Source: Stappia sp. WLB 29
Lineage (GTDB): Bacteria; Pseudomonadota; Alphaproteobacteria; Rhizobiales; Stappiaceae
Length of the DNA: 64,000 nt
NCBI RefSeq assembly: GCF_023507705.1
Contig: NZ_JALBGD010000016.1
Location: 4,157 to 68,156, forward strand
Reading direction: 5' to 3'
Below are positions 1 through 64,000 of this stretch, one piece after another (positions within the stretch are counted from its first letter, which is position 1; each line of letters begins with the position of its first letter). A model generated the notes under the pieces. That model was not told where the DNA came from, did no database searches, and saw only the letters and a program-made list of their open reading frames with translations. Position numbers and translations under genes: made by a program.

Positions 1-120
1 TCGGGGGACCCGCCCCGGCCATCGCGCTCCTCCTGGCATATCATTGCCGGGCCAGACGCCGTTTCCGGCACAATTATGAGTCCACGACCTAAGCGGCCAC
101 GACGAAAGTCCTGAACAACC

Positions 121-148
121 GGCCGCCGGAGCAATCCGGCGGCCTTTT
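121..148 (+). terminator. Rho-independent terminator of an upstream gene
   Basis: A perfect 10-bp stem (GGCCGCCGGA / TCCGGCGGCC) closes a GCAA tetraloop and is followed by TTTTC. It must end a plus-strand transcript whose gene lies mostly before the window. The first 120 bases have plus-strand stops at 77 (frame 2), 90 (frame 3) and 112 (frame 1); none of the three possible protein tails is recognisable. Confidence 0.85.
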
Positions 149-219
149 CATGTCCGCGGCCCTGTTGGACGGACGGGGCGCAAATGCTATCGCAACGGGC
201 AGGCAGAGGAGTTGCACGG

Positions 220-1095
220 ATGGTCAAGGCTGTACTGGGTGTGATCGGCGGATCGGGGCTCTACGACCTGCCGGCGCTGGAAGGCGCCGAATGGGTCGAG
301 GTCGAAAGCCCCTGGGGCGAGGCGTCGGATGCCGTGCGGATCGGCGAGATCGACGGGCTGAAGGTGGTCTTCCTGCCTCGCCACGGCCGCGGCCACCGCT
401 TCGCGCCGTCCGACATCAACTACCGCGCCAATATCGACGTGATGAAGCGCTGCGGTGTCACCTCGCTGGTTTCGGTCTCCGCCGTGGGGTCGCTCAACGA
501 GGCGATGGCGCCGGGGCATTTCGTGCTGGTCGACCAGTTCATCGACCGCACCTTCGCGCGGGCCAAGAGCTTCTTCGGAAAGGGCTGCGTCGCCCATGTG
601 TCGATGGCCGAGCCGGTCTCGCCGGGCCTTGTCGGCCATGTCGCGGCGGCGGCCGAAGCGGAGGCACTGACCTTCCACCGCGGCGGCACGTATCTGGCCA
701 TGGAAGGCCCTCAATTCTCCTCTCTGGCGGAAAGCAACCTCTACCGGAGCTGGAGCTGCGACGTGATCGGCATGACCAACATGCCGGAGGCGAAGCTCGC
801 CCGCGAGGCGGAGATCTGCTACGCGACCGTCGCCATGGTCACCGATTACGACAGCTGGCATCCCGACCACGGGTCGGTCGACATCCAGTCGATCATCAAG
901 GTGCTGCACGACAATGCAGACAATGCCCGCCGGCTGGTCGCACGGCTGGCGCAGGACCTGCCGCGCACGCACGAGCCGTGCCCGGTCGGCTCCGACACGG
1001 CGCTGGAATACGCGCTGATGACGGCGCCGGAGGCGCGCGATCCCGAGCTGGTGGCGAAGCTCGACGCGGTCGCCGGCCGCGTGCTCTCCCGCTAG
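220..1095 (+). CDS. mtnP: S-methyl-5'-thioadenosine phosphorylase
   Basis: Cytoplasmic phosphorylase that splits methylthioadenosine, the by-product of polyamine synthesis, into adenine and methylthioribose 1-phosphate. The 291-residue protein shows the phosphate-binding GGSGLYD at residues 10-16, PRHGRGH at 53-59, the MEGPQFSS segment near 161-168, MTNMPEA at 185-191 and the purine-binding DYD at 209-211, in the usual PNP/MTAP family-2 order. I chose ATG 220 over an in-frame ATG at 184 because AGAGGAG lies about 8 bases upstream and the protein then begins directly at the family N-terminus. The product adenine is the substrate of apt, which follows 124 bases downstream. Confidence 0.95.
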
Positions 1096-1219
1096 GGCGA
1101 CCAATGTACGGCGAACGAAACCGCTTTGCCGGGCCGGCGAATGTGGCAAACTCTCCCACCAAAGGGTTGCGCGGAAGCCCGACGGGCACGCGCGCCCCAA
1201 GCAGCAAGACGGACGGGCA

Positions 1220-1768
1220 ATGACGACTGAAACGGTCTCGCAGGAGCTGATGGCGGCAATCCGGACGATTCCGGACTATCCCAAGCAGGGCATCCTGTTT
1301 CGCGACATCACCACGCTGCTGGGGAATGCGCGGGCGTTCCGCCGGGCGGTCGACGCGCTGGTGCAGCCCTGGGCGGGCGCGAAGATCGACCAGGTCGCGG
1401 GCATCGAGGCGCGCGGCTTCATCCTCGGCGGCGCGGTGGCGCATCAGCTGTCCTCCGGCTTCGTTCCGATCCGCAAGAAGGGCAAGCTGCCGCACGAGAC
1501 GGTGCGCATCGCCTATTCGCTGGAATACGGCCTCGACGAGATGGAGGTGCACAAGGATGCGATCCGTCCGGGCGAGAAGGTGATCCTGGTCGACGACCTG
1601 ATCGCTACCGGCGGCACGGCGGAGGCGGCGACCAAGCTGCTGCAGCAGATGGGCGCCGAGGTGGTCTCGGCCTGTTTCATCATCGACCTGCCGGATCTCG
1701 GCGGGCGCGCGCGCCTGGAAGCCCTCGGCGTTCCCGTGCGCACGCTGGTGGACTTTCCGGGCCATTGA
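1220..1768 (+). CDS. apt: Adenine phosphoribosyltransferase
   Basis: Salvages adenine to AMP with PRPP. The 182-residue length is normal. The PRPP-binding loop [13 protein letters not shown] sits at residues 121-133, and the N-terminal [17 protein letters not shown] segment is typical of bacterial Apt. It lies behind mtnP, so the pair forms a methylthioadenosine-to-AMP salvage route. Its TGA stop overlaps the TTG start of the next gene by four bases (TTGA), pointing to translational coupling. Confidence 0.96.
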
Positions 1769-2451
1769 CCGGGGAGGGGACCCGCGACCCGGCCCGCAGC
1801 GACGGGCAAGACGGCGGGGCGCCGGCGTTCGGCGATGCCTTCCTGAAAGACTTCGAGACGCTGCTGGCATGGCGGCGGGACGTGCGGCGGTTCGACCCGC
1901 GCGCCCTGCCCGAGGGGCTGCTGGAGACGCTGCTGGCACAGGCGCACATGTCGCCGTCGGTCGGCAACAGCCAGCCCTGGCGCTTCGTGCTGGTGGACGA
2001 GCCGGACCGGCGCACGGCGGTACGGGCAAGCTTTCTCAAGGCCAATGCCGATGCGCTGTCGTCCTATGACGGCGAGCGGGCCGAACTCTATGCCCGGCTG
2101 AAGCTGGAGGGCCTGACCATCGCGCCGGTGCAGCTCGCCGTCTTCTGCGACGAGGGCACCGCCCAGGGCGGGGGGCTCGGCCGGCGGACGATGCCGGAAA
2201 TGCTGGCCTATTCCTGCGTCTGCGCCGTCAACACGCTGTGGCTGGCCGCGCGCGCCCGCGGCGTCGGCCTCGGCTGGGTGTCGATCATCGATCCGCAGGA
2301 GGTCGCGCAAGCGCTGGACGTGCCGGACGCCTGGCGGCTGATCGCCTATCTGTGCATCGGCTATCCGCAGGAGGAACACGACGACCCGGAACTGGAGCGC
2401 GCCGGCTGGCAGGCGCGACAGGGGCTCGGCGAACGGTTGTTCCGGCGTTAA
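1765..2451 (+). CDS. bluB: 5,6-dimethylbenzimidazole synthase (BluB family)
   Basis: BluB is a nitroreductase-fold flavoenzyme that cannibalises FMNH2 with oxygen to make dimethylbenzimidazole, the lower ligand of cobalamin. Visible family marks are RRDVRR at residues 37-42, [12 protein letters not shown] at 63-74, GLGR at 137-140, TMPEML at 142-147 and ERAGWQ at 211-216. The start is TTG at 1765, overlapping apt by four bases; no in-frame ATG precedes the conserved core, so a non-ATG start is needed. The first 25 residues are poorly conserved in character (Gly/Asp rich). No other cobalamin genes are in the window, so this gene is detached from a cob cluster. A general nitroreductase is the alternative, but the motifs favour BluB. 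Confidence 0.88.
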
Positions 2452-2504
2452 TCTCACCGACAAGTACGGCGGGCGCGGCGCCTGCCCATCACGAGGACAT
2501 TGCC

Positions 2505-2987
2505 ATGACCGTAACCATTCGCGCCAAGACGGAGGACGACCACGCGGCGGTGGTCGAGCTGCTGACCCGACGATGGACCAGCCCGGAGATCCTGATCGAA
2601 GGCGAGATGATCGATGCGTCGCGCCTGCCCGGCTTCATTGCACTGGACGATGACGGCGAAATGGTCGGCCTGGTCACTCTGATCCAGCGCGCGAGCGAAT
2701 GGGAGATCCTGACGCTGGATTCGCTCAATCGCTGGGGCGGCATCGGCACGCTGCTTTTGAAGGCGGTGGCGGGCGCTGCGGTCGAGAACGGCATTCGCCG
2801 GCTGCTGGTGCGCACCTCCAACGACAATCTCGACGCCTTCCGCTTCTACCAGCGCCGCGACTTCCGACTGGAGAAGATTGTCCCCGGCGCCATCGACGAG
2901 GAGCGCAAGCTGAAGCCCGAGATCCCGATGCTGGGCGAATACGGCATTCCGATCCGCGACGAGGTCGTCTTCGCCCGCAGGCTCTAG
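2505..2987 (+). CDS. GNAT family N-acetyltransferase
   Basis: A 160-residue single-domain acetyltransferase of unknown substrate. The central strand-loop LTLDSLNRWGGIGTLLL carries the acetyl-CoA pyrophosphate loop, and NLDAFRFYQRRDFR near residue 110 is the usual GNAT motif-B helix. ATG 2505 is preceded by ACGAGGAC and is preferred to longer in-frame starts that run into bluB. It ends four bases before the convergent MaoC gene, so the two transcription units abut without a visible terminator. Confidence 0.85.
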   Translation: MTVTIRAKTEDDHAAVVELLTRRWTSPEILIEGEMIDASRLPGFIALDDDGEMVGLVTLIQRASEWEILTLDSLNRWGGIGTLLLKAVAGAAVENGIRRLLVRTSNDNLDAFRFYQRRDFRLEKIVPGAIDEERKLKPEIPMLGEYGIPIRDEVVFARRL

Positions 2988-2991
2988 CGGC

Positions 2992-3459
2992 TTACTCTGC
3001 GGGCCTCCGCGCGACCAGCACCTTGCCGGTGAAGGAGAACACGGTCACGCCGTCCTGATTGACGCCTTCGTTGCCGTGGATCGCGAGGCCCCACTGGGGC
3101 CTCGTGCGCATCTCGCGCTTCTCCAGCAGGGTCGAGCTGTAGGTGATCGTATCGCCGGCGAAGACCGGGCGGATCCACTTCAGGTCGGTAAAGCCGGGGG
3201 AGGGGCCGAGGCGCGAGGGCGTGCCGAGCCTTTCGCATTCTGCCTGGATATGGGCGACCATCAGCTTCATCCACACCGAGCCGGTGTGCCAGCCGGAGGC
3301 GCACAGACGCCCGAAATGGGTCTTGGCCGCCTCTTCGTCCGACAGGTGGAAGGGCTGGGGATCGAAGGCGCGCGCGTAGCGCACGATCTCTTCCGGCGTG
3401 AAATGATGGCTGCCGAGATCGCGGCGCTCGCCGATGGCCATGTCCTCGAACCAGGTCAT
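2992..3459 (-). CDS. MaoC-like hydratase, second of a tandem pair
   Basis: Hot-dog-fold protein of 155 residues related to (R)-specific enoyl-CoA hydratases. The hydratase-2 motif is present as AFDPQPFH, keeping the Asp and His that catalyse hydration in the family, and is followed by ASGWHT. It begins at ATG 3459, overlapping the stop of the upstream MaoC gene by four bases (ATGA), so the two are translated together and probably form a heteromer. No acyl-CoA pathway gene lies beside them, so the substrate cannot be stated. Confidence 0.85.
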   Translation of the reverse strand: MTWFEDMAIGERRDLGSHHFTPEEIVRYARAFDPQPFHLSDEEAAKTHFGRLCASGWHTGSVWMKLMVAHIQAECERLGTPSRLGPSPGFTDLKWIRPVFAGDTITYSSTLLEKREMRTRPQWGLAIHGNEGVNQDGVTVFSFTGKVLVARRPAE

Positions 3460-3914
3460 TGGGCGGCCTCCCGCCGTGCGAACAGGATCTTGTTGCGCTG
3501 GGTCATGACGGTGGCGCCGGTCTGGTCGGTGACGGTGAACAGGAAGTCGACCATTCCGAGGTCGGGACGCGAGTTCAGCACGCGGCTGGAGATCACCTCG
3601 GCGCTGGCGTTCAGCACGTCGCCGGGGCGCACCGGACGCATCCAGCGCACTTCCTCGACGCCGGGCGAACCCCTGCCGCTGGAATTCAGCAGCAGGCCGT
3701 CGCACATCAGGCGCATCAGCATGGAAATCGTGTGCCAGCCGGATGCGGCCAGTCCGCCGAGAAGGGAGGCTTCGCCCGCCGACTCGTCGAGGTGGAACGG
3801 CTGGGGATCGAACTCGGCGGCGAAGGCGATGATCTCGTCGCGGGTGACGGTCTTGGAGCCGAGGGCGATGGTCTCGCCGGGCTCGAAATCCTCGAAGCTT
3901 CTGAACGTGCTCAT
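3456..3914 (-). CDS. MaoC-like hydratase, first of a tandem pair
   Basis: A 152-residue hot-dog protein with the same layout as its neighbour: EFDPQPFH (catalytic Asp/His pair of the R-hydratase family), ASGWHT, then VRWMRPVRPGD. The two proteins look like ancient duplicates. In this group two small MaoC subunits often assemble together; whether both copies are active cannot be told from sequence, as both keep Asp and His. The promoter should lie in the 60 bases between this start and the secreted protein gene at 3975. Confidence 0.85.
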   Translation of the reverse strand: MSTFRSFEDFEPGETIALGSKTVTRDEIIAFAAEFDPQPFHLDESAGEASLLGGLAASGWHTISMLMRLMCDGLLLNSSGRGSPGVEEVRWMRPVRPGDVLNASAEVISSRVLNSRPDLGMVDFLFTVTDQTGATVMTQRNKILFARREAAQ

Positions 3915-3974
3915 GATGTCGATCTATACGCAGCCGGAGGCTGCTGTCGAGAGCCTCCGGCCGCGCGCCGACAC

Positions 3975-4334
3975 TCAGTCGTAATAGATCTCGTTGTCGT
4001 CGAGATAGACGTTGCTCGCCTCGCAGATGTCGATGTCGATCGGCTCGTCGAGCACCTCGCCGCCGTCGGTCCCGAGCCAGCCGACCCGGAAGGTCTGGGC
4101 GCAGGACCCGGTATCGTCCGTGAATTCGGCACGGGCCGACTCGTCCGGACCGATCGGGCTGGAGAGCCAGTTGCTCGACCAGCCGCTGCCGTCGTTGGTG
4201 TAGAAGCCGACGACGGTGTTGTCGTCCGTGTTGTTGTAGATCTGGAAGTAGCCTTCGGCGCCCGTGCCTGCCAGGGCAGCGGACGCACAAAGGAACAGCG
4301 CCGCCGAAGCGGTCGCGAGCATGCGATGGAACAT
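3975..4334 (-). CDS. Small acidic secreted protein, unknown
   Basis: I do not recognise this 119-residue protein. Residues 1-22 form a signal peptide (FHRMLATASAALFLCASAALA, cleavage after ALA), leaving a mature domain of about 97 residues that is acidic, rich in Asp, Asn, Gly and Trp, with two cysteines (SCAQTF and DICEAS) that could form one disulfide, and a tail ending DDNEIYYD. TGAGGG precedes the ATG at a workable distance. A second in-frame ATG three codons later is possible. It stands alone between ychF and the MaoC pair. Confidence 0.72.
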   Translation of the reverse strand: MFHRMLATASAALFLCASAALAGTGAEGYFQIYNNTDDNTVVGFYTNDGSGWSSNWLSSPIGPDESARAEFTDDTGSCAQTFRVGWLGTDGGEVLDEPIDIDICEASNVYLDDNEIYYD

Positions 4335-4427
4335 GCGATTTCCCTCAGGAGATGGCCGCCACGATGGCGGCGGTGCAAATCCTAGACTGCCTTCCGGGAA
4401 AGCGCGAGAGCGACCAAAGACCGACGT

Positions 4428-5528
4428 TCAGGTGTTGAACTTGAACAGCAGGACGTCGCCGTCCTTGACCACGTATTCCTTGCCCTCGTCGCGGGCCTTG
4501 CCGGCTTCCTTGGCCGGAGCCTCGCCGCCGAGGGTGACGTAGTCGTCGAAGGCGATGGTCTGGGCGCGGATGAAACCGCGCTCGAAATCGCTGTGGATGA
4601 CGCCGGCCGCCTGCGGGGCCTTGGTGCCCTTGCGGATCGTCCAGGCGCGGGCTTCCTTCGGACCGGCGGTGAAATAGGTGATAAGGTCGAGCAGGTCGTA
4701 GCCGGCGCGGATGAGCCGGTCGAGGCCCGGCTCCTCGAGACCCATGGTCTCCAGGTACTCGGCCTGTTCGGCATCGTCGAGCTGGGCGATCTCGGCCTCG
4801 ATGGCGGCGGAGATCACGACGCAGGCCGCGCCTTCCGCCTCTGCCATCTCGCGCACGCGCTCGGACTGGGCGTTGCCGGTGGCCGAGCAGGACTCCTCGA
4901 CGTTGCAGACATAGAGGATCGGCTTGGTGGTCAGCAGGTTGAGGCCGGCGAGGATCTTGCGCTCCTCCGGGGTGGAGACGTCGAGCAGGCGCGCGGGCTT
5001 GCCCTCGCGCAAGAGCTCCAGCGCTCCTTCCATGATCGGGATCACCGCCTTGGCGTCCTTGTCGCCGCCGGTCGCCTTCTTCTTGAGCGGCGCCAGGCGA
5101 CGCTCGAGGCTCTCCATGTCGGAGATCATCAGTTCGGTCTCGACGGTCTGGGCATCGGCGATGGGGTCGATGCGCCCGTCGACATGGGTGATGTCGTCAT
5201 CCTCGAAGCAGCGCAGCACATGGGCGATGGCGTCGACCTCGCGGATGTTGGCGAGGAACTGGTTGCCGAGGCCCTCGCCCTTGGAGGCGCCGCGCACCAG
5301 GCCGGCAATGTCGACGAAGGTGAGGCGCGTGGGGACGATGCTGGCGGACTTGGCGATGCGGGCGATGTCCTTAAGGCGCGGATCCGGCACCGCTACCTCG
5401 CCGGTGTTCGGCTCGATGGTGCAGAAGGGATAGTTCGCGGCCTGAGCCGCCGCGGTCTTGGTCAACGCGTTGAACAGCGTGGACTTGCCCACATTCGGCA
5501 GGCCGACAATGCCGCACTGGAATCCCAT
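4428..5528 (-). CDS. ychF: Ribosome-associated ATPase YchF
   Basis: Obg-family P-loop protein that prefers ATP and binds ribosomes; its E. coli relative affects oxidative-stress responses. The 366-residue length is standard. The P-loop GLPNVGKST is at residues 9-17, the switch II DIAGLV at 73-78, and the nucleotide-specificity box is NVEE (209-212) instead of NKxD, which is what makes YchF use ATP. A C-terminal TGS domain with ARAWTIRKGTKAPQAAG and a final LLFKFNT completes it. It starts six bases after the pth stop, so pth and ychF are surely co-transcribed. Confidence 0.97.
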   Translation of the reverse strand: MGFQCGIVGLPNVGKSTLFNALTKTAAAQAANYPFCTIEPNTGEVAVPDPRLKDIARIAKSASIVPTRLTFVDIAGLVRGASKGEGLGNQFLANIREVDAIAHVLRCFEDDDITHVDGRIDPIADAQTVETELMISDMESLERRLAPLKKKATGGDKDAKAVIPIMEGALELLREGKPARLLDVSTPEERKILAGLNLLTTKPILYVCNVEESCSATGNAQSERVREMAEAEGAACVVISAAIEAEIAQLDDAEQAEYLETMGLEEPGLDRLIRAGYDLLDLITYFTAGPKEARAWTIRKGTKAPQAAGVIHSDFERGFIRAQTIAFDDYVTLGGEAPAKEAGKARDEGKEYVVKDGDVLLFKFNT

Positions 5529-5534
5529 CTCGTC

Positions 5535-6257
5535 TCAGTCCTTCTTTCCAAACATCCGTGCGAGCTGCTCCGCGAGCCCCGTCTTGGGCGTGCTGTCCTT
5601 GCCGCGCCGCGGCAGCGGCGGGTTCGGATTGCGGGACGTGCCGCCCGAGGCTGCGCCTGGCTCCTTGCGGGGCTTTTGCGGCTTTGCCGGGGCCAGCGCC
5701 AGATGCAGCCGGTTGCAGAATTCCGAATGGTGCCCGCCGACCAGAAGGCCGGCTTCGGCGGCGATGGCGTCGAGCATCGGGTCGAGCCATTCGGCATCGA
5801 CCTTGGCGAAATCGCCCAGCACATGCGCGGTGACGCGGTCCTTGTGGCCCGGGTGCCCGATGCCGAGGCGCACGCGCGAGTATTCCTTGCCCAGATGGGC
5901 ATCGATGGAGCGGATGCCGTTATGGCCGCCGCTGCCGCCCCCGACCTTGGTGCGAACCTTGCCCGGCGGCAGGTCGAGCTCGTCGTAGAGCACGATGACG
6001 TCGGCGGGCGCGAGCTTGTAGAAGCGGGCGGCCTCGCCGACCGAGCGGCCGGAGTCGTTCATGTAGGTCTGGGGTTTCATCAGCATCACCTTCTCGCCGT
6101 CGAGAAGGCCTTCGCTGACTTCCGCCTTGAAGCGGCTTCGCCAAGGGGCGAAGGAGGAATTCCGGCCGTGGATCGCGTCCACGGCCAGAAAACCGATATT
6201 GTGGCGATTGCGGGCGTATTTCTCGCCCGGATTGCCGAGACCGACGATGAGGCGCAT
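5535..6257 (-). CDS. pth: Peptidyl-tRNA hydrolase
   Basis: Releases tRNA from peptidyl-tRNAs that drop off the ribosome. The active-site set is present: N9 (GLGNPG), catalytic H19, KPQTYMN at 61-67 and D92 in YDELDLPPG. At 240 residues it is about 45 longer than E. coli Pth; the extra part is a basic, Pro-rich C-terminal tail (residues ~190-240) that is common among alphaproteobacterial Pth proteins. It lies 45 bases after rplY, giving the familiar rplY-pth-ychF order. Confidence 0.97.
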
Positions 6258-6302
6258 GGGTACTCCCCGTCACTTCCCCTCGCCGGTGCCCGAGCGGGGG
6301 CC

Positions 6303-6923
6303 TCAGCCCTCGCTCTCGTCCTCGGCAGCCTCGTCCTCGTCCGACGCACCGGCGCCGCCGCCCGGGGCAGCGATCGTCGCGAGGGTGAAGTCGCGATCGG
6401 TGATGGTCGGGGCGGAGCCGGCGGGGATGTCCACGGCCGAAATGTGGATCGAGTCGCCGACCTTGGCCTTGGCCAGGTCGATGACGAGCGCATCCGGAAT
6501 GGCGTCGGCCGGCACGGTCATCTCGACCGTGTGGCGAACCACGTTGAGCACGCCGCCTGCCTTGATGCCCGGGCACTTCTCTTCGTTGATGAAGTGGACC
6601 GGCACGTCGACGGTCAGCGTCGCGCCCTTGGACACGCGCAGGAAGTCGACATGGATCAGGTCGTCGCGAACCGGATCGAGCTGGTAGTCCTTGGCGATGA
6701 CGCGGTGAGCGACGCCGTCGACCTCGATGGTGCCGAGGTGGGTCATGAAGCCGCCGCGGTGCAGGGCGATCGTGGACTCCTTGATCGGAATCGCGATCGG
6801 CAGGGCAGCTTTCTTCTCACCGTAGATCACGGCGGGGACGAGGCCTTCACGGCGAAGTGCACGAGCGGCCCCCTTGCCAACCCGGTCCCTCACCGAAGCC
6901 TTCAGCACATAGCCTTCAGCCAT
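6303..6923 (-). CDS. rplY: 50S ribosomal protein L25 (Ctc form)
   Basis: Binds 5S rRNA in the large subunit. This is the long two-domain Ctc form of 206 residues: an N-terminal L25 domain (residues 1-~95, with [16 protein letters not shown] and VPAVIYGE) and a C-terminal beta domain ending in an acidic, Gly-rich tail. First gene of the rplY-pth-ychF unit; its promoter should lie in the 283 bases before the divergent gene at 7207, where I see no recognisable box. Confidence 0.96.
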
Positions 6924-7206
6924 GGTAGTTCTCCTTGATGTTTCGTGAAAGCGGGCGGCTGCCAGTGCTCTGGCCTCGATGCCGACCCGATTGCGCCGCC
7001 TCCAGGGGTGCAGGTGCGCGCCGGTGCTATAGCGGAAGCCGCGGAAAAGGGCAAGCGCGCGGCGGGGTTCCGCGTATCCCGATGACGCTACGGGACGTTC
7101 CGATCTTGCATGTTTTCATCAATGCGGTTTTTTATGTCTGCGGCGTCCGCACCAAGCCCTGCCGACAGAGAGCTTGACGGAGCGCGGCTTGGGGGGAACG
7201 GGAAGC

Positions 7207-7812
7207 ATGAGGACCTGGTTTGCAAGGCTGGTGGTAGCGGGCACCCTGGTGCTGGGGCTGACGGGACCGAACGCTGCAGTCGGCCTCAACGTCTTCGAAA
7301 CGGAACTCGGCCAGTTGGCGAGGACGCGGCTGCTGGAGATCGCCCGCTCGGACGCGGTGGTCGATGCCGTGCGCGAGCAGAACCGGACGACCGCCGAACT
7401 CAGCGACGCCGGGATCGCCGAACTGGACGGCGAATGGGCGGCCGAGGCCGCCGGCCGGGAGACGGGCGGGGAAACGGGACCGCTGATCGCCGAGACGATG
7501 GGCCGGCCCGTGTCGCTCTACCTGCGCCAGATCCAGGCACGCAGCGAGGGCCTGTTCACCGAGATCATCCTGATGGATGCCCGCGGGCTGAACGTCGGCA
7601 TCAGCGAGGTCACCTCCGACTACTGGCAGGGCGACGAGGACAAGTGGCAGAAGACGTTCCTCGCCGGTCCGCACAGCCTGCATATCGGCGCTTTGGAGGA
7701 AGACCTCTCGACTCGCACGGTGCAGAGCCAGGTGAGCCTGCCGGTCGTCGACCCGGATACGGGCGAGGCGATCGGCGCGCTGACCTTCGGCATCGATGTG
7801 GAAGAGCTGTGA
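7207..7812 (+). CDS. Periplasmic sensor-like protein (single PDC/Cache-type fold)
   Basis: A 201-residue exported protein. Residues 1-24 are a signal peptide (RTWFARLVVAGTLVLGL, then GPNAAVG). The rest resembles the extracytoplasmic ligand domain of bacterial sensors: a long N-terminal helix, then LFTEIILMDARGLNVG, the DYWQGDEDKWQ stretch and a last VDPDTGEAIGALTFGIDV strand, all typical of PDC (Cache-like) domains. There is no kinase or membrane anchor, so it is a free periplasmic domain. ATG 7207 has a purine-rich GGGGGGAACGGGAAG upstream. It precedes an ABC import operon by 188 bases on the same strand and may bind the same ligand (inference). Confidence 0.78.
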   Translation: MRTWFARLVVAGTLVLGLTGPNAAVGLNVFETELGQLARTRLLEIARSDAVVDAVREQNRTTAELSDAGIAELDGEWAAEAAGRETGGETGPLIAETMGRPVSLYLRQIQARSEGLFTEIILMDARGLNVGISEVTSDYWQGDEDKWQKTFLAGPHSLHIGALEEDLSTRTVQSQVSLPVVDPDTGEAIGALTFGIDVEEL

Positions 7813-8000
7813 AGGTGCGGCAACCGCCCCGGAAACGACCCTGCACAGATTGACAAGGCCGACCTGCTGCGGTCACCTGCCCGCCCGGCACGTTTGCGCC
7901 CGCATCGCTGCGGGCGGGATGCGCCGACATATCAGCAAGATGTCCGCATGACGGACTGAACAGGACCGGAGCGGACTTCCGGCCATATGGGGAGGGTGCC

Positions 8001-9035
8001 ATGAAGGCTATGACCAAACGCGGATTCGTGAAACTGGCGGCAGCGGCCGGCATTGCCGCCGGCGTGAGCATCGCTCCGCTCGCCACGGCATTCGCCGCCG
8101 ACAAGATCACGGTCGGGGCGCTGCGCTTCACCTCGCATGCGCCGAGCTTCATCGCCTTCGAGCGCGGCTATTTCGCCGACGAGGGGCTGGAGGTCAGTTT
8201 CGAGTTCTTCCAGGCGGCGCAGCCGATGGCGGTGGCCATCGCCTCCGGCGACGTCGATTTCGGCATCACCGCGATTTCCGGCGGCCTGATCAACCTGGCC
8301 GAAAAGGGTGCCATCAAGGTCGTCGGCGGTGCGCTGCAGGAAGAGCCGGGCGTCGACGGGCAGATGATCCTCGTGTCCAAGGCGGCCTTCGACGCCGGCC
8401 TGACCTCGCCGGCCGGGCTGAAGGGCAAGAGCTTCGGCATCACCCAGACGGGCTCGTCGTTCCACTACATCGCCCACAAGATCGCCGACAAGGAAGGCTT
8501 CGACCGCTCGGAGATCACCCTGCGGCCGCTGCAGAAGGTCGGCGCGATCATCGGCGCGCTGAAGACCGCCCAGATCGACGCCTGGGCCATCGTACCGCAC
8601 ATCGCCAAGCCGCTGGCCGCCGGGCCGGAGATCGAGTCCATCGGCATGGTGGCGGACTATATCCCCGACTACCAGGTGACGACGGTCTTCACCTCGACCG
8701 CCAACACCAAGGACAAGCCGGACCTGGTCAAGCGCTTCCTCGCGGCCTTCTCCAAGGGGGCGGCCGATTTCAACGCGGCCTTGATCGACAAGACCACCAC
8801 GGACGAGGACGCCGAGGCGCTGGTGCAGCTGCTGCACAAGTATGTCTACAACGACCAGCCCTACGAGAAGGCAGCTCCCTCCATCCGCAACGGCGCGATG
8901 CGGGTCAACGAGGGCGCGAAGCTCAACATGACCTCGATCGCCGACCAGCTCGACTGGTTCAAGTCCGAGAAGCTGGTGCCCGAGACCGTGACGATGGAGC
9001 TCCTCGTCGATCCGAGCTTCGTCGAGACGAACTGA
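8001..9035 (+). CDS. ABC transporter substrate-binding protein, NitT/TauT type
   Basis: Periplasmic binding protein of 344 residues of the SsuA/ThiY/NMT1 superfamily. Residues 1-33 are an export signal (TKRGFVKLAAAAGIAAGV..., cleavage after AFA). The mature part starts KITVGALRFTSHAPSFIAFERGYF, the standard start of this family, and has GLKGKSFGIT and WAIVPHIAKPL segments. The GGGGAGGG ribosome site is strong. It heads a three-gene importer (binding protein, ATPase, permease). Ligand unknown: sulfonates, nitrogen compounds or pyrimidines are all possible; the 188-base leader shows no TPP riboswitch. Confidence 0.92.
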   Translation: MKAMTKRGFVKLAAAAGIAAGVSIAPLATAFAADKITVGALRFTSHAPSFIAFERGYFADEGLEVSFEFFQAAQPMAVAIASGDVDFGITAISGGLINLAEKGAIKVVGGALQEEPGVDGQMILVSKAAFDAGLTSPAGLKGKSFGITQTGSSFHYIAHKIADKEGFDRSEITLRPLQKVGAIIGALKTAQIDAWAIVPHIAKPLAAGPEIESIGMVADYIPDYQVTTVFTSTANTKDKPDLVKRFLAAFSKGAADFNAALIDKTTTDEDAEALVQLLHKYVYNDQPYEKAAPSIRNGAMRVNEGAKLNMTSIADQLDWFKSEKLVPETVTMELLVDPSFVETN

Positions 9036-9076
9036 GCCGGAACGGGCAGGCGAAGAGCAGGCAAGGAACGCAGCCG

Positions 9077-9850
9077 ATGGATCTCCTGCTGCGCGGGATC
9101 ACGCATCGCTATGGCGCGACCGAGGTGCTGAGCGGGATCGACCTCGCGGTCAGCGAAGGCGAGATCGTGTGCATCATCGGTCCGTCGGGCTGCGGCAAGT
9201 CGACCCTGCTGCGCTTCATCGGCGGGCTGGAGCGGCCGGACGAGGGCGAGGTGCTGCTCTCCGGTCCGGTGCCCTCCGGTTCGCTCAATCCGCTGACCTA
9301 TGTCTTCCAGGACTTCGCGCTGCTGCCCTGGCGCAGCGTCGAGGCGAATGTCTCGCTGGTTCTGGAAGACCATCCGCTGTCCGCGGCGGAGCGCGAGGAG
9401 ATCGTCGCCGACGTGCTGGAGCGCACGGGGCTTTCCGATTTCCGCAAGGCGCTGCCGCGGCAGCTTTCCGGCGGCATGAAGCAGCGCGTCGCCATCGCCC
9501 GGGCGCTCAGCGTGCGTCCGGCGGTGATGCTGATGGACGAGCCGCTGTCGGCGCTGGACAGCCAGACGCGCGAGCTGCTGATGGACGACCTCGTCGCCCT
9601 GTGGCAGCGCGAGCGCTTCACCGCCTGCTACGTCACCCACAATCTCGCCGAGGCCGTGCGTCTCGGCCACCGCATCGTCGTGCTGTCGCGACGGCCGGGG
9701 CGGATCCGCACCATCGTGGAGATCGACCGCGATCTCGGCGCGCGCGAGGCGGGCGACCCGAAGCTGGACGCCGTGCAGCGCGAGCTGTGGCAGCTCCTGC
9801 GCGACGAAGCGCGTGCCGCCGACAGGGAGATCGCCGATGACGTCGCTTGA
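9077..9850 (+). CDS. ABC transporter ATP-binding protein, NitT/TauT type
   Basis: Cytoplasmic ATPase (257 residues) that drives the importer. Walker A GPSGCGKS at 35-42, Q-loop Q78, signature LSGGMKQR at 130-137, Walker B VMLMDEP at 150-156 and H-loop H189 are all intact. It follows the binding protein by 41 bases, and its last 14 bases overlap the permease gene. Confidence 0.95.
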   Translation: MDLLLRGITHRYGATEVLSGIDLAVSEGEIVCIIGPSGCGKSTLLRFIGGLERPDEGEVLLSGPVPSGSLNPLTYVFQDFALLPWRSVEANVSLVLEDHPLSAAEREEIVADVLERTGLSDFRKALPRQLSGGMKQRVAIARALSVRPAVMLMDEPLSALDSQTRELLMDDLVALWQRERFTACYVTHNLAEAVRLGHRIVVLSRRPGRIRTIVEIDRDLGAREAGDPKLDAVQRELWQLLRDEARAADREIADDVA

Positions 9851-10685
9851 CCAGATGTCCGGCGGCCGGGCGACCGGCGAGAGCGAAGCATCGTCCGAGA
9901 CCCTGCGCCCGGTTCCCTATCGCGGCGGCGGCTTTCGTCCCGTGCCGATCCGGCTGATCGGGCCGCTCGTCTTCCTGGCGATCATCGCGCTGTGGGAGGC
10001 CGGCTCGCGCAGCGGCGTCATCAGCAACCTGGTGCTGCCGGCCCCGAGCGAGGCTTTCGAGGCCTTCAGCTACCTGGTCGAATCGGGCCAGCTGTGGCGG
10101 CACCTGTCGGCCTCGCTGCAGCGGCTCGTGATCGGCTGGACGCTGGGCACCGCGCTCGGCATCGCCGTCGGGCTCGGCATCGGTCTCTTTTCTCTGGCGC
10201 GGGCCGGCCTGCTGCCGCTGGTCTCGGCGCTGTTCCCGATCCCGAAGATCGCTCTCTTGCCGCTCTTCGTGATCTGGTTCGGCATCGGCGAAGGCTCGAA
10301 GGTCGCGACGATCCTGTTCGGTTCGTTTTTCCCGACCGTCATCGCCACCTATGGCGGCGTCGACAATGTCGACCGCACGCTTGTGCGCATGGGCCAGTCC
10401 TTCGGACTGTCGTGGTGGTCGATCGTGCGCAAGATCATCCTGCCGGGCGCCATGCCGGCGATCCTGTCGGGCTGCAGGATCTCCGCCTCCATCGGCATCA
10501 TCCTGCTGGTGGCGGCCGAGATGATCGGCGCCGAATACGGCGTCGGCGCCTACATCCTGATGGCCGGCAGCCTGTTCGCCACCGACCAGCTGCTGGCGGG
10601 CGTCGCGATCCTGTCGGTGCTCGGCCTCATCGTCAGCTGGCTGATCGGCCGGCTGGAGCGCTGGCTGCTGGCCTGGCGCGGCTGA
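9837..10685 (+). CDS. ABC transporter permease, NitT/TauT type
   Basis: Inner-membrane subunit, 282 residues, about six membrane helices after a 40-residue cytoplasmic start. The EAA loop that docks the ATPase is visible as GQSFGLSWWSIVRKIILPGAMPA split around residue ~190. ATG 9837 lies inside the end of the ATPase gene (14-base overlap), favouring coupling; an in-frame upstream start at 9813 is less likely. It completes the operon beginning at 8001. No plus-strand terminator with a T-run is visible after it. Confidence 0.94.
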   Translation: MTSLDQMSGGRATGESEASSETLRPVPYRGGGFRPVPIRLIGPLVFLAIIALWEAGSRSGVISNLVLPAPSEAFEAFSYLVESGQLWRHLSASLQRLVIGWTLGTALGIAVGLGIGLFSLARAGLLPLVSALFPIPKIALLPLFVIWFGIGEGSKVATILFGSFFPTVIATYGGVDNVDRTLVRMGQSFGLSWWSIVRKIILPGAMPAILSGCRISASIGIILLVAAEMIGAEYGVGAYILMAGSLFATDQLLAGVAILSVLGLIVSWLIGRLERWLLAWRG

Positions 10686-10719
10686 GGCGGCACGGGTTCC
10701 GGATAGCGGCAGCCTCAAA

Positions 10720-10755
10720 GCGAAAATGCCCGGAGCCTTGCGGCGTCCGGGCATT
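10720..10755 (-). terminator. Rho-independent terminator of prs
   Basis: A perfect 10-bp stem (AATGCCCGGA at 10725-10734, TCCGGGCATT at 10746-10755) with an 11-base loop. Read on the minus strand it is followed by TTTTCGCTTT, so it ends prs. On the plus strand no T-run follows, so it would serve the ABC operon only weakly. Confidence 0.8.
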
Positions 10756-10779
10756 CGAAAGGATTGCGGCAGGCAGGGC

Positions 10780-11712
10780 TCAGCCGAACAGGCTGGACAC
10801 CGACTGCTCGAGCGCGGTGCGCGAGATCGCCTCGCCCATGAGCGGGGCGATGGAGATGGTGCGGATGTTCGGCGCGGCAAGCACGGCGGCCGTCGGCTCG
10901 ATGGAATTGGTGATGACCAGTTCCTTGAGCTTGGACGAGGACACGCGGGCAACCGCACCGCCGGACAGGACGCCGTGGGTGATGTAGGCGGTGACCGACT
11001 TGGCGCCCTGGGCGAGCAGTGCCTCGGCGGCGTTGCACAAGGTGCCGCCGGAATCGACGATGTCGTCGACCAGGATGCAGTCGCGGCCCGACGGATCGCC
11101 GATGATGTTCATGACCTCCGACTCGCCAGGCTTGTCGCGGCGCTTGTCGACGATGGCCAGCGGCGCGTCGATTCGCTTGGCCAGCGCGCGGGCACGGACC
11201 ACGCCGCCGACATCCGGGGAGACGACCATGACGTTGTCCGTCGAGTAGCGCTCCTTGATGTCGCGGGTCATCACCGGCGCGGCGAACAGGTTGTCGGTCG
11301 GAATGTCGAAGAAGCCCTGGATCTGGCCGGCATGCAGGTCCAGCGTCAGCACGCGATGGGCACCGGCATGGGTGATCAGGTTGGCGACCAGCTTGGCCGA
11401 GATCGGCGTGCGGCCGGAGGCGCGGCGATCCTGGCGGGCGTAGCCGAAATAGGGCACGACCGCGGTGATGCGCTTGGCGGAGGAGCGGCGCAGAGCGTCG
11501 ATGACGATCAGCAGCTCCATCAGGTGGTCATTGGCGGGAAAGCTGGTCGACTGCAGGACGAAAACGTCCTCGCCGCGCACGTTTTCCTGCAGTTCGACGA
11601 AAATCTCCTGGTCGGCGAAACGGCGCACCTGACACTTTGCCAGGGGCGCCCCGAGATAGGACGAGATTTCCTCTGCAAGCGCGCGATTGGAATTGCCCGC
11701 GACGATCTTCAT
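10780..11712 (-). CDS. prs: Ribose-phosphate pyrophosphokinase
   Basis: Makes PRPP from ribose 5-phosphate and ATP; supplies nucleotide, histidine and NAD synthesis and feeds apt in this window. The 310-residue length fits class I PRPP synthases. [10 protein letters not shown] at residues 87-96 and the PRPP loop [11 protein letters not shown] at 214-224 are intact. ATG 11712 is chosen because AAGGAC lies about nine bases upstream and the protein then begins MKIVAGNSN, the family start; a 22-residue longer frame is probably not used. Confidence 0.97.
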
Positions 11713-11950
11713 GGCCCGCAAGTCCTTTCTTGGGTCCGTCGCCGCACGGGGAACGCAGCGCCGGCACGACAGGGTCACACGGTGGTCTGTCTGGTCTTCT
11801 TTCGTGGCCTAGGTCGAAGCGCGGCAGGCCAGACCGGAGACCGGCATTGGCGAGCCTTCCTCCTACAGGCGGCGGCGTTTTAACAACGCGTCCCGCCTTG
11901 CACAACCGGCCAGTGCGCCTGTCGGCTATTTTTCCTTGATATCGGCGCGC

Positions 11951-12469
11951 TCAGCGGCGCAGCCAGGCAGCGAGTTCGGCGACGGAGCGGCGCGCGGCCC
12001 GGTTCAGCGCATCGTCGTCGATGCCCGACCAGGGGTCGCCGGAGGAACCGGGGGCCGATTCCTGCCCCAGGATGCGGTGCAGTCTGTTGCCGCCGGCATC
12101 GACGACGTCGAACACGTAGAAGAGCGTCGTCTGGGACTGGTCGCCGGACGCGGAGAGGTAGCCGTTGATGCGATAGGAGGCCGGCGCCCCGACGCGGCGC
12201 ACCAGGCGAAGGTTCTGGTTGCGCGCCTCGGCGCCGATCTGCCGCGACAGGGCGTCGGCGATGTTGCCGGGGGCGCCGGTGAAGGGCTCGAAGGCGAAGG
12301 TCGCCTGGTCCGCCGGGACGCTGGGCACCGGGACGGCGGCAGGCTGCGAGCGCGAGCCGGAGACATAGGCGGGCGGGGTGGGATCGCCGGCACAGGCTGC
12401 CAGCAGGAGCGCGAGCGCCGGCACAGCGGCACGCAGAACGGTTTTTCTGGTGGAATGGAACGCGTTCAT
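11951..12469 (-). CDS. Putative lipoprotein, unknown
   Basis: A 172-residue protein with a lipoprotein signal: hydrophobic residues 11-25 and a lipobox L23-A24-A25-C26, so the mature protein is acylated at Cys26. The domain from ~50 onward has a mixed alpha/beta pattern (QIGAEARNQNLRLV..., YRINGYLSASGD, LFYVFDVVDAGGNRLHRI) that resembles the small lipoproteins found beside prs in related genomes. Function unknown. It is transcribed toward prs, 238 bases away. Confidence 0.8.
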   Translation of the reverse strand: MNAFHSTRKTVLRAAVPALALLLAACAGDPTPPAYVSGSRSQPAAVPVPSVPADQATFAFEPFTGAPGNIADALSRQIGAEARNQNLRLVRRVGAPASYRINGYLSASGDQSQTTLFYVFDVVDAGGNRLHRILGQESAPGSSGDPWSGIDDDALNRAARRSVAELAAWLRR

Positions 12470-12567
12470 CTGGCCTTGCTGGTCCCCGTATCCGTCTTCG
12501 GTCCTGGACCGGCTGCGGGGCGAACGCGCCTCCTGGCGTCCGCGGCACCGGTTTCAGGTTTCTTCGT

Positions 12568-13725
12568 TTAGCCCGCCTTGACCGGCAGGTCGAGGGGGAG
12601 CTTGGAAAGACACTCCGCGCGCCCCTCATGCGTCAGGTAGGTCTGGCCGAGCGACATGGCCGCGCCGCTGTCCGAATCCATCAGGATCATATGCGTGAAG
12701 ATGACCATGCCGGGCACGATGCGGGCCGGATTGCCGCGATAGGCCATCGGCCAGTCCATCCAGCTCGGCGCGAACCGCGCGCCCAGCGAATAGCCGCAGG
12801 CATTGAGCCGGTGGGCACCTTCCCCGCGTGCGTCCACCTCGCGGGCATGGGCCTCGAAGACCTCGCCGAAGGTGCGGCCCGGAACGAGGCACTCCTCGAC
12901 GGCGGCAAGCGCTGCACGGGCAGCCTCGTAGAGCGCGACATGCCGTCCGGTCGGCTCTCCGACGATGACCGTGCGCATGGCGGCGACATGATAGCGGCGG
13001 AAGGCGCCGGCCCATTCCAGCGTCAGCTGGTCGTTGCGGTCCAGCACCCGGCGGCCGGTCTGATAGCGGCACAGCAGGGCTTCGGGCCCGGAGCCGATGA
13101 TGAACTCGTTGCCCGGATAATCGCCGTCGCCGGCAAAGACGGCGCCCTGCATGGCGGCGAGGATCTCGCCCTCGCGGGCGCCCTCCCGAACCAGCGGCAG
13201 GGCGGCCTCATAGGCGGCATCGGTCAGGCTGGCGGCGCGGCGGACATAGGCGATCTCGGCCGGCGACTTCACGGCGCGCAGGTGCTGCACGACCATCGAG
13301 GCGTCTTCCAGGCGCGCGAAATCGGACATCAGCGTCGCGATGTCGATGGCGATGCGCCCGGTCATGCCGTGGGTGTCGTATTCGACGCCGATGCGGGCGC
13401 CGCCGAGGCCCAGTTCTGCAAGCAGGTCGCGTAGCTGCAGCACCGGCGAGGCGCCGTCGCGGTCCTCCCACACGCGGATATCCTCCAGGATGGAGGTGAT
13501 CTGCGCCTGGCGCAGGTCGGCCGAACGGGTGAGCAGGACGATGGCGCCGTCGCGGGTGACCACCATCGACTGGAAGAAGCAGAAGCCGAACGTGTCGTAG
13601 CCGGTCAGCCAGAACATGCTCTCCTGGGCGAAGAGCAGCATGGCGTCGTGGCCGGTGTCAGCCATGCGGGCGCGAAGGGCGTCGAGCCGGGAGGCGTATT
13701 CCTCCCGTGTGAAGGCGAGCGACAT
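12568..13725 (-). CDS. Creatinase-like M24 family hydrolase, metal ligands lost
   Basis: A 385-residue pita-bread protein: an N-terminal creatinase domain (~1-150, with ESMFWLTGYDTFGF) and a C-terminal M24 domain. Aligned by eye to Xaa-Pro peptidases, the five metal ligands are replaced: Asp of DAGA by E237, the second Asp by A248, the GHG histidine by Tyr312 (CGYSLG), the IEPG glutamate by Met346, and the last Glu by a residue near Gly360. That pattern fits metal-free members such as creatinase or ectoine hydrolase DoeA rather than a dipeptidase. Last gene of the lgt-midA-pgeF-M24 unit, starting three bases after the pgeF stop. Confidence 0.85.
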   Translation of the reverse strand: MSLAFTREEYASRLDALRARMADTGHDAMLLFAQESMFWLTGYDTFGFCFFQSMVVTRDGAIVLLTRSADLRQAQITSILEDIRVWEDRDGASPVLQLRDLLAELGLGGARIGVEYDTHGMTGRIAIDIATLMSDFARLEDASMVVQHLRAVKSPAEIAYVRRAASLTDAAYEAALPLVREGAREGEILAAMQGAVFAGDGDYPGNEFIIGSGPEALLCRYQTGRRVLDRNDQLTLEWAGAFRRYHVAAMRTVIVGEPTGRHVALYEAARAALAAVEECLVPGRTFGEVFEAHAREVDARGEGAHRLNACGYSLGARFAPSWMDWPMAYRGNPARIVPGMVIFTHMILMDSDSGAAMSLGQTYLTHEGRAECLSKLPLDLPVKAG

Positions 13726-13728
13726 GGA

Positions 13729-14499
13729 TCAGCTTCCCGAAAGGGCGATGGCGGAGACGAGGCGGCCGTAATCCGGTTCGCCGCGATGGGTGGCGCGGCG
13801 GTAGGAGAAGAACAGCTCCTCCTGCGCGTAGGTGCAGCGGTCGAGATTGGCGGCGGTGGCGACGCCGGCGGCCTGCAGCCGCGCCAGGATGTAGGCGGGC
13901 AGGTCGAACATTGCGTGGCCGGCATTTTCGGAAGGCGAGAAGAAGCGCTGGTTGGCTGTGTCCGCCTCGAGAAAGCGGGTGACGAATTCCTCGCCGACTT
14001 CGTAATTGGCCTTGGAGATCGTCGGGCCCAGCACGGCGACGACACGCTCGTTGCGGGCGCCGAGCCGCTGCATGGCGGCGAGCGTCGCCTCCAGGACGCC
14101 GGTGAAGGCGCCGCGCCAGCCGGCATGGGCGGCGCCGATGACGCGGGCCTGCGGATCGGCGAAGAGCACCGGGCCGCAATCGGCGGTGGAAATGCCGAGT
14201 GCGATGCCGGGCCGGTCGGTCACCAGCGCATCGCCGCGCGGCTGCGCGCCTGCCTCCCACGGGGTATCGACGACGATCGCATCCGGAGAATGGTGCTGGT
14301 AGGGCGACAGCAACGCCCCCGGAGCCACGCCCATCAGGCTGGCGACGCGGGTGCGGTTTTCCAGGACGGCGGCGCGCTCGTCGCGCGAGCCGAGGCCGAT
14401 GTTGAGCGAGGCGTAGATGCCGCTGGAGACGCCGCCCTGCCGGGTGAAGAAGCCGTGCGAGACACCGGGAAGTCCGGCAAGGTCCGGGGAGGTGAGCAT
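13729..14499 (-). CDS. pgeF: PgeF/YfiH family multicopper-like purine nucleoside phosphorylase
   Basis: Member of the laccase-domain (DUF152) family; E. coli YfiH/PgeF removes wrong L-Ser from peptidoglycan precursors, and homologues phosphorolyse adenosine. Length 256. The start is chosen at MLTSPDLAG so that SHGFFTRQGGVSSG lies at residues 14-27. Metal-site residues are H70 (QHHS), C108 (TADCGP) and H125 (AHAGWRG), all present. It sits between the MidA-type methyltransferase and the M24 gene on the minus strand, a common alphaproteobacterial order. Confidence 0.92.
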   Translation of the reverse strand: MLTSPDLAGLPGVSHGFFTRQGGVSSGIYASLNIGLGSRDERAAVLENRTRVASLMGVAPGALLSPYQHHSPDAIVVDTPWEAGAQPRGDALVTDRPGIALGISTADCGPVLFADPQARVIGAAHAGWRGAFTGVLEATLAAMQRLGARNERVVAVLGPTISKANYEVGEEFVTRFLEADTANQRFFSPSENAGHAMFDLPAYILARLQAAGVATAANLDRCTYAQEELFFSYRRATHRGEPDYGRLVSAIALSGS

Positions 14500-14567
14500 G
14501 GGGCGTGAGGGCCTGTTTCGTGGCGGGGCGACGTTTGCCGGGATGGTGGTTTGAAGCGAAGCCGGTG

Positions 14568-15677
14568 TCAAACGCCATCGAAGAGCGGCAGCGCAGCCTC
14601 ATGGGGTGCAACGGCAAGCACCTTGAAAAGCTCGCCCATTTCCTGGGGCGCTGCCAGCCGCTCGACCTCGCCGCGGATGCGCTCCTGCTCCTGCGGCGAG
14701 CGGCCCGCGCCGACCTGGCCGGCGCGCTCCAGCAGGCCGAGGCGGAGCAGGAAGTCGCCCTGCGTCATCAGGGCGCGCGGGCGCAGCCCGCCGGTGCGGG
14801 CGGCGCGGGCCAGCGCCTCGAAGTTCACATGGGCGGTGAGGTCGGCGCGGCCCGGCTCGGCGAGCACCTCGACATGGCGATGGGCGCGAAGGGCCTGCAG
14901 CGTCTCGCCGGTGGCGGTGCGGGCATAGCCGTAGTCGATGGCCAGCAGGGCACCGCCCTGCCGGGCGATGCGGCCGGCAAGCTCTTCCATCAGCGCATTG
15001 GCGAGCGGCTGGGTCTCGAGGATCGCGCCCTCGGCAGCGCCCGCAAGATCGGCCGGCAGGGAGCCCGGGTCGAGACTTCCGGTGCCGGCGACGAACCGGA
15101 GGGTGCCGGTCGCATCGAGCCCGACGGCCCGCTCGCGCCACCCCTCGGCCGTCCTGACATATTGGCGGATGGGCAGGGCGTCGAAGAACTCGTTGGCGAC
15201 GACGAGCAGCGGCGCGTCCTTGGGTAGGTCGGCGATGCGGTCGTGCCAATGCGCGCGCGCTGCGGCCTCGCCCAGCGTGATGCGCTGGATGGCGCGCAGC
15301 CGGCGGCTGGTCTCAATGAGATGCAAAGTGGTGGCCTCGCGAAAGGCCGGGCGCAGGGCCGCGACGCGCAGCATGTCGGCCATCAGCGTGCCGCGGCCGG
15401 GGCCGAGCTCGACCAGATGAAAGTGCTGCGGACTGCCGAGTGCGGCATGGGCCTGGACGAGCCAGGCGCCGACAAGTTCGCCGAAGAACTGGCTGACTTC
15501 CGGCGCGGTGATGAAGTCGCCTTCCGCCCCGAAGGGCTCTGCCTGCATGTAGTAGCCGTGCTCTGGATCGGCGAGGCACAGGCCCATGAAGTCGAAGACG
15601 GACATGGGGCCGCCGGCCTCGATCAGCGCGCGGAGGCGTGCGCCGAGCGGCGTTGTCTGCGGTTTGGGCGACGTCAC
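14568..15677 (-). CDS. MidA/NDUFAF7-type SAM-dependent methyltransferase
   Basis: A 369-residue homologue of mitochondrial NDUFAF7 (MidA), which symmetrically dimethylates an arginine of a complex I subunit. GDFITAPEVSQ at residues 53-63 and the SAM-binding ELGPGRGTL at 90-98 are the family signatures, and NEFFDALP follows. The start is GTG 15677, overlapping the lgt stop by four bases (GTGA). No complex I genes are in the window, so the target is inferred from the family only. Confidence 0.9.
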   Translation of the reverse strand: MTSPKPQTTPLGARLRALIEAGGPMSVFDFMGLCLADPEHGYYMQAEPFGAEGDFITAPEVSQFFGELVGAWLVQAHAALGSPQHFHLVELGPGRGTLMADMLRVAALRPAFREATTLHLIETSRRLRAIQRITLGEAAARAHWHDRIADLPKDAPLLVVANEFFDALPIRQYVRTAEGWRERAVGLDATGTLRFVAGTGSLDPGSLPADLAGAAEGAILETQPLANALMEELAGRIARQGGALLAIDYGYARTATGETLQALRAHRHVEVLAEPGRADLTAHVNFEALARAARTGGLRPRALMTQGDFLLRLGLLERAGQVGAGRSPQEQERIRGEVERLAAPQEMGELFKVLAVAPHEAALPLFDGV

Positions 15678-16519
15678 GCGGCCCGGTCCGGTGCGCTGCT
15701 GTCGTCCACGGGCGGCTTGCGCAGCGCCCGTGCGATGGCCCACAGGCCGACGATGATCATCGGCAGCGACAGCAGGATGCCCATGGTCAGCCCCGGCCCG
15801 AGATAGCCGATATGGGCGTCGGGGACCCGGAAGAACTCGACGAAGGAGCGCGACAGGCCGTAGCCGAGCGCGAAGGTGCCGGCAACGAGGCCGGGGCGGC
15901 GGAAGCCGCCGCGAAGCACGACGATGCGGGCGACGACGAGCAGCAGCAGCCCCTCGAGGGCGGCCTCGTAGAGCTGGCTCGGGTGGCGGGGATCGGGCCC
16001 GGCGCCAGGGAAGACGAAGGCCCAGGGCACATCGGTCACGCGGCCCCACAATTCGCCATTGATGAAGTTGGCGAGGCGCCCGAAGAACAGGCCGATGGGC
16101 GCGACGGCGCCGGCAAGGTCGAACAGCGTCCACAGCGGGATGCCGCGCCGCCATGCGAAGACGACCATGGCGAGAACGACGCCGAGGAAGCCGCCGTGGA
16201 ACGACATGCCGCCCGACCACACCTGCAGGATGTCCATCGGGTTCTGCAGGTAATAGGCCGGCGCGTAGAACAGCACGTAGCCGAGGCGCCCGCCGAGGAT
16301 CGTGCCGATGGTTGCGTAGACGATGAAATCGTCGACATCGACCAGCGAGGGACGCGGCGTCCGGCCCCACAGATCGTCGCGGGAGACGAGGCCGCGCATG
16401 TAGCGCCAGCCGAGCAGCAGCCCGGCGATATAGGCGAGCGCGTACCAGCGGATCGCGAAGGGGCCGAGTTCGATCAGCACGGGATCGATGGCGGGAAAGG
16501 GCAGGGCAAGGATCGGCAT
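15674..16519 (-). CDS. lgt: Prolipoprotein diacylglyceryl transferase
   Basis: Inner-membrane enzyme that adds diacylglycerol to the lipobox cysteine, the first step of lipoprotein maturation; the lipoprotein at 11951 would be a client. 281 residues with about seven membrane helices. GGRLGYVLFY at 76-85, SFHGGFLG at 106-113 (catalytic His region) and GRLANFINGELWGR at 147-160 (Lgt signature) are intact. ATG 16519 is chosen so the protein begins MPILALPFPAIDPV; longer frames reach toward the divergent ubiK promoter. First gene of the four-gene minus-strand unit. Confidence 0.96.
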   Translation of the reverse strand: MPILALPFPAIDPVLIELGPFAIRWYALAYIAGLLLGWRYMRGLVSRDDLWGRTPRPSLVDVDDFIVYATIGTILGGRLGYVLFYAPAYYLQNPMDILQVWSGGMSFHGGFLGVVLAMVVFAWRRGIPLWTLFDLAGAVAPIGLFFGRLANFINGELWGRVTDVPWAFVFPGAGPDPRHPSQLYEAALEGLLLLVVARIVVLRGGFRRPGLVAGTFALGYGLSRSFVEFFRVPDAHIGYLGPGLTMGILLSLPMIIVGLWAIARALRKPPVDDSSAPDRAA

Positions 16520-16699
16520 GGGGGCTCCGGCTCGCCGGCGGACCGGCAGGACATGCGGCGCGACGTTGCCGCTCCGGGCAGCGTGCGTCAAGGCTGCGGC
16601 GATTTCTCCGAGATGGGGTGTTTCGTCGCGCACAAAAGCGCACTACCTAGGAGAACGTGAGATGCGGCCCGACGGGCCGGCAGCAGGGAAGGACTGGCC

Positions 16700-16984
16700 A
16701 TGACACAGGGACCGAACCGGGTTCTCGACGATTTCGCCAAGCTGATGACGGATATGGCCGGTGTCGCCCAGGGCGCGCGGCGCGAGGTGGAGACCGCGTT
16801 CCGGGCGCAGGCCGAGCGCTTTCTCGCAGACATGGACCTGGTCAAGCGCGAAGAACACGATGTCGTGAAGGACATGGCGGCGCGGGCACTCGACCGGATC
16901 GACGAACTCGAGGCGCGGATCGCCGCGCTGGAGACGTCGGCGGCAAAGCCGCGCTCGGCCAAGGCAAAAGCGGCAGAAGACTGA
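16700..16984 (+). CDS. ubiK: Accessory factor UbiK family (BMFP domain)
   Basis: A 94-residue helical protein of the BMFP/DUF526 family; the E. coli member UbiK is an accessory of the aerobic ubiquinone-biosynthesis metabolon and binds lipids. It has the amphipathic N-terminal helix (NRVLDDFAKLMTDMAGVAQG) and a C-terminal coiled coil (ARALDRIDELEARIAALE) with an Ala/Lys tail. Divergent from lgt with 180 bases between them. Confidence 0.85.
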   Translation: MTQGPNRVLDDFAKLMTDMAGVAQGARREVETAFRAQAERFLADMDLVKREEHDVVKDMAARALDRIDELEARIAALETSAAKPRSAKAKAAED

Positions 16985-17294
16985 GGCCCGAGAGGCTCTG
17001 CGAATCGGCGCAGGATCGGCACCCGGTGTCTTCGCCGGGTGCGAGGAAAGACGTTGCTGCGCCTCGCCGTCCACAGTTTCAAAAGCGTAAAGAAAAGTGA
17101 ACATATCCTTGAAATAAGTTCTCCCTATATACTGAAGTCAGGCGGAGATTCGCGGGACGGCGATGCCGGGGGCACCAAACGTCATCGCGGCTCGCGGACA
17201 TTCGCTTGCGGCAGGCCAGCATCCTGCGGACCGACACGGTGGCCACGCGCTTCGGCAGCGCCGCGCATGGCCCGCAAGCCGAGAGGAACCTCCC
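16985..17294. other. Intergenic region upstream of the YbjN-like gene
   Basis: 310 bases without a gene. An AT-rich patch at about 17085-17140 (with TTGAAATAAG and CCTATATACT) stands out against the GC-rich surroundings and is the likely promoter area for the ybjN-proC unit; the spacing of candidate boxes (13 bases) is too short for me to call a sigma-70 promoter. GAGAGGAACC before 17295 is the ribosome site. Confidence 0.4.
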
Positions 17295-17795
17295 ATGAGC
17301 CTCATCGACATCGACTTCGAACGGCCCGCCAACCCCGTCGACACGATCGAGCATATCGCCGCCATCAACGACTGGTCCTTCGAGCGCTCCTGCGACGAAG
17401 AGATCACGATTTCCGTTGCCGGCCACTGGTGCGACTATCACGTCTCGTTCTCCTGGATGGAGGACCTGGAGGCGCTGCATCTGGCCTGCGCCTTCGACCT
17501 GAAGGTGCCGGATCCGCGCCGCACCGAGGTCGTGCGCCTGCTGGCGCTCGTCAACGAGCAGCTGTGGATGGGGCATTTCGACCTGTGGAACCGCGAGGGC
17601 GTGGTGATTTTCCGCCAGTCGCTGCTGCTCGCCGGCGGAGCCGAGGCGACCTCCAAGCAGATCGAGGGACTGCTCACCAACGCGCTCGATTCCTGCGAGC
17701 GCTACTACCAGGCCTTCCAGTTCGTGGTCTGGGCGGGTAAAAGCGCCTCCGAGGCAATCGACACCGCCTTGTTCGAAACCGCGGGGGAAGCATGA
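17295..17795 (+). CDS. YbjN domain-containing protein
   Basis: A 166-residue protein of the YbjN family, whose fold resembles type III secretion chaperones and whose members modulate motility and stress traits in enterobacteria; the molecular role is unsettled. WSFERSCDEEITISVAGHWCDYHVSF near the N-terminus and the LWNREGVVIFRQSLLL stretch are typical. ATG 17295 has GAGAGGA upstream. Its end overlaps proC by four bases (ATGA), so the two are co-translated; this neighbouring is common in Hyphomicrobiales. Confidence 0.87.
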   Translation: MSLIDIDFERPANPVDTIEHIAAINDWSFERSCDEEITISVAGHWCDYHVSFSWMEDLEALHLACAFDLKVPDPRRTEVVRLLALVNEQLWMGHFDLWNREGVVIFRQSLLLAGGAEATSKQIEGLLTNALDSCERYYQAFQFVVWAGKSASEAIDTALFETAGEA

Positions 17796-18613
17796 GTTTT
17801 TCGAAGGAGCGTCCGCTCGTCCTTGTCGGAGCCGGCAAGATGGGGGGCGCCATGCTGTCGGGCTGGCTCGCCGCCGGCACCGAGCCGGAATCGGTCCTCG
17901 TCGTCGATCCGAAGCCCTCGGCCGAGTTGCTCGACATGGTGGCGAAGTCCGGCATCCGCTATGCGGAGGCCGTCACCGAGGGGCTGAAGGCCGGCGTTCT
18001 GCTGGTGGCTTTGAAGCCGCAGATCATGGAAAGCGTGCTGCCGAGCCTGGCACCCGCCGTCGACGAGCGCACGCTGGTGATTTCGGTCGCCGCCGGCACT
18101 CCGGTCGCAGCGTTCCGCAAGGCGTTCGGCGATGTCGCCATCGTCCGCGTGATGCCGAATACCCCGTCCCAGGTGGGCCGCGGGATGAGCGTCGGCTATG
18201 CCAACGACCGAACCGACGGCGAGCAGCGGGCCACGGTCGACAAGTTGCTTGCAGCCATCGGCGCGTCCGACTGGGTCGAGCAGGAAGAGCAGATCGACGC
18301 GGTCACCGCCGTCAGCGGGTCCGGACCGGCCTATATCTTCTACCTGACCGAGGCGCTGGCTTCTGCCGGCGTCAAAGCGGGTCTGCCGGAAGACCTGGCG
18401 ATGCGCATCGCCCGCCAGACCGTGTGCGGGGCGGGCGAACTGCTGTATCGCTCCGACCTGCCGGCGGCGGAGCTGCGCCAGAATGTCACCTCGCCGAACG
18501 GGACGACCGCGGCTGCGCTCGCCGTGCTGATGGAGCCGGAAAGCGGCCTGCAGCCGGTGATGGACAAGGCCGTGGCGGCCGCGCGCAAGCGCTCGCAGGA
18601 ACTGGCCGGCTGA
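17792..18613 (+). CDS. proC: Pyrroline-5-carboxylate reductase
   Basis: Last step of proline synthesis, reducing P5C with NAD(P)H. 273 residues. The Rossmann start LVLVGAGKMGGAML (residues 9-22), VMPNTPSQVGRG in the middle and the C-terminal VTSPNGTTAAAL signature with AVSGSGPAYIF are all present. Overlaps the YbjN-like gene by four bases. Confidence 0.97.
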   Translation: MSFSKERPLVLVGAGKMGGAMLSGWLAAGTEPESVLVVDPKPSAELLDMVAKSGIRYAEAVTEGLKAGVLLVALKPQIMESVLPSLAPAVDERTLVISVAAGTPVAAFRKAFGDVAIVRVMPNTPSQVGRGMSVGYANDRTDGEQRATVDKLLAAIGASDWVEQEEQIDAVTAVSGSGPAYIFYLTEALASAGVKAGLPEDLAMRIARQTVCGAGELLYRSDLPAAELRQNVTSPNGTTAAALAVLMEPESGLQPVMDKAVAAARKRSQELAG

Positions 18614-18625
18614 GGAAGCCGGCTT

Positions 18626-18651
18626 TGCGGCGCCGGGATTGAGGCGCCGCA
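18626..18651 (+). terminator. Possible terminator after proC
   Basis: A 9-bp stem (TGCGGCGCC at 18626-18634, GGCGCCGCA at 18643-18651) with an 8-base loop begins 13 bases after the proC stop. Only a broken T-rich stretch (CCTGCTTTCTTG) follows, so it may end transcription weakly or just protect the 3' end. Confidence 0.45.
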
Positions 18652-18773
18652 CCTGCTTTCTTGCGCCAAGGCTCGAAAAGTCGCCTCGGGTTCCCTACAT
18701 CCTCACCAGGTGTTCGTGACCGGCCTGTCGCAGCGGCGGCTGAAATTCGGTCACATGCGATCCGGAGGTGACC

Positions 18774-19460
18774 ATGGCCACCGCGAAAACCAGGCAGAAG
18801 ATCGTCGCAAGCTTCCTCTCGCTTCTCGGCGAAAAGGGCTGGCACGGCTTCGAGATGGCGGATGTCGCGCGCGAGGCGGGCGTCAAGCTGTCGGTGCTGC
18901 GCGCAGAGTTTCCCGGCAAGACGGCGTGCCTGCGGGCATTCCTGTCCGACATCGACCAGAAAGTGCTGGATTCCATCGATCCCGACATGGACGATGAGCC
19001 GGCGCGCGAGCGGCTGTTCGACGTGCTGATGACGCGCCTCGATACGCTGTCTCCCCATAGGGAAGCGATCCGCGCCCTGCGCAAGGCGGTGCAGCGCGAT
19101 CCGCAGCTGGCGCTCAAGCTCAACCGCGAGGCTGTTACCTCGCAGCGCTGGATGCTGACGGCGGCGGGCATTCCGGCGGCCGGGCCGCGTGCGGCGCTGA
19201 TGTCGCAGGCGCTGGTGGTGGCCTTCGCCCGTGTCGTGGACGTCTGGCTCGACGACGAGGATCCCGGTCTTGCCCGGACCATGTCGGCGCTGGCCCGCCA
19301 GCTCGACGAGGGCGAGGTGTGGATGGGCCGGCTCGACCGTGTCGGCCGCTTCCTGAAGCCGTTCCTGACGCGCGCCCGCGAGCGCGGCACGAGGCAGGAC
19401 GACAGTCCGTCCCAGGCCGACGGGCGGGAGGAAGCCGGGGCTTCCCCGAGCGCTGCCTGA
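18774..19460 (+). CDS. TetR family transcriptional regulator
   Basis: 228 residues. The N-terminal 60 residues form a TetR helix-turn-helix (IVASFLSLLGEKGW..., MADVAREAGVKLSVLRAEFPGK), followed by an all-helical ligand/dimer domain and a charged Pro/Gly tail. Unusually for TetR the recognition helix reads KLSVLRAEF in place of the common xxTLYxHF. ATG 18774 is preceded by GGAGG at ideal distance; a GTG two codons earlier is possible. Its effector is unknown; similar proteins (COQ9-like in sequence style) sit near ubiquinone genes in some alphaproteobacteria, so a role other than DNA binding is conceivable. Confidence 0.78.
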   Translation: MATAKTRQKIVASFLSLLGEKGWHGFEMADVAREAGVKLSVLRAEFPGKTACLRAFLSDIDQKVLDSIDPDMDDEPARERLFDVLMTRLDTLSPHREAIRALRKAVQRDPQLALKLNREAVTSQRWMLTAAGIPAAGPRAALMSQALVVAFARVVDVWLDDEDPGLARTMSALARQLDEGEVWMGRLDRVGRFLKPFLTRARERGTRQDDSPSQADGREEAGASPSAA

Positions 19461-19557
19461 CGACTAAAGTGGCGGGAGCGCCGCACCTCCGCGCCGGCCG
19501 AAAGGTCCGCGCGGGCTATCACGTTCCCGCCTACCGTCGTCCAGGACACCATCCATC

Positions 19558-19920
19558 ATGACGAAAGACCATGCGGCCGCTTCGCCGGCCATTTCCTTTG
19601 ACGAGTTCCTCAAGGTCGACATCCGCGTCGGCCGTATTGTCGAGGCCGCGCCCTTTCCGCAAGCCCGCAAGCCAGCGATCAAGCTGATGATCGATTTCGG
19701 CACCGAGATCGGTCTCAAGAAATCCAGCGCCCAGATCACCCGCCACTACACGCCGGAAGAGCTGGTCGGCCGCCAGGTGATGGCGGTCGTCAACTTCCCG
19801 CCGCGCCAGATCGGGCCGATGATGTCGGAAGTCCTGACGCTCGGCGTGCCCGATGCCGATGGCGAGGTCGTGCTGCTGGCACCGGACCAGGACGTGCCGC
19901 TCGGCGGCCGCCTGTTCTGA
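19558..19920 (+). CDS. csaA: CsaA-like tRNA-binding domain protein
   Basis: A 120-residue OB-fold tRNA-binding protein of the CsaA type, related to the C-terminal domain of MetRS beta subunits. FDEFLKVDIRVGRIVEAAPFP near the start and NFPPRQIGPMMSEVLTLGV near the end are the hallmark segments. In Bacillus CsaA has chaperone and secretion-related activity; the role in alphaproteobacteria is unclear. A composite palindromic repeat begins 20 bases after its stop. Confidence 0.9.
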   Translation: MTKDHAAASPAISFDEFLKVDIRVGRIVEAAPFPQARKPAIKLMIDFGTEIGLKKSSAQITRHYTPEELVGRQVMAVVNFPPRQIGPMMSEVLTLGVPDADGEVVLLAPDQDVPLGGRLF

Positions 19921-19940
19921 GGCGGGCCCGTGTTCGTGTC

Positions 19941-20105
19941 CTAGTGCGGTGTATTTGAAATACGTCTCATTTCGCAGCACGCACCAGAGCGTATTTCAAA
20001 TCCGAAACCCGCAATATAAACAAAAACTTACTAGTAGCCTATCGAATCTGAAGTTCGTTCAGCGCGTGCCGTGGAATGCGACGAACTTCAGATTCGGGCG
20101 ACTAG
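19941..20105 (+). repeat. Composite double-palindrome repeat, copy 1 (MITE-like)
   Basis: A 165-bp element bounded on both sides by CTAG. It holds two hairpins: arm ATTTGAAATACG at 19953-19964 with CGTATTTCAAAT at 19990-20001, and a perfect 16-bp pair CGAATCTGAAGTTCGT at 20043-20058 with its complement at 20081-20096. The AT-rich link between them (20002-20042) is unlike the GC-rich genome. A second copy lies inverted at 54147-54306, sharing both palindromes, the link and the CTAG end. The right-hand CTAG provides the TAG stop of the sensor kinase. No transposase is inside; a non-autonomous element is the best reading. Confidence 0.88.
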
Positions 20106-21529
20106 ACCGGGATGCGGACGCGGGCACGCAGGCCGCCCAGCGTGTCGCTGTCGCCGAGCACGATGTCGCCACCATGGGCGCGCACGACGTCGCGGGCGAT
20201 GGCAAGGCCAAGGCCGCTGCCGCCGCTGTCGCGGTTGCGCGCCTGGTCGAGCTGATAGAACGGGCGGAAGACATTTTCCCGCTCCTCGATGGGGACGCCG
20301 GGCCCGTCGTCGTCGATGGTGATGGTCAACCAGCCGTCCGCGTTGCGCCCTTCGATGGCCAGCCGGTTTCCATGGCGGGCCGCGTTGGTGACGAGGTTGG
20401 TCAGGGCCCGCTTGAAGGCGCTGGGCCGCAGGGTGACCTCCGGCGGGCCCTCCAGGTGAGAGGTCACCGAGGCGCCGAGAATCTCGGCTTCCGCCTCCAA
20501 TTCCTCGAACAGCAGGGCGATATCCGTGGGTTGCGCCTGCTCGTCTCCTTCGCCGCGGGCGAAGGCGAGATAATCCTCCAGCATCGTCTTCATCTCGTCG
20601 ACGTCGCGCTGCAGGGCGCGTACCTCCTCGCTGTCGGGGAAGAGCGCGAGTTGCAGGCGAAATCGCGTCAGGATGGTTCTGAGGTCGTGGCTGACGCCCG
20701 CGAGCATCGCCGTGCGCTGCTCGATCTGGCGTTCGATACGCCGGCGCATCTCGATGAAGGCCTGGGCGGCCCGGCGCACTTCGCGCGCGCCGCTGGGGCG
20801 GAAGTCCTCGATAGGCCGCCCCTTGCCGAAGCTCTCCGCGGCATTCGCCAGTCGCTCCACCGGTCGGGTCTGGTTGCGCAGGAACAGCATTGCGAGGATC
20901 ACCAGCACGAGCGAAGACGATACCATCCAGACGATGAAGAGATGCGAGTTGGACGCATAGGTCTGGCTGCGGCGCGCGATGACTCGCAGCACGTTGTTTT
21001 CCAGCTTGATGCGCAGCTCGACGAAGCTGGAGCGGCCGACGGTGTCGATCCAGAAAGGCTTGCCGATCCGAGCGGCGATCTGCTGCGACAGATAGCGGTC
21101 AAGGATGTCGAAAAAGGGCTTGGGACGCGGCGGCGGCAGCGGCTCGAGCGGCAGCAGTGTGATGGCGAGACCAAGGTCGCTGCGCGCCATCTCCGTGATC
21201 TTCTGGAATTCCTCTTCGCTACGGCTGTCCTCGGTCAGGCGTACGATCATCGAGATGTCGCGGACAACCGCGTCCGACAGTCGCTGCGTGACGAGATTGT
21301 AGTGCCGCTCCATGAAGACGAAGGCGAGCACGGCCTGCATGACCACCAGCGGGGTGATGATGATCAGCAGCGTGCGGGTGAAAAGGCCTTTCGGCATGCG
21401 CCGGTAAAGCGCGCCTGCAAGGGCCCGGTAAGGCGTTGCCAGCAGTTCGCCCAGCCGGCGCAGGCTCGCCGGCATCGGCAGGGCGCCAAGGCGGGCGAGA
21501 GCGCCGCGAAACGATGTGCTCAATCGCAT
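20102..21529 (-). CDS. Two-component sensor histidine kinase (EnvZ-like)
   Basis: Inner-membrane kinase of 475 residues. Two membrane helices (~52-72 and ~197-217) enclose a periplasmic domain of about 125 residues; then a HAMP domain (~218-270), the H-box GVSHDLRT with phospho-acceptor H281, N-box N382 in TNLVTNAARHG, DDGPG at 407-411 and GGSGLGL at 436-442. It overlaps the upstream response regulator by ten bases, so the two form one unit with the MarR gene. Its stop codon TAG lies in the CTAG end of the palindromic repeat. Signal unknown. Confidence 0.93.
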   Translation of the reverse strand: MRLSTSFRGALARLGALPMPASLRRLGELLATPYRALAGALYRRMPKGLFTRTLLIIITPLVVMQAVLAFVFMERHYNLVTQRLSDAVVRDISMIVRLTEDSRSEEEFQKITEMARSDLGLAITLLPLEPLPPPRPKPFFDILDRYLSQQIAARIGKPFWIDTVGRSSFVELRIKLENNVLRVIARRSQTYASNSHLFIVWMVSSSLVLVILAMLFLRNQTRPVERLANAAESFGKGRPIEDFRPSGAREVRRAAQAFIEMRRRIERQIEQRTAMLAGVSHDLRTILTRFRLQLALFPDSEEVRALQRDVDEMKTMLEDYLAFARGEGDEQAQPTDIALLFEELEAEAEILGASVTSHLEGPPEVTLRPSAFKRALTNLVTNAARHGNRLAIEGRNADGWLTITIDDDGPGVPIEERENVFRPFYQLDQARNRDSGGSGLGLAIARDVVRAHGGDIVLGDSDTLGGLRARVRIPV

Positions 21530-22257
21530 ACGAGCCTGTAGCCGATGCCGCGCACGGTCTGCAGATAGAGCGGGTTGCCGGGGTCCGTCTCGATCTTGCG
21601 CCGCAGCCGGTTGATCTGCACGTCGACCGTGCGTTCGCCGAGCCCGCTGTCGTCGCCGACGATCTCGGTGCGCGGCACGGTTTCGTTGGGCTTTTCGGTG
21701 AAGAGCGCCAGGATCTCCTTTTCCCGGTCGGTGAGACGGATCACCTCTTCGCCGCGGCGCAGCTCGCGGCGCGCGGCGTCGAAGACATAGGGGCCGAAGC
21801 GGATATCGGTCGGCTCGTTGATCTCCGGCGTGGAGCGACGGCGCAGGATCGCGCGGATGCGCAGCAGCAATTCGCGCGGCTCGAACGGCTTGACCAGGTA
21901 GTCGTCGGCGCCGGCCTCGAGCCCGGCGATCCGGTCGGCGGCGTCGGAACGGGCCGTCAGCATCAGGATCGGTACGTCAGAGCGGGCATGCAGGTCGGCG
22001 GCGAGCTCCAGCCCGCTCTCGCCCGGCATCATCACATCGACCACCAGGAGGTCGAAGGCCAGCCCGTTCAGGCGCCGGCGCGCCTCGGCTGCAGAAGCCG
22101 CGACCGTGATGCGGAAGCCGTGCTCGGCAAGGAAGCGCTTCAGCAGCGTGCGGATGCGGGTATCGTCGTCCACCAGCAGCAGGTGAGGAGCATCGTCCTG
22201 CAGACTGGCTGCCGGCGCCGCGCTCGCGGTCTGGCTCTCGATGCTGTCGGTCGTCAC
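21520..22257 (-). CDS. petR: OmpR-family response regulator (PetR-like)
   Basis: 245 residues: receiver domain with acidic pocket D30/D31, phospho-acceptor D74, T101 and K123, then an OmpR-type winged helix ending TVRGIGYRL. A 25-residue disordered N-terminal extension precedes the receiver. It overlaps the kinase by ten bases and the MarR gene by four. The MarR-OmpR pair resembles PetP-PetR of Rhodobacter capsulatus, where they are needed for cytochrome bc1 and photosynthesis genes; the symbol rests on this similarity and order only. Confidence 0.85.
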   Translation of the reverse strand: MTTDSIESQTASAAPAASLQDDAPHLLLVDDDTRIRTLLKRFLAEHGFRITVAASAAEARRRLNGLAFDLLVVDVMMPGESGLELAADLHARSDVPILMLTARSDAADRIAGLEAGADDYLVKPFEPRELLLRIRAILRRRSTPEINEPTDIRFGPYVFDAARRELRRGEEVIRLTDREKEILALFTEKPNETVPRTEIVGDDSGLGERTVDVQINRLRRKIETDPGNPLYLQTVRGIGYRLVCD

Positions 22258-22781
22258 GGGCTCACCCTCGTCTGGGCCGGCCGGTCAATCAGGCGGGCAA
22301 CGTCGCCGCGCTGATCCGGATCGATCATATGATACAGGAACTGCCGGGCGATATCGTGGCTCTCCGGCGGCATGTCGCCGAGGGCCCGGCGGATGCGGCG
22401 GGCCTGCAGGTCGGTGAGACGGGCCGCCAGCTGCTCGCCCTCGGCCGTGGCAAAGAGCAGCCGCTCGCGGCGGTCCTGCGGCCCGGGTTCCTGCAGGATA
22501 TAGCCTTCTTCCACCAGCTGTTTCAGCACCCGGGCGAGGCTCTGCTTGGTGATCTTGAGGATCGCCAGCAGGTCGGTGACGCGCAGGCCCGGATTGCGGC
22601 TGACGAAATGCAGCACGCGGTGATGGGCCCGCCCGAAACCGAACTCGGCCAGCGCCGCATCCGGATCCGCGGTGAAGTCCCGATAAGCGAAGAACAGCAA
22701 CTCGATGAGGTCGATGGGGATCTCCGTCGAGGTGGCCGGCTGGCCCTGTTTCGCGCCTTGCGAGAAATTTATGTCAGCCAT
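22254..22781 (-). CDS. petP: MarR family regulator (PetP-like)
   Basis: 175 residues with the winged helix of MarR proteins: FGRAHHRVLHFVSRNPGLRVTDLL, LKITKQSLARVLKQL as recognition part, and the wing DRRERLLFATAEG. First gene of the MarR-response regulator-kinase unit and divergent from ilvE across 307 bases, so it may control that region. The start codon is embedded in GTCAATATGGCTGAC, a short GTCA/TGAC dyad that could be an autoregulatory site (inference). Confidence 0.85.
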   Translation of the reverse strand: MADINFSQGAKQGQPATSTEIPIDLIELLFFAYRDFTADPDAALAEFGFGRAHHRVLHFVSRNPGLRVTDLLAILKITKQSLARVLKQLVEEGYILQEPGPQDRRERLLFATAEGEQLAARLTDLQARRIRRALGDMPPESHDIARQFLYHMIDPDQRGDVARLIDRPAQTRVSP

Positions 22782-22942
22782 ATTGACTTATTTCCGACCG
22801 ATTGTTACACGTATCCAGTCTGCAGCGAAACGATCGTACGTCATCGCCCTTCAAGCATGGTAGATGTTGTCCGTAGGCGTTGCAGAACGCGGCTTTCCGG
22901 GCTAGGCGTGCGACTCCGGTGTCGTGCGTGTTCAGGCGCCGA

Positions 22943-22977
22943 GCGGCCCGTCACCATACAAACAGTTGACGGGCCGC
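22943..22977 (+). promoter_or_regulatory. Stem-loop in the petP-ilvE intergenic region
   Basis: A perfect 11-bp inverted repeat (GCGGCCCGTCA at 22943-22953, TGACGGGCCGC at 22967-22977) with a 13-base loop lies 112 bases before ilvE in the 307-base divergent gap. No T-run follows, so it is not a simple terminator; it may be an operator dyad or a leader structure. A second dyad, ACCGGCCGGACCGGT, lies at about 23017-23031. The gap otherwise shows no clear promoter boxes. Confidence 0.45.
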
Positions 22978-23088
22978 GCAAAGCCGCGAGACGGAACCAC
23001 ATTTCAGTCGTGACGGTACCGGCCGGACCGGTATCTCATTCAAACGCAAACGGGATCGAGCCCGTTGCCTGTTTCGGGAGTAGTTCAT

Positions 23089-23991
23089 ATGGCGCAGCTG
23101 CCCTTTGACCAACGCGAAGGCCACATCTGGTATGATGGCGCATTCGTGCCGTGGGCCGATGCCAAGCTCCACGTACTGAGCCACGGCCTGCACTATGCCA
23201 GCAGCGTCTTCGAGGGCGAGCGCGCCTATGGCGGCGAGGTGTTCAAGCTCGACGAGCACACCGAGCGCCTGCACGAGTCGGCCCGCATCCTCGGGTTCGA
23301 GATCCCCTACAGCGCCGAGACCATCAACCAGGCGACGCGCGAACTGCTGGCCAAGGGCAATCTGGTCGACGCCTACGTTCGTCCGGTGGCCTGGCGCGGC
23401 AGCGAGATGATGGGCGTGTCGGCCCAGTCCAACACCATTCATCTGGCGATCGCCGCCTGGGAGTGGCCGAGCTACTTCAAGCCGGAAGAGCGGCTGAAGG
23501 GTATTCGTCTCGACATGGCGGCCTATCGCCGTCCGGACCCGATGACGGCTCCCTCGCGCTCCAAGGCGGCCGGCCTCTACATGATCTGCACGATCTCCAA
23601 GCACGATGCCGAGCGCAAGGGCTATGCCGATGCCCTGATGCTCGACTGGCGCGGCCAGATCGCCGAGGCGACGGGCGCCAACGTCTTCTTCGTGAAAGAC
23701 GGCAAGATCCATACGCCGACGCCGGATTGCTTCCTCGACGGCATCACCCGCCGCACGGTCATCGACCTGGCCAAGCGGCGTGGCTTCGAGGTTATCGAGC
23801 GGGCGATCCTGCCGGACGAGATGGAGGGCTTCGAGGCCTGCTTCCTCACCGGCACGGCGGCGGAAGTGACCCCGGTCTCCGAGGTGGGACCGTACACGTT
23901 CACGGTCGACGCGATCACCAAGACGTTGATGGAAGACTATCACGTCGAGGTGCAGCCGAAGGCCGAGGCAAGGATCGCCGCTGCCGGCTGA
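23089..23991 (+). CDS. ilvE: Branched-chain amino acid aminotransferase
   Basis: Fold-type IV PLP enzyme of 300 residues that transaminates the keto acids of Leu, Ile and Val with glutamate. HVLSHGLHYASSVFEGERAY at the N-terminal side, EATGANVFFV (class IV signature) and LTGTAAEVTPV near the C-terminus are present. ATG 23089 follows CGGGAGTAGTTC; an in-frame start 24 bases upstream is less likely. Transcribed alone, with its own terminator. Confidence 0.95.
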   Translation: MAQLPFDQREGHIWYDGAFVPWADAKLHVLSHGLHYASSVFEGERAYGGEVFKLDEHTERLHESARILGFEIPYSAETINQATRELLAKGNLVDAYVRPVAWRGSEMMGVSAQSNTIHLAIAAWEWPSYFKPEERLKGIRLDMAAYRRPDPMTAPSRSKAAGLYMICTISKHDAERKGYADALMLDWRGQIAEATGANVFFVKDGKIHTPTPDCFLDGITRRTVIDLAKRRGFEVIERAILPDEMEGFEACFLTGTAAEVTPVSEVGPYTFTVDAITKTLMEDYHVEVQPKAEARIAAAG

Positions 23992-24021
23992 TCTCCCCGG
24001 GGTCCTGCGGACGAATACGCG

Positions 24022-24056
24022 AAGGGCGGCCGGTCGGCCGCCCTTTTGCTTTTTGC
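24022..24056 (+). terminator. Rho-independent terminator of ilvE
   Basis: Strong GC-rich hairpin (AAGGGCGGCCG at 24022-24032 with CGGCCGCCCTT at 24035-24045) followed by TTTTGCTTTTTG. Thirty bases after the ilvE stop. Confidence 0.9.
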
Positions 24057-24072
24057 GCTCAGATCGGTCTGG

Positions 24073-25308
24073 CTAGACGGTGAACATCCGCCCGCGCTCG
24101 GTCCAGACGACGACGGCAAGGCCCGAGAGGGCGAAGCAGGCGAAGCCGAGGGTCAGCGGCAGCACCGATCCGTCGAAGCGGCTGGAGACGAGGAAGCCGA
24201 GCGCTGCGCCGCCGCTGGTGGTGACGAAACCGAGCATCGCAGAGGCCGCGCCGGCGATGTGGCCGAGGGGCTCCATGGCGATGGCGTTGAAATTCGGACC
24301 TATCAGCCCGAAGGAGAAGACGCCGAGCACCAGCAGCCCGGTGAAGACGAAAAGGTTCGAGCCGAAGGTCAGCGCGGCGATCACCTGGACGATGTTGAGC
24401 AGCGCGTAGGCGACCAGCGCCCAGTGCGAGAGCGGGCGCAGGCCGATGCGCTCGACCAGCGAGGCGCTGAGGAAGGACGAGGCGGCGAGCGCCAGGCCCA
24501 TTGCGGCAAAGACCAGCGGGAAGGCCGCGCCGAGGCCGAACAGGTCCACATAGATCTGCTGCGCCGAGGCGATGAAGGAGAACAGCGCGCCGAAGATCAA
24601 CGTCGTCGCCAGCATATAGCCGAAGGTGGTGCGGGTGGCGAGCGTGGTACGGTAGGCGCCGAGCACGGCGGTAACGGAAAGCGGCCGGCGTTCCTCCACG
24701 GGAAGCGTCTCGCGCAGGCGCAGCAGGCACCAGCCGAGCATGGCGAAGCCGCCGAAGGTGAGCATCAGGAAGATGGCGCGCCAGGGCGCGACGAAGAGGA
24801 TCAACTGGCCGATGGACGGTGCGATGACCGGCACGCTCATGAAGACCATCATGACGAGCGACATCACGCGGCCCATGCGGGCGCCGGAATAGCAGTCGCG
24901 CACGGCCGACAGCGCCACCACGCGGGGCGCGGCGCAGCCGATGCCCTGCAGCAGGCGGGCAAGCAGCATCTGCTCCATGGTCGGGGCGAAGACGCTGAGA
25001 AGTCCGGCAAGGGCATAAAGGGTCAGTCCGCCGAGCAGGACGGGGCGCCGGCCGAAACGGTCCGACAGCGGACCGCAGACGAGCTGCGCCGAGCCGAAGC
25101 CGATCAGGTAGACGATGACGATCTTCTGGCGTTCGTTGGGATCGGCGATGGAGAAGGCTCGGCCGATATCGCCGAGCGCGGGAAGCATCACGTCGATGGC
25201 GAGGGCGTTCAGCGCCATCAGCGCGGCAACGATCGCGACGAATTCCGTGAAGCCGAGGCCATGGCGCGGGCCGTCGATCACCTCGACGGGCGTAGCTGTG
25301 GTGTTCAT
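24073..25308 (-). CDS. Bcr/CflA-type multidrug efflux MFS transporter
   Basis: 411-residue inner-membrane proton antiporter with 12 predicted helices. The MFS motif A appears as GPLSDRFGRRPVLLGG after helix 2, and LLQGIGCAAPRVVALSAVRDCYSG in the helix 4-5 region is a Bcr/CflA mark. It is a single gene convergent with ilvE. Substrates unknown. Confidence 0.92.
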   Translation of the reverse strand: MNTTATPVEVIDGPRHGLGFTEFVAIVAALMALNALAIDVMLPALGDIGRAFSIADPNERQKIVIVYLIGFGSAQLVCGPLSDRFGRRPVLLGGLTLYALAGLLSVFAPTMEQMLLARLLQGIGCAAPRVVALSAVRDCYSGARMGRVMSLVMMVFMSVPVIAPSIGQLILFVAPWRAIFLMLTFGGFAMLGWCLLRLRETLPVEERRPLSVTAVLGAYRTTLATRTTFGYMLATTLIFGALFSFIASAQQIYVDLFGLGAAFPLVFAAMGLALAASSFLSASLVERIGLRPLSHWALVAYALLNIVQVIAALTFGSNLFVFTGLLVLGVFSFGLIGPNFNAIAMEPLGHIAGAASAMLGFVTTSGGAALGFLVSSRFDGSVLPLTLGFACFALSGLAVVVWTERGRMFTV

Positions 25309-25413
25309 GAGCGGTCCGGTCGCAGACCTCCGGTCAATCCGAAGGCGCGCCTGTTTGGGGAGGGGGCATGTCTGCCACGAATAGGCAAGACTTCCTCCCT
25401 TATGGACGGCAGG

Positions 25414-25908
25414 TCAAGCCTTCCAGCGGTCTGCGTCGCGCGTGTCGCTGTCGCGCGCGTCCACCCAGTTGCCGCTGGTGCCGTCCTTGAGGTGCTCCTT
25501 CTTCCAGAAGGGCGCGCGGGTCTTGAGATAGTCCATCAGGAACTCGGCCGCCTCGAAGGCCGCGCGGCGGTGGCGCGACGCCGCGACGACCAGCACGATG
25601 TTGCCGCCCGGCTCGATCCGGCCATGACGGTGGATCGCGGTGAGCCCGTCGAGCGGCCAGCGCTCGCAGGCCCGGCGGGCAATGCGGGTGATCTCCGCCT
25701 CGGCCATGCCGGGATAGTGCTCCAGTTCCAGCGCTGCCAGACGGCCGCCTTCGTCGCGGCAAAGGCCCGTGAAGGTGACGACGGCACCGATGTTCGGATT
25801 GGCCCGCCGAAGCTGCTCGATCTCGGCAGCCACGTCGAAATCGTCGCTCTGGATGCGGACCTCGACCGGCGCCAGGTCGGCTGGGGAGGGCGTCGACGTA
25901 TCGGTCAT
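25414..25908 (-). CDS. moaE: Molybdopterin synthase large subunit
   Basis: Catalytic subunit that converts cyclic pyranopterin monophosphate to molybdopterin using sulfur from MoaD. 164 residues. The two active-site lysines align at K129 and K136 (DYLKTRAPFWKKE), the same spacing of seven as in E. coli MoaE; HRHGRIEPG at ~93-101 is also typical. It begins eight bases after the moaD stop. MsrP at 59421 is a molybdoenzyme in this window that would need this cofactor. Confidence 0.95.
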   Translation of the reverse strand: MTDTSTPSPADLAPVEVRIQSDDFDVAAEIEQLRRANPNIGAVVTFTGLCRDEGGRLAALELEHYPGMAEAEITRIARRACERWPLDGLTAIHRHGRIEPGGNIVLVVAASRHRRAAFEAAEFLMDYLKTRAPFWKKEHLKDGTSGNWVDARDSDTRDADRWKA

Positions 25909-25915
25909 GGCGGGC

Positions 25916-26167
25916 TCAGCCGCCGGTCATCGGCGGGAAGAAGGCCGCCTCGCGCACGCCTGCCAGCGGCGCGTCATGCTCGGCATGCTCCTGGTCGAGG
26001 GCAACGCGGATGATCTCGCGGTCGGCGAAGGCGCTGGCATAGCCCTCGTCGCGGGCGGCCAGCCAATCGAGCAGGTCGGCGACCGTGGTGATGCTGCCTG
26101 GCAGGTCCACGGTTTCGGAATCCTGGCCGATCCGCTCGCGGACCCAGGCGAAGTAGCGCAGCTGCAT
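25916..26167 (-). CDS. moaD: Molybdopterin synthase sulfur-carrier subunit
   Basis: An 83-residue ubiquitin-like protein (MQLRYFAWVRERIGQD...) ending in the essential Gly-Gly (PPMTGG), which is adenylated and thiocarboxylated by MoeB. It lies between pgsA and moaE in the order pgsA-moaD-moaE typical of Hyphomicrobiales. The longer open frame upstream is a shadow of pgsA. Confidence 0.93.
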   Translation of the reverse strand: MQLRYFAWVRERIGQDSETVDLPGSITTVADLLDWLAARDEGYASAFADREIIRVALDQEHAEHDAPLAGVREAAFFPPMTGG

Positions 26168-26208
26168 TCTCGTGCTCCGTCCTTGCGGCGGTCCCGACCC
26201 CTGTTTGC

Positions 26209-26781
26209 TCAGTCCCGCACCAGGTGGCCGATGCCGGCCCGGAAATAGTCGTAGCCGGTATATAGCGTCAGCAGGGCGGCGATCCACAGGGCGATCAGCC
26301 CGAGAATCTGCGTGCCGGGAAGCACGGTCTCGCCGGCCGGCCCGGCCAGCAGGAAAGCCATGGCAACGAGCTGGACGGTGGTCTTCCACTTGGCGAGCTT
26401 GGTTACCGGCACGCTGACGCGAAGGTCGGCGAGAAACTCCCGCAGGCCCGAGACCAGGATTTCGCGGCACAGGATGATCGCCGCGGCAATCATCGACCAG
26501 CCGCCGATATCGCCCCGCCCGGCCAGCAGCAGGAGGCAGACGGCCACCAGAAGCTTGTCTGCTATGGGGTCGAGCATCTGGCCGAGACGCGACTGCTGCT
26601 GCCAGGCACGGGCAAGATAGCCGTCGAAGAAATCGGTGATGGCGGCGACGATGAAGATGCCGAGGGCGACCCAGCGCGGGCCGTGGCCGGGGAAATAGAA
26701 GCAGATCATGACCGCGGGAACCGCAAGGATGCGCCCGTAGGTCAGGATGTTGGGAAGGCTCCAGACATGGGATTGAGACAT
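26209..26781 (-). CDS. pgsA: CDP-diacylglycerol-glycerol-3-phosphate 3-phosphatidyltransferase
   Basis: Inner-membrane enzyme for phosphatidylglycerol phosphate, the committed step to PG and cardiolipin. 190 residues, four to five helices. The complete CDP-alcohol phosphotransferase motif is seen: D50, D53-G54, A57-R58, G67, D71, D75. First gene of pgsA-moaD-moaE; 41 bases separate it from moaD. Confidence 0.95.
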   Translation of the reverse strand: MSQSHVWSLPNILTYGRILAVPAVMICFYFPGHGPRWVALGIFIVAAITDFFDGYLARAWQQQSRLGQMLDPIADKLLVAVCLLLLAGRGDIGGWSMIAAAIILCREILVSGLREFLADLRVSVPVTKLAKWKTTVQLVAMAFLLAGPAGETVLPGTQILGLIALWIAALLTLYTGYDYFRAGIGHLVRD

Positions 26782-26988
26782 GTCGCTTCAGGGTCTCGCA
26801 CTGCATGAGTGGCGGGGATAGGTATCGTCCTTGAAGCATGCGGGCCCCATCGCGTCAATCGGGCCTCCATGCCGCAGGCGGTTGCAAACGCGTTACCGGT
26901 GCCCTGAAACTGCAGCGGGCCGGATCTCCCGTCCGCAGGAATGACGGGTATATCTGGGACAGTCACAGGCAGTCGGCGGGGTCGCGCA

Positions 26989-27702
26989 ATGATCGAGAGG
27001 CGGAACGAATTCGGACAGGCAATCGGGCCGGATGTGCCGGGCTGGACGCCGCGCGAACTGCCGCCGCGCTCGGTCATGCAGGGCCGGACCTGCCGTCTGG
27101 AGCCGTACGAGCCTCGCCATGCCGCGGGTCTTTTCGCCGCCTATCGCGAGGATGCGGACGGGCGCAACTGGACCTATCTCGGTTACGGCCCCGTCGAGAC
27201 CGAGGCCGAGTTCCTGAAATTCGCCGAGGCGACCTATCGGAGCGAGGATCCGCTGTTCCATGTGGTGGTGGACGCGGCGAGCGGGCGCGAACTCGGCATC
27301 GCCAGTTATCTGCGGATCGACGCGGCGAACGGCGTGATCGAGGTCGGGCACATCAATTTCTCGCCGCTCATGCAGGGCAGCGTGCAGTCCACCGAGGCGA
27401 TGTACCTGATGATGCGGCGGGTGTTCGACGAGCTCGGCTATCGCCGCTACGAGTGGAAATGCGATGCGCTGAACGGCCCTTCGCGGCGGGCCGCCGGACG
27501 GCTCGGCTTTTCCTACGAGGGCACGTTCCGCCAAGCAATGGTCTACAAGGGGCGCAACCGCGACACGGCGTGGTTCTCGATCCTCGACAGCGAATGGCCG
27601 CACTTGCGTACGGCGTTCGAGGCCTGGCTATCGCCGGAGAATTTCGACCTGCAGGGCCGGCAGATCCAGCGTCTCGAGGAGATCCGCTCACAGGCGCGGT
27701 GA
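26989..27702 (+). CDS. GNAT family N-acetyltransferase (RimJ/RimL-like)
   Basis: 237-residue acetyltransferase of the larger RimJ/RimL type: CRLEPYEPRHAAGLF at the start, IASYLRIDAANGVIEVGHINF in the core, KCDALNGPSRRAAGRLGFSYEG as the acetyl-CoA binding part. Similar proteins are often annotated as acetyltransferases acting on protein N-termini or small amines; target unknown. ATG 26989 is used; an in-frame start at 26941 is possible. Confidence 0.85.
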   Translation: MIERRNEFGQAIGPDVPGWTPRELPPRSVMQGRTCRLEPYEPRHAAGLFAAYREDADGRNWTYLGYGPVETEAEFLKFAEATYRSEDPLFHVVVDAASGRELGIASYLRIDAANGVIEVGHINFSPLMQGSVQSTEAMYLMMRRVFDELGYRRYEWKCDALNGPSRRAAGRLGFSYEGTFRQAMVYKGRNRDTAWFSILDSEWPHLRTAFEAWLSPENFDLQGRQIQRLEEIRSQAR

Positions 27703-27709
27703 GGGCGGT

Positions 27710-28006
27710 TCAGCCGAAAACCCGGTCGCCCTGTTCGTCAATGATCTGGCGGGCCTTGCGTGCGGCGAACTCCGCGGCCTGTTCCTCGCTCGGCATCAGG
27801 TCGGCGCGGATGAAATCGTGGGTGCGGGTGTCGCCGTCGTCGAAGGTGCGGGAAATGGAGCCGGCGACCTGCCACTGGCCGTCGCGCGAGGTCGGCGCCG
27901 GGGTGATGAGGTAACCCTTGTATTCCTGAGTCTGGTGGCGCGAGGCCGCCGGAGCCTTGTCTCCGCCGCCGCCGAACAGTCCGCTGAAGATCTTGCCGAA
28001 AACCAT
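27710..28006 (-). CDS. HlyU family protein
   Basis: A 98-residue member of the HlyU family (not the ArsR-type HlyU of Vibrio DNA-binding studies, but the short family carrying that name in Pfam). Features are the Gly-rich start FGKIFSGLFGGGG, then EYKGYLITPAP, GQWQVAGSI and a C-terminal ARKARQIIDEQGDRVF. Start at 28006 removes a basic upstream extension. Role unknown. It follows tdk on the minus strand, 38 bases apart. Confidence 0.8.
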   Translation of the reverse strand: MVFGKIFSGLFGGGGDKAPAASRHQTQEYKGYLITPAPTSRDGQWQVAGSISRTFDDGDTRTHDFIRADLMPSEEQAAEFAARKARQIIDEQGDRVFG

Positions 28007-28044
28007 TGCCCGTCCTTCCCTCTGTGTCCGCCGCCCCCGCCGGC

Positions 28045-28671
28045 TCAAGCGTCGGCTGTTCCGCCGTCCGTTTCAACCCCGCGGCCGCCGTCATACGACA
28101 GCTGCCGTCGCGACCAGTGACGCCGGCACAGGGAGACATAGCGATCCTCGCCGCCGATGACCACCTGTTCGCCCTGCTCGACGATCCGCCCCGAACCGTC
28201 CAGCCGCGCGACCATGGTCGCCTTGCGGCCGCACCAGCAGATCGTCTTGACCTCGCGCAGGGTGTCGGCAAGCGCCAGCAGGGCGGCGCTGCCGGGGAAC
28301 AACCGCCCCTGGAAATCGGTGCGCAGCCCGTAGCACATCACCGGGATGCCCATGTCGTCGGCGACACGGGCGAGCTGCCAGACCTGCTCTTCGGTGAGGA
28401 ACTGCGCCTCGTCGACGAAGACGCAATCGACGGGGCCCGCGCTGCGGCGGTTTGCGATATGCGCGGCAAGGTCGGTCGTGGCCTCGAAAAGATCGGCTTC
28501 CGCGGCAAGTCCGATGCGCGAGGCGATGCGCCCGTGCCCGGCGCGGTCGTCGATCGCCGCCGTCAGCAGCAAGGTCGCCATGCCGCGTTCGCGGTAGTTG
28601 TAGGCCGCCTGCAGCAGGATGGTCGACTTGCCGGCATTCATCGAGGAGTAGCTGAAATAGAGCTTCGCCAT
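28045..28671 (-). CDS. tdk: Thymidine kinase
   Basis: Type II thymidine kinase of 208 residues for thymidine salvage. P-loop SSMNAGKST at 9-17, catalytic E88 in VDEAQF, lasso-like ATMVARLDG region, and a zinc site from C145, C147, C182 and H185. The start at 28671 (MAKLYFSYSS) is favoured over an ATG four codons upstream. Thymidine kinase is not universal in this order, and here it interrupts the spacing between pgsA and uvrC. Confidence 0.93.
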   Translation of the reverse strand: MAKLYFSYSSMNAGKSTILLQAAYNYRERGMATLLLTAAIDDRAGHGRIASRIGLAAEADLFEATTDLAAHIANRRSAGPVDCVFVDEAQFLTEEQVWQLARVADDMGIPVMCYGLRTDFQGRLFPGSAALLALADTLREVKTICWCGRKATMVARLDGSGRIVEQGEQVVIGGEDRYVSLCRRHWSRRQLSYDGGRGVETDGGTADA

Positions 28672-28793
28672 GGGTCCGAACAAGGCTGGTGGTCAGAAGG
28701 GAATCGGCCACGCGGCCTTGTGCATCATGGCTGCTTGCCGCTTGCCGCCCGACCTTTCCGGGCGGTTTTGCACAGATTAGGGCGGTGCGCGCG

Positions 28794-30869
28794 CTATTCG
28801 TGGAAGTGGTCGTAGATCATGCGCGCGACCGTTTCCGACACGCCGTCGACCGCCATCAGGTCATCGAGGCCGGCCTTGGAGACCGCCTTGGCCGTGCCGA
28901 AGTGGCGCAGCAGCGCGCGCTTGCGGGCAGGGCCGATGCCGGTGATCTCGTCGAGCGGGCTGCGGGCGATGTCCTTCTTGCGCCGCGCCCGGTGCGTGCC
29001 GATGGCAAAGCGATGCGCCTCGTCGCGCAGGCGCTGCACGAAATACAGCACCGGGTCGCGCTCCGGCAGCATGAAGGACGGCTTGCCGGGCACGAAGAAC
29101 TTCTCGCGCCCGGCGTCGCGGTCCGGCCCCTTGGCGATGCCGACCAGCGGTACGTCCTCGATGCCGAGCGCGCTCAGCGTCTCGCGCGCCGCGTTGAGCT
29201 GTCCGAGGCCGCCGTCGATGAAGACGAGGTCCGGCCATGCCGGAATTGCGCTGGTGTCCTCCACCGTATCCTCGTCCGGGTTCGCCGCTTCGGGGGCGGG
29301 CGCTGCCGTCGCCTTGCGCTCGTCGGCGTGCTCCTTGAGCAGGCGCGAGAAGCGCCGCGTCAGCACTTCGCGCATCATGCCGTAGTCGTCGCCCGGAACC
29401 AGCTCCTCCGAGCGGATGTTGAACTTGCGGTACTGGCCCTTGGCGAAGCCTTCCGGGCCGGCGACGATCATGCCGCCGACCGCGTTTGTGCCCATGATGT
29501 GCGAGTTGTCGTAGACCTCGATGCGGCGCGGCGTTGCGCCCAAGCCGAAGGCCTCGCCCACGCCCTTGAGCAGGCGGGCATGGCTGCTGGTCTCCGCCAG
29601 CCGGCGGCCGAGCGCCTCGCGTGCGTTCTTGCGGGCGTGCTCGACGAGTTCCCGCTTCTCGCCGCGCTGCGGCACCGCCACTTCGACCTTGTGGCCGGCG
29701 CGCTCCGACAGGGCGGCAGCGAGCAGCGCCCGCTCCTCGATTTCGTGCGACAGCAGCACCAGCCGCGGCACCGGCTTGTCGTCATAGAACTGAGCGAGGA
29801 AACTCTCCAGCACCTCGGCAACGCCGAGCGAGCGATCAGCACGTGGGAACAGGGCATGGTTGCCCCAGTTCTGGCCGGTGCGGAAGAAGAACACCTGGAT
29901 GCAGTACTGCCCGCCTTCCTCGTGGATGGCGAAGACGTCCGCCTCCTCCACGCTCTGCGGGTTGATGCCCTGGTGCGACTGGATATGGGAGAGGGCCGCG
30001 AGGCGGTCGCGATAGACGGCCGCGCGCTCGAAATCGAGCGTCTCGGAGGCCGCCTCCATCTGGCGCGCGAGGTCCTTCTTCACCATCTGGCTGCGGCCCG
30101 ACAGGAAGGACTTCGCCTCCGCGACGAGGCCGGCATAGTCCTCCTGGTCGATTTCGCCGGTGCAGGGGCCCGCGCAACGTTTGATCTGGTAGAGCAGGCA
30201 GGGGCGGCTGCGGTTGGCGTAGTAGCTGTCGGTGCAGTTGCGGATCAGGAAGGCCTTCTGCAGCGCAGTGATCGTCCGGTTGACCGCGCCGGCGGAGGCG
30301 AAGGGGCCGAAATAGCTGCCCTTGCGCCGGCGGGCGCCGCGATGCTTGACGAGGGCAGGGGCCTCGTGGTCGCCGGTGACGAGGATGTAGGGAAACGACT
30401 TGTCGTCGCGCAGCAGCACGTTGAAGCGCGGACGCAGGCGCTTGATCAGATTGGCCTCGAGCAGCAGCGCCTCGGTTTCCGTGCCTGTGGTCACGAACTC
30501 CATCGAGGCAGTGGCCATGATCATCCGCATGATGCGGTTGGACTGGCCCTGCAGGCGCGTGTAGCTGGTCACCCGCTTCTTCAGCGAGCGCGCCTTGCCG
30601 ACATAGAGAACCGCGCCGTCCTCGTCGAGCATGCGGTAGACGCCCGGCCCGAGCGGCAGCCTTCGCACGGCATGCGCGATGACGTCGACGCCGCGTGCGT
30701 CCGGCCCGAGCGGCGAGGGCTCGGCCTCGAAGACCGGCATGGGCACCCGCCCGCCGCCGTCTCCGGCACTTTCGCCCGCGCCCGTATCTCCGCTCTCGGC
30801 GGCCTCGTCGGTGTCGAGGTCGTCGGGCAGGTCGTCGTCGGGAGGAAGGTCGTTGTTGCGTCCGTTCAT
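28794..30869 (-). CDS. uvrC: Excinuclease ABC subunit C
   Basis: Nucleotide-excision-repair endonuclease that cuts on both sides of a lesion with UvrB. 691 residues: an acidic disordered extension (1-~60), GIY-YIG nuclease (GVY at 76-78, [13 protein letters not shown] at 88-100), CAGPC cluster, UVR motif for UvrB near the middle ([25 protein letters not shown]), RNase H-like nuclease ([19 protein letters not shown]) and C-terminal HhH ([23 protein letters not shown]). Starts four bases inside the upstream SDR gene (ATGA), so translation is coupled. Confidence 0.96.
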
Positions 30870-31654
30870 TCCGCGATGCCTACGACGTCCGGGGTCTCCC
30901 AGGCAAGATGCTGGCCGCCATCGAGGGCGATCATCTGGCCGGTGATCGACGGCGTCTCCCACAGATAGCGGATGGTGCGGCCGAACTCCTCCAGCGCGGG
31001 GCCGCGGCGCAGCAGCACGGCTTCGGCCTGACGGGCGAAGTCCGATGCCTGCTGGCGGGTGTTGGCAAGGGTCGGGCCTGGGCCGATGCCGTTGACGCGG
31101 ATTCGCGGGGCAAGCCCTTGTGCCAGTGTCTGCGTGGCGGCCCACAACGCTGCCTTGGACAGGGTGTAGGAGAAGAACTGCGGCGTCAGCTTCCACACGC
31201 GCTGGTCGATGATGTTGACCACGAGCCCGGTCGCAGCACTCGGGAGAGCGTTTGCCATCTCCTGGGTCAGGAAGATCGGCGCACGGGTGTGGATCGCCAT
31301 GTGCTTCTCGTAACGGTCCAACTCCAGCTCGCCGATCTCATCCTTCTCGAAGATCGAGGCGCTGTTGACCAGCAGGCGGACGGGGCCGAGTTGCGTGCGT
31401 GCGGCCGCCATGATCCGCCCCGGCGTTTCGGGCTGGGTCAGGTCGCCGGCGACGGTGCAGGCACGGCCGCCGCGCGCGGCGATGTCGGTTGCGAGCGCTT
31501 CTGCCTCCGACAGCGAGCGGTGGGCGTGGATCGCCACCTGGAAGCCGTTGGCCGCGAGATCCTCGGCAATGGACCGGCCGATGCGCAGGGCCGCCCCCGT
31601 CACCAGGGCCACGGGGGAGTGCTCGTTGCTGGCAGGCATCTGGGAAACGGACAT
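30866..31654 (-). CDS. SDR oxidoreductase, pteridine reductase/FolM-like
   Basis: 262-residue short-chain dehydrogenase. The cofactor loop is TGAALRIG (19-26), of the TGxxxRIG type found in pteridine reductases, and the catalytic set is D150, Y163, K167: the usual Ser is replaced by Asp, as in PTR1 and FolM. This suggests reduction of a dihydropterin (for example dihydromonapterin) rather than an alcohol. It is the first gene of a two-gene unit with uvrC; the pairing recurs in Hyphomicrobiales but no functional link is known. Confidence 0.83.
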
Positions 31655-31721
31655 GGCGACTCGCTGGTTGTCGAAATGGACGAGATGTCAGCGGGTCTTA
31701 CGCGAACTCGGGACAGCCCGA

Positions 31722-32717
31722 TCAGGCGACCTTGCCCGTCTGGAACACGACGAAAATGTACAGGGCGTACAACGCGCAAAGAATGATACCGGATGGCCAG
31801 CGAATGGTCACCTTGAACGCGGCGAAGGCGAGCACGAGCAGTGCGCAGGCGAGCATGGCCCACAGGTCGAGGCGCAGGACCTCCGGCGGCACCTGCAGGG
31901 GCACGACCATCGAGGTGATGCCCATGATGGCGACCAGATTGAAGATGTTGGAGCCGATGACATTGCCGAGCGCGACTGCCGCGTGACCGCGAATGGCGGC
32001 CATCAACGAGGTCATGAGTTCCGGCAGCGACGTCCCGAGAGCGACCACGGTGAGGCCGATTACCGCGTCGGAAACGCCCCAGCTGCGCGCCAGCGCCGAG
32101 GCGCCCTCGATGGTGAAATGCGCGCCCAGCGGCAGGCCGATCAGGCCGAGCACGATGAACAGGATGGCAAGGCCGACATTCTCCGGCACGCCCTCGACCT
32201 CGTCGAAAGGAAGCTCCTCGTCGCCATCCCCGTCGGCGACCGCTGCAGCGCCGCCATTCTGGGCGCGATGCTTGCGGGTGGCGCGCACCGATTCCCACAG
32301 GAACAGCGCCAGCAGCATCAGCAGGATGGTGCCATCGAAGCGCGAGAGCGGGCTGTGGAAGGCCATGCCGATAAAGATGACGGTGATCGCCACCATGAAC
32401 ACCGAGTTCCTGACCGCGCCGTTCTCGTTGCAGGACGTGGCGGCGAACAGCGCCGGCAGGCCGAGAACCGCAAGTACGTTGGCGATGTTGGAGCCGACCA
32501 CATTGCCGATGGCGATGCCGGACAGGCCATCGAGAGCTGCGCCGAGGGAGATCACAAGCTCCGGTGCGCTGGTGCCGAAGGCGACGATGGTCAGTCCGAT
32601 GACGAGGGTGGGAATGCCAAGCCGCTCGGCGATGCTTACCGACCCGCGAACCAGAACGTCACCGGCGACGATCAGGACGACGAGGCCTCCCACGAGGCTG
32701 ACATAGTCGATAAGCAT
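31722..32717 (-). CDS. Calcium/sodium antiporter (CaCA family, YrbG-like)
   Basis: 331-residue membrane antiporter with two inverted five-helix repeats. The alpha motifs are AFGTSAPELVISL (47-59) with GNVVGSNIAN (71-80), and GTSLPEL (228-234) with GNVIGSNIFN (251-260), which hold the ion-binding Glu/Asn residues. An acidic cytoplasmic loop lies at ~150-180. ATG 32717 is preferred to a longer frame. Divergent from the outer-membrane gene across a 388-base gap. Confidence 0.93.
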   Translation of the reverse strand: MLIDYVSLVGGLVVLIVAGDVLVRGSVSIAERLGIPTLVIGLTIVAFGTSAPELVISLGAALDGLSGIAIGNVVGSNIANVLAVLGLPALFAATSCNENGAVRNSVFMVAITVIFIGMAFHSPLSRFDGTILLMLLALFLWESVRATRKHRAQNGGAAAVADGDGDEELPFDEVEGVPENVGLAILFIVLGLIGLPLGAHFTIEGASALARSWGVSDAVIGLTVVALGTSLPELMTSLMAAIRGHAAVALGNVIGSNIFNLVAIMGITSMVVPLQVPPEVLRLDLWAMLACALLVLAFAAFKVTIRWPSGIILCALYALYIFVVFQTGKVA

Positions 32718-32928
32718 GAAGCTGTGGCACCCGGCTGATAGGTGGACGGATTGTCGAGCGTGCGGCCAGCGAACGCGATGCGGCCTTGCGCGGAGCACAG
32801 CTCCGGTGTCCGCGCCACCGGCTGAAGACCTGCCCTATATATGCATTTGCCCGGAGATGAAAAGCCCGGTCTTCGGGACGTTGCCCCGCGTCCGGTCGCA
32901 GCGACCTCTGTCGAAACTCCCCATGCAC

Positions 32929-32952
32929 CATGGTAACCAACCGGTTACCATG
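32929..32952. promoter_or_regulatory. Perfect 24-bp dyad, candidate operator
   Basis: CATGGTAACC at 32929-32938 and its exact complement GGTTACCATG at 32943-32952 flank a 4-base spacer (AACC). It sits in the 388-base gap between the antiporter (start 32717, minus) and the outer-membrane protein gene (start 33106, plus), about 150 bases before the latter. Its size and symmetry suit a dimeric regulator; no regulator gene is adjacent. The rest of the gap holds no gene. Confidence 0.55.
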
Positions 32953-33105
32953 TCACCGAAAAATCATCCATTGCCACGGGATCTCCGCATTTCGTCTGGG
33001 ACCGCGCCACATTCGTCCGTCATAGGTCACTGTCTGGGGGGCCGGGCGTGTCTGGGATGCAATCCCGCATGTCCGCTTGTTCCACGTGGTAACTGGAGTA
33101 TTCAC

Positions 33106-33777
33106 ATGAAGCGTCTAGCTGCTGCCGGCCTTGCTGCGGCCGCCGCATTTGCGGCGAGTGCCCCGGCTCTCGCGGCCGACCTTCCGCAGCCCGAACAGCC
33201 CTACACCTACTCGGATCCGGTTCCGGACGAACGGTTCGACTGGTCGGGGTTCTATTTCGGTGGGCATCTCGGTTGGAACTGGTCCGATTACCGTGTCACC
33301 AACGCGATAACCGGCCGCTTCAACAACAATGACAATGGCGTCACCGGCGGTGTCCATGCCGGTTACAACTACATGGTCACGCCGAACTTCCTGCTGGGCG
33401 CGGAAGCCGACTTCAGCCTTAGCGACATCGAGAACTCCCGCACCGTCGCCGGCGTCAACTACAAGACCTCGAGCAGCTGGAACAGCACGGTGCGCGCACG
33501 CGCCGGTTGGGCCTTCGACCGCTTCCTGGTCTACGGTACCGGTGGTCTTGCGATCGCCGACGTCGATGCTTCGGCGAATGGAGCGTCCGAGAGCGTGGCC
33601 CGTATCGGCTGGACGGCGGGTGCCGGTGTCGAGGGTGCCGTCACCCAGAACGTGACGGCTCGCCTGGAGTACCAGTATCAGGACTACGGCGACACGAACT
33701 TCGGTCTCGGTGGCCAGACCTACAAGAACAAGCTGGACAGCAACCAGGTCCGGTTCGGTCTCAGCTACAAGTTCTGA
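33106..33777 (+). CDS. Outer-membrane beta-barrel protein, Omp25/Omp31 type
   Basis: 223-residue barrel of the RopB/Omp25 group. Signal peptide residues 1-~23 (MKRLAAAGLAAAAAFAASA...ALA). The mature part starts with a Pro/Tyr linker, then WSGFYFGGHLGWNWSDY, the standard first strand, and ends in SYKF with a terminal Phe as required for BAM insertion. GGAG lies 9 bases before ATG 33106. Closely related proteins are abundant, immunogenic surface proteins in Brucella and rhizobia. Confidence 0.92.
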   Translation: MKRLAAAGLAAAAAFAASAPALAADLPQPEQPYTYSDPVPDERFDWSGFYFGGHLGWNWSDYRVTNAITGRFNNNDNGVTGGVHAGYNYMVTPNFLLGAEADFSLSDIENSRTVAGVNYKTSSSWNSTVRARAGWAFDRFLVYGTGGLAIADVDASANGASESVARIGWTAGAGVEGAVTQNVTARLEYQYQDYGDTNFGLGGQTYKNKLDSNQVRFGLSYKF

Positions 33778-33804
33778 TCCCCTCCCGGATCGAACTGACG
33801 CCAG

Positions 33805-33841
33805 GGGGAGTCGCATCGCGGCTCCCCTTGTCGCTTTTTGG
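33805..33841 (+). terminator. Rho-independent terminator of the outer-membrane gene
   Basis: Stem GGGGAGTCGC (33805-33814) with GCGGCTCCCC (33818-33827), one T-G pair, three-base loop, followed by TTGTCGCTTTTTGG. Located 28 bases after the stop of the barrel gene. Confidence 0.8.
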
Positions 33842-33920
33842 CGGCCCTCGGTCGTCGCCAAGCGTCTTGCCAGGCGGATGAAGGCTTCCTAGCCTCGGGG
33901 ACCCTGCAAGAGGTTTCCCA

Positions 33921-34748
33921 TTGCCCCACGATATCCCACCTCTCGACCGTCCTCAGCCCTTCGCCTTCCTGCCGATGTACGACTGGCCGGAGGTTCGCGG
34001 CGAGACCGATCGCCTGTGGTCGCTCCTGCGCGAGGCGCTTGCCGATCTCGGTCTGTCCGCGCCATTGCGGCTGGAGCGCACGCGCGAGCTGATGGACGGC
34101 TGGCGCGACCAATCCCTGCTGCTCGGCCAGACCTGCGGCCTGCCTCTCGTGCGCCATCTCCTCGACAGCGTCTGCGTGCTCGGGTCTCCCGACTACGGCC
34201 TGCCCGATTGCCCGCCCGGCCATTACTGTTCGGTCGTGGTTGTGCGCGAAGAAGATCCGGCCGTCTCGCTCGACGATCTTCGCGGGCGTCGGTTGGCCTT
34301 CAATCATCCGGGCTCGCAGTCGGGGGAGGGCGCCCTTCGGTACGCGCTGGCGCCTCTTGCAGAAGGGAAGCCCTTCTTCTCGTCGGTAACGGAAACCGGG
34401 TCTCACCGGGCGGCGCTCAAGGCCGTGGCTGCGGGAGAGGCGGATGCAGCAACGCTCGATGCGATGAGCTACCGGCTGGCGCAGGCGCATGAGCCCGCGG
34501 CATCCAGGGTGCGGGTGCTGCTGTCCACGCCGCCGACGCCGGGCCTGCCGATGATCACCTCGAAAGCCAATCGCGGCAGCATCCCGCTGTTGCGTCAGGC
34601 GGTGGCGGCGGCAATCGCGGCCGCGCCGCAGGACCTGCGCACGGCGCTGTCGTTGCACGGTTTTTCGGTGTTCGATGCGGACGATTACCGGGTCATTGCC
34701 GAGCGCGACCGCAATGCAGCCGCGCTCGGATATCCTGTACTTGCCTGA
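33921..34748 (+). CDS. PhnD-like substrate-binding protein without signal peptide
   Basis: 275 residues of the phosphate/phosphonate binding-protein superfamily (PhnD-like periplasmic-binding fold): FAFLPMYDWPEV at the start, DLRGRRLAFNHPGSQSG, AALKAVAAGEADAATLDAMSY and LPMITSKAN are the recurring segments. No export signal precedes the domain: the TTG start at 33921 (after GCAAGAGG) opens directly at the domain boundary, and there is no transporter beside it. It may act in the cytoplasm, perhaps as a sensor or enzyme-like protein. A true upstream start is blocked by the terminator region. Confidence 0.82.
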   Translation: MPHDIPPLDRPQPFAFLPMYDWPEVRGETDRLWSLLREALADLGLSAPLRLERTRELMDGWRDQSLLLGQTCGLPLVRHLLDSVCVLGSPDYGLPDCPPGHYCSVVVVREEDPAVSLDDLRGRRLAFNHPGSQSGEGALRYALAPLAEGKPFFSSVTETGSHRAALKAVAAGEADAATLDAMSYRLAQAHEPAASRVRVLLSTPPTPGLPMITSKANRGSIPLLRQAVAAAIAAAPQDLRTALSLHGFSVFDADDYRVIAERDRNAAALGYPVLA

Positions 34749-34757
34749 GATGCTTCG

Positions 34758-35372
34758 TCAGGCGGCGATGCGCGTCTCGGCGAAGGAGGGCACGGCCGCC
34801 TCGAAGGCGTCCAGCCAGGCGACGAGTTTGGGATGGTCGGCCCGCCAGCTGCCGGCAAAGCGCAGGTCGAGATACCCCAGCGCGCAGGCGACGCCGATTT
34901 GGCCGACATCGGGGATGCCGCCGGCCGGCACCGTCGCCGGCGGGGTCGCCTCAAGGACGGCAAGCGCGCGATTCACCTTCTCGCCCTGATAGGCCAGCCA
35001 GTCGGCATGACGGCGTTCCTCGGGGCGGAACCGCGCCTCGTAGACCTGCAGCAGGGCGGCATCCATCAGCCCGTCGGCAAGAGCTGCGAGGCAAAGCACG
35101 TCGAAGCGGGTCTCGCCGTTCGGTATGATCCGCCCGCCGCCGGCGAGATGGTCGAGATATTCCAGGATCACCCGGCTGTCGAAAAGCACCTTGCCGTCTT
35201 CCAGCACCAAGGCGGGGATCTTGCCGAGCGGGTTCTGGCCGCGGATCGAATCCTGCGGGTCGAGCGTGTCGGTGATCTCGACCTTGAGACGGTCCTTCAG
35301 GCCGAGGCTTGCCGCGGCGATCTTGATCTTGCGGCCGAAGGGAGAGGGTGGGGAAGAGCGAAGCACGAGCAC
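34758..35372 (-). CDS. Glutathione S-transferase family protein
   Basis: 204 residues: thioredoxin-like N-terminal domain (VLRSSPPSPFGRKIKIAAASLG, then NPLGKIPALVLEDG and SRVILEYLD) and an all-helical C-terminal domain. The start is GTG 35372, with GGAGG about seven bases upstream; a second GTG two codons later is the alternative. The Ser residues near 6-10 could activate glutathione. Convergent with the PhnD-like gene, nine bases apart. Substrate unknown. Confidence 0.88.
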   Translation of the reverse strand: MLVLRSSPPSPFGRKIKIAAASLGLKDRLKVEITDTLDPQDSIRGQNPLGKIPALVLEDGKVLFDSRVILEYLDHLAGGGRIIPNGETRFDVLCLAALADGLMDAALLQVYEARFRPEERRHADWLAYQGEKVNRALAVLEATPPATVPAGGIPDVGQIGVACALGYLDLRFAGSWRADHPKLVAWLDAFEAAVPSFAETRIAA

Positions 35373-35685
35373 AGGGGAGCCTCCGGTGTTGTTGTGGCGC
35401 GGGAACGGTGCTGCGGAGCGGAAAGCCCGGTCGCAGGACGCGCCTGCGGCAGGGCGGAGGGGTGCGGTGTTGCCGAGCGAACCTTCTTGCCGGCAACGAT
35501 CTCTGGTTAACGCGGTTTTGCGTTGTCTGTCCACGGGTTGAAAAACAACAGAGGTTTCAGCGCGTTGTTGATACGAATTGTCGGGGCGGCGGTAAGGTCT
35601 CGTTAAAGGCCGGTTCCTAGCGTGGCGATAACCGGGGCTGTACGGCCCTTTTCGCCTCTTGCCCGCCACTCGGCAAGGATCCGAC
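35373..35685. other. Intergenic region between GST and a small secreted protein
   Basis: 313 bases, divergent promoters expected. A less GC-rich part at about 35505-35620 (GGTTAACGCGGTTTTGCG, GGGTTGAAAAACAACAG, TCTCGTTAAAGG) is the likely promoter zone. I see no assignable box or riboswitch. Confidence 0.35.
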
Positions 35686-35940
35686 ATGCGGCTCGCGCTT
35701 CACTCTCCGTTCGGAGCGTTTTGCAAGGCGCTTTGCCTGTCGGCCGCGATCTATGCGGTGTCCGGCCCCTCGCTCGCCCCCTATCGTCCGGACATCGTCG
35801 ATGTGCCGCTCAGCCGCTACCATCAGGCGGTCAACGAGATGTTCTCCGACCAGACATCGATCGTGGCCATGGTGACGGACCCACTGAAGGCATCGCCCCA
35901 CATCGTGCGTCAGAAGATCGACGGGATGCTGCGCCGCTGA
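35686..35940 (+). CDS. Small exported protein, unknown
   Basis: 84 residues, not recognised. Residues ~12-28 are hydrophobic (AFCKALCLSAAIYAVSG) and may be a signal or anchor; the rest (PYRPDIVDVPLSRYHQAVNEMF...PHIVRQKIDGMLRR) looks like a short helical domain. CAAGGATC precedes ATG 35686. Codon use is consistent with a real gene but similarity cannot be judged by eye. Convergent with the DUF1176 gene, 12 bases apart. Confidence 0.55.
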   Translation: MRLALHSPFGAFCKALCLSAAIYAVSGPSLAPYRPDIVDVPLSRYHQAVNEMFSDQTSIVAMVTDPLKASPHIVRQKIDGMLRR

Positions 35941-35952
35941 ACTGCGCCCGCA

Positions 35953-37020
35953 TCAGCGGGGATGCTGGCGCGTCCAGTTTGCCGGCCTGGAGGCATTGCG
36001 GCAATCGTCCGGACCCTCGAACCGTTCCATCCTGAACGCATGGTCCTGCCAGGACCAACTGGCACGATAGCCGCACACGCGGTCGCCCGGGCCGACATAT
36101 TCGGCCGTCAGCACACCGGCGGCATGATCGAAGCGGACATTCGACAGGAGGTCGGTGCCAGTCCAGCCGAAGCGCGGATCATGCAGGGCGAAATACAGCG
36201 TCTCGATGCCGCCGATCTCGCCGGTGTCGCGCATGTAGAGGCGATAGGTCACCGTCTCACCTGACACCGTGCAAGGAATGGCGTAGAGCACCGCGGTCTG
36301 CCCCAAAGCGCCGATGGGAATGCTGACGTTGCGGAAGACATCGCTGTCGGTTGCTTCGCAGTCGCTGCTGCGGGCATGGCGCTCCAGCACGGCGTAGGGA
36401 ATGCCGAGTGCGGCGACCGCCTCGCTGCGAGAGGGGGCGGGAACCTCGGGAAACGCGGGTGCGGCGACTTTCGGTGCCGCGGGCAGCTTCAGCTGTCCGG
36501 CCATCGCCTCCAGCCCCACCGTCAGCCCGTCCAGCGAGAAGACCGCGTCATGCGCCTCGGCGACGGCATCGAGGTAGGAGATGCGCAGGCGCGCGCCGCC
36601 GCGCAGCGCGTCCAGCAGTTTGCGGCCCGCAGGGGCGTCTGTGACGAAGAAGCGGCGGGTGTCGCCATGCAGCGCGAATTCGCCGGGACGCAGCACATGG
36701 ACGAGGTCGCCGTCGACCTGCCATTGCATGGCGCGGATGTCGTCCGGGCGAGGGCCGCCGACGGCCAGTTCCAGCGCGAGCGCATCGCCGCTGGGCGACA
36801 GGGCGAGGACGAACAGCGGCTCGCCGGTCAGTTCCTCGCGCCCTTGTGTCGCCAGCCGGCACGCTTCGCGCGTTGCGCAGTCCAGCTGCCACTCGCCGAA
36901 AGTGTCAGCCTGTGCGCGCGGCGAGGACAGCCCCGCCAGCAGGCAGAGAAGGGCGGCCGTTGCCAGGGCGGAATGGCGTGCGGGCAGCTTGCGTCGTTCA
37001 GCGATCGGGTGCGGGGACAT
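35953..37020 (-). CDS. DUF1176 domain secreted protein
   Basis: 355-residue exported protein of the DUF1176 family. Signal peptide to about residue 38 (ALATAALLCLLAGLSSPRAQA). It starts FGEWQLDCATREACRLA, similar in style to invasion-associated locus B proteins, and has the tail RFGWTGTDLLSNVRFDHAAGVLT typical of DUF1176. Several cysteines (CATREAC, SSDCEATDSD, IPCTV, VCGYRA, DDCRN) suggest disulfides. It overlaps the RNase T2 gene by 23 bases, so the two are co-transcribed. Function unknown. Confidence 0.82.
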   Translation of the reverse strand: MSPHPIAERRKLPARHSALATAALLCLLAGLSSPRAQADTFGEWQLDCATREACRLATQGREELTGEPLFVLALSPSGDALALELAVGGPRPDDIRAMQWQVDGDLVHVLRPGEFALHGDTRRFFVTDAPAGRKLLDALRGGARLRISYLDAVAEAHDAVFSLDGLTVGLEAMAGQLKLPAAPKVAAPAFPEVPAPSRSEAVAALGIPYAVLERHARSSDCEATDSDVFRNVSIPIGALGQTAVLYAIPCTVSGETVTYRLYMRDTGEIGGIETLYFALHDPRFGWTGTDLLSNVRFDHAAGVLTAEYVGPGDRVCGYRASWSWQDHAFRMERFEGPDDCRNASRPANWTRQHPR

Positions 37021-37696
37021 TGATCTGCCTTTGCGTGCAGCCGCGCCGGTCGACCCAGCGGCAGGAGCGGAACTGGAGGTCTCGCGTGAAGCATACACGC
37101 ACCTCGCTCAGCCGTCCGGCCTCGCAGGTGACGGCGATGGCGTTGTCGCGCAGGCCCGGATTGGCGAGGCGGAAGGCGGTCTCCACCGCGTCCGGTGCAA
37201 CGCGGCCGCCGGTCTCCATGTTATCGAAGGCGGCCGGGATCCGCAGCGTCTGCAGCGCCTTGCGGGAGAGATCGAAATAGGCCTCCGGGCTCAGTCCGCT
37301 GCAGCTGCCGTGCTTGCGCCACTGATGCCGGACGAGTCCCCGGCTCGGCATGATGTCGAGCATGCCGTTAACGGTGCGGTGCGAGAGGTCGCGGCCGTGA
37401 TCGTTGCGGCAGAACTCCGGATAGCCGCGCTCATATTGCGGCCACAACCCGTGCAATACGAAGCGGAAGGGGCGGACGGCGCGGCACTGCATCGGGTCGG
37501 CCGACCGGCCTGCGCGGGCGCAGTAGGACGGTGACCAGGACAGCGACAGGACATAGTAGTCGAAGCGACCCGTCTCGTCGGCACGGCCGGACGTCGCCCC
37601 GCAAGCGATGAATGCGAGCATCGCAACAAGTGCAAGCCCTACCTGGGCGATGCCCCGCCATGGTTGCCGACGGGCGGTCTGCCGCATCATGCCCAT
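36998..37696 (-). CDS. Ribonuclease T2 family protein
   Basis: 232 residues, exported (signal ~1-39 with VGLALVAMLAFIACGATSGRA). RNase T2 active-site boxes are clear: FVLHGLWPQ with H82 and HQWRKHGSC with H124, K128, H129. The Glu that usually follows His in the second box (HEWxKHG) is Gln125 here. Two histidines and Lys remain, so activity is likely but may be altered. Cysteines at 59, 71, 96, 132 and later fit the disulfide pattern of the family. Middle gene of a run of three exported proteins. Confidence 0.88.
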   Translation of the reverse strand: MGMMRQTARRQPWRGIAQVGLALVAMLAFIACGATSGRADETGRFDYYVLSLSWSPSYCARAGRSADPMQCRAVRPFRFVLHGLWPQYERGYPEFCRNDHGRDLSHRTVNGMLDIMPSRGLVRHQWRKHGSCSGLSPEAYFDLSRKALQTLRIPAAFDNMETGGRVAPDAVETAFRLANPGLRDNAIAVTCEAGRLSEVRVCFTRDLQFRSCRWVDRRGCTQRQINVPAPDR

Positions 37697-37716
37697 CCTG
37701 CCGTGTCGGGGCCGGC

Positions 37717-38163
37717 TCAGTTGGGACGAACCGTCCGGCAGCGCGCGTCATAAACCCGCCAGGGGTCGACGCCGGCGACGCAGGCCTGAAGGTTCCAGGA
37801 GACGCCGACGAAGCCGCTGTGCTCCATGATCGCGTAATAGACGCGCCGCTCTCGGCCGTCGCTCATCTGCGCCCGCGCCTCGCAGTAGCGGCGGGCATAG
37901 GGGCTCGGCTGGTCGACCTTGTAGGCGGTTTCGGTGATGCGGTGCATCTCGCGGATCTTGAGGCCGCCGCTATAGACCGGGTCGGCGCCGGCAATATGGC
38001 CGATGACAGCGCCCTGCACCGACATGGCCTCGCAGTCGGGCACGCGCGGCTCGCCGTTCCAGGAGAAATAGGGCCGCTCGCCGGCGGCCGCTGGCAGAGC
38101 CAGCGCGACGGCCAGAACGGCACCGGACAGGCTGCGCAGAAGCGGGCGGGCAAAATCGGTCAT
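37717..38163 (-). CDS. Secreted protein of unknown function
   Basis: 148 residues. Signal peptide 1-27 (LLRSLSGAVLAVALALPAAA-G). The mature part has four cysteines (PDCEAM, RYCEAR, QACVAG, ARCRTV), suggesting two disulfides, and a compact aromatic core (RVYYAIMEHSGFVGVSWNL). It lies 20 bases upstream of the RNase T2 gene on the same strand, so it may be co-expressed with it. No family recognised. Confidence 0.75.
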   Translation of the reverse strand: MTDFARPLLRSLSGAVLAVALALPAAAGERPYFSWNGEPRVPDCEAMSVQGAVIGHIAGADPVYSGGLKIREMHRITETAYKVDQPSPYARRYCEARAQMSDGRERRVYYAIMEHSGFVGVSWNLQACVAGVDPWRVYDARCRTVRPN

Positions 38164-38270
38164 GCGGGGATCTCCTCGGCGGCCGGATCTGGACCCGTGG
38201 ACGATGCGTCAGCGGGCTGTCCCGGTCAAGCGTGCGTATGACCGGGGCCGCAAGCGCGCACACCCCGCGC

Positions 38271-39122
38271 CTATTCTCCGGTCAGGTCGAAGACCTTCCA
38301 CTCGGCGCCGCGCCCCTGCTGCAGGGTTTCGGTCAGCCAGGGTAGCAGCGTCTGCAACTCGCTGCGCAGCACCCACGGAGCGTTGATCATGATCAGGCCG
38401 CTGCCGGCCATCGGCTTGTCGGCGGCCGGGCGACCGGCGAAGTGCTCGGCGACCGAGATCCGGGGGATGCCGGACACCGACATGGCGTCGTAGAAGCGCT
38501 TGACCAGCTTGCGGTCCTTGATCGGATACCAGGCCATATAGACGCCCGTGCCGAAGCGGCGCCAGGCCTTGTAGAGGCCCGAGGCAAGGTGCTCGAACTC
38601 GTTCTGCTCCTCGAAGGCGGGATCGACGACGACGAGGGCACGGGTTTCCTTCGGCGGGACGAAACTCTTGATCGCATGCCAGCCGTCGAGCTCGATCACC
38701 TTGGTGTGGTAATCGCCGGCAAAGAGTTCGGCGAGCTTGGCCGCGTCGAGCGGATGCAGCTCGGTCGCGGTCAGCCGGTCCTGCTCGCGCATCAGCTTGC
38801 GGGCGAGCAGCGGCGAGCCGGGATAGAGCGTCAGCTTGCCGCTTCCGCCATTGACCTCGCGCACGACGTCGAGCCAGGGAGCCAGCAACTCGGCCACCTT
38901 GGGCGGCTGCGGGGTTTCCAGCACGCGGGCGATGCCCTGCTTCCACTCGCCGGTGCGCTGGGCATCGCCCTTGGTCAGGTCGTAGAGGCCGAGGCCGGCG
39001 TGGGTGTCGATGACCCGGAACGGCGTGTCCTTGGTCTTGAGATAGGTGAGGATGCGGGCGAGGACCGCGTGCTTGAGCACGTCGCCGATATTGCCCGCAT
39101 GAAAGGCGTGCCGATAGTTCAC
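38271..39122 (-). CDS. rlmJ: 23S rRNA (adenine2030-N6)-methyltransferase
   Basis: 283 residues; methylates A2030 of 23S rRNA. The start MNYRHAFHAGNIGDVLKHAVL is diagnostic of RlmJ. The base-binding motif IV reads INAPW where E. coli has NPPW; Asn and Trp are kept. VVDPAFE and YPGSPLLA are other family segments. The start codon is GTG 39122, overlapping the GNAT stop by four bases (GTGA). Confidence 0.94.
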   Translation of the reverse strand: MNYRHAFHAGNIGDVLKHAVLARILTYLKTKDTPFRVIDTHAGLGLYDLTKGDAQRTGEWKQGIARVLETPQPPKVAELLAPWLDVVREVNGGSGKLTLYPGSPLLARKLMREQDRLTATELHPLDAAKLAELFAGDYHTKVIELDGWHAIKSFVPPKETRALVVVDPAFEEQNEFEHLASGLYKAWRRFGTGVYMAWYPIKDRKLVKRFYDAMSVSGIPRISVAEHFAGRPAADKPMAGSGLIMINAPWVLRSELQTLLPWLTETLQQGRGAEWKVFDLTGE

Positions 39123-39640
39123 GCTGAAACTCCTTGCTGTTCCGCAGGCATCACCGCCCGGGCCAGGTAGACGACCGCCTTGTCACCATGGTCGTTGGCG
39201 CCGATTTCCGCGAAGCCGAGCCGCTGGTGGAAGCGCAGGGAGCCCGGATTGGCCGGCCGCGTATTGACCTCGCAGACCAACGGCAGGCCCGCCCTGTCGG
39301 GATCGGCGGCGAGCAGGACGAGCAGCTTGCGGTAGAGCCGCTCTCCGGTTCCGGAGCCGCGCGCTGCGGGCGCAAGGGCGATCCGGTCCACATAGGAAAA
39401 GCGGCCGAGATTTTCCTTCAACCACGCGAAGTTGCGGCTGTCGTAGTCGGCGGTCTCGTCGAGGCAGACCATCAGTCCGACGACGCCGTCAGGCCCCGCG
39501 GCAACCAGCGTATGGCGGCTCTGGGCGGCGAGTGCGCTCAGTTCGTCCGGGGTGAGACTGTTGACGGCCGGCAGGCTGGCCTCGTTGGCGGCGAGCGCTT
39601 CGTCGATATCGGCGGGGGTGAAGGGGCGAATGTCGATCAT
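39119..39640 (-). CDS. GNAT family N-acetyltransferase
   Basis: 173 residues; IDIRPFTPADIDEALAANEAS at the start, YVDRIALAPAARGSGTGERLYRKL as the acetyl-CoA binding loop, VNTRPANPGSLRFHQRLGFAEIG as motif B. Similar in layout to small acetyltransferases of the NodF/PA4866-like kind, but the substrate is not predictable. Co-translated with rlmJ through a four-base overlap. Confidence 0.86.
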   Translation of the reverse strand: MIDIRPFTPADIDEALAANEASLPAVNSLTPDELSALAAQSRHTLVAAGPDGVVGLMVCLDETADYDSRNFAWLKENLGRFSYVDRIALAPAARGSGTGERLYRKLLVLLAADPDRAGLPLVCEVNTRPANPGSLRFHQRLGFAEIGANDHGDKAVVYLARAVMPAEQQGVSA

Positions 39641-39770
39641 GTCCGGTCTATGGCTGCTTGTCGCCCGCCTTGCAAGTCTTCCGGTGTCGCTGAGGCTCGG
39701 CTGTGAACGCGGCCGCAAAGAGAACCACTCCCGGCCGTCCCCGCGAGCGAGCCGGACGACAGTGTCGCGG

Positions 39771-39808
39771 GGAGAAACGAAAGACGGCGGCCATCGCTGG
39801 CCGCCGTC
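39771..39808 (-). terminator. Rho-independent terminator of the cold-shock gene
   Basis: Perfect 11-bp stem (39783-39793 with 39798-39808, GACGGCGGCCA / TGGCCGCCGTC) and a TCGC tetraloop. On the minus strand it is followed by TTTCGTTTCTCC. It lies about 70 bases after the stop of the cold-shock-domain gene. Confidence 0.82.
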
Positions 39809-39879
39809 ATCTCTGTTCGCAAGGGAGCCGCAGGCCCACAGGCGCGGCAACCCGGCGACAAGCGGACTTACCAGGCGGC

Positions 39880-40755
39880 TTACGCCTCCTCGTCGCCGCC
39901 TTCCTCGATCTTGAGTTCGACGGCCTTCGGGCCCTTGCCGTGCCGGTCCGGCTCGGTCTCGAACGAGACGCGCTGGCCGCTGTCCAGGCTGGTGAGGCCG
40001 GAGCGCTCGACCGCCGAGATGTGCACGAAGACGTCGGCATCGCCGTTGTCCGGCATGATGAAGCCGAAGCCCTTGTCGGACTTGAAGAACTTCACGACGC
40101 CCGTCTGGCGGGGGCCACGCTCCACCGGAGGTCCGCGACGCGGGCCGCGGTCGCCGCCCTCGCGCGGGCCGCCGAAGCGATCACCGCCCTCACGCGAACC
40201 GCCGAAGCGATCACCGCCGCCGCGCGGACCACGATCACCGCCGCCGAAGCGGTCGCCGCCGCCACGCGGACCACGATCACCGCCGCCGAAGCGGTCGCCG
40301 CCGCCACGCGGACCACGATCACCGCCGCCGAAGCGGTCGCCGCCGCCACGCGGACCACGATCACCGCCGCCGAAGCGGTCGCCGCCGCCACGCGGACCAC
40401 GATCACCGCCGCCGAAGCGGTCGCCGCCGCCACGCGGACCACGATCACCGCCGCCGAAACGGTCGCCACCGCCTTCACGCGGGGGGCCGCCGAAACGATC
40501 GCCGCCACCGCGCGGGCCGCGATCACCACCGCCACCGAAGCGATCACCGGACGCAAAGGGGTCTTCCGGAACGAAGCCCGGCTCCGGGGCGGTCCAGCCG
40601 GCTTCGCCGAAACTGTCGCGCCGTCCGCCCCGTTCGGGCTTGTTGCGCTTGCCGTGGTCGAAACCAGCGCCGAATTCGTCCGCGTCCCCACCATAGTCCT
40701 TCGAACCGCCGCGCCGCTTTCCCTGCCGACGATTGTCCGAACGCCAGTCTTCCAT
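39880..40755 (-). CDS. Cold-shock-domain protein with long Gly/Arg repeat arm
   Basis: 291 residues. The C-terminal part (218-~287) is a canonical cold-shock domain with RNP1 KGFGFI (228-233) and RNP2 VFVHIS (242-247), which binds single-stranded RNA/DNA. The N-terminal 215 residues are disordered: a charged start ([17 protein letters not shown]) and then six near-identical 14-residue units [14 protein letters not shown] plus degenerate flanking units. RGG-like arms of this kind bind RNA and promote condensates in other proteins. AAGG lies 10 bases before ATG 40755; an in-frame GTG at 40761 is also possible. Ordinary Csp proteins are about 70 residues. Confidence 0.9.
40200..40480 (-). repeat. 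42-bp in-frame tandem repeats in the cold-shock gene
   Basis: Six almost identical 42-base units (each carrying CGGACCACGATC on the plus strand) code for [14 protein letters not shown]. The near identity at DNA level, including third positions, points to recent expansion by slippage or unequal recombination, and the unit length keeps the frame whatever the copy number. Confidence 0.88.
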
Positions 40756-41315
40756 GTTCACATCACCTTGTAAGAGCCTGCCGCAGCAGCCGGCTCGCAG
40801 ATCTTCATCGTCCGACGCAGGGCTGCCTTCTCAGTCCTTGCTACGCCGGGTTCCACATGCGGCTGCCAGCCACACTTCGTCGCACGACTTCCCCAAAGGA
40901 AATCCGCTGCGACCGTGCAGCGTGACCAATTTCGATGACTTGTGTCTTGCCGAACCGCCCGAACTCACGCTTTCGACACCTGCGCACCGCTCCCAGCCTT
41001 GCCAACCGCGCATATATCATACGGTCTTGGAAGCCATCCGGGCAAGGAAAACCCTTGCGGGCCGTGTCTCTGGCGGGTTTTTCCGAAAGCTGGGCGGAGC
41101 AGCGCGGCATTTGCCTTGACCGAAATGACAGGTGCCGTGCTCGCCGCCGGTCATTTCCGCACCCGGTGGTTGCCAGACCGACCGCCGGCGGGTTACCTGA
41201 GCGCCCGTGCCTGCGACGGCCCTCCGGAGAGGGGCAGGCGTCGCAGCGACCGCAACCCGGGCCGCCGCGGCACAGCCGCCGGCCCATCCATCCCATTCAA
41301 TCGACGGGAGCCGTC
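40756..41315. other. Intergenic region, long leader of the cold-shock gene likely
   Basis: 560 bases without a convincing gene; open frames here have poor composition. A TATGATATATG box on the minus strand at about 41012-41022, with CTTGCC upstream at about 41041-41046, could be a promoter for the cold-shock gene, giving a leader of roughly 250 bases; long leaders are usual for cold-shock mRNAs. CGACGGGAG before 41316 is the ribosome site of the metallo-hydrolase. Confidence 0.35.
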
Positions 41316-41975
41316 ATGTCGGAACAGCAGGGCCAGGAGCCCCCCATCCAGATCATCGTCATTCCGGTGACCGCCTTCCAGCAGAACTGCTCGGTCATCT
41401 TCGACCGCGAGACCAAGGCCGGCGCAGTGATCGATCCGGGCGGCGAAGTCGACCGCATTCTGGGTGCGCTGGAGGAGCATGGGGTCAAGGTCGAGAAGAT
41501 CGTCCTGACGCACGGTCATATCGACCATGTGGGCGGTGCAGCCGAGCTGGCCGAACGCCTGTCCGTTCCGGTGCTCGGCCCGCATGAGGCGGACCGGCCG
41601 CTGCTGGAGCGGGTGGAGCAGCAGGCGCGCGAATTCGGCGTCGGCGACGTGCGCTCGGTCGAACCGGATACCTGGCTGTCGGAAGGCGACGACCTCACCA
41701 TGGCCGGCCGCAGTTTCCAGATCCTGCACTGCCCGGGCCATGCGCCGGGCCATCTGGTGTTCTTCGATCCGGAATTGCGGTTCGCCATCTCGGGCGACGT
41801 ACTGTTCGCCGGCTCCGTCGGGCGCACCGACCTCCCGGGTGGCAACCATGAGACGCTGATCGCCTCGATCCGCGACAAGATGCTGCCGCTCGGCGACGAC
41901 GTCACGTTCCTGCCCGGCCACGGCCCGGCCTCGACCATCGGCCATGAGCGGCGGACCAATCCGTATCTGAGGTGA
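41316..41975 (+). CDS. MBL-fold metallo-hydrolase, glyoxalase II-like
   Basis: 219 residues. The metal motif THGHIDH at 65-71 (HxHxDH), then CPGHAPGH, SGDVLFAGSVGRTDLPGG and GHGPASTIGHE give the full two-metal set. It matches the YcbL/GloB-like group of type II glyoxalases lacking the C-terminal substrate domain. It could hydrolyse S-lactoylglutathione or another thioester. CGGGAG lies before ATG 41316. Confidence 0.92.
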   Translation: MSEQQGQEPPIQIIVIPVTAFQQNCSVIFDRETKAGAVIDPGGEVDRILGALEEHGVKVEKIVLTHGHIDHVGGAAELAERLSVPVLGPHEADRPLLERVEQQAREFGVGDVRSVEPDTWLSEGDDLTMAGRSFQILHCPGHAPGHLVFFDPELRFAISGDVLFAGSVGRTDLPGGNHETLIASIRDKMLPLGDDVTFLPGHGPASTIGHERRTNPYLR

Positions 41976-42055
41976 GAGTGCTCCGCCGCCGGGCGTGACC
42001 GGCGGCGGTCCGCCCCGCGGATCGAGGACGCTGCCTGGCGTTCGGCGCGGCCGGA

Positions 42056-43066
42056 TTACAGCAGGCCGCGCAGCACCTCGATCTTCTCGTTCACCAGCCA
42101 GCCATAGTAGTTTTCCTCTGGCCAGGTCTGCGTGCCCGCCGCTCGCCGGCGCCGGTACTCGGATGCGCGTGCCCAGGGATCGCCGAGATTGTAGAGCGTT
42201 GCGGTCAGGCCCGGGTTCTTCGAGATGTCGACATTGGCGACGACGCGGTAGGCGTCGATGGCGTCGCGAAGAATCGCCGCCATGTAGTGGAGCGATCGGC
42301 CCGGATCCATTGCCGCGCGATAGATTTCCTGTTCGTTGCCGGGCGAGAGCTTGTCCAGTCCGCTGGTCTTGGCGACCTTGTCGCTCATCATCAGCACGGT
42401 CAGTGGCGACAGCTGTCCCAGCCCGAAGCTCTGGCCGGAGAAAAGCGGCTGGAAGAACGCCTCGTTGAAGGTCTTCTGGGGAAAGTTGGTGCCGTCGACG
42501 CGCTTGCCGCGGAAGGTGCTGTCCCACACCCGCTGATAGCAGTTCCAGAGCGTGTTGGTGTCCTGGCGCCCGGCATTGCAGCGCTCGAACTGCGGACGTT
42601 TGACGAAGTCTTCGACATGCTCTCCGCCGAGCGAGAACTCCATTCGGATGCCGGCATAGCTCAGCGCCTTGACATAGTAGGACTGCGCGCTGTCGAGGCT
42701 GTCGTAATTGTAGGTGTGCTCGCCGACGATGGCGCCCAGCATATGCACCGGATCGATGCCGTAGAGCCCGGCGACGCGCTTGATGTCCCGGATCAGCCGG
42801 CTGTCGCGGCGCAGGACCCCGACGATGCGTTCGAACTTGGCATCGTAGCCGGAGTTCCCGGCCGCGGTGCGGCGGGCCGAGGCGAAGGGGATGCGCGGCT
42901 GCGAGGCATTCCGGTTGCCGGGCGGGACGGTGGTCGCCGCCTGCGCCTCGCTGCTCAGTGCGGGAAAGCCGTCGGGCCCGTCGGGGGCCGGCATGAAAGC
43001 GAGCAGCAGGGTGGCGAGCGCCGCGTTGACAGCCGTTTTCCGGCTGCGGGCAAGAAGTCTGGTCAT
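42056..43066 (-). CDS. DUF1402 family exported protein, lysozyme-like
   Basis: 336 residues with a signal peptide (~1-45; KTAVNAALATLLLAF then A-rich to SEAQAA). The body resembles DUF1402 proteins of Hyphomicrobiales and has a lysozyme-like layout: HMLGAIVGEHTYN with a Glu in the usual catalytic place, SFGLGQLSPLTVLMMSD and LTATLYNLGDP. A cell-wall role is plausible (inference). ATG 43066 is chosen; an in-frame GTG nine bases upstream is possible and neither has a strong ribosome site. Confidence 0.8.
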   Translation of the reverse strand: MTRLLARSRKTAVNAALATLLLAFMPAPDGPDGFPALSSEAQAATTVPPGNRNASQPRIPFASARRTAAGNSGYDAKFERIVGVLRRDSRLIRDIKRVAGLYGIDPVHMLGAIVGEHTYNYDSLDSAQSYYVKALSYAGIRMEFSLGGEHVEDFVKRPQFERCNAGRQDTNTLWNCYQRVWDSTFRGKRVDGTNFPQKTFNEAFFQPLFSGQSFGLGQLSPLTVLMMSDKVAKTSGLDKLSPGNEQEIYRAAMDPGRSLHYMAAILRDAIDAYRVVANVDISKNPGLTATLYNLGDPWARASEYRRRRAAGTQTWPEENYYGWLVNEKIEVLRGLL

Positions 43067-43233
43067 GGTTGCCACGGCTGTCCGGCGCTGAGCGTGTGAG
43101 ATGCCCTGTCCATATACCGGCGAGCCGATCCGTGGGAAGGCTTGTTGCGTGCCCCTGCTTTCGCGCAGGCGAACATTTCTCGAGGTGTTGCGCTGGGTCC
43201 ACGGCTTGAGCCCGGCAAGGGGGGAAGAGGGGA

Positions 43234-43665
43234 TCATGCGGGTCGCTGCATCCGGTCGTTTGCGGGAAGGGCGGGGTCGGCAGGCGGCCGCGGATCCGGA
43301 GGCTCGATGGCCGTTGCCGCAGGACCCATCAGCAGATGGACGGAGCGCGGCACGTCGAACTCGCGCAGGAAAGCGTCATGCTGGCGCAGACCGCATATTT
43401 CGCGCTGGATCAGTACGTTCCACAGCGCCTCGCAGGCTTCCGCATGGCGGCGGCGCCAGCGCTTGCGGGCCTCCTCGCGTGTCTCGGGGTCGGCCTCGTG
43501 GAACCGGCGTGCACTCGCCTGCAGGTGCTGAAGCGAGCTTGCGAGAGCCTTGTTGAGGCGCACGAGCGTGGCGATGCGCTCGGCCTCGGCCTCCTCGCGG
43601 AAGATCTCACCGAGCGGATCGTCGGACTGGCGCCGTCGCAGGCTCTCCGGAAGGCGCAGCGTCAT
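43234..43665 (-). CDS. Helical protein of unknown function
   Basis: 143 residues, no family recognised. The first 100 residues are strongly helical and charged ([36 protein letters not shown]..., [21 protein letters not shown]), likely a coiled-coil hairpin; the tail is Pro/Ala rich and disordered. The ATG overlaps the stop of anmK by four bases (ATGA), which is the best argument that it is a real gene. Confidence 0.65.
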
Positions 43666-44816
43666 GGACTGCCTGCCTTTGCCTGCGCATGCGCCGTTGC
43701 TGCGTGGATCACTCCGCCGCCCTGGGCTCTCGCGACGCCGGTCGTGGTGGGAAAGCTGATCGGCAGGGCGCGCAAGGTGCGGGCGGCGAGCAGTGCGAAA
43801 CACTCGGCCTCGACCGCGTCGCCCCGCCAACCGAAATCCTCCGACATCAGCACCTCGACCTCGGCGCGTGCCGCGATTTCCTTGCGCATGACCGGGTTGT
43901 GGCGGCCGCCGCCGCACAGCACCAGCCGCTGCGGGCGGGCGGGCAGCCGGTCGAGCGCCTTGGCGACGGCGCCGGCGGTGAAGGCGGTCAGAGTTGCCGC
44001 GCCGTCCTCGTCCGACAGGCCGTCGGCCATGGCGGAGGTGAAGTCGTTGCGGTCGAGCGACTTGGGGTAGGGCGCGACGAGATAGGGATGCTCGAGCAGG
44101 CGGGCGAGGCGAGCCTCGTCCACCGAGCCGGCGGCTGCGAGGCGGCCGTCGCGGTCCATGCTGCCGTGCCCCTTGCGGCCGATCCAGTCGTTGAGCGGGG
44201 CATTGGCCGGGCCGGTGTCGAAGGCATGCGGCACGCCGGAGGCATCGACCCAGGTGATGTTGGCAACGCCGCCGAGATTGAGCACCGCAGTCTCCGGACC
44301 GGCCTCCGCGCGCTTCAGCAGGGCGGCATGATAGATGCCGGCAAGCGGTGCGCCCTGGCCGCCAGCGGCCATGTCGGCGCTGCGGAAATCGTTGACGACG
44401 GTGATACCGAGCCGGCGGGCCATCGCCGCGCCGTCGCCGAGTTGGCGCGTGCGGCCGGCCCGCTGCGGCGCCGGCGCGCGGTGCAGCACCGTCTGGCCGT
44501 GGAAGCCGACGGCAGCGACCTCCGAGCGCGGCAGGCCGACATCCTCCAGGAAGGTTGCGACGGCCTCGGACTGCGCCTCGGTGATGCGGGCTTCAGCCCT
44601 GGCGAAGATCTCCGGCTCGTCGCCGGAAAAGCCCCAGTCGGCGGCCTGGGCCAGGGTCTCGACCAGCAGCGGGCGAAGGTCGGACGGATAGGGGGCAAGC
44701 GTCCATGGGCCGAACTCGGCAATGGTCTCACCGTCGCTGCGCAGCAGCGCCACGTCGATATTGCCGTCCAGCACCGTGCCGGTCATCAGGCCGACGGTCC
44801 ATTCTTGCCGGATCAT
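43662..44816 (-). CDS. anmK: Anhydro-N-acetylmuramic acid kinase
   Basis: Recycles 1,6-anhydroMurNAc from cell-wall turnover by opening it to MurNAc 6-phosphate. 384 residues; ATP-binding start [16 protein letters not shown] (9-24), [43 protein letters not shown] and [13 protein letters not shown] are the ASKHA/AnmK segments. The first box is TGTVLDGN, slightly unlike the common SGTSLDGxD. Co-translated with the downstream helical protein. Confidence 0.94.
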
Positions 44817-44991
44817 TCAAGGGCCCCCATCCGGTCGTCCCGGCTGTTGCCGGTCCGGCTGGTCAGCCGGCCGATTTGTGCCATCGCCGTCGTCACTCGA
44901 TATTCCCCAATCGCCTCATAAGTGTAGCACGAGAATGCCTGGTTGAGGCGGTCGGCGAAGTGACCTGCGTCACCTTCCGGTGAAAGGGGCT

Positions 44992-45960
44992 TCAGTTCGC
45001 CTGCGACCGGCACATGCGATAGCGCTCGGCCAGCAGGTCGTTGAGGCCGGGGTCCTCGGGGCGTGCGAGCAGGGCCTCCCATGTGCCGTCCGTGCGAAGG
45101 GCCTCTACCGTGCAGGCGCAGGTGCTGCGGCAGGCGGCCTCTTCCCCGGTCATGGTGCAGCTCTGCACGCATTGTTCGACGAAGGTCTCCGCGGTGCGGT
45201 CCGGCGTCAGGCCGAGAGTCGCTGCCGTCCAGACCAGGCCGAACAGGACCGGCTGGTGGACGAGATAGACGAACAGCGAATGGCGGCCGGCAAGTGCGGC
45301 TAGGCGTGCTGCCGGTCCCTGTGCCGTCCAGGCCGCGAGGCGCGCAAGAAGCCCGGAGGCGAGCGCCAGCCTGCCTGCGACGATGCCCGCCAGGATCGCC
45401 GCCATCCAGGGCAGCAGCGGCACGTAGTCGACCGACAGCGGCGGGTCGGCGACAAGGCCGGTCCACACGAGCCAGGCGTCGCCGGGAAAGCTCAGCGACA
45501 CCAGATGTGGCGCGGCGAGAGCGGCAATGGCGAGCGCAGCGACGAGCCAGAGCGGCGCGCGCAGTGCCGGCAAGGCCAGGAGCGAACCGGTCGCGATGGC
45601 ATGCAGGATGCCGAAGCGGACATATTGCTCGGCGAGCGCGAAATAGGTGGCAAGGCTGATGACCGCCGCGGCAAGGGCGATCTTGCCCGCGCGCCGCAGG
45701 GCGCGGTCCAGCCGCACGGCGCTGCGATGGGCGAGCACCTGCCCGACGCCGACGAGAAAGAGAAAGCTCGCCGCGATGGACATGGCGAATATCCGCCAGC
45801 CGAGGCCGGAATCGACAGGCCAGTCGACCGCGCCGAACCATTTCAGATCCCAGGAGAAGTGGTAGACGGCCATGGTGGCGAGCGCGAGCCCGCGTGCCGC
45901 GTCGAGCGCATCGATCCTGCCGGAATAGGGAAGGGCGGGTGCGGAAGCGATCTCGGTCAC
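44992..45960 (-). CDS. DUF1624/HGSNAT-like membrane acyltransferase with Cys-rich tail
   Basis: 322 residues. Eight to nine membrane helices starting RIDALDAARGLALATMAVYHFSWDL, the mark of DUF1624 (related to heparan-alpha-glucosaminide N-acetyltransferase and OpgC-like acyltransferases); GRHSLFVYLVHQPVLFGLVW is the last conserved helix. A soluble tail of about 65 residues follows with seven cysteines (EQCVQSC, AACRSTCAC, RMC), not a normal part of the fold. The acyl acceptor is unknown; proximity to anmK hints at cell-wall sugar handling only weakly. Confidence 0.82.
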   Translation of the reverse strand: MTEIASAPALPYSGRIDALDAARGLALATMAVYHFSWDLKWFGAVDWPVDSGLGWRIFAMSIAASFLFLVGVGQVLAHRSAVRLDRALRRAGKIALAAAVISLATYFALAEQYVRFGILHAIATGSLLALPALRAPLWLVAALAIAALAAPHLVSLSFPGDAWLVWTGLVADPPLSVDYVPLLPWMAAILAGIVAGRLALASGLLARLAAWTAQGPAARLAALAGRHSLFVYLVHQPVLFGLVWTAATLGLTPDRTAETFVEQCVQSCTMTGEEAACRSTCACTVEALRTDGTWEALLARPEDPGLNDLLAERYRMCRSQAN

Positions 45961-45982
45961 GATTGTCTCGTCTCCCGTGCGG

Positions 45983-46933
45983 TCAGGCCGGGCTGGCCGG
46001 CTCGGCCTCGGCCGGGACGGGCGGCACGATGGCGGGGGCGGCCACGATCTCGTGCGGGCGCCGCACCAGCATCGGTACCAGTTGGACGGCGAGGATCGAC
46101 GCGAAGATCAGCACGCAGCCGACGAGGCCTGCCGGGCCGAGCCGCTCTCCCAGCAACAGCGCCCCGAACACAGCGGCGAACAGCGCCTCGGAAGACAGCA
46201 GGATCGCGGCGTCCGCCGCACGTGTCCAGCGCTGGCCGATGGCCTGCAGGGTGAAGGCAAGGCCTCCGGAGACGAGCCCGGTGTAGAGCAGCTCGGGGCC
46301 GGCTGCCAGCACCGTGTCGATGCTGACCGGCTCGAGCAGCAGGCCGGGAATGATCGCCGCCGTTCCCACCACCGCGAACTGCCAGACCGACAGCAGTAGA
46401 GGGCGGGCGCAGTGGCGCACGACGCTGCCGATCATGCCGACATGCAGCGCGCAGAAGACAGCGCAGACAAGCATCAGTAGATCGCCGACGGTCAGAGCGG
46501 AGAGGGCGCCGCCGCCGAGCAGGTAGATGCCGCCGAGCGTGACCAGCGAGGCGGGCCATACGACCGGATGCGGCTTTTCGCGAAAGGCCAGCAGCGCGAC
46601 CAGCGGCGTCAGCACCACATAGATGCCAGTGAGAAAGCCGGCATTGGTCACGGTGGTGGTGAGCAGGCCGATCTGCTGCAGCGAGATTGCCGCGAAGAAC
46701 ACCAGTCCGAGCGCGGTGAAGGCGCCGGCGGTCCTCAGGTCGAGCGGCCGGTCGCGGCGCAGTCGCGTTTCGGCGATGGCGAAGGGAAGGACCGCAAGCG
46801 CCGCCATCAGGAAGCGGATGCCGGTGAAGGTGAGAGGGCCGACATGCTCCATCGCCGTGGCCTGCGCCACGAACGCAGAGCCCCAGATCAGGGCGGTCAG
46901 AAGCAGAAGCGTGTTGGCGAGGGTGCGGCTCAT
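45983..46933 (-). CDS. DMT superfamily transporter (EamA)
   Basis: 316 residues, ten membrane helices in two EamA repeats (LLTALIWGSAFVAQATAMEHVGPLTF at the start; LLYTGLVSGGLAFTLQAIGQRWT and SSEALFAAVFGALLLGERL in the second). A drug/metabolite exporter of unknown substrate. It lies 22 bases upstream of the DUF1624 gene on the same strand. Confidence 0.92.
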   Translation of the reverse strand: MSRTLANTLLLLTALIWGSAFVAQATAMEHVGPLTFTGIRFLMAALAVLPFAIAETRLRRDRPLDLRTAGAFTALGLVFFAAISLQQIGLLTTTVTNAGFLTGIYVVLTPLVALLAFREKPHPVVWPASLVTLGGIYLLGGGALSALTVGDLLMLVCAVFCALHVGMIGSVVRHCARPLLLSVWQFAVVGTAAIIPGLLLEPVSIDTVLAAGPELLYTGLVSGGLAFTLQAIGQRWTRAADAAILLSSEALFAAVFGALLLGERLGPAGLVGCVLIFASILAVQLVPMLVRRPHEIVAAPAIVPPVPAEAEPASPA

Positions 46934-46991
46934 CAGCCTGCGCTACCGGAAAGGCGAAGCGGTCGCAAGCGGCTTGATGGAGCGACGGAAA

Positions 46992-47150
46992 TCAGCCGTT
47001 AGGGAAGGCGTAGCAGAAGACCAGGGTGACAAGGAGAGCGGCGCTGGTAACGCGAAGGGCGATCGGCCAGGGCGAGGGCTTTTGTACGCTCAGCATATCG
47101 GCCTGAAGGCCAGCCTTCTCGTCTGCCTGCATACGGTCCGTGAAGCTCAT
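46992..47150 (-). CDS. 52-residue single-pass membrane protein, unknown
   Basis: Short gene not found by length-limited callers. It reads MSFTDRMQADEKAGLQADML, then a Pro/Trp junction and one hydrophobic segment (~residues 30-48, IALRVTSAALLVTLVFCYAF), ending PNG. GGAG lies seven bases before the ATG. A perfect GTTAACC dyad lies 36 bases upstream. No family recognised. It starts the run into the EamA transporter, 58 bases away, and could be its small partner. Confidence 0.6.
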   Translation of the reverse strand: MSFTDRMQADEKAGLQADMLSVQKPSPWPIALRVTSAALLVTLVFCYAFPNG

Positions 47151-47185
47151 GCGGTGTCTCCGACCTCTTCTCTCGCCAACGAAGA

Positions 47186-47204
47186 GTTAACCGTCATGGT
47201 TAAC
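47186..47204. promoter_or_regulatory. GTTAACC dyad upstream of the 52-residue membrane protein
   Basis: Perfect 7-bp inverted repeat GTTAACC (47186-47192) and GGTTAAC (47198-47204) with a GTCAT spacer. It contains two TTAA half-sites nine bases apart; the CtrA consensus has seven, so it does not match exactly. A dimeric regulator is likely. Confidence 0.45.
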
Positions 47205-47282
47205 AATGTGTAAATCCCGTTGGGACGCAGAAAGAAGGATATCCAGAGAATTCGCCTATGCCTGTGGGTGATGCAACGTCCG

Positions 47283-47702
47283 TCAAAGGTCCAGCGCGTC
47301 GAGGCCGGCTTCCAGGTGGTCTGCGAAAAGCGGCATGCCGATCAGATACTTGGCCGTGGAGCGGAACGCCCTGTCGCGGGCATCTTCGACCGCCTGGTCG
47401 AAATCGTCGGGCTCGTAGTCGCCGCGGCCGATCCATACGGTGGCGACGAGTTCGGCAGCTTCATCGACGTTAAGATCCGCGATCAGTTCGGCCAGTTCTT
47501 CGGCCGACAGGTCGTCGGTCTCTTCTTCGGCGAGTCCGTCGTGGGCATGGCTGTCCTGGAGAGTGTCGGCGTCGAACTCGATCTCCCGGTCGCGGCCGTC
47601 CTCATAGCCGCCGAGATGCGAGGCCGAGGCTGCGCGGGCCTTCTGGACCAGCATGCGCATTGTTGCCGGAGAAAGTGTCAGATTGACCGCCATGGCTCGC
47701 AT
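47283..47702 (-). CDS. DUF3775 family protein
   Basis: 139-residue acidic cytoplasmic protein. LSAEELAELIADLNVDEAAELVATVWIGRGDY and the C-terminal TAKYLIGMPLFADHLEAGLDALDL are the conserved parts of DUF3775. The start is ATG 47702 (GGGAG four bases upstream) or ATG 47693. Function unknown in the literature I know. Confidence 0.8.
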   Translation of the reverse strand: MRAMAVNLTLSPATMRMLVQKARAASASHLGGYEDGRDREIEFDADTLQDSHAHDGLAEEETDDLSAEELAELIADLNVDEAAELVATVWIGRGDYEPDDFDQAVEDARDRAFRSTAKYLIGMPLFADHLEAGLDALDL

Positions 47703-47968
47703 TCAGCTCCCGTCTTGCGCGGGGCGGTATCGGCCTGGCTGGCGCGGGGATTGCGTCGTGCAGCCGCGTGCCGAAAGTCCGTCCCTGTCCAGACACTTGC
47801 CGCAAGGCCGCAGTCGGCACCTTGATCCATCGCAAGGGTGTGCCACGTGCCGGCGGGTTATCTCCGCCAAGGCTGCGGGCGGCATGCTGAAACGAGCCTA
47901 CGCGTTGGCGGAACGCTTTGCCAGTGGCGACACGCGGGTCCGTTGCCCCGACCGGCGCGTCGATTCGG

Positions 47969-48184
47969 TCAGCGGTCCTGACCAGCGGCGGCATGGGGCG
48001 GAGCGAGATCCTTGAGCGAATGGGTCAGCGGCCCGCCGAACAAGGTCAGGGAGGCGGCGAAGAGCAGACCGACGCCGACCGCAGTGGCGAGCAGCATCGC
48101 GGCCCGTTCCTCATCGCTCCGGCTGCGGGTGGAGGCACGGGCGCTGCGGCCCGTGGCTATGGCGAGGGAAAGGGTCCGCATCAC
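47969..48184 (-). CDS. Small single-pass membrane protein, unknown
   Basis: 71 residues with a basic N-terminus and one membrane helix (~residues 29-50, AMLLATAVGVGLLFAASLTLFG), then a Pro/Ala tail. The GTG start overlaps the stop of the upstream small gene by four bases (GTGA), supporting reality of both. No family recognised. Confidence 0.55.
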   Translation of the reverse strand: MMRTLSLAIATGRSARASTRSRSDEERAAMLLATAVGVGLLFAASLTLFGGPLTHSLKDLAPPHAAAGQDR

Positions 48185-48459
48185 GAATTTCCATGGTCGT
48201 GCGAACGCGTGCGAATGCTGGCCAGAAGACCGTGCGACAGGCGTTTGCCGAGCACTGTCACAAGCACCAGCATGCTGCCGAAGGCGGCGAGCAGGGCACC
48301 CATCGTCCAGTCCTCGACAGCGAGGCTGCCGGAGGCACGGGCACTGGAGGCGATCAGCAGGGCGGGCAAAGCTCCGAGGATGGCGATGGCAAGGGCGCTG
48401 AGCATCTTGCCGAAACGGGTGCCGGAACGGGTGCGGGACGATCGGGATGTGGAACGCAT
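48181..48459 (-). CDS. Small two-helix membrane protein, unknown
   Basis: 92 residues: a Ser/Arg-rich basic start (RSTSRSSRTRSGTRFGK), two hydrophobic segments (~20-42 and ~51-72) and a His/Arg tail. GGAG lies about seven bases before ATG 48459. Forms a two-gene unit with the 71-residue protein. No family recognised; a membrane-bound complex of the two is an inference from the overlap. Confidence 0.55.
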   Translation of the reverse strand: MRSTSRSSRTRSGTRFGKMLSALAIAILGALPALLIASSARASGSLAVEDWTMGALLAAFGSMLVLVTVLGKRLSHGLLASIRTRSHDHGNS

Positions 48460-48714
48460 GACTTTTCTCCGTCCAATCGGACTTGCCTGATGGGGAGAAA
48501 GTGACCGGCGAGTTGGACTTCCCAAAGCCGCCAATCGGGCGCTTCCGGTGTCATTTCGCGGCAGAACCGTGGCGGTCCGGTTAACGGATCCTGTAAATTT
48601 GGGGCAGTCCCTTTACCGAATATCAGGAGCTTTTTTGACAGTATCGGTTCCAAGACAGATCGAGGTCATGCGCGTGCCGATTCCGGCCCGCTCGACAGCA
48701 ACCGGAAAAGCCAG

Positions 48715-49842
48715 ATGGATGCAATGGAGAAGACTGCCCGGCCGGCGGCTGCGACCACGACCGAGGTGGATGGCGAGGCTGCGGCCGTTACGACGGGTGC
48801 CGGCAGCGGAGCGCCGGCAATGTCGGTTGCCGGCCTGTCCTTCTTCACGGTCGATATTCAGGCGAAGCGTGTCATCTGGCTGGAGCCGCGCTCGCTCGAC
48901 TTCGAGCATCGCTCGGGACTGAACGAGGCTTCGCTGTCTACAGCGATGCGCCATATGGCCCAGAACGACCAGAAGCAGATCCTGGGGCTCATTCAGCAGG
49001 CGGTGAAGACCGGTACGGCCGGGCCGATAGAGCTTGGCGGCGACGATCTGGGCGCCGGCCTGTCGCTGGTGGCGATGCGCTACCAGGTCGAGGGCGGTCG
49101 AACCTTCGTCATCGCCGTGTCCGGTGCGGAGGTCGAGGACGAGGCGAACGGCACGGCGGTGCGCGGTGTCGCGCCCCTCATTCGCCATCTGGTGGAGGAC
49201 AGCGAGAAGTCGGTGCTGGTCGTCGACAGTTTCGGCTACCTGCGCTACGCCAACGACTCGTTCAACAAGCTGTTCGAGATCGGCGACACGTCGCTGTGCA
49301 TCGGCCGCAACATCGCACATATTCCCAATCGCGTGGGCAAGACGCTCGCCTCGGTGGTGCTGACCGCACTGGCGCGGCGGGCGCCGATGGATGGCAGCAA
49401 GCGCTTTTTCCTGGCCAGTGGCGATTCCTTCACGCTGACCTTCGATGTGATCCCGTTCCGGGTGTCGGCAGGGCTCGGCGGCGTGGTCTTTTCCGCGTCG
49501 AAGGTCAAGGAGCGGGGCGTCGACTTCCAGCAAATTTTCAACTGCGTGCATGCGCCGATGCTCGTGATCGATGTGCGCACGCGCATGCTGGTCTCGGCCA
49601 ACACTGCGGCGCGCAAGACCTTCGCGGTGACTGAGCAGCTGATGGAATCCGCTCCGATCACCGAGACGATGCTGCATCCCAAGACCTTCGTCAGCCTGAT
49701 CGAACATGCGCGCAAGGGCGGCAACACGCCGCTGCAGGCGACCGTGAGCGGCTTCGACGGGGTGACGCGGAGCAAGCGTATGCGGGTGACGCTGATCGAG
49801 AGCGGCCCGACGCACTATCTCCTGATCGAAAGCAAGCACTAG
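48715..49842 (+). CDS. PAS-domain protein without output domain
   Basis: 375 residues, soluble. An N-terminal low-complexity Ala/Thr segment is followed by what look like three PAS-like modules: SVAGLSFFTVDIQAKRVIWLEP (~36), EDSEKSVLVVDSFGYLRYANDSFNKLFE (~162; clearest PAS start) and FNCVHAPMLVIDVRTRMLVSANTAARKTF (~280). There is no kinase, GGDEF or HTH. It may pass a signal by protein contact. Ends at a strong terminator. Confidence 0.75.
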   Translation: MDAMEKTARPAAATTTEVDGEAAAVTTGAGSGAPAMSVAGLSFFTVDIQAKRVIWLEPRSLDFEHRSGLNEASLSTAMRHMAQNDQKQILGLIQQAVKTGTAGPIELGGDDLGAGLSLVAMRYQVEGGRTFVIAVSGAEVEDEANGTAVRGVAPLIRHLVEDSEKSVLVVDSFGYLRYANDSFNKLFEIGDTSLCIGRNIAHIPNRVGKTLASVVLTALARRAPMDGSKRFFLASGDSFTLTFDVIPFRVSAGLGGVVFSASKVKERGVDFQQIFNCVHAPMLVIDVRTRMLVSANTAARKTFAVTEQLMESAPITETMLHPKTFVSLIEHARKGGNTPLQATVSGFDGVTRSKRMRVTLIESGPTHYLLIESKH

Positions 49843-49955
49843 CGGCGACCCTCTTCAGGCAACCCTCGGCACGCGCGTGCCCAGCCGCGGCTGTGCCTGA
49901 CACGGGCGCGCGGCCTTCTCCCCCTCGTCCCGTTGCAGAACAGGTCCATCGCGAC

Positions 49956-49984
49956 AGCGCCCGGATGACGTCCGGGCGCTTTTT
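49956..49984 (+). terminator. Rho-independent terminator of the PAS gene
   Basis: Perfect 10-bp stem AGCGCCCGGA (49956-49965) with TCCGGGCGCT (49971-49980), TGACG loop, followed by TTTTCG. About 115 bases after the PAS-protein stop. Confidence 0.88.
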
Positions 49985-50109
49985 CGTTTGACGCCGGGCT
50001 CTCCGCAAGGGTCGGAGGCAGCCGACCGACGATATTTCGGCATGCCGAGCATGGCGCCGACCTTATCCCACCGGGAAACAAAGAGATCCGTCCTTCGCTG
50101 TCAGTAGGT

Positions 50110-50340
50110 GCGAAACCGGTAGTTGTAACAAGGGGTCGCGTTTAATTTCCTCTACGTTATGATCGCATTTTATGCCTTGAGACCATAAGCTTTCCCTAAA
50201 ATGTTGCAGTTTGAAATCATTAATAATCATCAACGTTTACGCAATTTTAGGGCGAGTTTTGTATTATTATGCATCAGATGGTGCTTATGGTGTGTTTTGC
50301 TGGTTTTTCGGTCCAGTATTTACTGGAGCCTGTATGAAGG
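50110..50340. promoter_or_regulatory. AT-rich island upstream of the TadE-like gene
   Basis: Part of a 602-base gap (49843-50444). From about 50110 to 50340 the sequence is visibly AT-rich (for example CATTAATAATCATCAACG, TTTTGTATTATTATGC, CATTTTATGCC), against roughly two-thirds GC elsewhere. Open frames inside are short and unconvincing, and I found no Flp-pilin gene. It probably holds the tad promoter and a binding area for an AT-preferring silencer. Confidence 0.5.
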
Positions 50341-50444
50341 CTGCCAGCAGAATTGATCTGCGGCGGAAAAGCAACTTCATTCTGCCTTGTCCGTCGAAAC
50401 CGGCAACCATGTTGCACCGCCATTCTATGTGAATGGAGGCTGAG

Positions 50445-50873
50445 ATGCCTGCGGTTCTGAAACACTTTTTGCGTGCAAGATCGGGCGCGTCCGCAGTCGA
50501 GTTCGCTCTGGTGCTTCCCGTGTTCATTCTGGTGATGCTCGGGATCATCGCCTACGGCATCTATTTCGGAGCGACCCACAGTGTCGCCCAGCTCGCTGCC
50601 GATGCGGCGCGGGCGTCGATTGCCGGCCTGACCGATCAGGAGCGGGTGCGCATCGTCACGGAACACGTGCAGCGCAACGCCGGCCAGTACGCGTTGATCG
50701 ATGCCGGCAAGGTCACGGTCGATGCAGGGCCGGTCGCAGGCGACGTCACCCAGTTCCGGGTGGCCGTCGTCTACGACGCCAGCCGCCTGCCGATCTGGAC
50801 GCTGGGTCCCATTCTTCCGCTGCCGAGCCAGACGATCCGGCGTGTCGCCGTGATCAAGCGCGGCGGCTACTGA
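50445..50873 (+). CDS. TadE-family pilus/secretion minor pseudopilin
   Basis: 142 residues. RSGASAVEFALVLPVFILVMLGIIAYGIYF near the N-terminus (split: GASAVEFALVLPVF) is the TadE processing site and membrane helix, with Glu at +5 as in prepilin-like peptides. The rest is a small periplasmic domain. GGAGG precedes ATG 50445. It is followed by a TadG-like gene after 14 bases. No Flp pilin, ATPase or secretin gene is in the window, so this pair is away from a main tad locus. Confidence 0.87.
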   Translation: MPAVLKHFLRARSGASAVEFALVLPVFILVMLGIIAYGIYFGATHSVAQLAADAARASIAGLTDQERVRIVTEHVQRNAGQYALIDAGKVTVDAGPVAGDVTQFRVAVVYDASRLPIWTLGPILPLPSQTIRRVAVIKRGGY

Positions 50874-50887
50874 GCAGGAGACCGACC

Positions 50888-52603
50888 ATGTCTTTTCTCC
50901 CCCTGTCCTGCTCGTCCTCCCTGTCACGTGCGAAAACCTGTCGACGACCGTCGCGCTGGCGCGGCATCGGCGGGTTCTTTCGCAATCGCGACGGCTCGAT
51001 CGCCATCATGACCGGCTTCTTCTTCTTCGTGATGATGGGGCTGCTGGCCATCGCCATCGACGTGGCCTCGCTCTACCTGGAGCGGCGCACCTTGCAGGGT
51101 GTCGCCGATATCGCCGCCGTCGCCGGCGCGTCGGACATTCCGCGGGCCGAGGCTGCGGTCGCCGCGACCCTCGCCGCCAATAACGTCGACGCCCGCTATA
51201 CCGTCGTGCGTGGCCGCTACACGGCGGATCCGCAGGTCGATCACACCCGCCGCTTTGCCGCCAACGCTACGCCCTACAACGCGGTGCAAGTGTCGCTGGA
51301 AAAGACCGGGCGGCTCTACTTCGCCAAGGTGTTCAACGCCCAGTCGGCGACCCTTGGCGTGCGGTCGATGGCGGCCAATGCCGAGCTTGCCGCCTTTTCC
51401 GTGGGAACGCGCCTGCTCGCCCTGCGCGACGGGGTTGCGAACCAGCTGCTGGGCAAGATGCTGGGAACCCGGGTCGAGCTGACAGTCATGGACTATCAGG
51501 GTCTGGCATCTGCCGATGTGCAGGTCGCGAGGGTGATAGATGCGGTCGCCTCCGAGATCAATCTCAAGGCGGGCACGTTCCAGGACGTGCTGGATGCCTC
51601 GGTCACCGCGGGGGATATCGTCGCGGCGATGGCCAAGGTGACGGGCGAGAACGGCGATGCCGCCGCCAACCTTGCGCTGAGGCGGCTGCTGCTCGGCGGC
51701 GGACTCGGGGCAAAGGTGCCGCTGTCCTCGCTGGTCGATCTCGGGCCGTTCTCGAACGTTGCCATCGGCGATCCGGCGCCGGGCTTCGATGCGCGGGTTT
51801 CGGCCATGCAGATCCTGTCGTCCTCGGCGATCCTGGCCAACGGCAAGCGGCAGGTGCGGGTCGATCTCGGTGCCGAGGTGCCGGGCCTGCTTTCCCTGAA
51901 GCTCGACCTTGCCGTCGGCGAGATGCCGCAACACACGGCGATGATCGCCATCGGACCCAAGTCGACCCGCGTGCGGACGGCGCAGGCACGGCTTCGGCTG
52001 CTTGCTTCCGTTGGCGGGCAGGGGCTGTTGAAGAACCTCAGCGTCAACCTGCCGCTGATGATCGACCTTGCTCATGCGCAGGCGCAACTCGCCTCCATGG
52101 CCTGCACGTCGAGCGGGCCGTCCCGGGTGACCGTGGCCGCACGCCCGGGCATTGCGGAAGCCTGGATCGGCGACATGCGCGATGCGGACTTCAACGACTT
52201 CTCGCGCACGCCGCAGCCGTCGCGGGCAAAGATCATCGATGCCTCGCTGATACGGGTGAACGGGCGTGCCCAGGTGAACATCGGCAACATGTCGGATACC
52301 CAGGCGACCTTCACCGGCCTCGATCTGGAACGCGGCACCGTCAAGCGGGTCGGCACCGGTTCCATCGCCGGGTCGCTGGTCAGCACGCTGGTCGGCAATC
52401 TCGATCTGGAAGTGCAGGTCCTGACGCTGGGCCTCATCCTGCCCGGACCGCTGCTCACGGCGGTGGGCGATCTGCTCGGCACCATCGCCGAGCCGCTGGA
52501 TGCGGTCGTCCACGGCGTGCTGACGACGCTGGGCCTGCATCTGGGCGAAGCGGACATCCGTGTCCACGGCGCCCATTGCGGCGGCGGCATGCTGGCCGGC
52601 TGA
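50888..52603 (+). CDS. TadG-like pilus assembly protein
   Basis: 571 residues: a short cytoplasmic start, FFRNRDGSIAIMTGFFFF then MMGLLAIAIDVASLYLERRTLQ (membrane helix with the RDGSIAI TadG/TadE-like entry), ADIAAVAGAS, and a long periplasmic part. Unlike TadG of Aggregatibacter it has no clear von Willebrand A metal site (no DxSxS) and matches the shorter DUF2134-type arrangement. Coupled to the TadE-like gene; the two likely work together in tight-adherence pili or another surface system. Confidence 0.82.
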   Translation: MSFLPLSCSSSLSRAKTCRRPSRWRGIGGFFRNRDGSIAIMTGFFFFVMMGLLAIAIDVASLYLERRTLQGVADIAAVAGASDIPRAEAAVAATLAANNVDARYTVVRGRYTADPQVDHTRRFAANATPYNAVQVSLEKTGRLYFAKVFNAQSATLGVRSMAANAELAAFSVGTRLLALRDGVANQLLGKMLGTRVELTVMDYQGLASADVQVARVIDAVASEINLKAGTFQDVLDASVTAGDIVAAMAKVTGENGDAAANLALRRLLLGGGLGAKVPLSSLVDLGPFSNVAIGDPAPGFDARVSAMQILSSSAILANGKRQVRVDLGAEVPGLLSLKLDLAVGEMPQHTAMIAIGPKSTRVRTAQARLRLLASVGGQGLLKNLSVNLPLMIDLAHAQAQLASMACTSSGPSRVTVAARPGIAEAWIGDMRDADFNDFSRTPQPSRAKIIDASLIRVNGRAQVNIGNMSDTQATFTGLDLERGTVKRVGTGSIAGSLVSTLVGNLDLEVQVLTLGLILPGPLLTAVGDLLGTIAEPLDAVVHGVLTTLGLHLGEADIRVHGAHCGGGMLAG

Positions 52604-53950
<1,347 letters not shown>

Positions 53951-53978
53951 GCCGACCGGGGCACTTTCCAGCCTTTCC

Positions 53979-54011
53979 CCGGCCGGCGGCAGCAATGTCG
54001 CCGGCCGGTTT
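53979..54011 (+). terminator. Rho-independent terminator of aatA
   Basis: 10-bp stem CCGGCCGGCG (53979-53988) with CGCCGGCCGG (53999-54008), 10-base loop, then TTTCGTTTCG. Located 28 bases after the aatA stop. Confidence 0.75.
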
Positions 54012-54146
54012 CGTTTCGCGGCCCGTCGGCCCCGTCCGTGCCGCAGTGCGGCACAGGTTTCCCTTGCGTTCGCTGCGGCATCGGCGCGACGATGAGCGTC
54101 CGCCCGCGGTCGGCGGGCGGCGGCGCCGGTGCGCGGTGCCGCCGGT

Positions 54147-54306
54147 CACCCGAATCTGAAGTTCGTCGCATTCGGCGGCATGCTCTCAGCGAACTTCAGA
54201 TTCAAAAGGGTGACTGGCAAGTTTATATTTCTATTGTGGTTTTCGAATTGAAATACGCTCTGGGTGTGCTGTCAAAGTGAGGCGTATTTCAAATTCACCA
54301 CACTAG
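54147..54306 (-). repeat. Composite double-palindrome repeat, copy 2 (MITE-like)
   Basis: Reverse complement of the element at 19941-20105. GAATCTGAAGTTCG (54152-54165) pairs with 54190-54203 (14 bp), and TTGAAATACGC (54248-54258) pairs with GCGTATTTCAA (54282-54292). The AT-rich link aligns with copy 1 with scattered changes. The outer end (54295-54306, CACCACACTAG) matches the CTAG end of copy 1; the other end reads CCGG instead of CTAG. It lies between aatA and the EF-G-like gene, in a 424-base gap that otherwise holds only the aatA terminator. Confidence 0.86.
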
Positions 54307-54374
54307 GCCAGCCGCGCCCGGCTCCTCCTGACAACACGCGGCCCTGCGGGGTCGACGGGAGAAGGAGACGCGAC

Positions 54375-56444
54375 ATGGGCGCAGACAGGGTGAATGGCGG
54401 TGCAGCCGGCGGCAGGGAAACGGGGCCCCGGTGCATCGGGATCTTCGGGCCGTTCGGCAGCGGCAAGACCACGCTGCTGGAAGCAGTGCTCGCCCGCACG
54501 GGGGCCATAGCAAGACAGGGGTCGGTGGGAGCCGGCAACACGGTGGGCGACGGCGCGCCGGAAGCACGCGCCCATGCCATGAGCGTCGAGGTCAACGTGG
54601 CCGAGGCGGAACATCTGGGCGAGCGCTTCACCTTTCTCGACTGCCCCGGCGCCGTCGATTTTCTCGGCGACATGGCCGGCGTCATGCCCGGCATCGACCT
54701 GGCCGTCGTGGTGGCGGAGGCCGACGAGAAGAAGGTTCCGGCGCTGCAGGTGATCCTCAAGCAGCTGGAGGATCGCGGCATCCCGCGGCTGCTCTTCCTC
54801 AACAAGATCGACCGCACGTCCTCGCGGCTGCGCGACGTGCTGGCAATGCTGCAGCCGGCCTCGGCCGTGCCGCTGGTGCTGCGCCAGATCCCGATCTGGA
54901 ACGAGGGCATCGCCACGGGCTTCATCGATCTCGCGCTGGAGCGGGCCTATGTCTATCGCGAGCACGCCGAAAGCCAGGTGATCGACATTCCGAACGAGGC
55001 GATGGCACGTGAGGTGGAGGCGCGCTTCTCCATGCTGGAGACGCTCGCCGACCATGACGATGTGTTGATGGAATCGCTGCTGGAGGACATAGCTCCGGAG
55101 CGCGAGCGGATCTTCGCCGATATCGGCGGCGAGATGCGCGACGGGCTGATTTGCCCGGTTCTTTTCGGCTCGGCCGAGCACGGCAACGGCGTCGGCCGTC
55201 TGCTCAAGGCGCTGCGCCACGACGCGCCGGGCATTGCCGCCACCCGCGCGCGCCTCGGTCTCGACGAGGCGGATGGCCCCGTGGTGCAGATCCTCAAGAC
55301 CGTGCACACGCTGCATGCCGGCAAACTGTCGGTCGGACGGCTTCTCGCCGGCCGGCTCGCCGATGCCGACACGCTGACCCGGCCCGACGGTGAACAGGTG
55401 CGCATTTCCGGCTTCTACCGGCTGAGCGGGCAGCAGGCGGCCAAGCGGGGGCAGGCGGAAGCCGGCGATACGGTGGGGCTGGGCAAGCTCGACGGCGTCA
55501 AGACCGGCGACACGCTGGGCGGCATGGAACGGGCGCCGCAGCTTGCGCCGCTGGAGATGTCGCCGCCGGTGCTCGGCCTCGCGATCTCGCCGCGCGAACG
55601 CCGCGACGAGGTCAAGCTGTCCGCAGCCCTTGCCAAGCTGTGCGAGGAGGATCCGGCCCTCGTCGTGACCCAGGGCCAGGATACGGGCGAGACGCGTCTC
55701 GACGGCCAGGGCGAGATGCACTTGCGCGTGGCGCTGGAGCGGCTGACGGCCAAATACGGCCTGGCGGTGGAGACCGGCGACCCGGCGATCCCCTATCGCG
55801 AGACGATCCGCGCCGGGGCTTCCGTGCGCGCCCGCCACAAGAAGCAGTCGGGGGGGCACGGTCAGTTCGGGGATGTGGCCATCGACATCCGCCCGCTCGG
55901 GCGCGGCGAGGGCTTCGTCTTCAATGATACGATCACCGGCGGGGTGATCCCCAAGCAGTACATCCCCTCGGTGCGCGCCGGCGTCGAGGAGGCATTGAAG
56001 ACCGGAACGCTCGGCTTTCCGACCGTCGATATCGCGGTGACGCTGACCGACGGGTCCTATCACAGCGTCGATTCCTCGGACCAGGCGTTCCGCATGGCGG
56101 CGATCCAGGCGATGCGCGAGGGGTTGCCGGAGTGCCGACCGGTGCTGCTGGAGCCGGTCCACCAGGTTACCATCGCCTGCCCAAGCGAGGCGACGGCGCG
56201 GATCAACGCCATCGTCTCCGCGCGGCGCGGGCAGTTGCTCGGCTTCGACGCAAGACCCGGCTGGAGCGGCTGGGACGAGGTGCAGGCCTTGATGCCGGCG
56301 ACCGAGCTGTCCGGTCTCATCGTCGAGTTGCGCTCGGCAACGGCGGGGGTTGCGACCTATTCCAGCCGCTTCGACCATTTGGCGGAGCTGACCGGCAAGG
56401 CTGCCGACCTCGTGCTTGCCCGGCACGGCCGCCAGGCCGCGTGA
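54375..56444 (+). CDS. Elongation factor G-like GTPase, variant switch II
   Basis: 689 residues with the EF-G domain order: G domain (1-~265), domain II (~285-375), III, IV (~450-590) and V. P-loop GPFGSGKT at 25-32 and NKID at 143-146 are normal, but switch II reads DCPGA (89-93): the catalytic His of the usual DTPGH is Ala93. This is the EF-G-like/EF-G2 class, not the housekeeping FusA. Such proteins often lack translocation or ribosome-stimulated GTPase activity. GAAGGAGAC precedes ATG 54375. Repeat copy 2 ends 68 bases upstream. Confidence 0.9.
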   Translation: MGADRVNGGAAGGRETGPRCIGIFGPFGSGKTTLLEAVLARTGAIARQGSVGAGNTVGDGAPEARAHAMSVEVNVAEAEHLGERFTFLDCPGAVDFLGDMAGVMPGIDLAVVVAEADEKKVPALQVILKQLEDRGIPRLLFLNKIDRTSSRLRDVLAMLQPASAVPLVLRQIPIWNEGIATGFIDLALERAYVYREHAESQVIDIPNEAMAREVEARFSMLETLADHDDVLMESLLEDIAPERERIFADIGGEMRDGLICPVLFGSAEHGNGVGRLLKALRHDAPGIAATRARLGLDEADGPVVQILKTVHTLHAGKLSVGRLLAGRLADADTLTRPDGEQVRISGFYRLSGQQAAKRGQAEAGDTVGLGKLDGVKTGDTLGGMERAPQLAPLEMSPPVLGLAISPRERRDEVKLSAALAKLCEEDPALVVTQGQDTGETRLDGQGEMHLRVALERLTAKYGLAVETGDPAIPYRETIRAGASVRARHKKQSGGHGQFGDVAIDIRPLGRGEGFVFNDTITGGVIPKQYIPSVRAGVEEALKTGTLGFPTVDIAVTLTDGSYHSVDSSDQAFRMAAIQAMREGLPECRPVLLEPVHQVTIACPSEATARINAIVSARRGQLLGFDARPGWSGWDEVQALMPATELSGLIVELRSATAGVATYSSRFDHLAELTGKAADLVLARHGRQAA

Positions 56445-56566
56445 ATGCGACAGGGGCGGGGCGCGCTGTCCGGTGCGCTCCGCCTGCTCTTTTGCACGGA
56501 CAGATTGTCTTCGCCTGCTTGCACCCTAGCTACCCTCATGGGGTTCGGGGCTCATGCCAGGGGAGA

Positions 56567-57709
56567 ATGTCTTTGCGATTGGCCACCACCGTTCTTGCGG
56601 GCAGCTCAGTTCTTGCCGCTGCCTGCGTCAGCGTTTCCGCCCAGTCCGTCCACACGGCGGGCGACGTCCGCTTCTCGGTCGACCGGGTCGTCGGCGACCT
56701 CTCCTATCCCTGGGGCTTCGATTTTCTTCCAGACGGCTCGCTGCTGGTGAACGAGGTCGAAGGGCGCATGCTGCTCGTCTCGCCCGGCGGCGACAGCCGC
56801 ATCGAGGTCGCCGGCGTGCCAAAGGTTCGCGCCTCGGGGCAGGGCGGCCTGCTGGACCTCGTCGTTGCCCCGGATTACGGCGAGACCGGTACGGTCTATT
56901 TCACGTTTTCCGAGCCGGGACAGGGCGGGGCAGGCACGGCCGCCGCGCGCGCCCGGCTGGTGGTCACGGACGGTGCCGCGCGGCTGGAGGACGTGAAGGT
57001 CCTGGTGAGCATGAACCGCAAGAGCTCCGGCGGACGGCATTTCGGCTCGCGCATCGTTCCTGCGCCCGACGGCACGCTCTTCGTGACGCTGGGCGATCGC
57101 GGCCAGCAGGATAGGGCGCAGGACCCGCAGGACCATGCCGGCTCCGTGCTCAGGGTCGCGGCAGACGGCTCGATCCCGTCCGACAACCCCTTTGCGAGCG
57201 GCGAACAGGCGCTGCCCGAGATCTGGTCGACCGGCCACCGCAACATCCAGGGCGCGGCGATCGAGCCGGAGACGGGTGTGCTGTGGACCGTGGAGCACGG
57301 CGCGCGCGGCGGCGACGAGATCAACATTCCCGAACCCGGCAAGAATTACGGCTGGCCGGTGATCTCCTACGGCCGGCATTATTCGGGCCTCAGCATCGGC
57401 GTCGGTACCGAGGCGGAGGGCTACGAGCAGCCGGTCCACTACTGGGATCCGTCCATCGCGCCCTCCGGCATGGCCTTCTACACCGGCGATGCGGTGCCGC
57501 AGTGGCGCGGCGACCTGTTCGTCGGGGCGCTGAAGGACCAGCTGATCTCCCGGCTCGAGGTGGCGGATGGCAGGGTCGTTTCGGAAGAGCGGCTGATTGC
57601 CGGCGAGTACGGGCGTATCCGGACCTTGCGCAATGGGCCGGACGGGGCGCTGTGGTTCTCTACCGACGAGGGCGACGGCGCGATCTACCGGATTTCCGGC
57701 GCGCGCTGA
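56567..57709 (+). CDS. PQQ-dependent aldose sugar dehydrogenase (Yli-like)
   Basis: 380 residues, exported (signal ~1-25, TTVLAGSSVLAAACVSVSAQ). Six-bladed propeller of the soluble glucose dehydrogenase/YliI family: SYPWGFDFLPDGSLLVNEVEGRM, GQGGLLDLVVAPDY, GGRHFGSRI with the calcium/PQQ region, STGHRNIQG, HGARGGDEIN and NYGWPVISYG. Oxidises free aldoses to lactones in the periplasm. The start may be ATG 56567 or TTG 56573, since the AGGGGAG ribosome site almost touches the ATG. No PQQ-synthesis genes are here. Confidence 0.9.
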   Translation: MSLRLATTVLAGSSVLAAACVSVSAQSVHTAGDVRFSVDRVVGDLSYPWGFDFLPDGSLLVNEVEGRMLLVSPGGDSRIEVAGVPKVRASGQGGLLDLVVAPDYGETGTVYFTFSEPGQGGAGTAAARARLVVTDGAARLEDVKVLVSMNRKSSGGRHFGSRIVPAPDGTLFVTLGDRGQQDRAQDPQDHAGSVLRVAADGSIPSDNPFASGEQALPEIWSTGHRNIQGAAIEPETGVLWTVEHGARGGDEINIPEPGKNYGWPVISYGRHYSGLSIGVGTEAEGYEQPVHYWDPSIAPSGMAFYTGDAVPQWRGDLFVGALKDQLISRLEVADGRVVSEERLIAGEYGRIRTLRNGPDGALWFSTDEGDGAIYRISGAR

Positions 57710-57889
57710 CCGGCTGCGCCGGTTCCGATCTGCTGCGACAATACCGGCCGGGCTGTGCTGCAGGCGCTGCCCGGCCCTTGCCCTTCCGGTCCGGACAGTT
57801 TTGCCGTTTCATGCATTTGCAGACATCAGCTTTCGCGCTATTGAGGACGTGCGGCTCCGATCCCTTCCCCCGCCGCGCTCCCGGTCGTC

Positions 57890-59275
57890 ATGAACAGCAT
57901 CCCCCTCATCATCGCCTTTGCGTTCTTCATGGAGATGATGGATTCCACCGTCATCGCCACTTCGCTGCCGGTGATCGCGGAGGACCTGGGTACCAGCCCC
58001 ATCGCGCTGAAGCTGGCGCTGACCTCCTACCTGGTGGCGCTGGGGATCTTCATTCCCGTCAGCGGCTGGATAGCGGACAAGTTCGGCGCCAAGCGCGTCT
58101 TCCGGTGGGCCATCGTCGTCTTCGTCATCGGCTCTGTCGCCTGCGCCTTCTCCAACTCGTTGCTCACCTTCGTGCTCTCGCGCTTCCTGCAGGGCATGGG
58201 AGGCTCGATGATGGTGCCGGTCGGCCGGCTCATTCTCGTCAGGACCTTCCAGAAGAAGGACCTGGTCCATGCGATGACCCTGATGACCATACCCGGGCTG
58301 ATCGGGCCGATGGCCGGGCCGCCGCTCGGCGGGTTCCTGACCACCTACCTGTCCTGGCACTGGATCTTCATCATCAACGTACCGATCGGGCTCGCCGGCA
58401 TCTGGCTTTGCGGCATCTACCTGCCCGAGATCCCGAGGCGCGAGACCTCCAAGCTCGACTGGACCGGCTTCCTGCTGACGGGAACGGCGGCGGCCGGTAT
58501 CGTCTTCGGCCTGTCGGTGATCAGCCTGCCGGCCCTGCCGCCGACGGTCGGGCTGGTGACGACGCTTGTCGGTTTCGGCGCACTTCTCGCCTATCTGGTC
58601 CATGCAAGGCGGCGGGCGAACCCGATCCTCGATCCGGCCCTGCTGCGCAACCGGGCCTTCGGCCTGACGTTGCTCGGCACCAACATCTTCCGCATCTCGT
58701 CCGGCTCCATGCCGTTCCTGATGCCCCTGATGCTGCAGACGGGCTTCGGCTACAACGCCTTCCAGTCCGGCCTCATCACCTTCACCGGCGCCTTCGGCGC
58801 CATCTCGATGAAGTTCATCGTCAAGCGGGCGCTCGCGGCCGTCGGCTTCCGCATGGCGCTGGTGGTCGCCTCGTTGGGCGGCGCGCTGCTGTCCTTCGCC
58901 ATGGTCGGCTTCGTACCCGGCACGCCGGTCTGGATCTTCGTGCTGGTGCTCTACGGCGCTGGGCTCACCCGCTCCTTCCTGTTCACCTCGTCGAACGGGC
59001 TGATGTTCACCAGCATCGGCGACAACGAGGCCAGCCAGGCGACAGCGCTGAGCTCGGTGTTCCAGCAGGTCTCGCTGGCGCTGGGCGTGGCGCTGGCCGG
59101 CTTCGTGCTGGAGGCGACGGGCTGGGTCACCGGCGACACGCTGGGCCTCGTCAACTTCCACATCGCCTTCGCAGTGACGGCGGTGCTGGCGCTGGTCTCC
59201 GTGCCGATCTTCGCCTTCTTGCCGGCCTCGGCCGGTCAGGAGTCCTCCGGCCACCGGTTGCGCGAGCTGCCGTGA
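57890..59275 (+). CDS. DHA2-type MFS transporter
   Basis: 461 residues with about 14 membrane helices. Helix 1 SIPLIIAFAFFMEMMDSTVIATSLP (split at MEMMDSTVI) has the Asp motif D1 of DHA2 pumps, motif A is GWIADKFGAKRVFRW, and motif C is GLIGPMAGPPLGGFLTTY. Likely an inner-membrane drug or solute exporter in the EmrB style but without an EmrA partner next to it. Confidence 0.92.
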   Translation: MNSIPLIIAFAFFMEMMDSTVIATSLPVIAEDLGTSPIALKLALTSYLVALGIFIPVSGWIADKFGAKRVFRWAIVVFVIGSVACAFSNSLLTFVLSRFLQGMGGSMMVPVGRLILVRTFQKKDLVHAMTLMTIPGLIGPMAGPPLGGFLTTYLSWHWIFIINVPIGLAGIWLCGIYLPEIPRRETSKLDWTGFLLTGTAAAGIVFGLSVISLPALPPTVGLVTTLVGFGALLAYLVHARRRANPILDPALLRNRAFGLTLLGTNIFRISSGSMPFLMPLMLQTGFGYNAFQSGLITFTGAFGAISMKFIVKRALAAVGFRMALVVASLGGALLSFAMVGFVPGTPVWIFVLVLYGAGLTRSFLFTSSNGLMFTSIGDNEASQATALSSVFQQVSLALGVALAGFVLEATGWVTGDTLGLVNFHIAFAVTAVLALVSVPIFAFLPASAGQESSGHRLRELP

Positions 59276-59420
59276 GCCGGCGGACGAGGGCATGGCTCAC
59301 GGGCCCGGCACGGGTGTTCAACCGCACTTGATTTGCCGCGGTGGGGCGTGCGCGCTAGGTCACAAGGCATGAGATGTCCGGAAAGGACGTCCTGACGGGA
59401 CTGGGAGAGGACGCATCACG

Positions 59421-60386
59421 ATGAACATCATCCGCAAACGCAGCTGGGAGCTGCCCGAGCGCGAGGCGACGCCCGAGGCTGTCTTCTTCAACCGCCGCTC
59501 GGTTCTTGCAGGGCTCGGCATCGCCGGCGCGTCCATTGCCGGCGGAGCAGGGCTCCCGCGTGCCGCCTTTGCCGAGGAAGATCCCAATGCGGGGCTCTAT
59601 CCGGCGACGCGCAACGAGGCCTACACGCTGGACCGCGAGATCACGCCGGAAAAGGTCACCTCGATCTACAACAACTTCTACGAATTCGGCTCGCACAAGC
59701 AGATAGCTTCCGCCGCACAGGCGCTGAAGATCCGCCCGTGGGAGGTGAAGATCGACGGGCTTTGCGACAATCCGCAGGTGCTTGATTTCGACGACCTGAT
59801 GAAGAAGGTCTCGCTGGAGGAGCGGCTCTATCGCTTCCGCTGCGTCGAGGCGTGGGCAATGGCAGTGCCGTGGACCGGCTTCCCGCTCGCCGAGCTGGTG
59901 CGCCTTGCCTCGCCGAGGCCCGAGGCGAAGTACCTGCGCATGGAGACCTTCATGGATCCCGACACGGCCAGCGGCCAACGGGCGTCCTGGTATCCATGGC
60001 CCTATGTCGAGGGTCTGACGCTGGCCGAGGCGACCAACGAACTCGCCTTCCTGGTCACTGGCGTCTACGGCAAGCCGCTCGCCAAGCAGTACGGCGCGCC
60101 GCTGCGCCTCGCGGTGCCGTGGAAATACGGCTTCAAGTCGATCAAGTCGATCGTCCGCTTCTCCTTCGTGGAGGAGCGCCCGGTCAGCTTCTGGGAAGAG
60201 ATCCAGTCGGCGGAATACGGCTTCTGGGCCAACGTCAATCCGGAGGTCTCGCATCCGCGCTGGAGCCAGGCGCGCGAGCAGCTGCTGCCGACCGGAGAGC
60301 AGGTGCCGACCCAGCTCTTCAACGGCTATGGCGAGCAGGTCGCCGACCTCTACAAGGGGCTGGAGGGCGAGAACCTCTACATGTGA
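59421..60386 (+). CDS. msrP: Periplasmic methionine-sulfoxide reductase, catalytic subunit
   Basis: Molybdoenzyme (formerly YedY) that repairs oxidised methionines in envelope proteins. 321 residues. A twin-arginine signal with R25-R26 (NRRSVLAGLGIAGASIAGG) and AFA cleavage near 51; the Mo-ligand C141 in RFRCVEAWAM; VPWKYGFKSIKSIVRF near the C-terminus. MsrP normally needs the haem membrane protein MsrQ for electrons; no msrQ follows in this window. moaD and moaE at 25.4 kb serve its cofactor. Confidence 0.94.
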   Translation: MNIIRKRSWELPEREATPEAVFFNRRSVLAGLGIAGASIAGGAGLPRAAFAEEDPNAGLYPATRNEAYTLDREITPEKVTSIYNNFYEFGSHKQIASAAQALKIRPWEVKIDGLCDNPQVLDFDDLMKKVSLEERLYRFRCVEAWAMAVPWTGFPLAELVRLASPRPEAKYLRMETFMDPDTASGQRASWYPWPYVEGLTLAEATNELAFLVTGVYGKPLAKQYGAPLRLAVPWKYGFKSIKSIVRFSFVEERPVSFWEEIQSAEYGFWANVNPEVSHPRWSQAREQLLPTGEQVPTQLFNGYGEQVADLYKGLEGENLYM

Positions 60387-60430
60387 AGGCGCTCCGCCCG
60401 CTCAGCTGGCTTCCCCGCCGAACGACATCG

Positions 60431-60460
60431 AGGCCCGGTGCCCTGCGCCGGGCCTTTTTC
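60431..60460 (+). terminator. Rho-independent terminator of msrP
   Basis: Stem AGGCCCGGTG (60431-60440) with CGCCGGGCCT (60446-60455), five-base loop, then TTTTTC. 45 bases after the msrP stop. Confidence 0.88.
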
Positions 60461-60493
60461 ATGGAAGTGCGGAGGAGGGGGCGGCGTTCAGGC

Positions 60494-60523
60494 AAAAAAA
60501 ATGCCGGGCCATAGGGCCCGGCA
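60494..60523 (-). terminator. Terminator of the candidate small RNA
   Basis: TGCCGGGCC/GGCCCGGCA, nine base pairs, four-base loop, with eight consecutive T on the minus strand (60501-60494). The run is the strongest T-tract in the window. The nearest minus-strand protein gene upstream of it ends 420 bases away, so it is more likely the end of a separate RNA than of the LysR transcript. Confidence 0.85.
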
Positions 60524-60631
60524 GTTATTCGATTTTGCCACATGCGTGGCGAAATCACCTTCCAGAGGGGAACAGCTGGTCGCATCACACGTCGCTGGGA
60601 GGAGGTAGCGACGAAGCAGACCAACAGCCTG
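60494..60631 (-). ncRNA. Candidate small RNA with anti-Shine-Dalgarno hairpin loop
   Basis: On the minus strand, in order: hairpin 1, a perfect 7-bp stem CGTCGCT/AGCGACG (60613-60607 and 60596-60590) holding the 10-base loop ACCTCCTCCC; a small hairpin with loop CCTCT (60572-60560); hairpin 3, about 11 bp (60556-60531); and a 9-bp GC stem (60523-60502) followed by eight T. That is a terminator-ended RNA of about 125-140 nt with no protein gene on that strand. Loops exposing CCUCCUCCC are known from alphaproteobacterial sRNAs (NfeR1/alpha-r14 and cuckoo families), where they bind mRNA ribosome sites. The 5' end is set from the promoter boxes and is approximate. Confidence 0.65.
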
Positions 60632-60637
60632 CTGCTT

Positions 60638-60666
60638 ATATGCAGTGCACAACGCGCCTATGCAAG
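60638..60666 (-). promoter_or_regulatory. Possible promoter of the candidate small RNA
   Basis: Minus-strand boxes CTTGCA (60666-60661) and GCATAT (60643-60638) are 17 bases apart, the spacing of the alphaproteobacterial consensus CTTGAC-N17-CTATAT, with four of six matches in each. Transcription would begin near 60631, some 18 bases before the anti-SD hairpin. Confidence 0.45.
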
Positions 60667-60945
60667 AAGCACTCTTGCAGGTCTGCTATGCATATTCCGC
60701 AAGGCGCTCCGCCGAGGTCTGCGCGGCTAGGCGATTTGGCGGGAAACCTTGCTCCGTTGACGGGCGAAGTGCCTGATTTCACGCCACTGCGGCAGCCTGT
60801 CGCAGGTGTGCCGTGCCGTCGAGCGAAGCAGGCTGCGCAGCCTCTGCCTGCTCTATCGGCACGTCGCGCAAGGGCGCCGGTCGTCACGCTGAGGCTTGTT
60901 TCGAAATTTGCGGTGCAACAAGAGGCGGAGCCCGGTGGCCCGCCT

Positions 60946-61842
60946 TTAGTAGGTCCAGCGCTCGGCCTTGGCCAACAGGAAGTCGCGGAACACGGCTATG
61001 CGCGCGGTGTTCTTCAGCTCGGAAGGATAGACGAAATAGGTGTCGAAACTCGGCACCTCCGCCTCCGGGAGTAACTGCACGAGGCCCGAGCTGTCTTCGT
61101 TGATATAGTCCGGCAGCATGGCGATGCCGATGCCGCGCTGGACGGCCCGCTTGATCGCCACCACATTGTTGACCCGCAGCACGCAGCGACGGGACTCGCC
61201 GGGCGGCAAACCCGCAGTTTCCAGCCAATTCATGTCGCGCAAATAGGGCGGTGCATGCTCGCCGAAGGTGATGATCCGGTGGCCGTCGAGGGCGGCGACG
61301 GACTTCGGAGCGCCGAAGCGCTGGATGTAGCCCGGCGCGGCATAGACGTGGAAGTGCACGGTGAACAGCTTGCGCTGGATCAGGTCCGGCTGCGTCGGCT
61401 GGCGCAGGCGGATAGCCACGTCCGCCTCGCGCATGCCGAGATCGAGCTCGTCGTCGTCGAAGATCAGCCTCAAGTCCATCTCCGGATAGAGGTCGATGAA
61501 CTCGTTGAGCCGCTCGGTCAGCCAAGTCGAGCCGAGGCCGACGGTGGTGGTGATGCGCAGGGCACCGGTCGGCTTCTCGCGGCTGTCGGTCAGCCGGGTC
61601 TGGGCCGCCTCCAGCTTCATGAACACCTCGCGCGCGGTACGGTACAGCACCTCGCCCTGCTCGGTCAGCAGCAGGCCGCGCGCATGCCGGTGGAACAGCG
61701 GGACCTTCAGGTCGTGCTCCAGCGCGCTGACCTGCCGGCTGACCGCCGACTGGCTCATGTTGAGCATGTCGCCGGCATGCGTGAAGCTGCCGGCCTGCGC
61801 GGCCGCGTGGAAAATCCTCAGCTTGTCCCAGTCAAGCGGCAC
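60946..61842 (-). CDS. lsrB: LysR-type regulator, LsrB/VtlR-like
   Basis: 298 residues: N-terminal winged HTH (LRIFHAAAQAGSFTHAGDML, SQSAVSRQVSALEHDL) and a LysR effector domain. Sequence style (MPLDWDKLRIFHAAAQAGSF) and position beside trxB match LsrB of Sinorhizobium/Agrobacterium and VtlR of Brucella, regulators of redox/envelope genes and of small RNAs such as AbcR2. It has a single cysteine, C220; LsrB of rhizobia is reported to sense oxidation through cysteines, so sensing may differ here. It starts 62 bases after the trxB stop, same strand. Confidence 0.88.
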   Translation of the reverse strand: MPLDWDKLRIFHAAAQAGSFTHAGDMLNMSQSAVSRQVSALEHDLKVPLFHRHARGLLLTEQGEVLYRTAREVFMKLEAAQTRLTDSREKPTGALRITTTVGLGSTWLTERLNEFIDLYPEMDLRLIFDDDELDLGMREADVAIRLRQPTQPDLIQRKLFTVHFHVYAAPGYIQRFGAPKSVAALDGHRIITFGEHAPPYLRDMNWLETAGLPPGESRRCVLRVNNVVAIKRAVQRGIGIAMLPDYINEDSSGLVQLLPEAEVPSFDTYFVYPSELKNTARIAVFRDFLLAKAERWTY

Positions 61843-61904
61843 GACACCCTCGGTCTGTTCTCGTCAGTTCCAGCGATTTCGGCCGAAGCCTCCCGGAAGA
61901 CAGC

Positions 61905-63919
<2,015 letters not shown>

Positions 63920-63972
63920 GACCTGTGTTGATATAGTGTTGCAGGTTTCGGCAAAGAATCATAAGTGCCCGG

Positions 63973-64000
63973 ATGAACAGGAGGCACGATCTGACGGCCC
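63973..64000 (+). CDS. Possible start of a gene leaving the window
   Basis: An open frame begins with ATG at 63973 and runs to the edge (MNRRHDLTA...). AGGAGG at 63979-63984 could instead serve a start just beyond the edge. The 53 bases before it are AT-richer (GTTGATATAGTGTTGC), consistent with a divergent promoter opposite the ELM1-family gene. Too little is visible to name it. Confidence 0.25.

Follow-up and report, generated by a model that had tools for sequence, protein, structure and literature searches.

Which kind of RNA, if any, is encoded on the minus strand between msrP and an lsrB/vtlR-like gene is the question raised by this locus of the window, i.e. of the whole 64-kb stretch of DNA analysed here. 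An earlier note, made from the letters alone, had placed there an anti-Shine-Dalgarno (anti-SD) small RNA of about 125-140 nt and had linked it to the NfeR1 (alpha-r14) and cuckoo RNAs. The gene itself is borne out: at ~60494-60630 the minus strand does carry a conserved small RNA gene, about 137 nt long when counted from an inferred 5' end at about 60630. As to its family, we consider it highly probable that this gene encodes the AbcR (alpha-r15) orthologue of Stappia, located downstream of its presumed activator lsrB/vtlR and following an inferred course of activation and repression.

The RNA gene and its conservation

The sRNA gene (60494-60630, minus strand, 137 nt) is described here on the basis of folding, relatives, covariation and our model R1, which gives it 127.8 bits. 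Its first hairpin, SL1 (60575-60625), has two tiers: the outer tier is formed by 60625-60616 with 60583-60575, and the inner tier by 60613-60607 with 60596-60590. The inner tier (minus strand, 60613-60590) is a perfect 7-bp stem, CGTCGCT/AGCGACG, with the loop ACCTCCTCCC at 60606-60597, which reads ACCUCCUCCC in the sRNA. The loop carries the first anti-SD motif (aSD1 or M1, CTCCTCCC, 60597-60604), and a second one (aSD2 or M2, TTCCCCTC, 60565-60572) lies between SL1 and SL2. A weak hairpin at 60572-60560 stands upstream of the strong second hairpin, SL2 (60557-60530). The gene ends in a rho-independent terminator (60494-60523), i.e. a 9-bp stem whose arms span 60523-60502, with eight T next to it. 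The stem, the loop, the further hairpins and the terminator had all been described before and are confirmed from sequence and folding; that description is right as given but incomplete, as the outer tier of SL1 and the second anti-SD stretch, UUCCCCUC, had been missed.

Folding of the 171-nt stretch 60490-60660 yields -70 kcal/mol (z -4.28), and a 131-nt stretch gives z -3.99; in both cases none of 200 shuffles was equally low. The loop string ACCTCCTCCC was found once versus 0.20 expected, and 19 of 100 shuffles held at least one match. The loop string by itself is unremarkable; it is the structure and the conservation that are remarkable. Within the window aSD1 is predicted to be fully open (1.00) and aSD2 about half open (0.52).

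Conservation was investigated in the window and 80 named lsrB loci, 81 in all. A plain pattern finds the sRNA within 1.7 kb downstream of lsrB in 61 of them. R1 was run on 32 sources, among them the 20 loci missed by the pattern, and added eight of these (L012, L013, L035, L037, L038, L044, L062 and L076). The link to the adjoining LsrB/VtlR-like gene, suggested earlier on account of its position, is supported by relatives lying downstream of lsrB/vtlR in 69 of the 81 loci. The fetched 3 kb held no high-scoring R1 match in the other 12 (L039, L045, L055, L058, L061, L065, L067-L071 and L077); L077 has only a match of 19.2 bits on the minus strand. Two Stappia loci (L012 and L013) carry a tandem pair of sRNAs at 4074-4207 and 4351-4485, each copy with its own box; all four copies have GTTCCCTC as the second motif, which is one C shorter. 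In four Roseibium/Labrenzia loci (L035, L037, L038 and L044) the sRNA follows lsrB at a distance of ~1.6-2.6 kb, other sequence lying between them, and scores 120.8-129.8 bits.

The alignment, A1, comprises 39 of 57 distinct extracted sequences; eight rhizobial-type sequences were kept apart for the test of R1, and ten that were near-duplicate, cut short or odd were left out. SL2 is unaligned across clades and absent from R1, and its place is taken in 39/39 sequences by a hairpin that reaches -3 kcal/mol or better. The loop core CCTCCC and the stretch CTGTTCCCCTCTGGA, which includes aSD2, are invariant in all 39; a variant loop, ACCTCCCC, is seen in L072. The structure pairs in 96.0% of the alignment cells, versus 88.2% in shuffles and 23-46% when it is slid along the sequences. 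Changes on both sides occur at 12 of 22 pairs, nine of them among the 15 pairs of the first hairpin (helices 1 and 2) and three in the terminator, where 7/7 modelled pairs are kept in 39/39 sequences. Covariation was judged by five measures: the number of further pair types was matched by 17 of 500 shuffles, and the other four measures by none. The check for compensatory changes in related loci, which had been proposed with the original description, hence speaks for the RNA, i.e. the stems covary in both tiers of SL1 and the loop is near-invariant. A conserved protein reading was also considered and is unlikely, because the indels among relatives come in lengths not divisible by three and the stems covary.

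Gene order, predicted promoter and probable family

The lsrB/vtlR-like gene (60946-61842, minus strand), recognised as an ORF with the Pfam domains HTH_1 and LysR_substrate and by its relatives, is preceded by a trxB-like gene (61905-62894, minus strand; an ORF with Pfam Pyr_redox_2). Its product is 98% identical to the LsrB proteins of Stappia sp. TSB10P1A and Stappia indica SBBC 49. From lsrB toward msrP the minus strand shows, in this order, a predicted LysR box, a predicted promoter and the sRNA. The predicted LsrB/VtlR box, TGCA-N9-TGCA (60676-60692), includes GCAT-N3-AG-N3-T at 60691-60679, i.e. at -61 to -49 relative to the inferred start. The box reported for PabcR1 is GCAT-N3-TG-N3-T, also at -61 to -49 (PMC8844928), so that the window differs from it by one mismatch (AG for TG). 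A relaxed form that allows A or T, which was picked after inspection of the loci, occurs in 60 of 61 loci versus 0.4% of shuffles; the published form is present in 30/61 (0.15% of shuffles), and the extended form TGCA-N9-TGCA in 39/61. The predicted -35 hexamer, CTTGCA (60661-60666), was picked by eye against the alphaproteobacterial CTTGAC-N17-CTATAT, and the predicted -10 hexamer, GCATAT (60638-60643), follows 17 nt past it; 59 of 61 loci have CATAT there. A generic sigma-70 scan of the sRNA locus returned no promoter.

Rfam by itself cannot settle the choice between ar14 and ar15 at this locus, where all of its matches are below the cut-offs: anti-hemB (RF02837) has 24.0 bits against a cut-off of 49.5, ar14 (RF02344) 21.6 against 58.8 and ar15 (RF02345) 20.4 against 40. 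A search of the source genome with ar15 gives E 0.15 at the sRNA locus; of 14 unrelated control genomes, for which E values up to 10 were admitted, 12 also have some match at that level. Another ar15 match, of 17.2 bits (C1:649104-649211), is located upstream of a binding-protein gene, in antisense orientation, and we regard it as fortuitous.

We assign the RNA to AbcR/ar15 because of homology detected with R1, the exact presence of both motifs, the gene order and the VtlR-like box. R1, which was built without rhizobial-type sequences, matches the rhizobial-type loci in 9/9 cases (E 2e-10 to 1.9e-9, 47.4-51.4 bits), where L016 is no independent test because it is identical to L015 of A1. Rfam ar15 is over its cut-off at 8/8 rhizobial-type loci tested, in the same place as R1. 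At the accepted ar15 genes of L229-L231 R1 scores 30.7-51.8 bits, and it finds the tandem ar15 pairs of L229 and L230 (127/119 and 115/77 bits) at 30.7-42.2 bits. The published AbcR motifs, aSD1 CUCCUCCC in the loop of the 5' hairpin and aSD2 UUCCCCUC between SL1 and SL2 (PMC8844928), both occur exactly, at 60604-60597 and 60572-60565, respectively. The motifs described for the Brucella AbcR RNAs, M1 CUCCCA and M2 GUUCCC (PMC5461406), are found in the window sRNA as well. The order trxB-lsrB-sRNA agrees with the trxB-vtlR-abcR order reported for Agrobacterium (PMC7486931), and lsrB adjoins the R1 match in five of six further genomes, L234 being the exception. The sRNA locus is the only strong R1 copy in the source genome; a second AbcR copy was sought there and dismissed, the next matches being the reverse of the RNA's own terminator (20.2 bits) and one elsewhere (19.9 bits).

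The kinship with NfeR1 (alpha-r14) or cuckoo RNAs proposed at the outset, which would mean an RNA that pairs with ribosome sites through several identical anti-SD loops, fits the loop CCUCCUCCC and an ar14 score marginally over that of ar15, both sub-threshold. This kinship is contradicted, and we regard it as extremely improbable. The source genome has alpha-r14 RNAs of its own at C1:295220-296442, two of them over the cut-off (C1:296319-296442, 71.8 bits; C1:295220-295348, 65.0 bits) and a third below it (47.3 bits), and the presence of such genuine RNAs elsewhere in the genome argues strongly against an alpha-r14 identity for the window sRNA. Moreover, R1 reaches at most 17.3 bits over 12 ar14 loci, and the covariance-model search that had been suggested for this reading leaves ar14 at the score given above, far under its cut-off. 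NfeR1 is reported to bear three identical anti-SD motifs (PMC8844928), whereas the window sRNA has a single CUCCUCCC loop and CCTCCTCCC occurs once only in the 64-kb window; AbcR gene order and aSD2 are present too.

A separate, convergent family of anti-SD sRNAs that merely resembles AbcR would account for the score under the ar15 cut-off and for an SL1 that is longer, and an SL2 that is other, than in the rhizobial-type RNAs. It would not explain the common place by lsrB, the VtlR-like box and the order of the motifs, nor the graded chain of R1 scores that leads from Breoghania (L062, 85.4 bits) through Tepidamorphus (L076, 64.2 bits) to the nine rhizobial-type loci, and we hold convergence to be very unlikely. 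Only slightly less unlikely is that the RNA represents the 3' end of the lsrB transcript, i.e. a terminator or a processed 3'-UTR RNA without its own promoter. The location downstream of lsrB on the same strand and the empty promoter scan agree with such an origin, but in most loci a conserved -10 and a VtlR-like box separate the RNA from lsrB (59 and 60 of 61, respectively), and the RNA is intact in the four Roseibium/Labrenzia loci where it is far removed from lsrB.

The AbcR assignment bears on how the family is covered by Rfam. Among 297 genomes sampled from the order, 12 of which belong to Stappia's family, Rfam ar15 is over its cut-off in 17 genomes and in 0/12 of the family. R1 at E 0.01 or better matches 137 genomes and 12/12 of the family, all of the latter at E 1.6e-25 or better; the two thresholds are unequal in strictness, and the R1 E-values are rough, so that matches near 0.01 may be chance. 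At E 0.01 ar15 matches 60/297 genomes and 5/12 of the family, and in four of these five the match coincides with that of R1, below the cut-off (E 3.8e-4 to 1.7e-3). Two family genomes show second, weaker R1 and ar15 matches away from the main locus (G116:C14:49255-49366 and G286:C18:60424-60535). A literature search for AbcR1 with Stappia, Labrenzia, Roseibium, Pseudovibrio or Pannonibacter gave no AbcR1 among the matches listed, which is no proof of its being unpublished. The RNA is best read as an AbcR family member, i.e. a known kind of RNA, in a lineage overlooked by the Rfam model.

Proposed regulation and targets

By analogy with the studied relatives, from which activation by LsrB/VtlR, Hfq binding and transporter repression are carried over, LsrB/VtlR would bind the predicted box and turn on a sigma-70 promoter, and the 137-nt RNA would be made up to its terminator. 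The CUCCUCCC of the SL1 loop and the UUCCCCUC between the hairpins may then pair with the ribosome sites of target mRNAs and would thereby stop the translation of binding proteins of ABC transporters and of other metabolic genes. Hfq probably takes part.

Targeting was examined with 62 binding-protein genes (63 loci minus L137, which continues the gene of L136 as its second half) and 90 other genes, with the starts picked blind to the SD sequence. Comparing the pairing of the two groups gave p 0.10 for the 16S tail and p 0.058 for aSD1, and pairing with aSD2 was no stronger for binding-protein genes (p 0.16, and 0.52 once 16S pairing was subtracted). The best of eight motifs, AGGGGA, is present in 8/62 binding-protein versus 2/90 other genes (p 0.012, uncorrected). 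These values give no clear support for transporter targeting. The strongest computed partner of aSD2 (-23.3 kcal/mol) is a Peripla_BP_6 gene (L121, G000:C12:252184-253233), which has AGAGGGGAAACAG before its start. Of 17 close relatives of the L119 gene (L187-L203), 16 have GAGGGGA ahead of the start and L198 has AGGGGAG; the motif is absent from most of 13 more distant relatives among those listed. An ordinary ribosome site could explain this retention equally.

The alpha-r14 RNAs of the source genome show CCTCCTCCC loops and alternate with three DUF1127 genes. This array (L240, G000:C1:294935-296442) has an exact box of the published VtlR form, GCATGGCTGCCGT, 284 nt upstream of its first ar14 match. 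The same box is 279-286 nt upstream in both other family genomes with ar14 matches (G041 and G081). Searching the source genome for TGCATRNCWGNNNTGCR gives five sites (the reversed pattern gives 0), one at the sRNA and one upstream of the array; the remaining ones are at C1:305157-305173, C34:146713-146729 and C36:97835-97851. In 11 of the 12 ar14 loci, i.e. all except G043, the 500 nt preceding the first ar14 match were inspected: seven loci have the relaxed box there and five the published form, versus a background of 0.05 relaxed boxes per 500 nt in the remainder of these loci. Eisfeld, in 2021, reportedly described LsrB-controlled sRNAs in Agrobacterium.

The LsrB protein of the window departs from the known redox sensor. 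Agrobacterium LsrB is reported to sense redox state via two cysteine pairs, one of them conserved, C144-C273 (PMC11975290). The LsrB of L229, which adjoins accepted ar15 genes, has cysteines at 142, 242 and 271, and by their spacing we take 142 and 271 as the putative conserved pair. The window protein has V142 and V271 in these places and C220 as its sole cysteine; among 84 aligned LsrB proteins a cysteine is found at the first site in 12 and at the second in 10.

It is already shown that LsrB controls AbcR1 and NfeR1 in S. meliloti. Published work further describes DUF1127 genes under VtlR control in Brucella (PMC12595884), activation of NfeR1 by LsrB in S. meliloti (PMC10746234) and DUF1127-sRNA operons in Rhodobacter (PMC10253847), and to join these three in Stappia is our inference. 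It is possible, albeit doubtful, that Stappia LsrB/VtlR drives both AbcR and an operon-like DUF1127/alpha-r14 array, and that it does so via a signal different from the known thiol switch, because its LsrB has no cysteines in the positions that correspond to the conserved redox pair. If true, what would be new is that a VtlR box governs such an array and that the input is not redox, and the switch would be a general brake on nutrient uptake that predates its redox use in rhizobia.

Significance and relation to known systems

The circuit that leads from LsrB/VtlR through AbcR to transporters has been studied in plant symbionts, Agrobacterium and Brucella. Its extension to Stappia and to relatives in Roseibium/Labrenzia, Pannonibacter and Pseudovibrio suggests that it is not bound to plant or animal hosts, and R1 together with the box makes it testable in marine laboratory strains.

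The window sRNA can be compared with three known systems. With anti-hemB, known from Burkholderia unlike the present RNA, it shares a stem with a CUCCUCCC loop followed by a terminator, and the match has E 0.0023; we prefer AbcR over anti-hemB because of the gene order and aSD2. The NfeR1 and cuckoo RNAs are alike in their CCUCCUCCC anti-SD loop, but the window sRNA has one such loop and a distinct UUCCCCUC, and there are no DUF1127 genes nearby. From AbcR1 and AbcR2 the window sRNA differs by its longer, two-tiered SL1, its other SL2 and its ar15 score of about half the cut-off, and there is one AbcR copy in the Stappia genome versus two in S. meliloti and Agrobacterium. In other respects it is like AbcR1 and AbcR2, i.e. 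it shares with them the trxB-lsrB-sRNA order, aSD1 in the loop of SL1, aSD2 between SL1 and SL2, the terminator, the VtlR-like box at -61 to -49 and the occurrence of copies that are single or in tandem.
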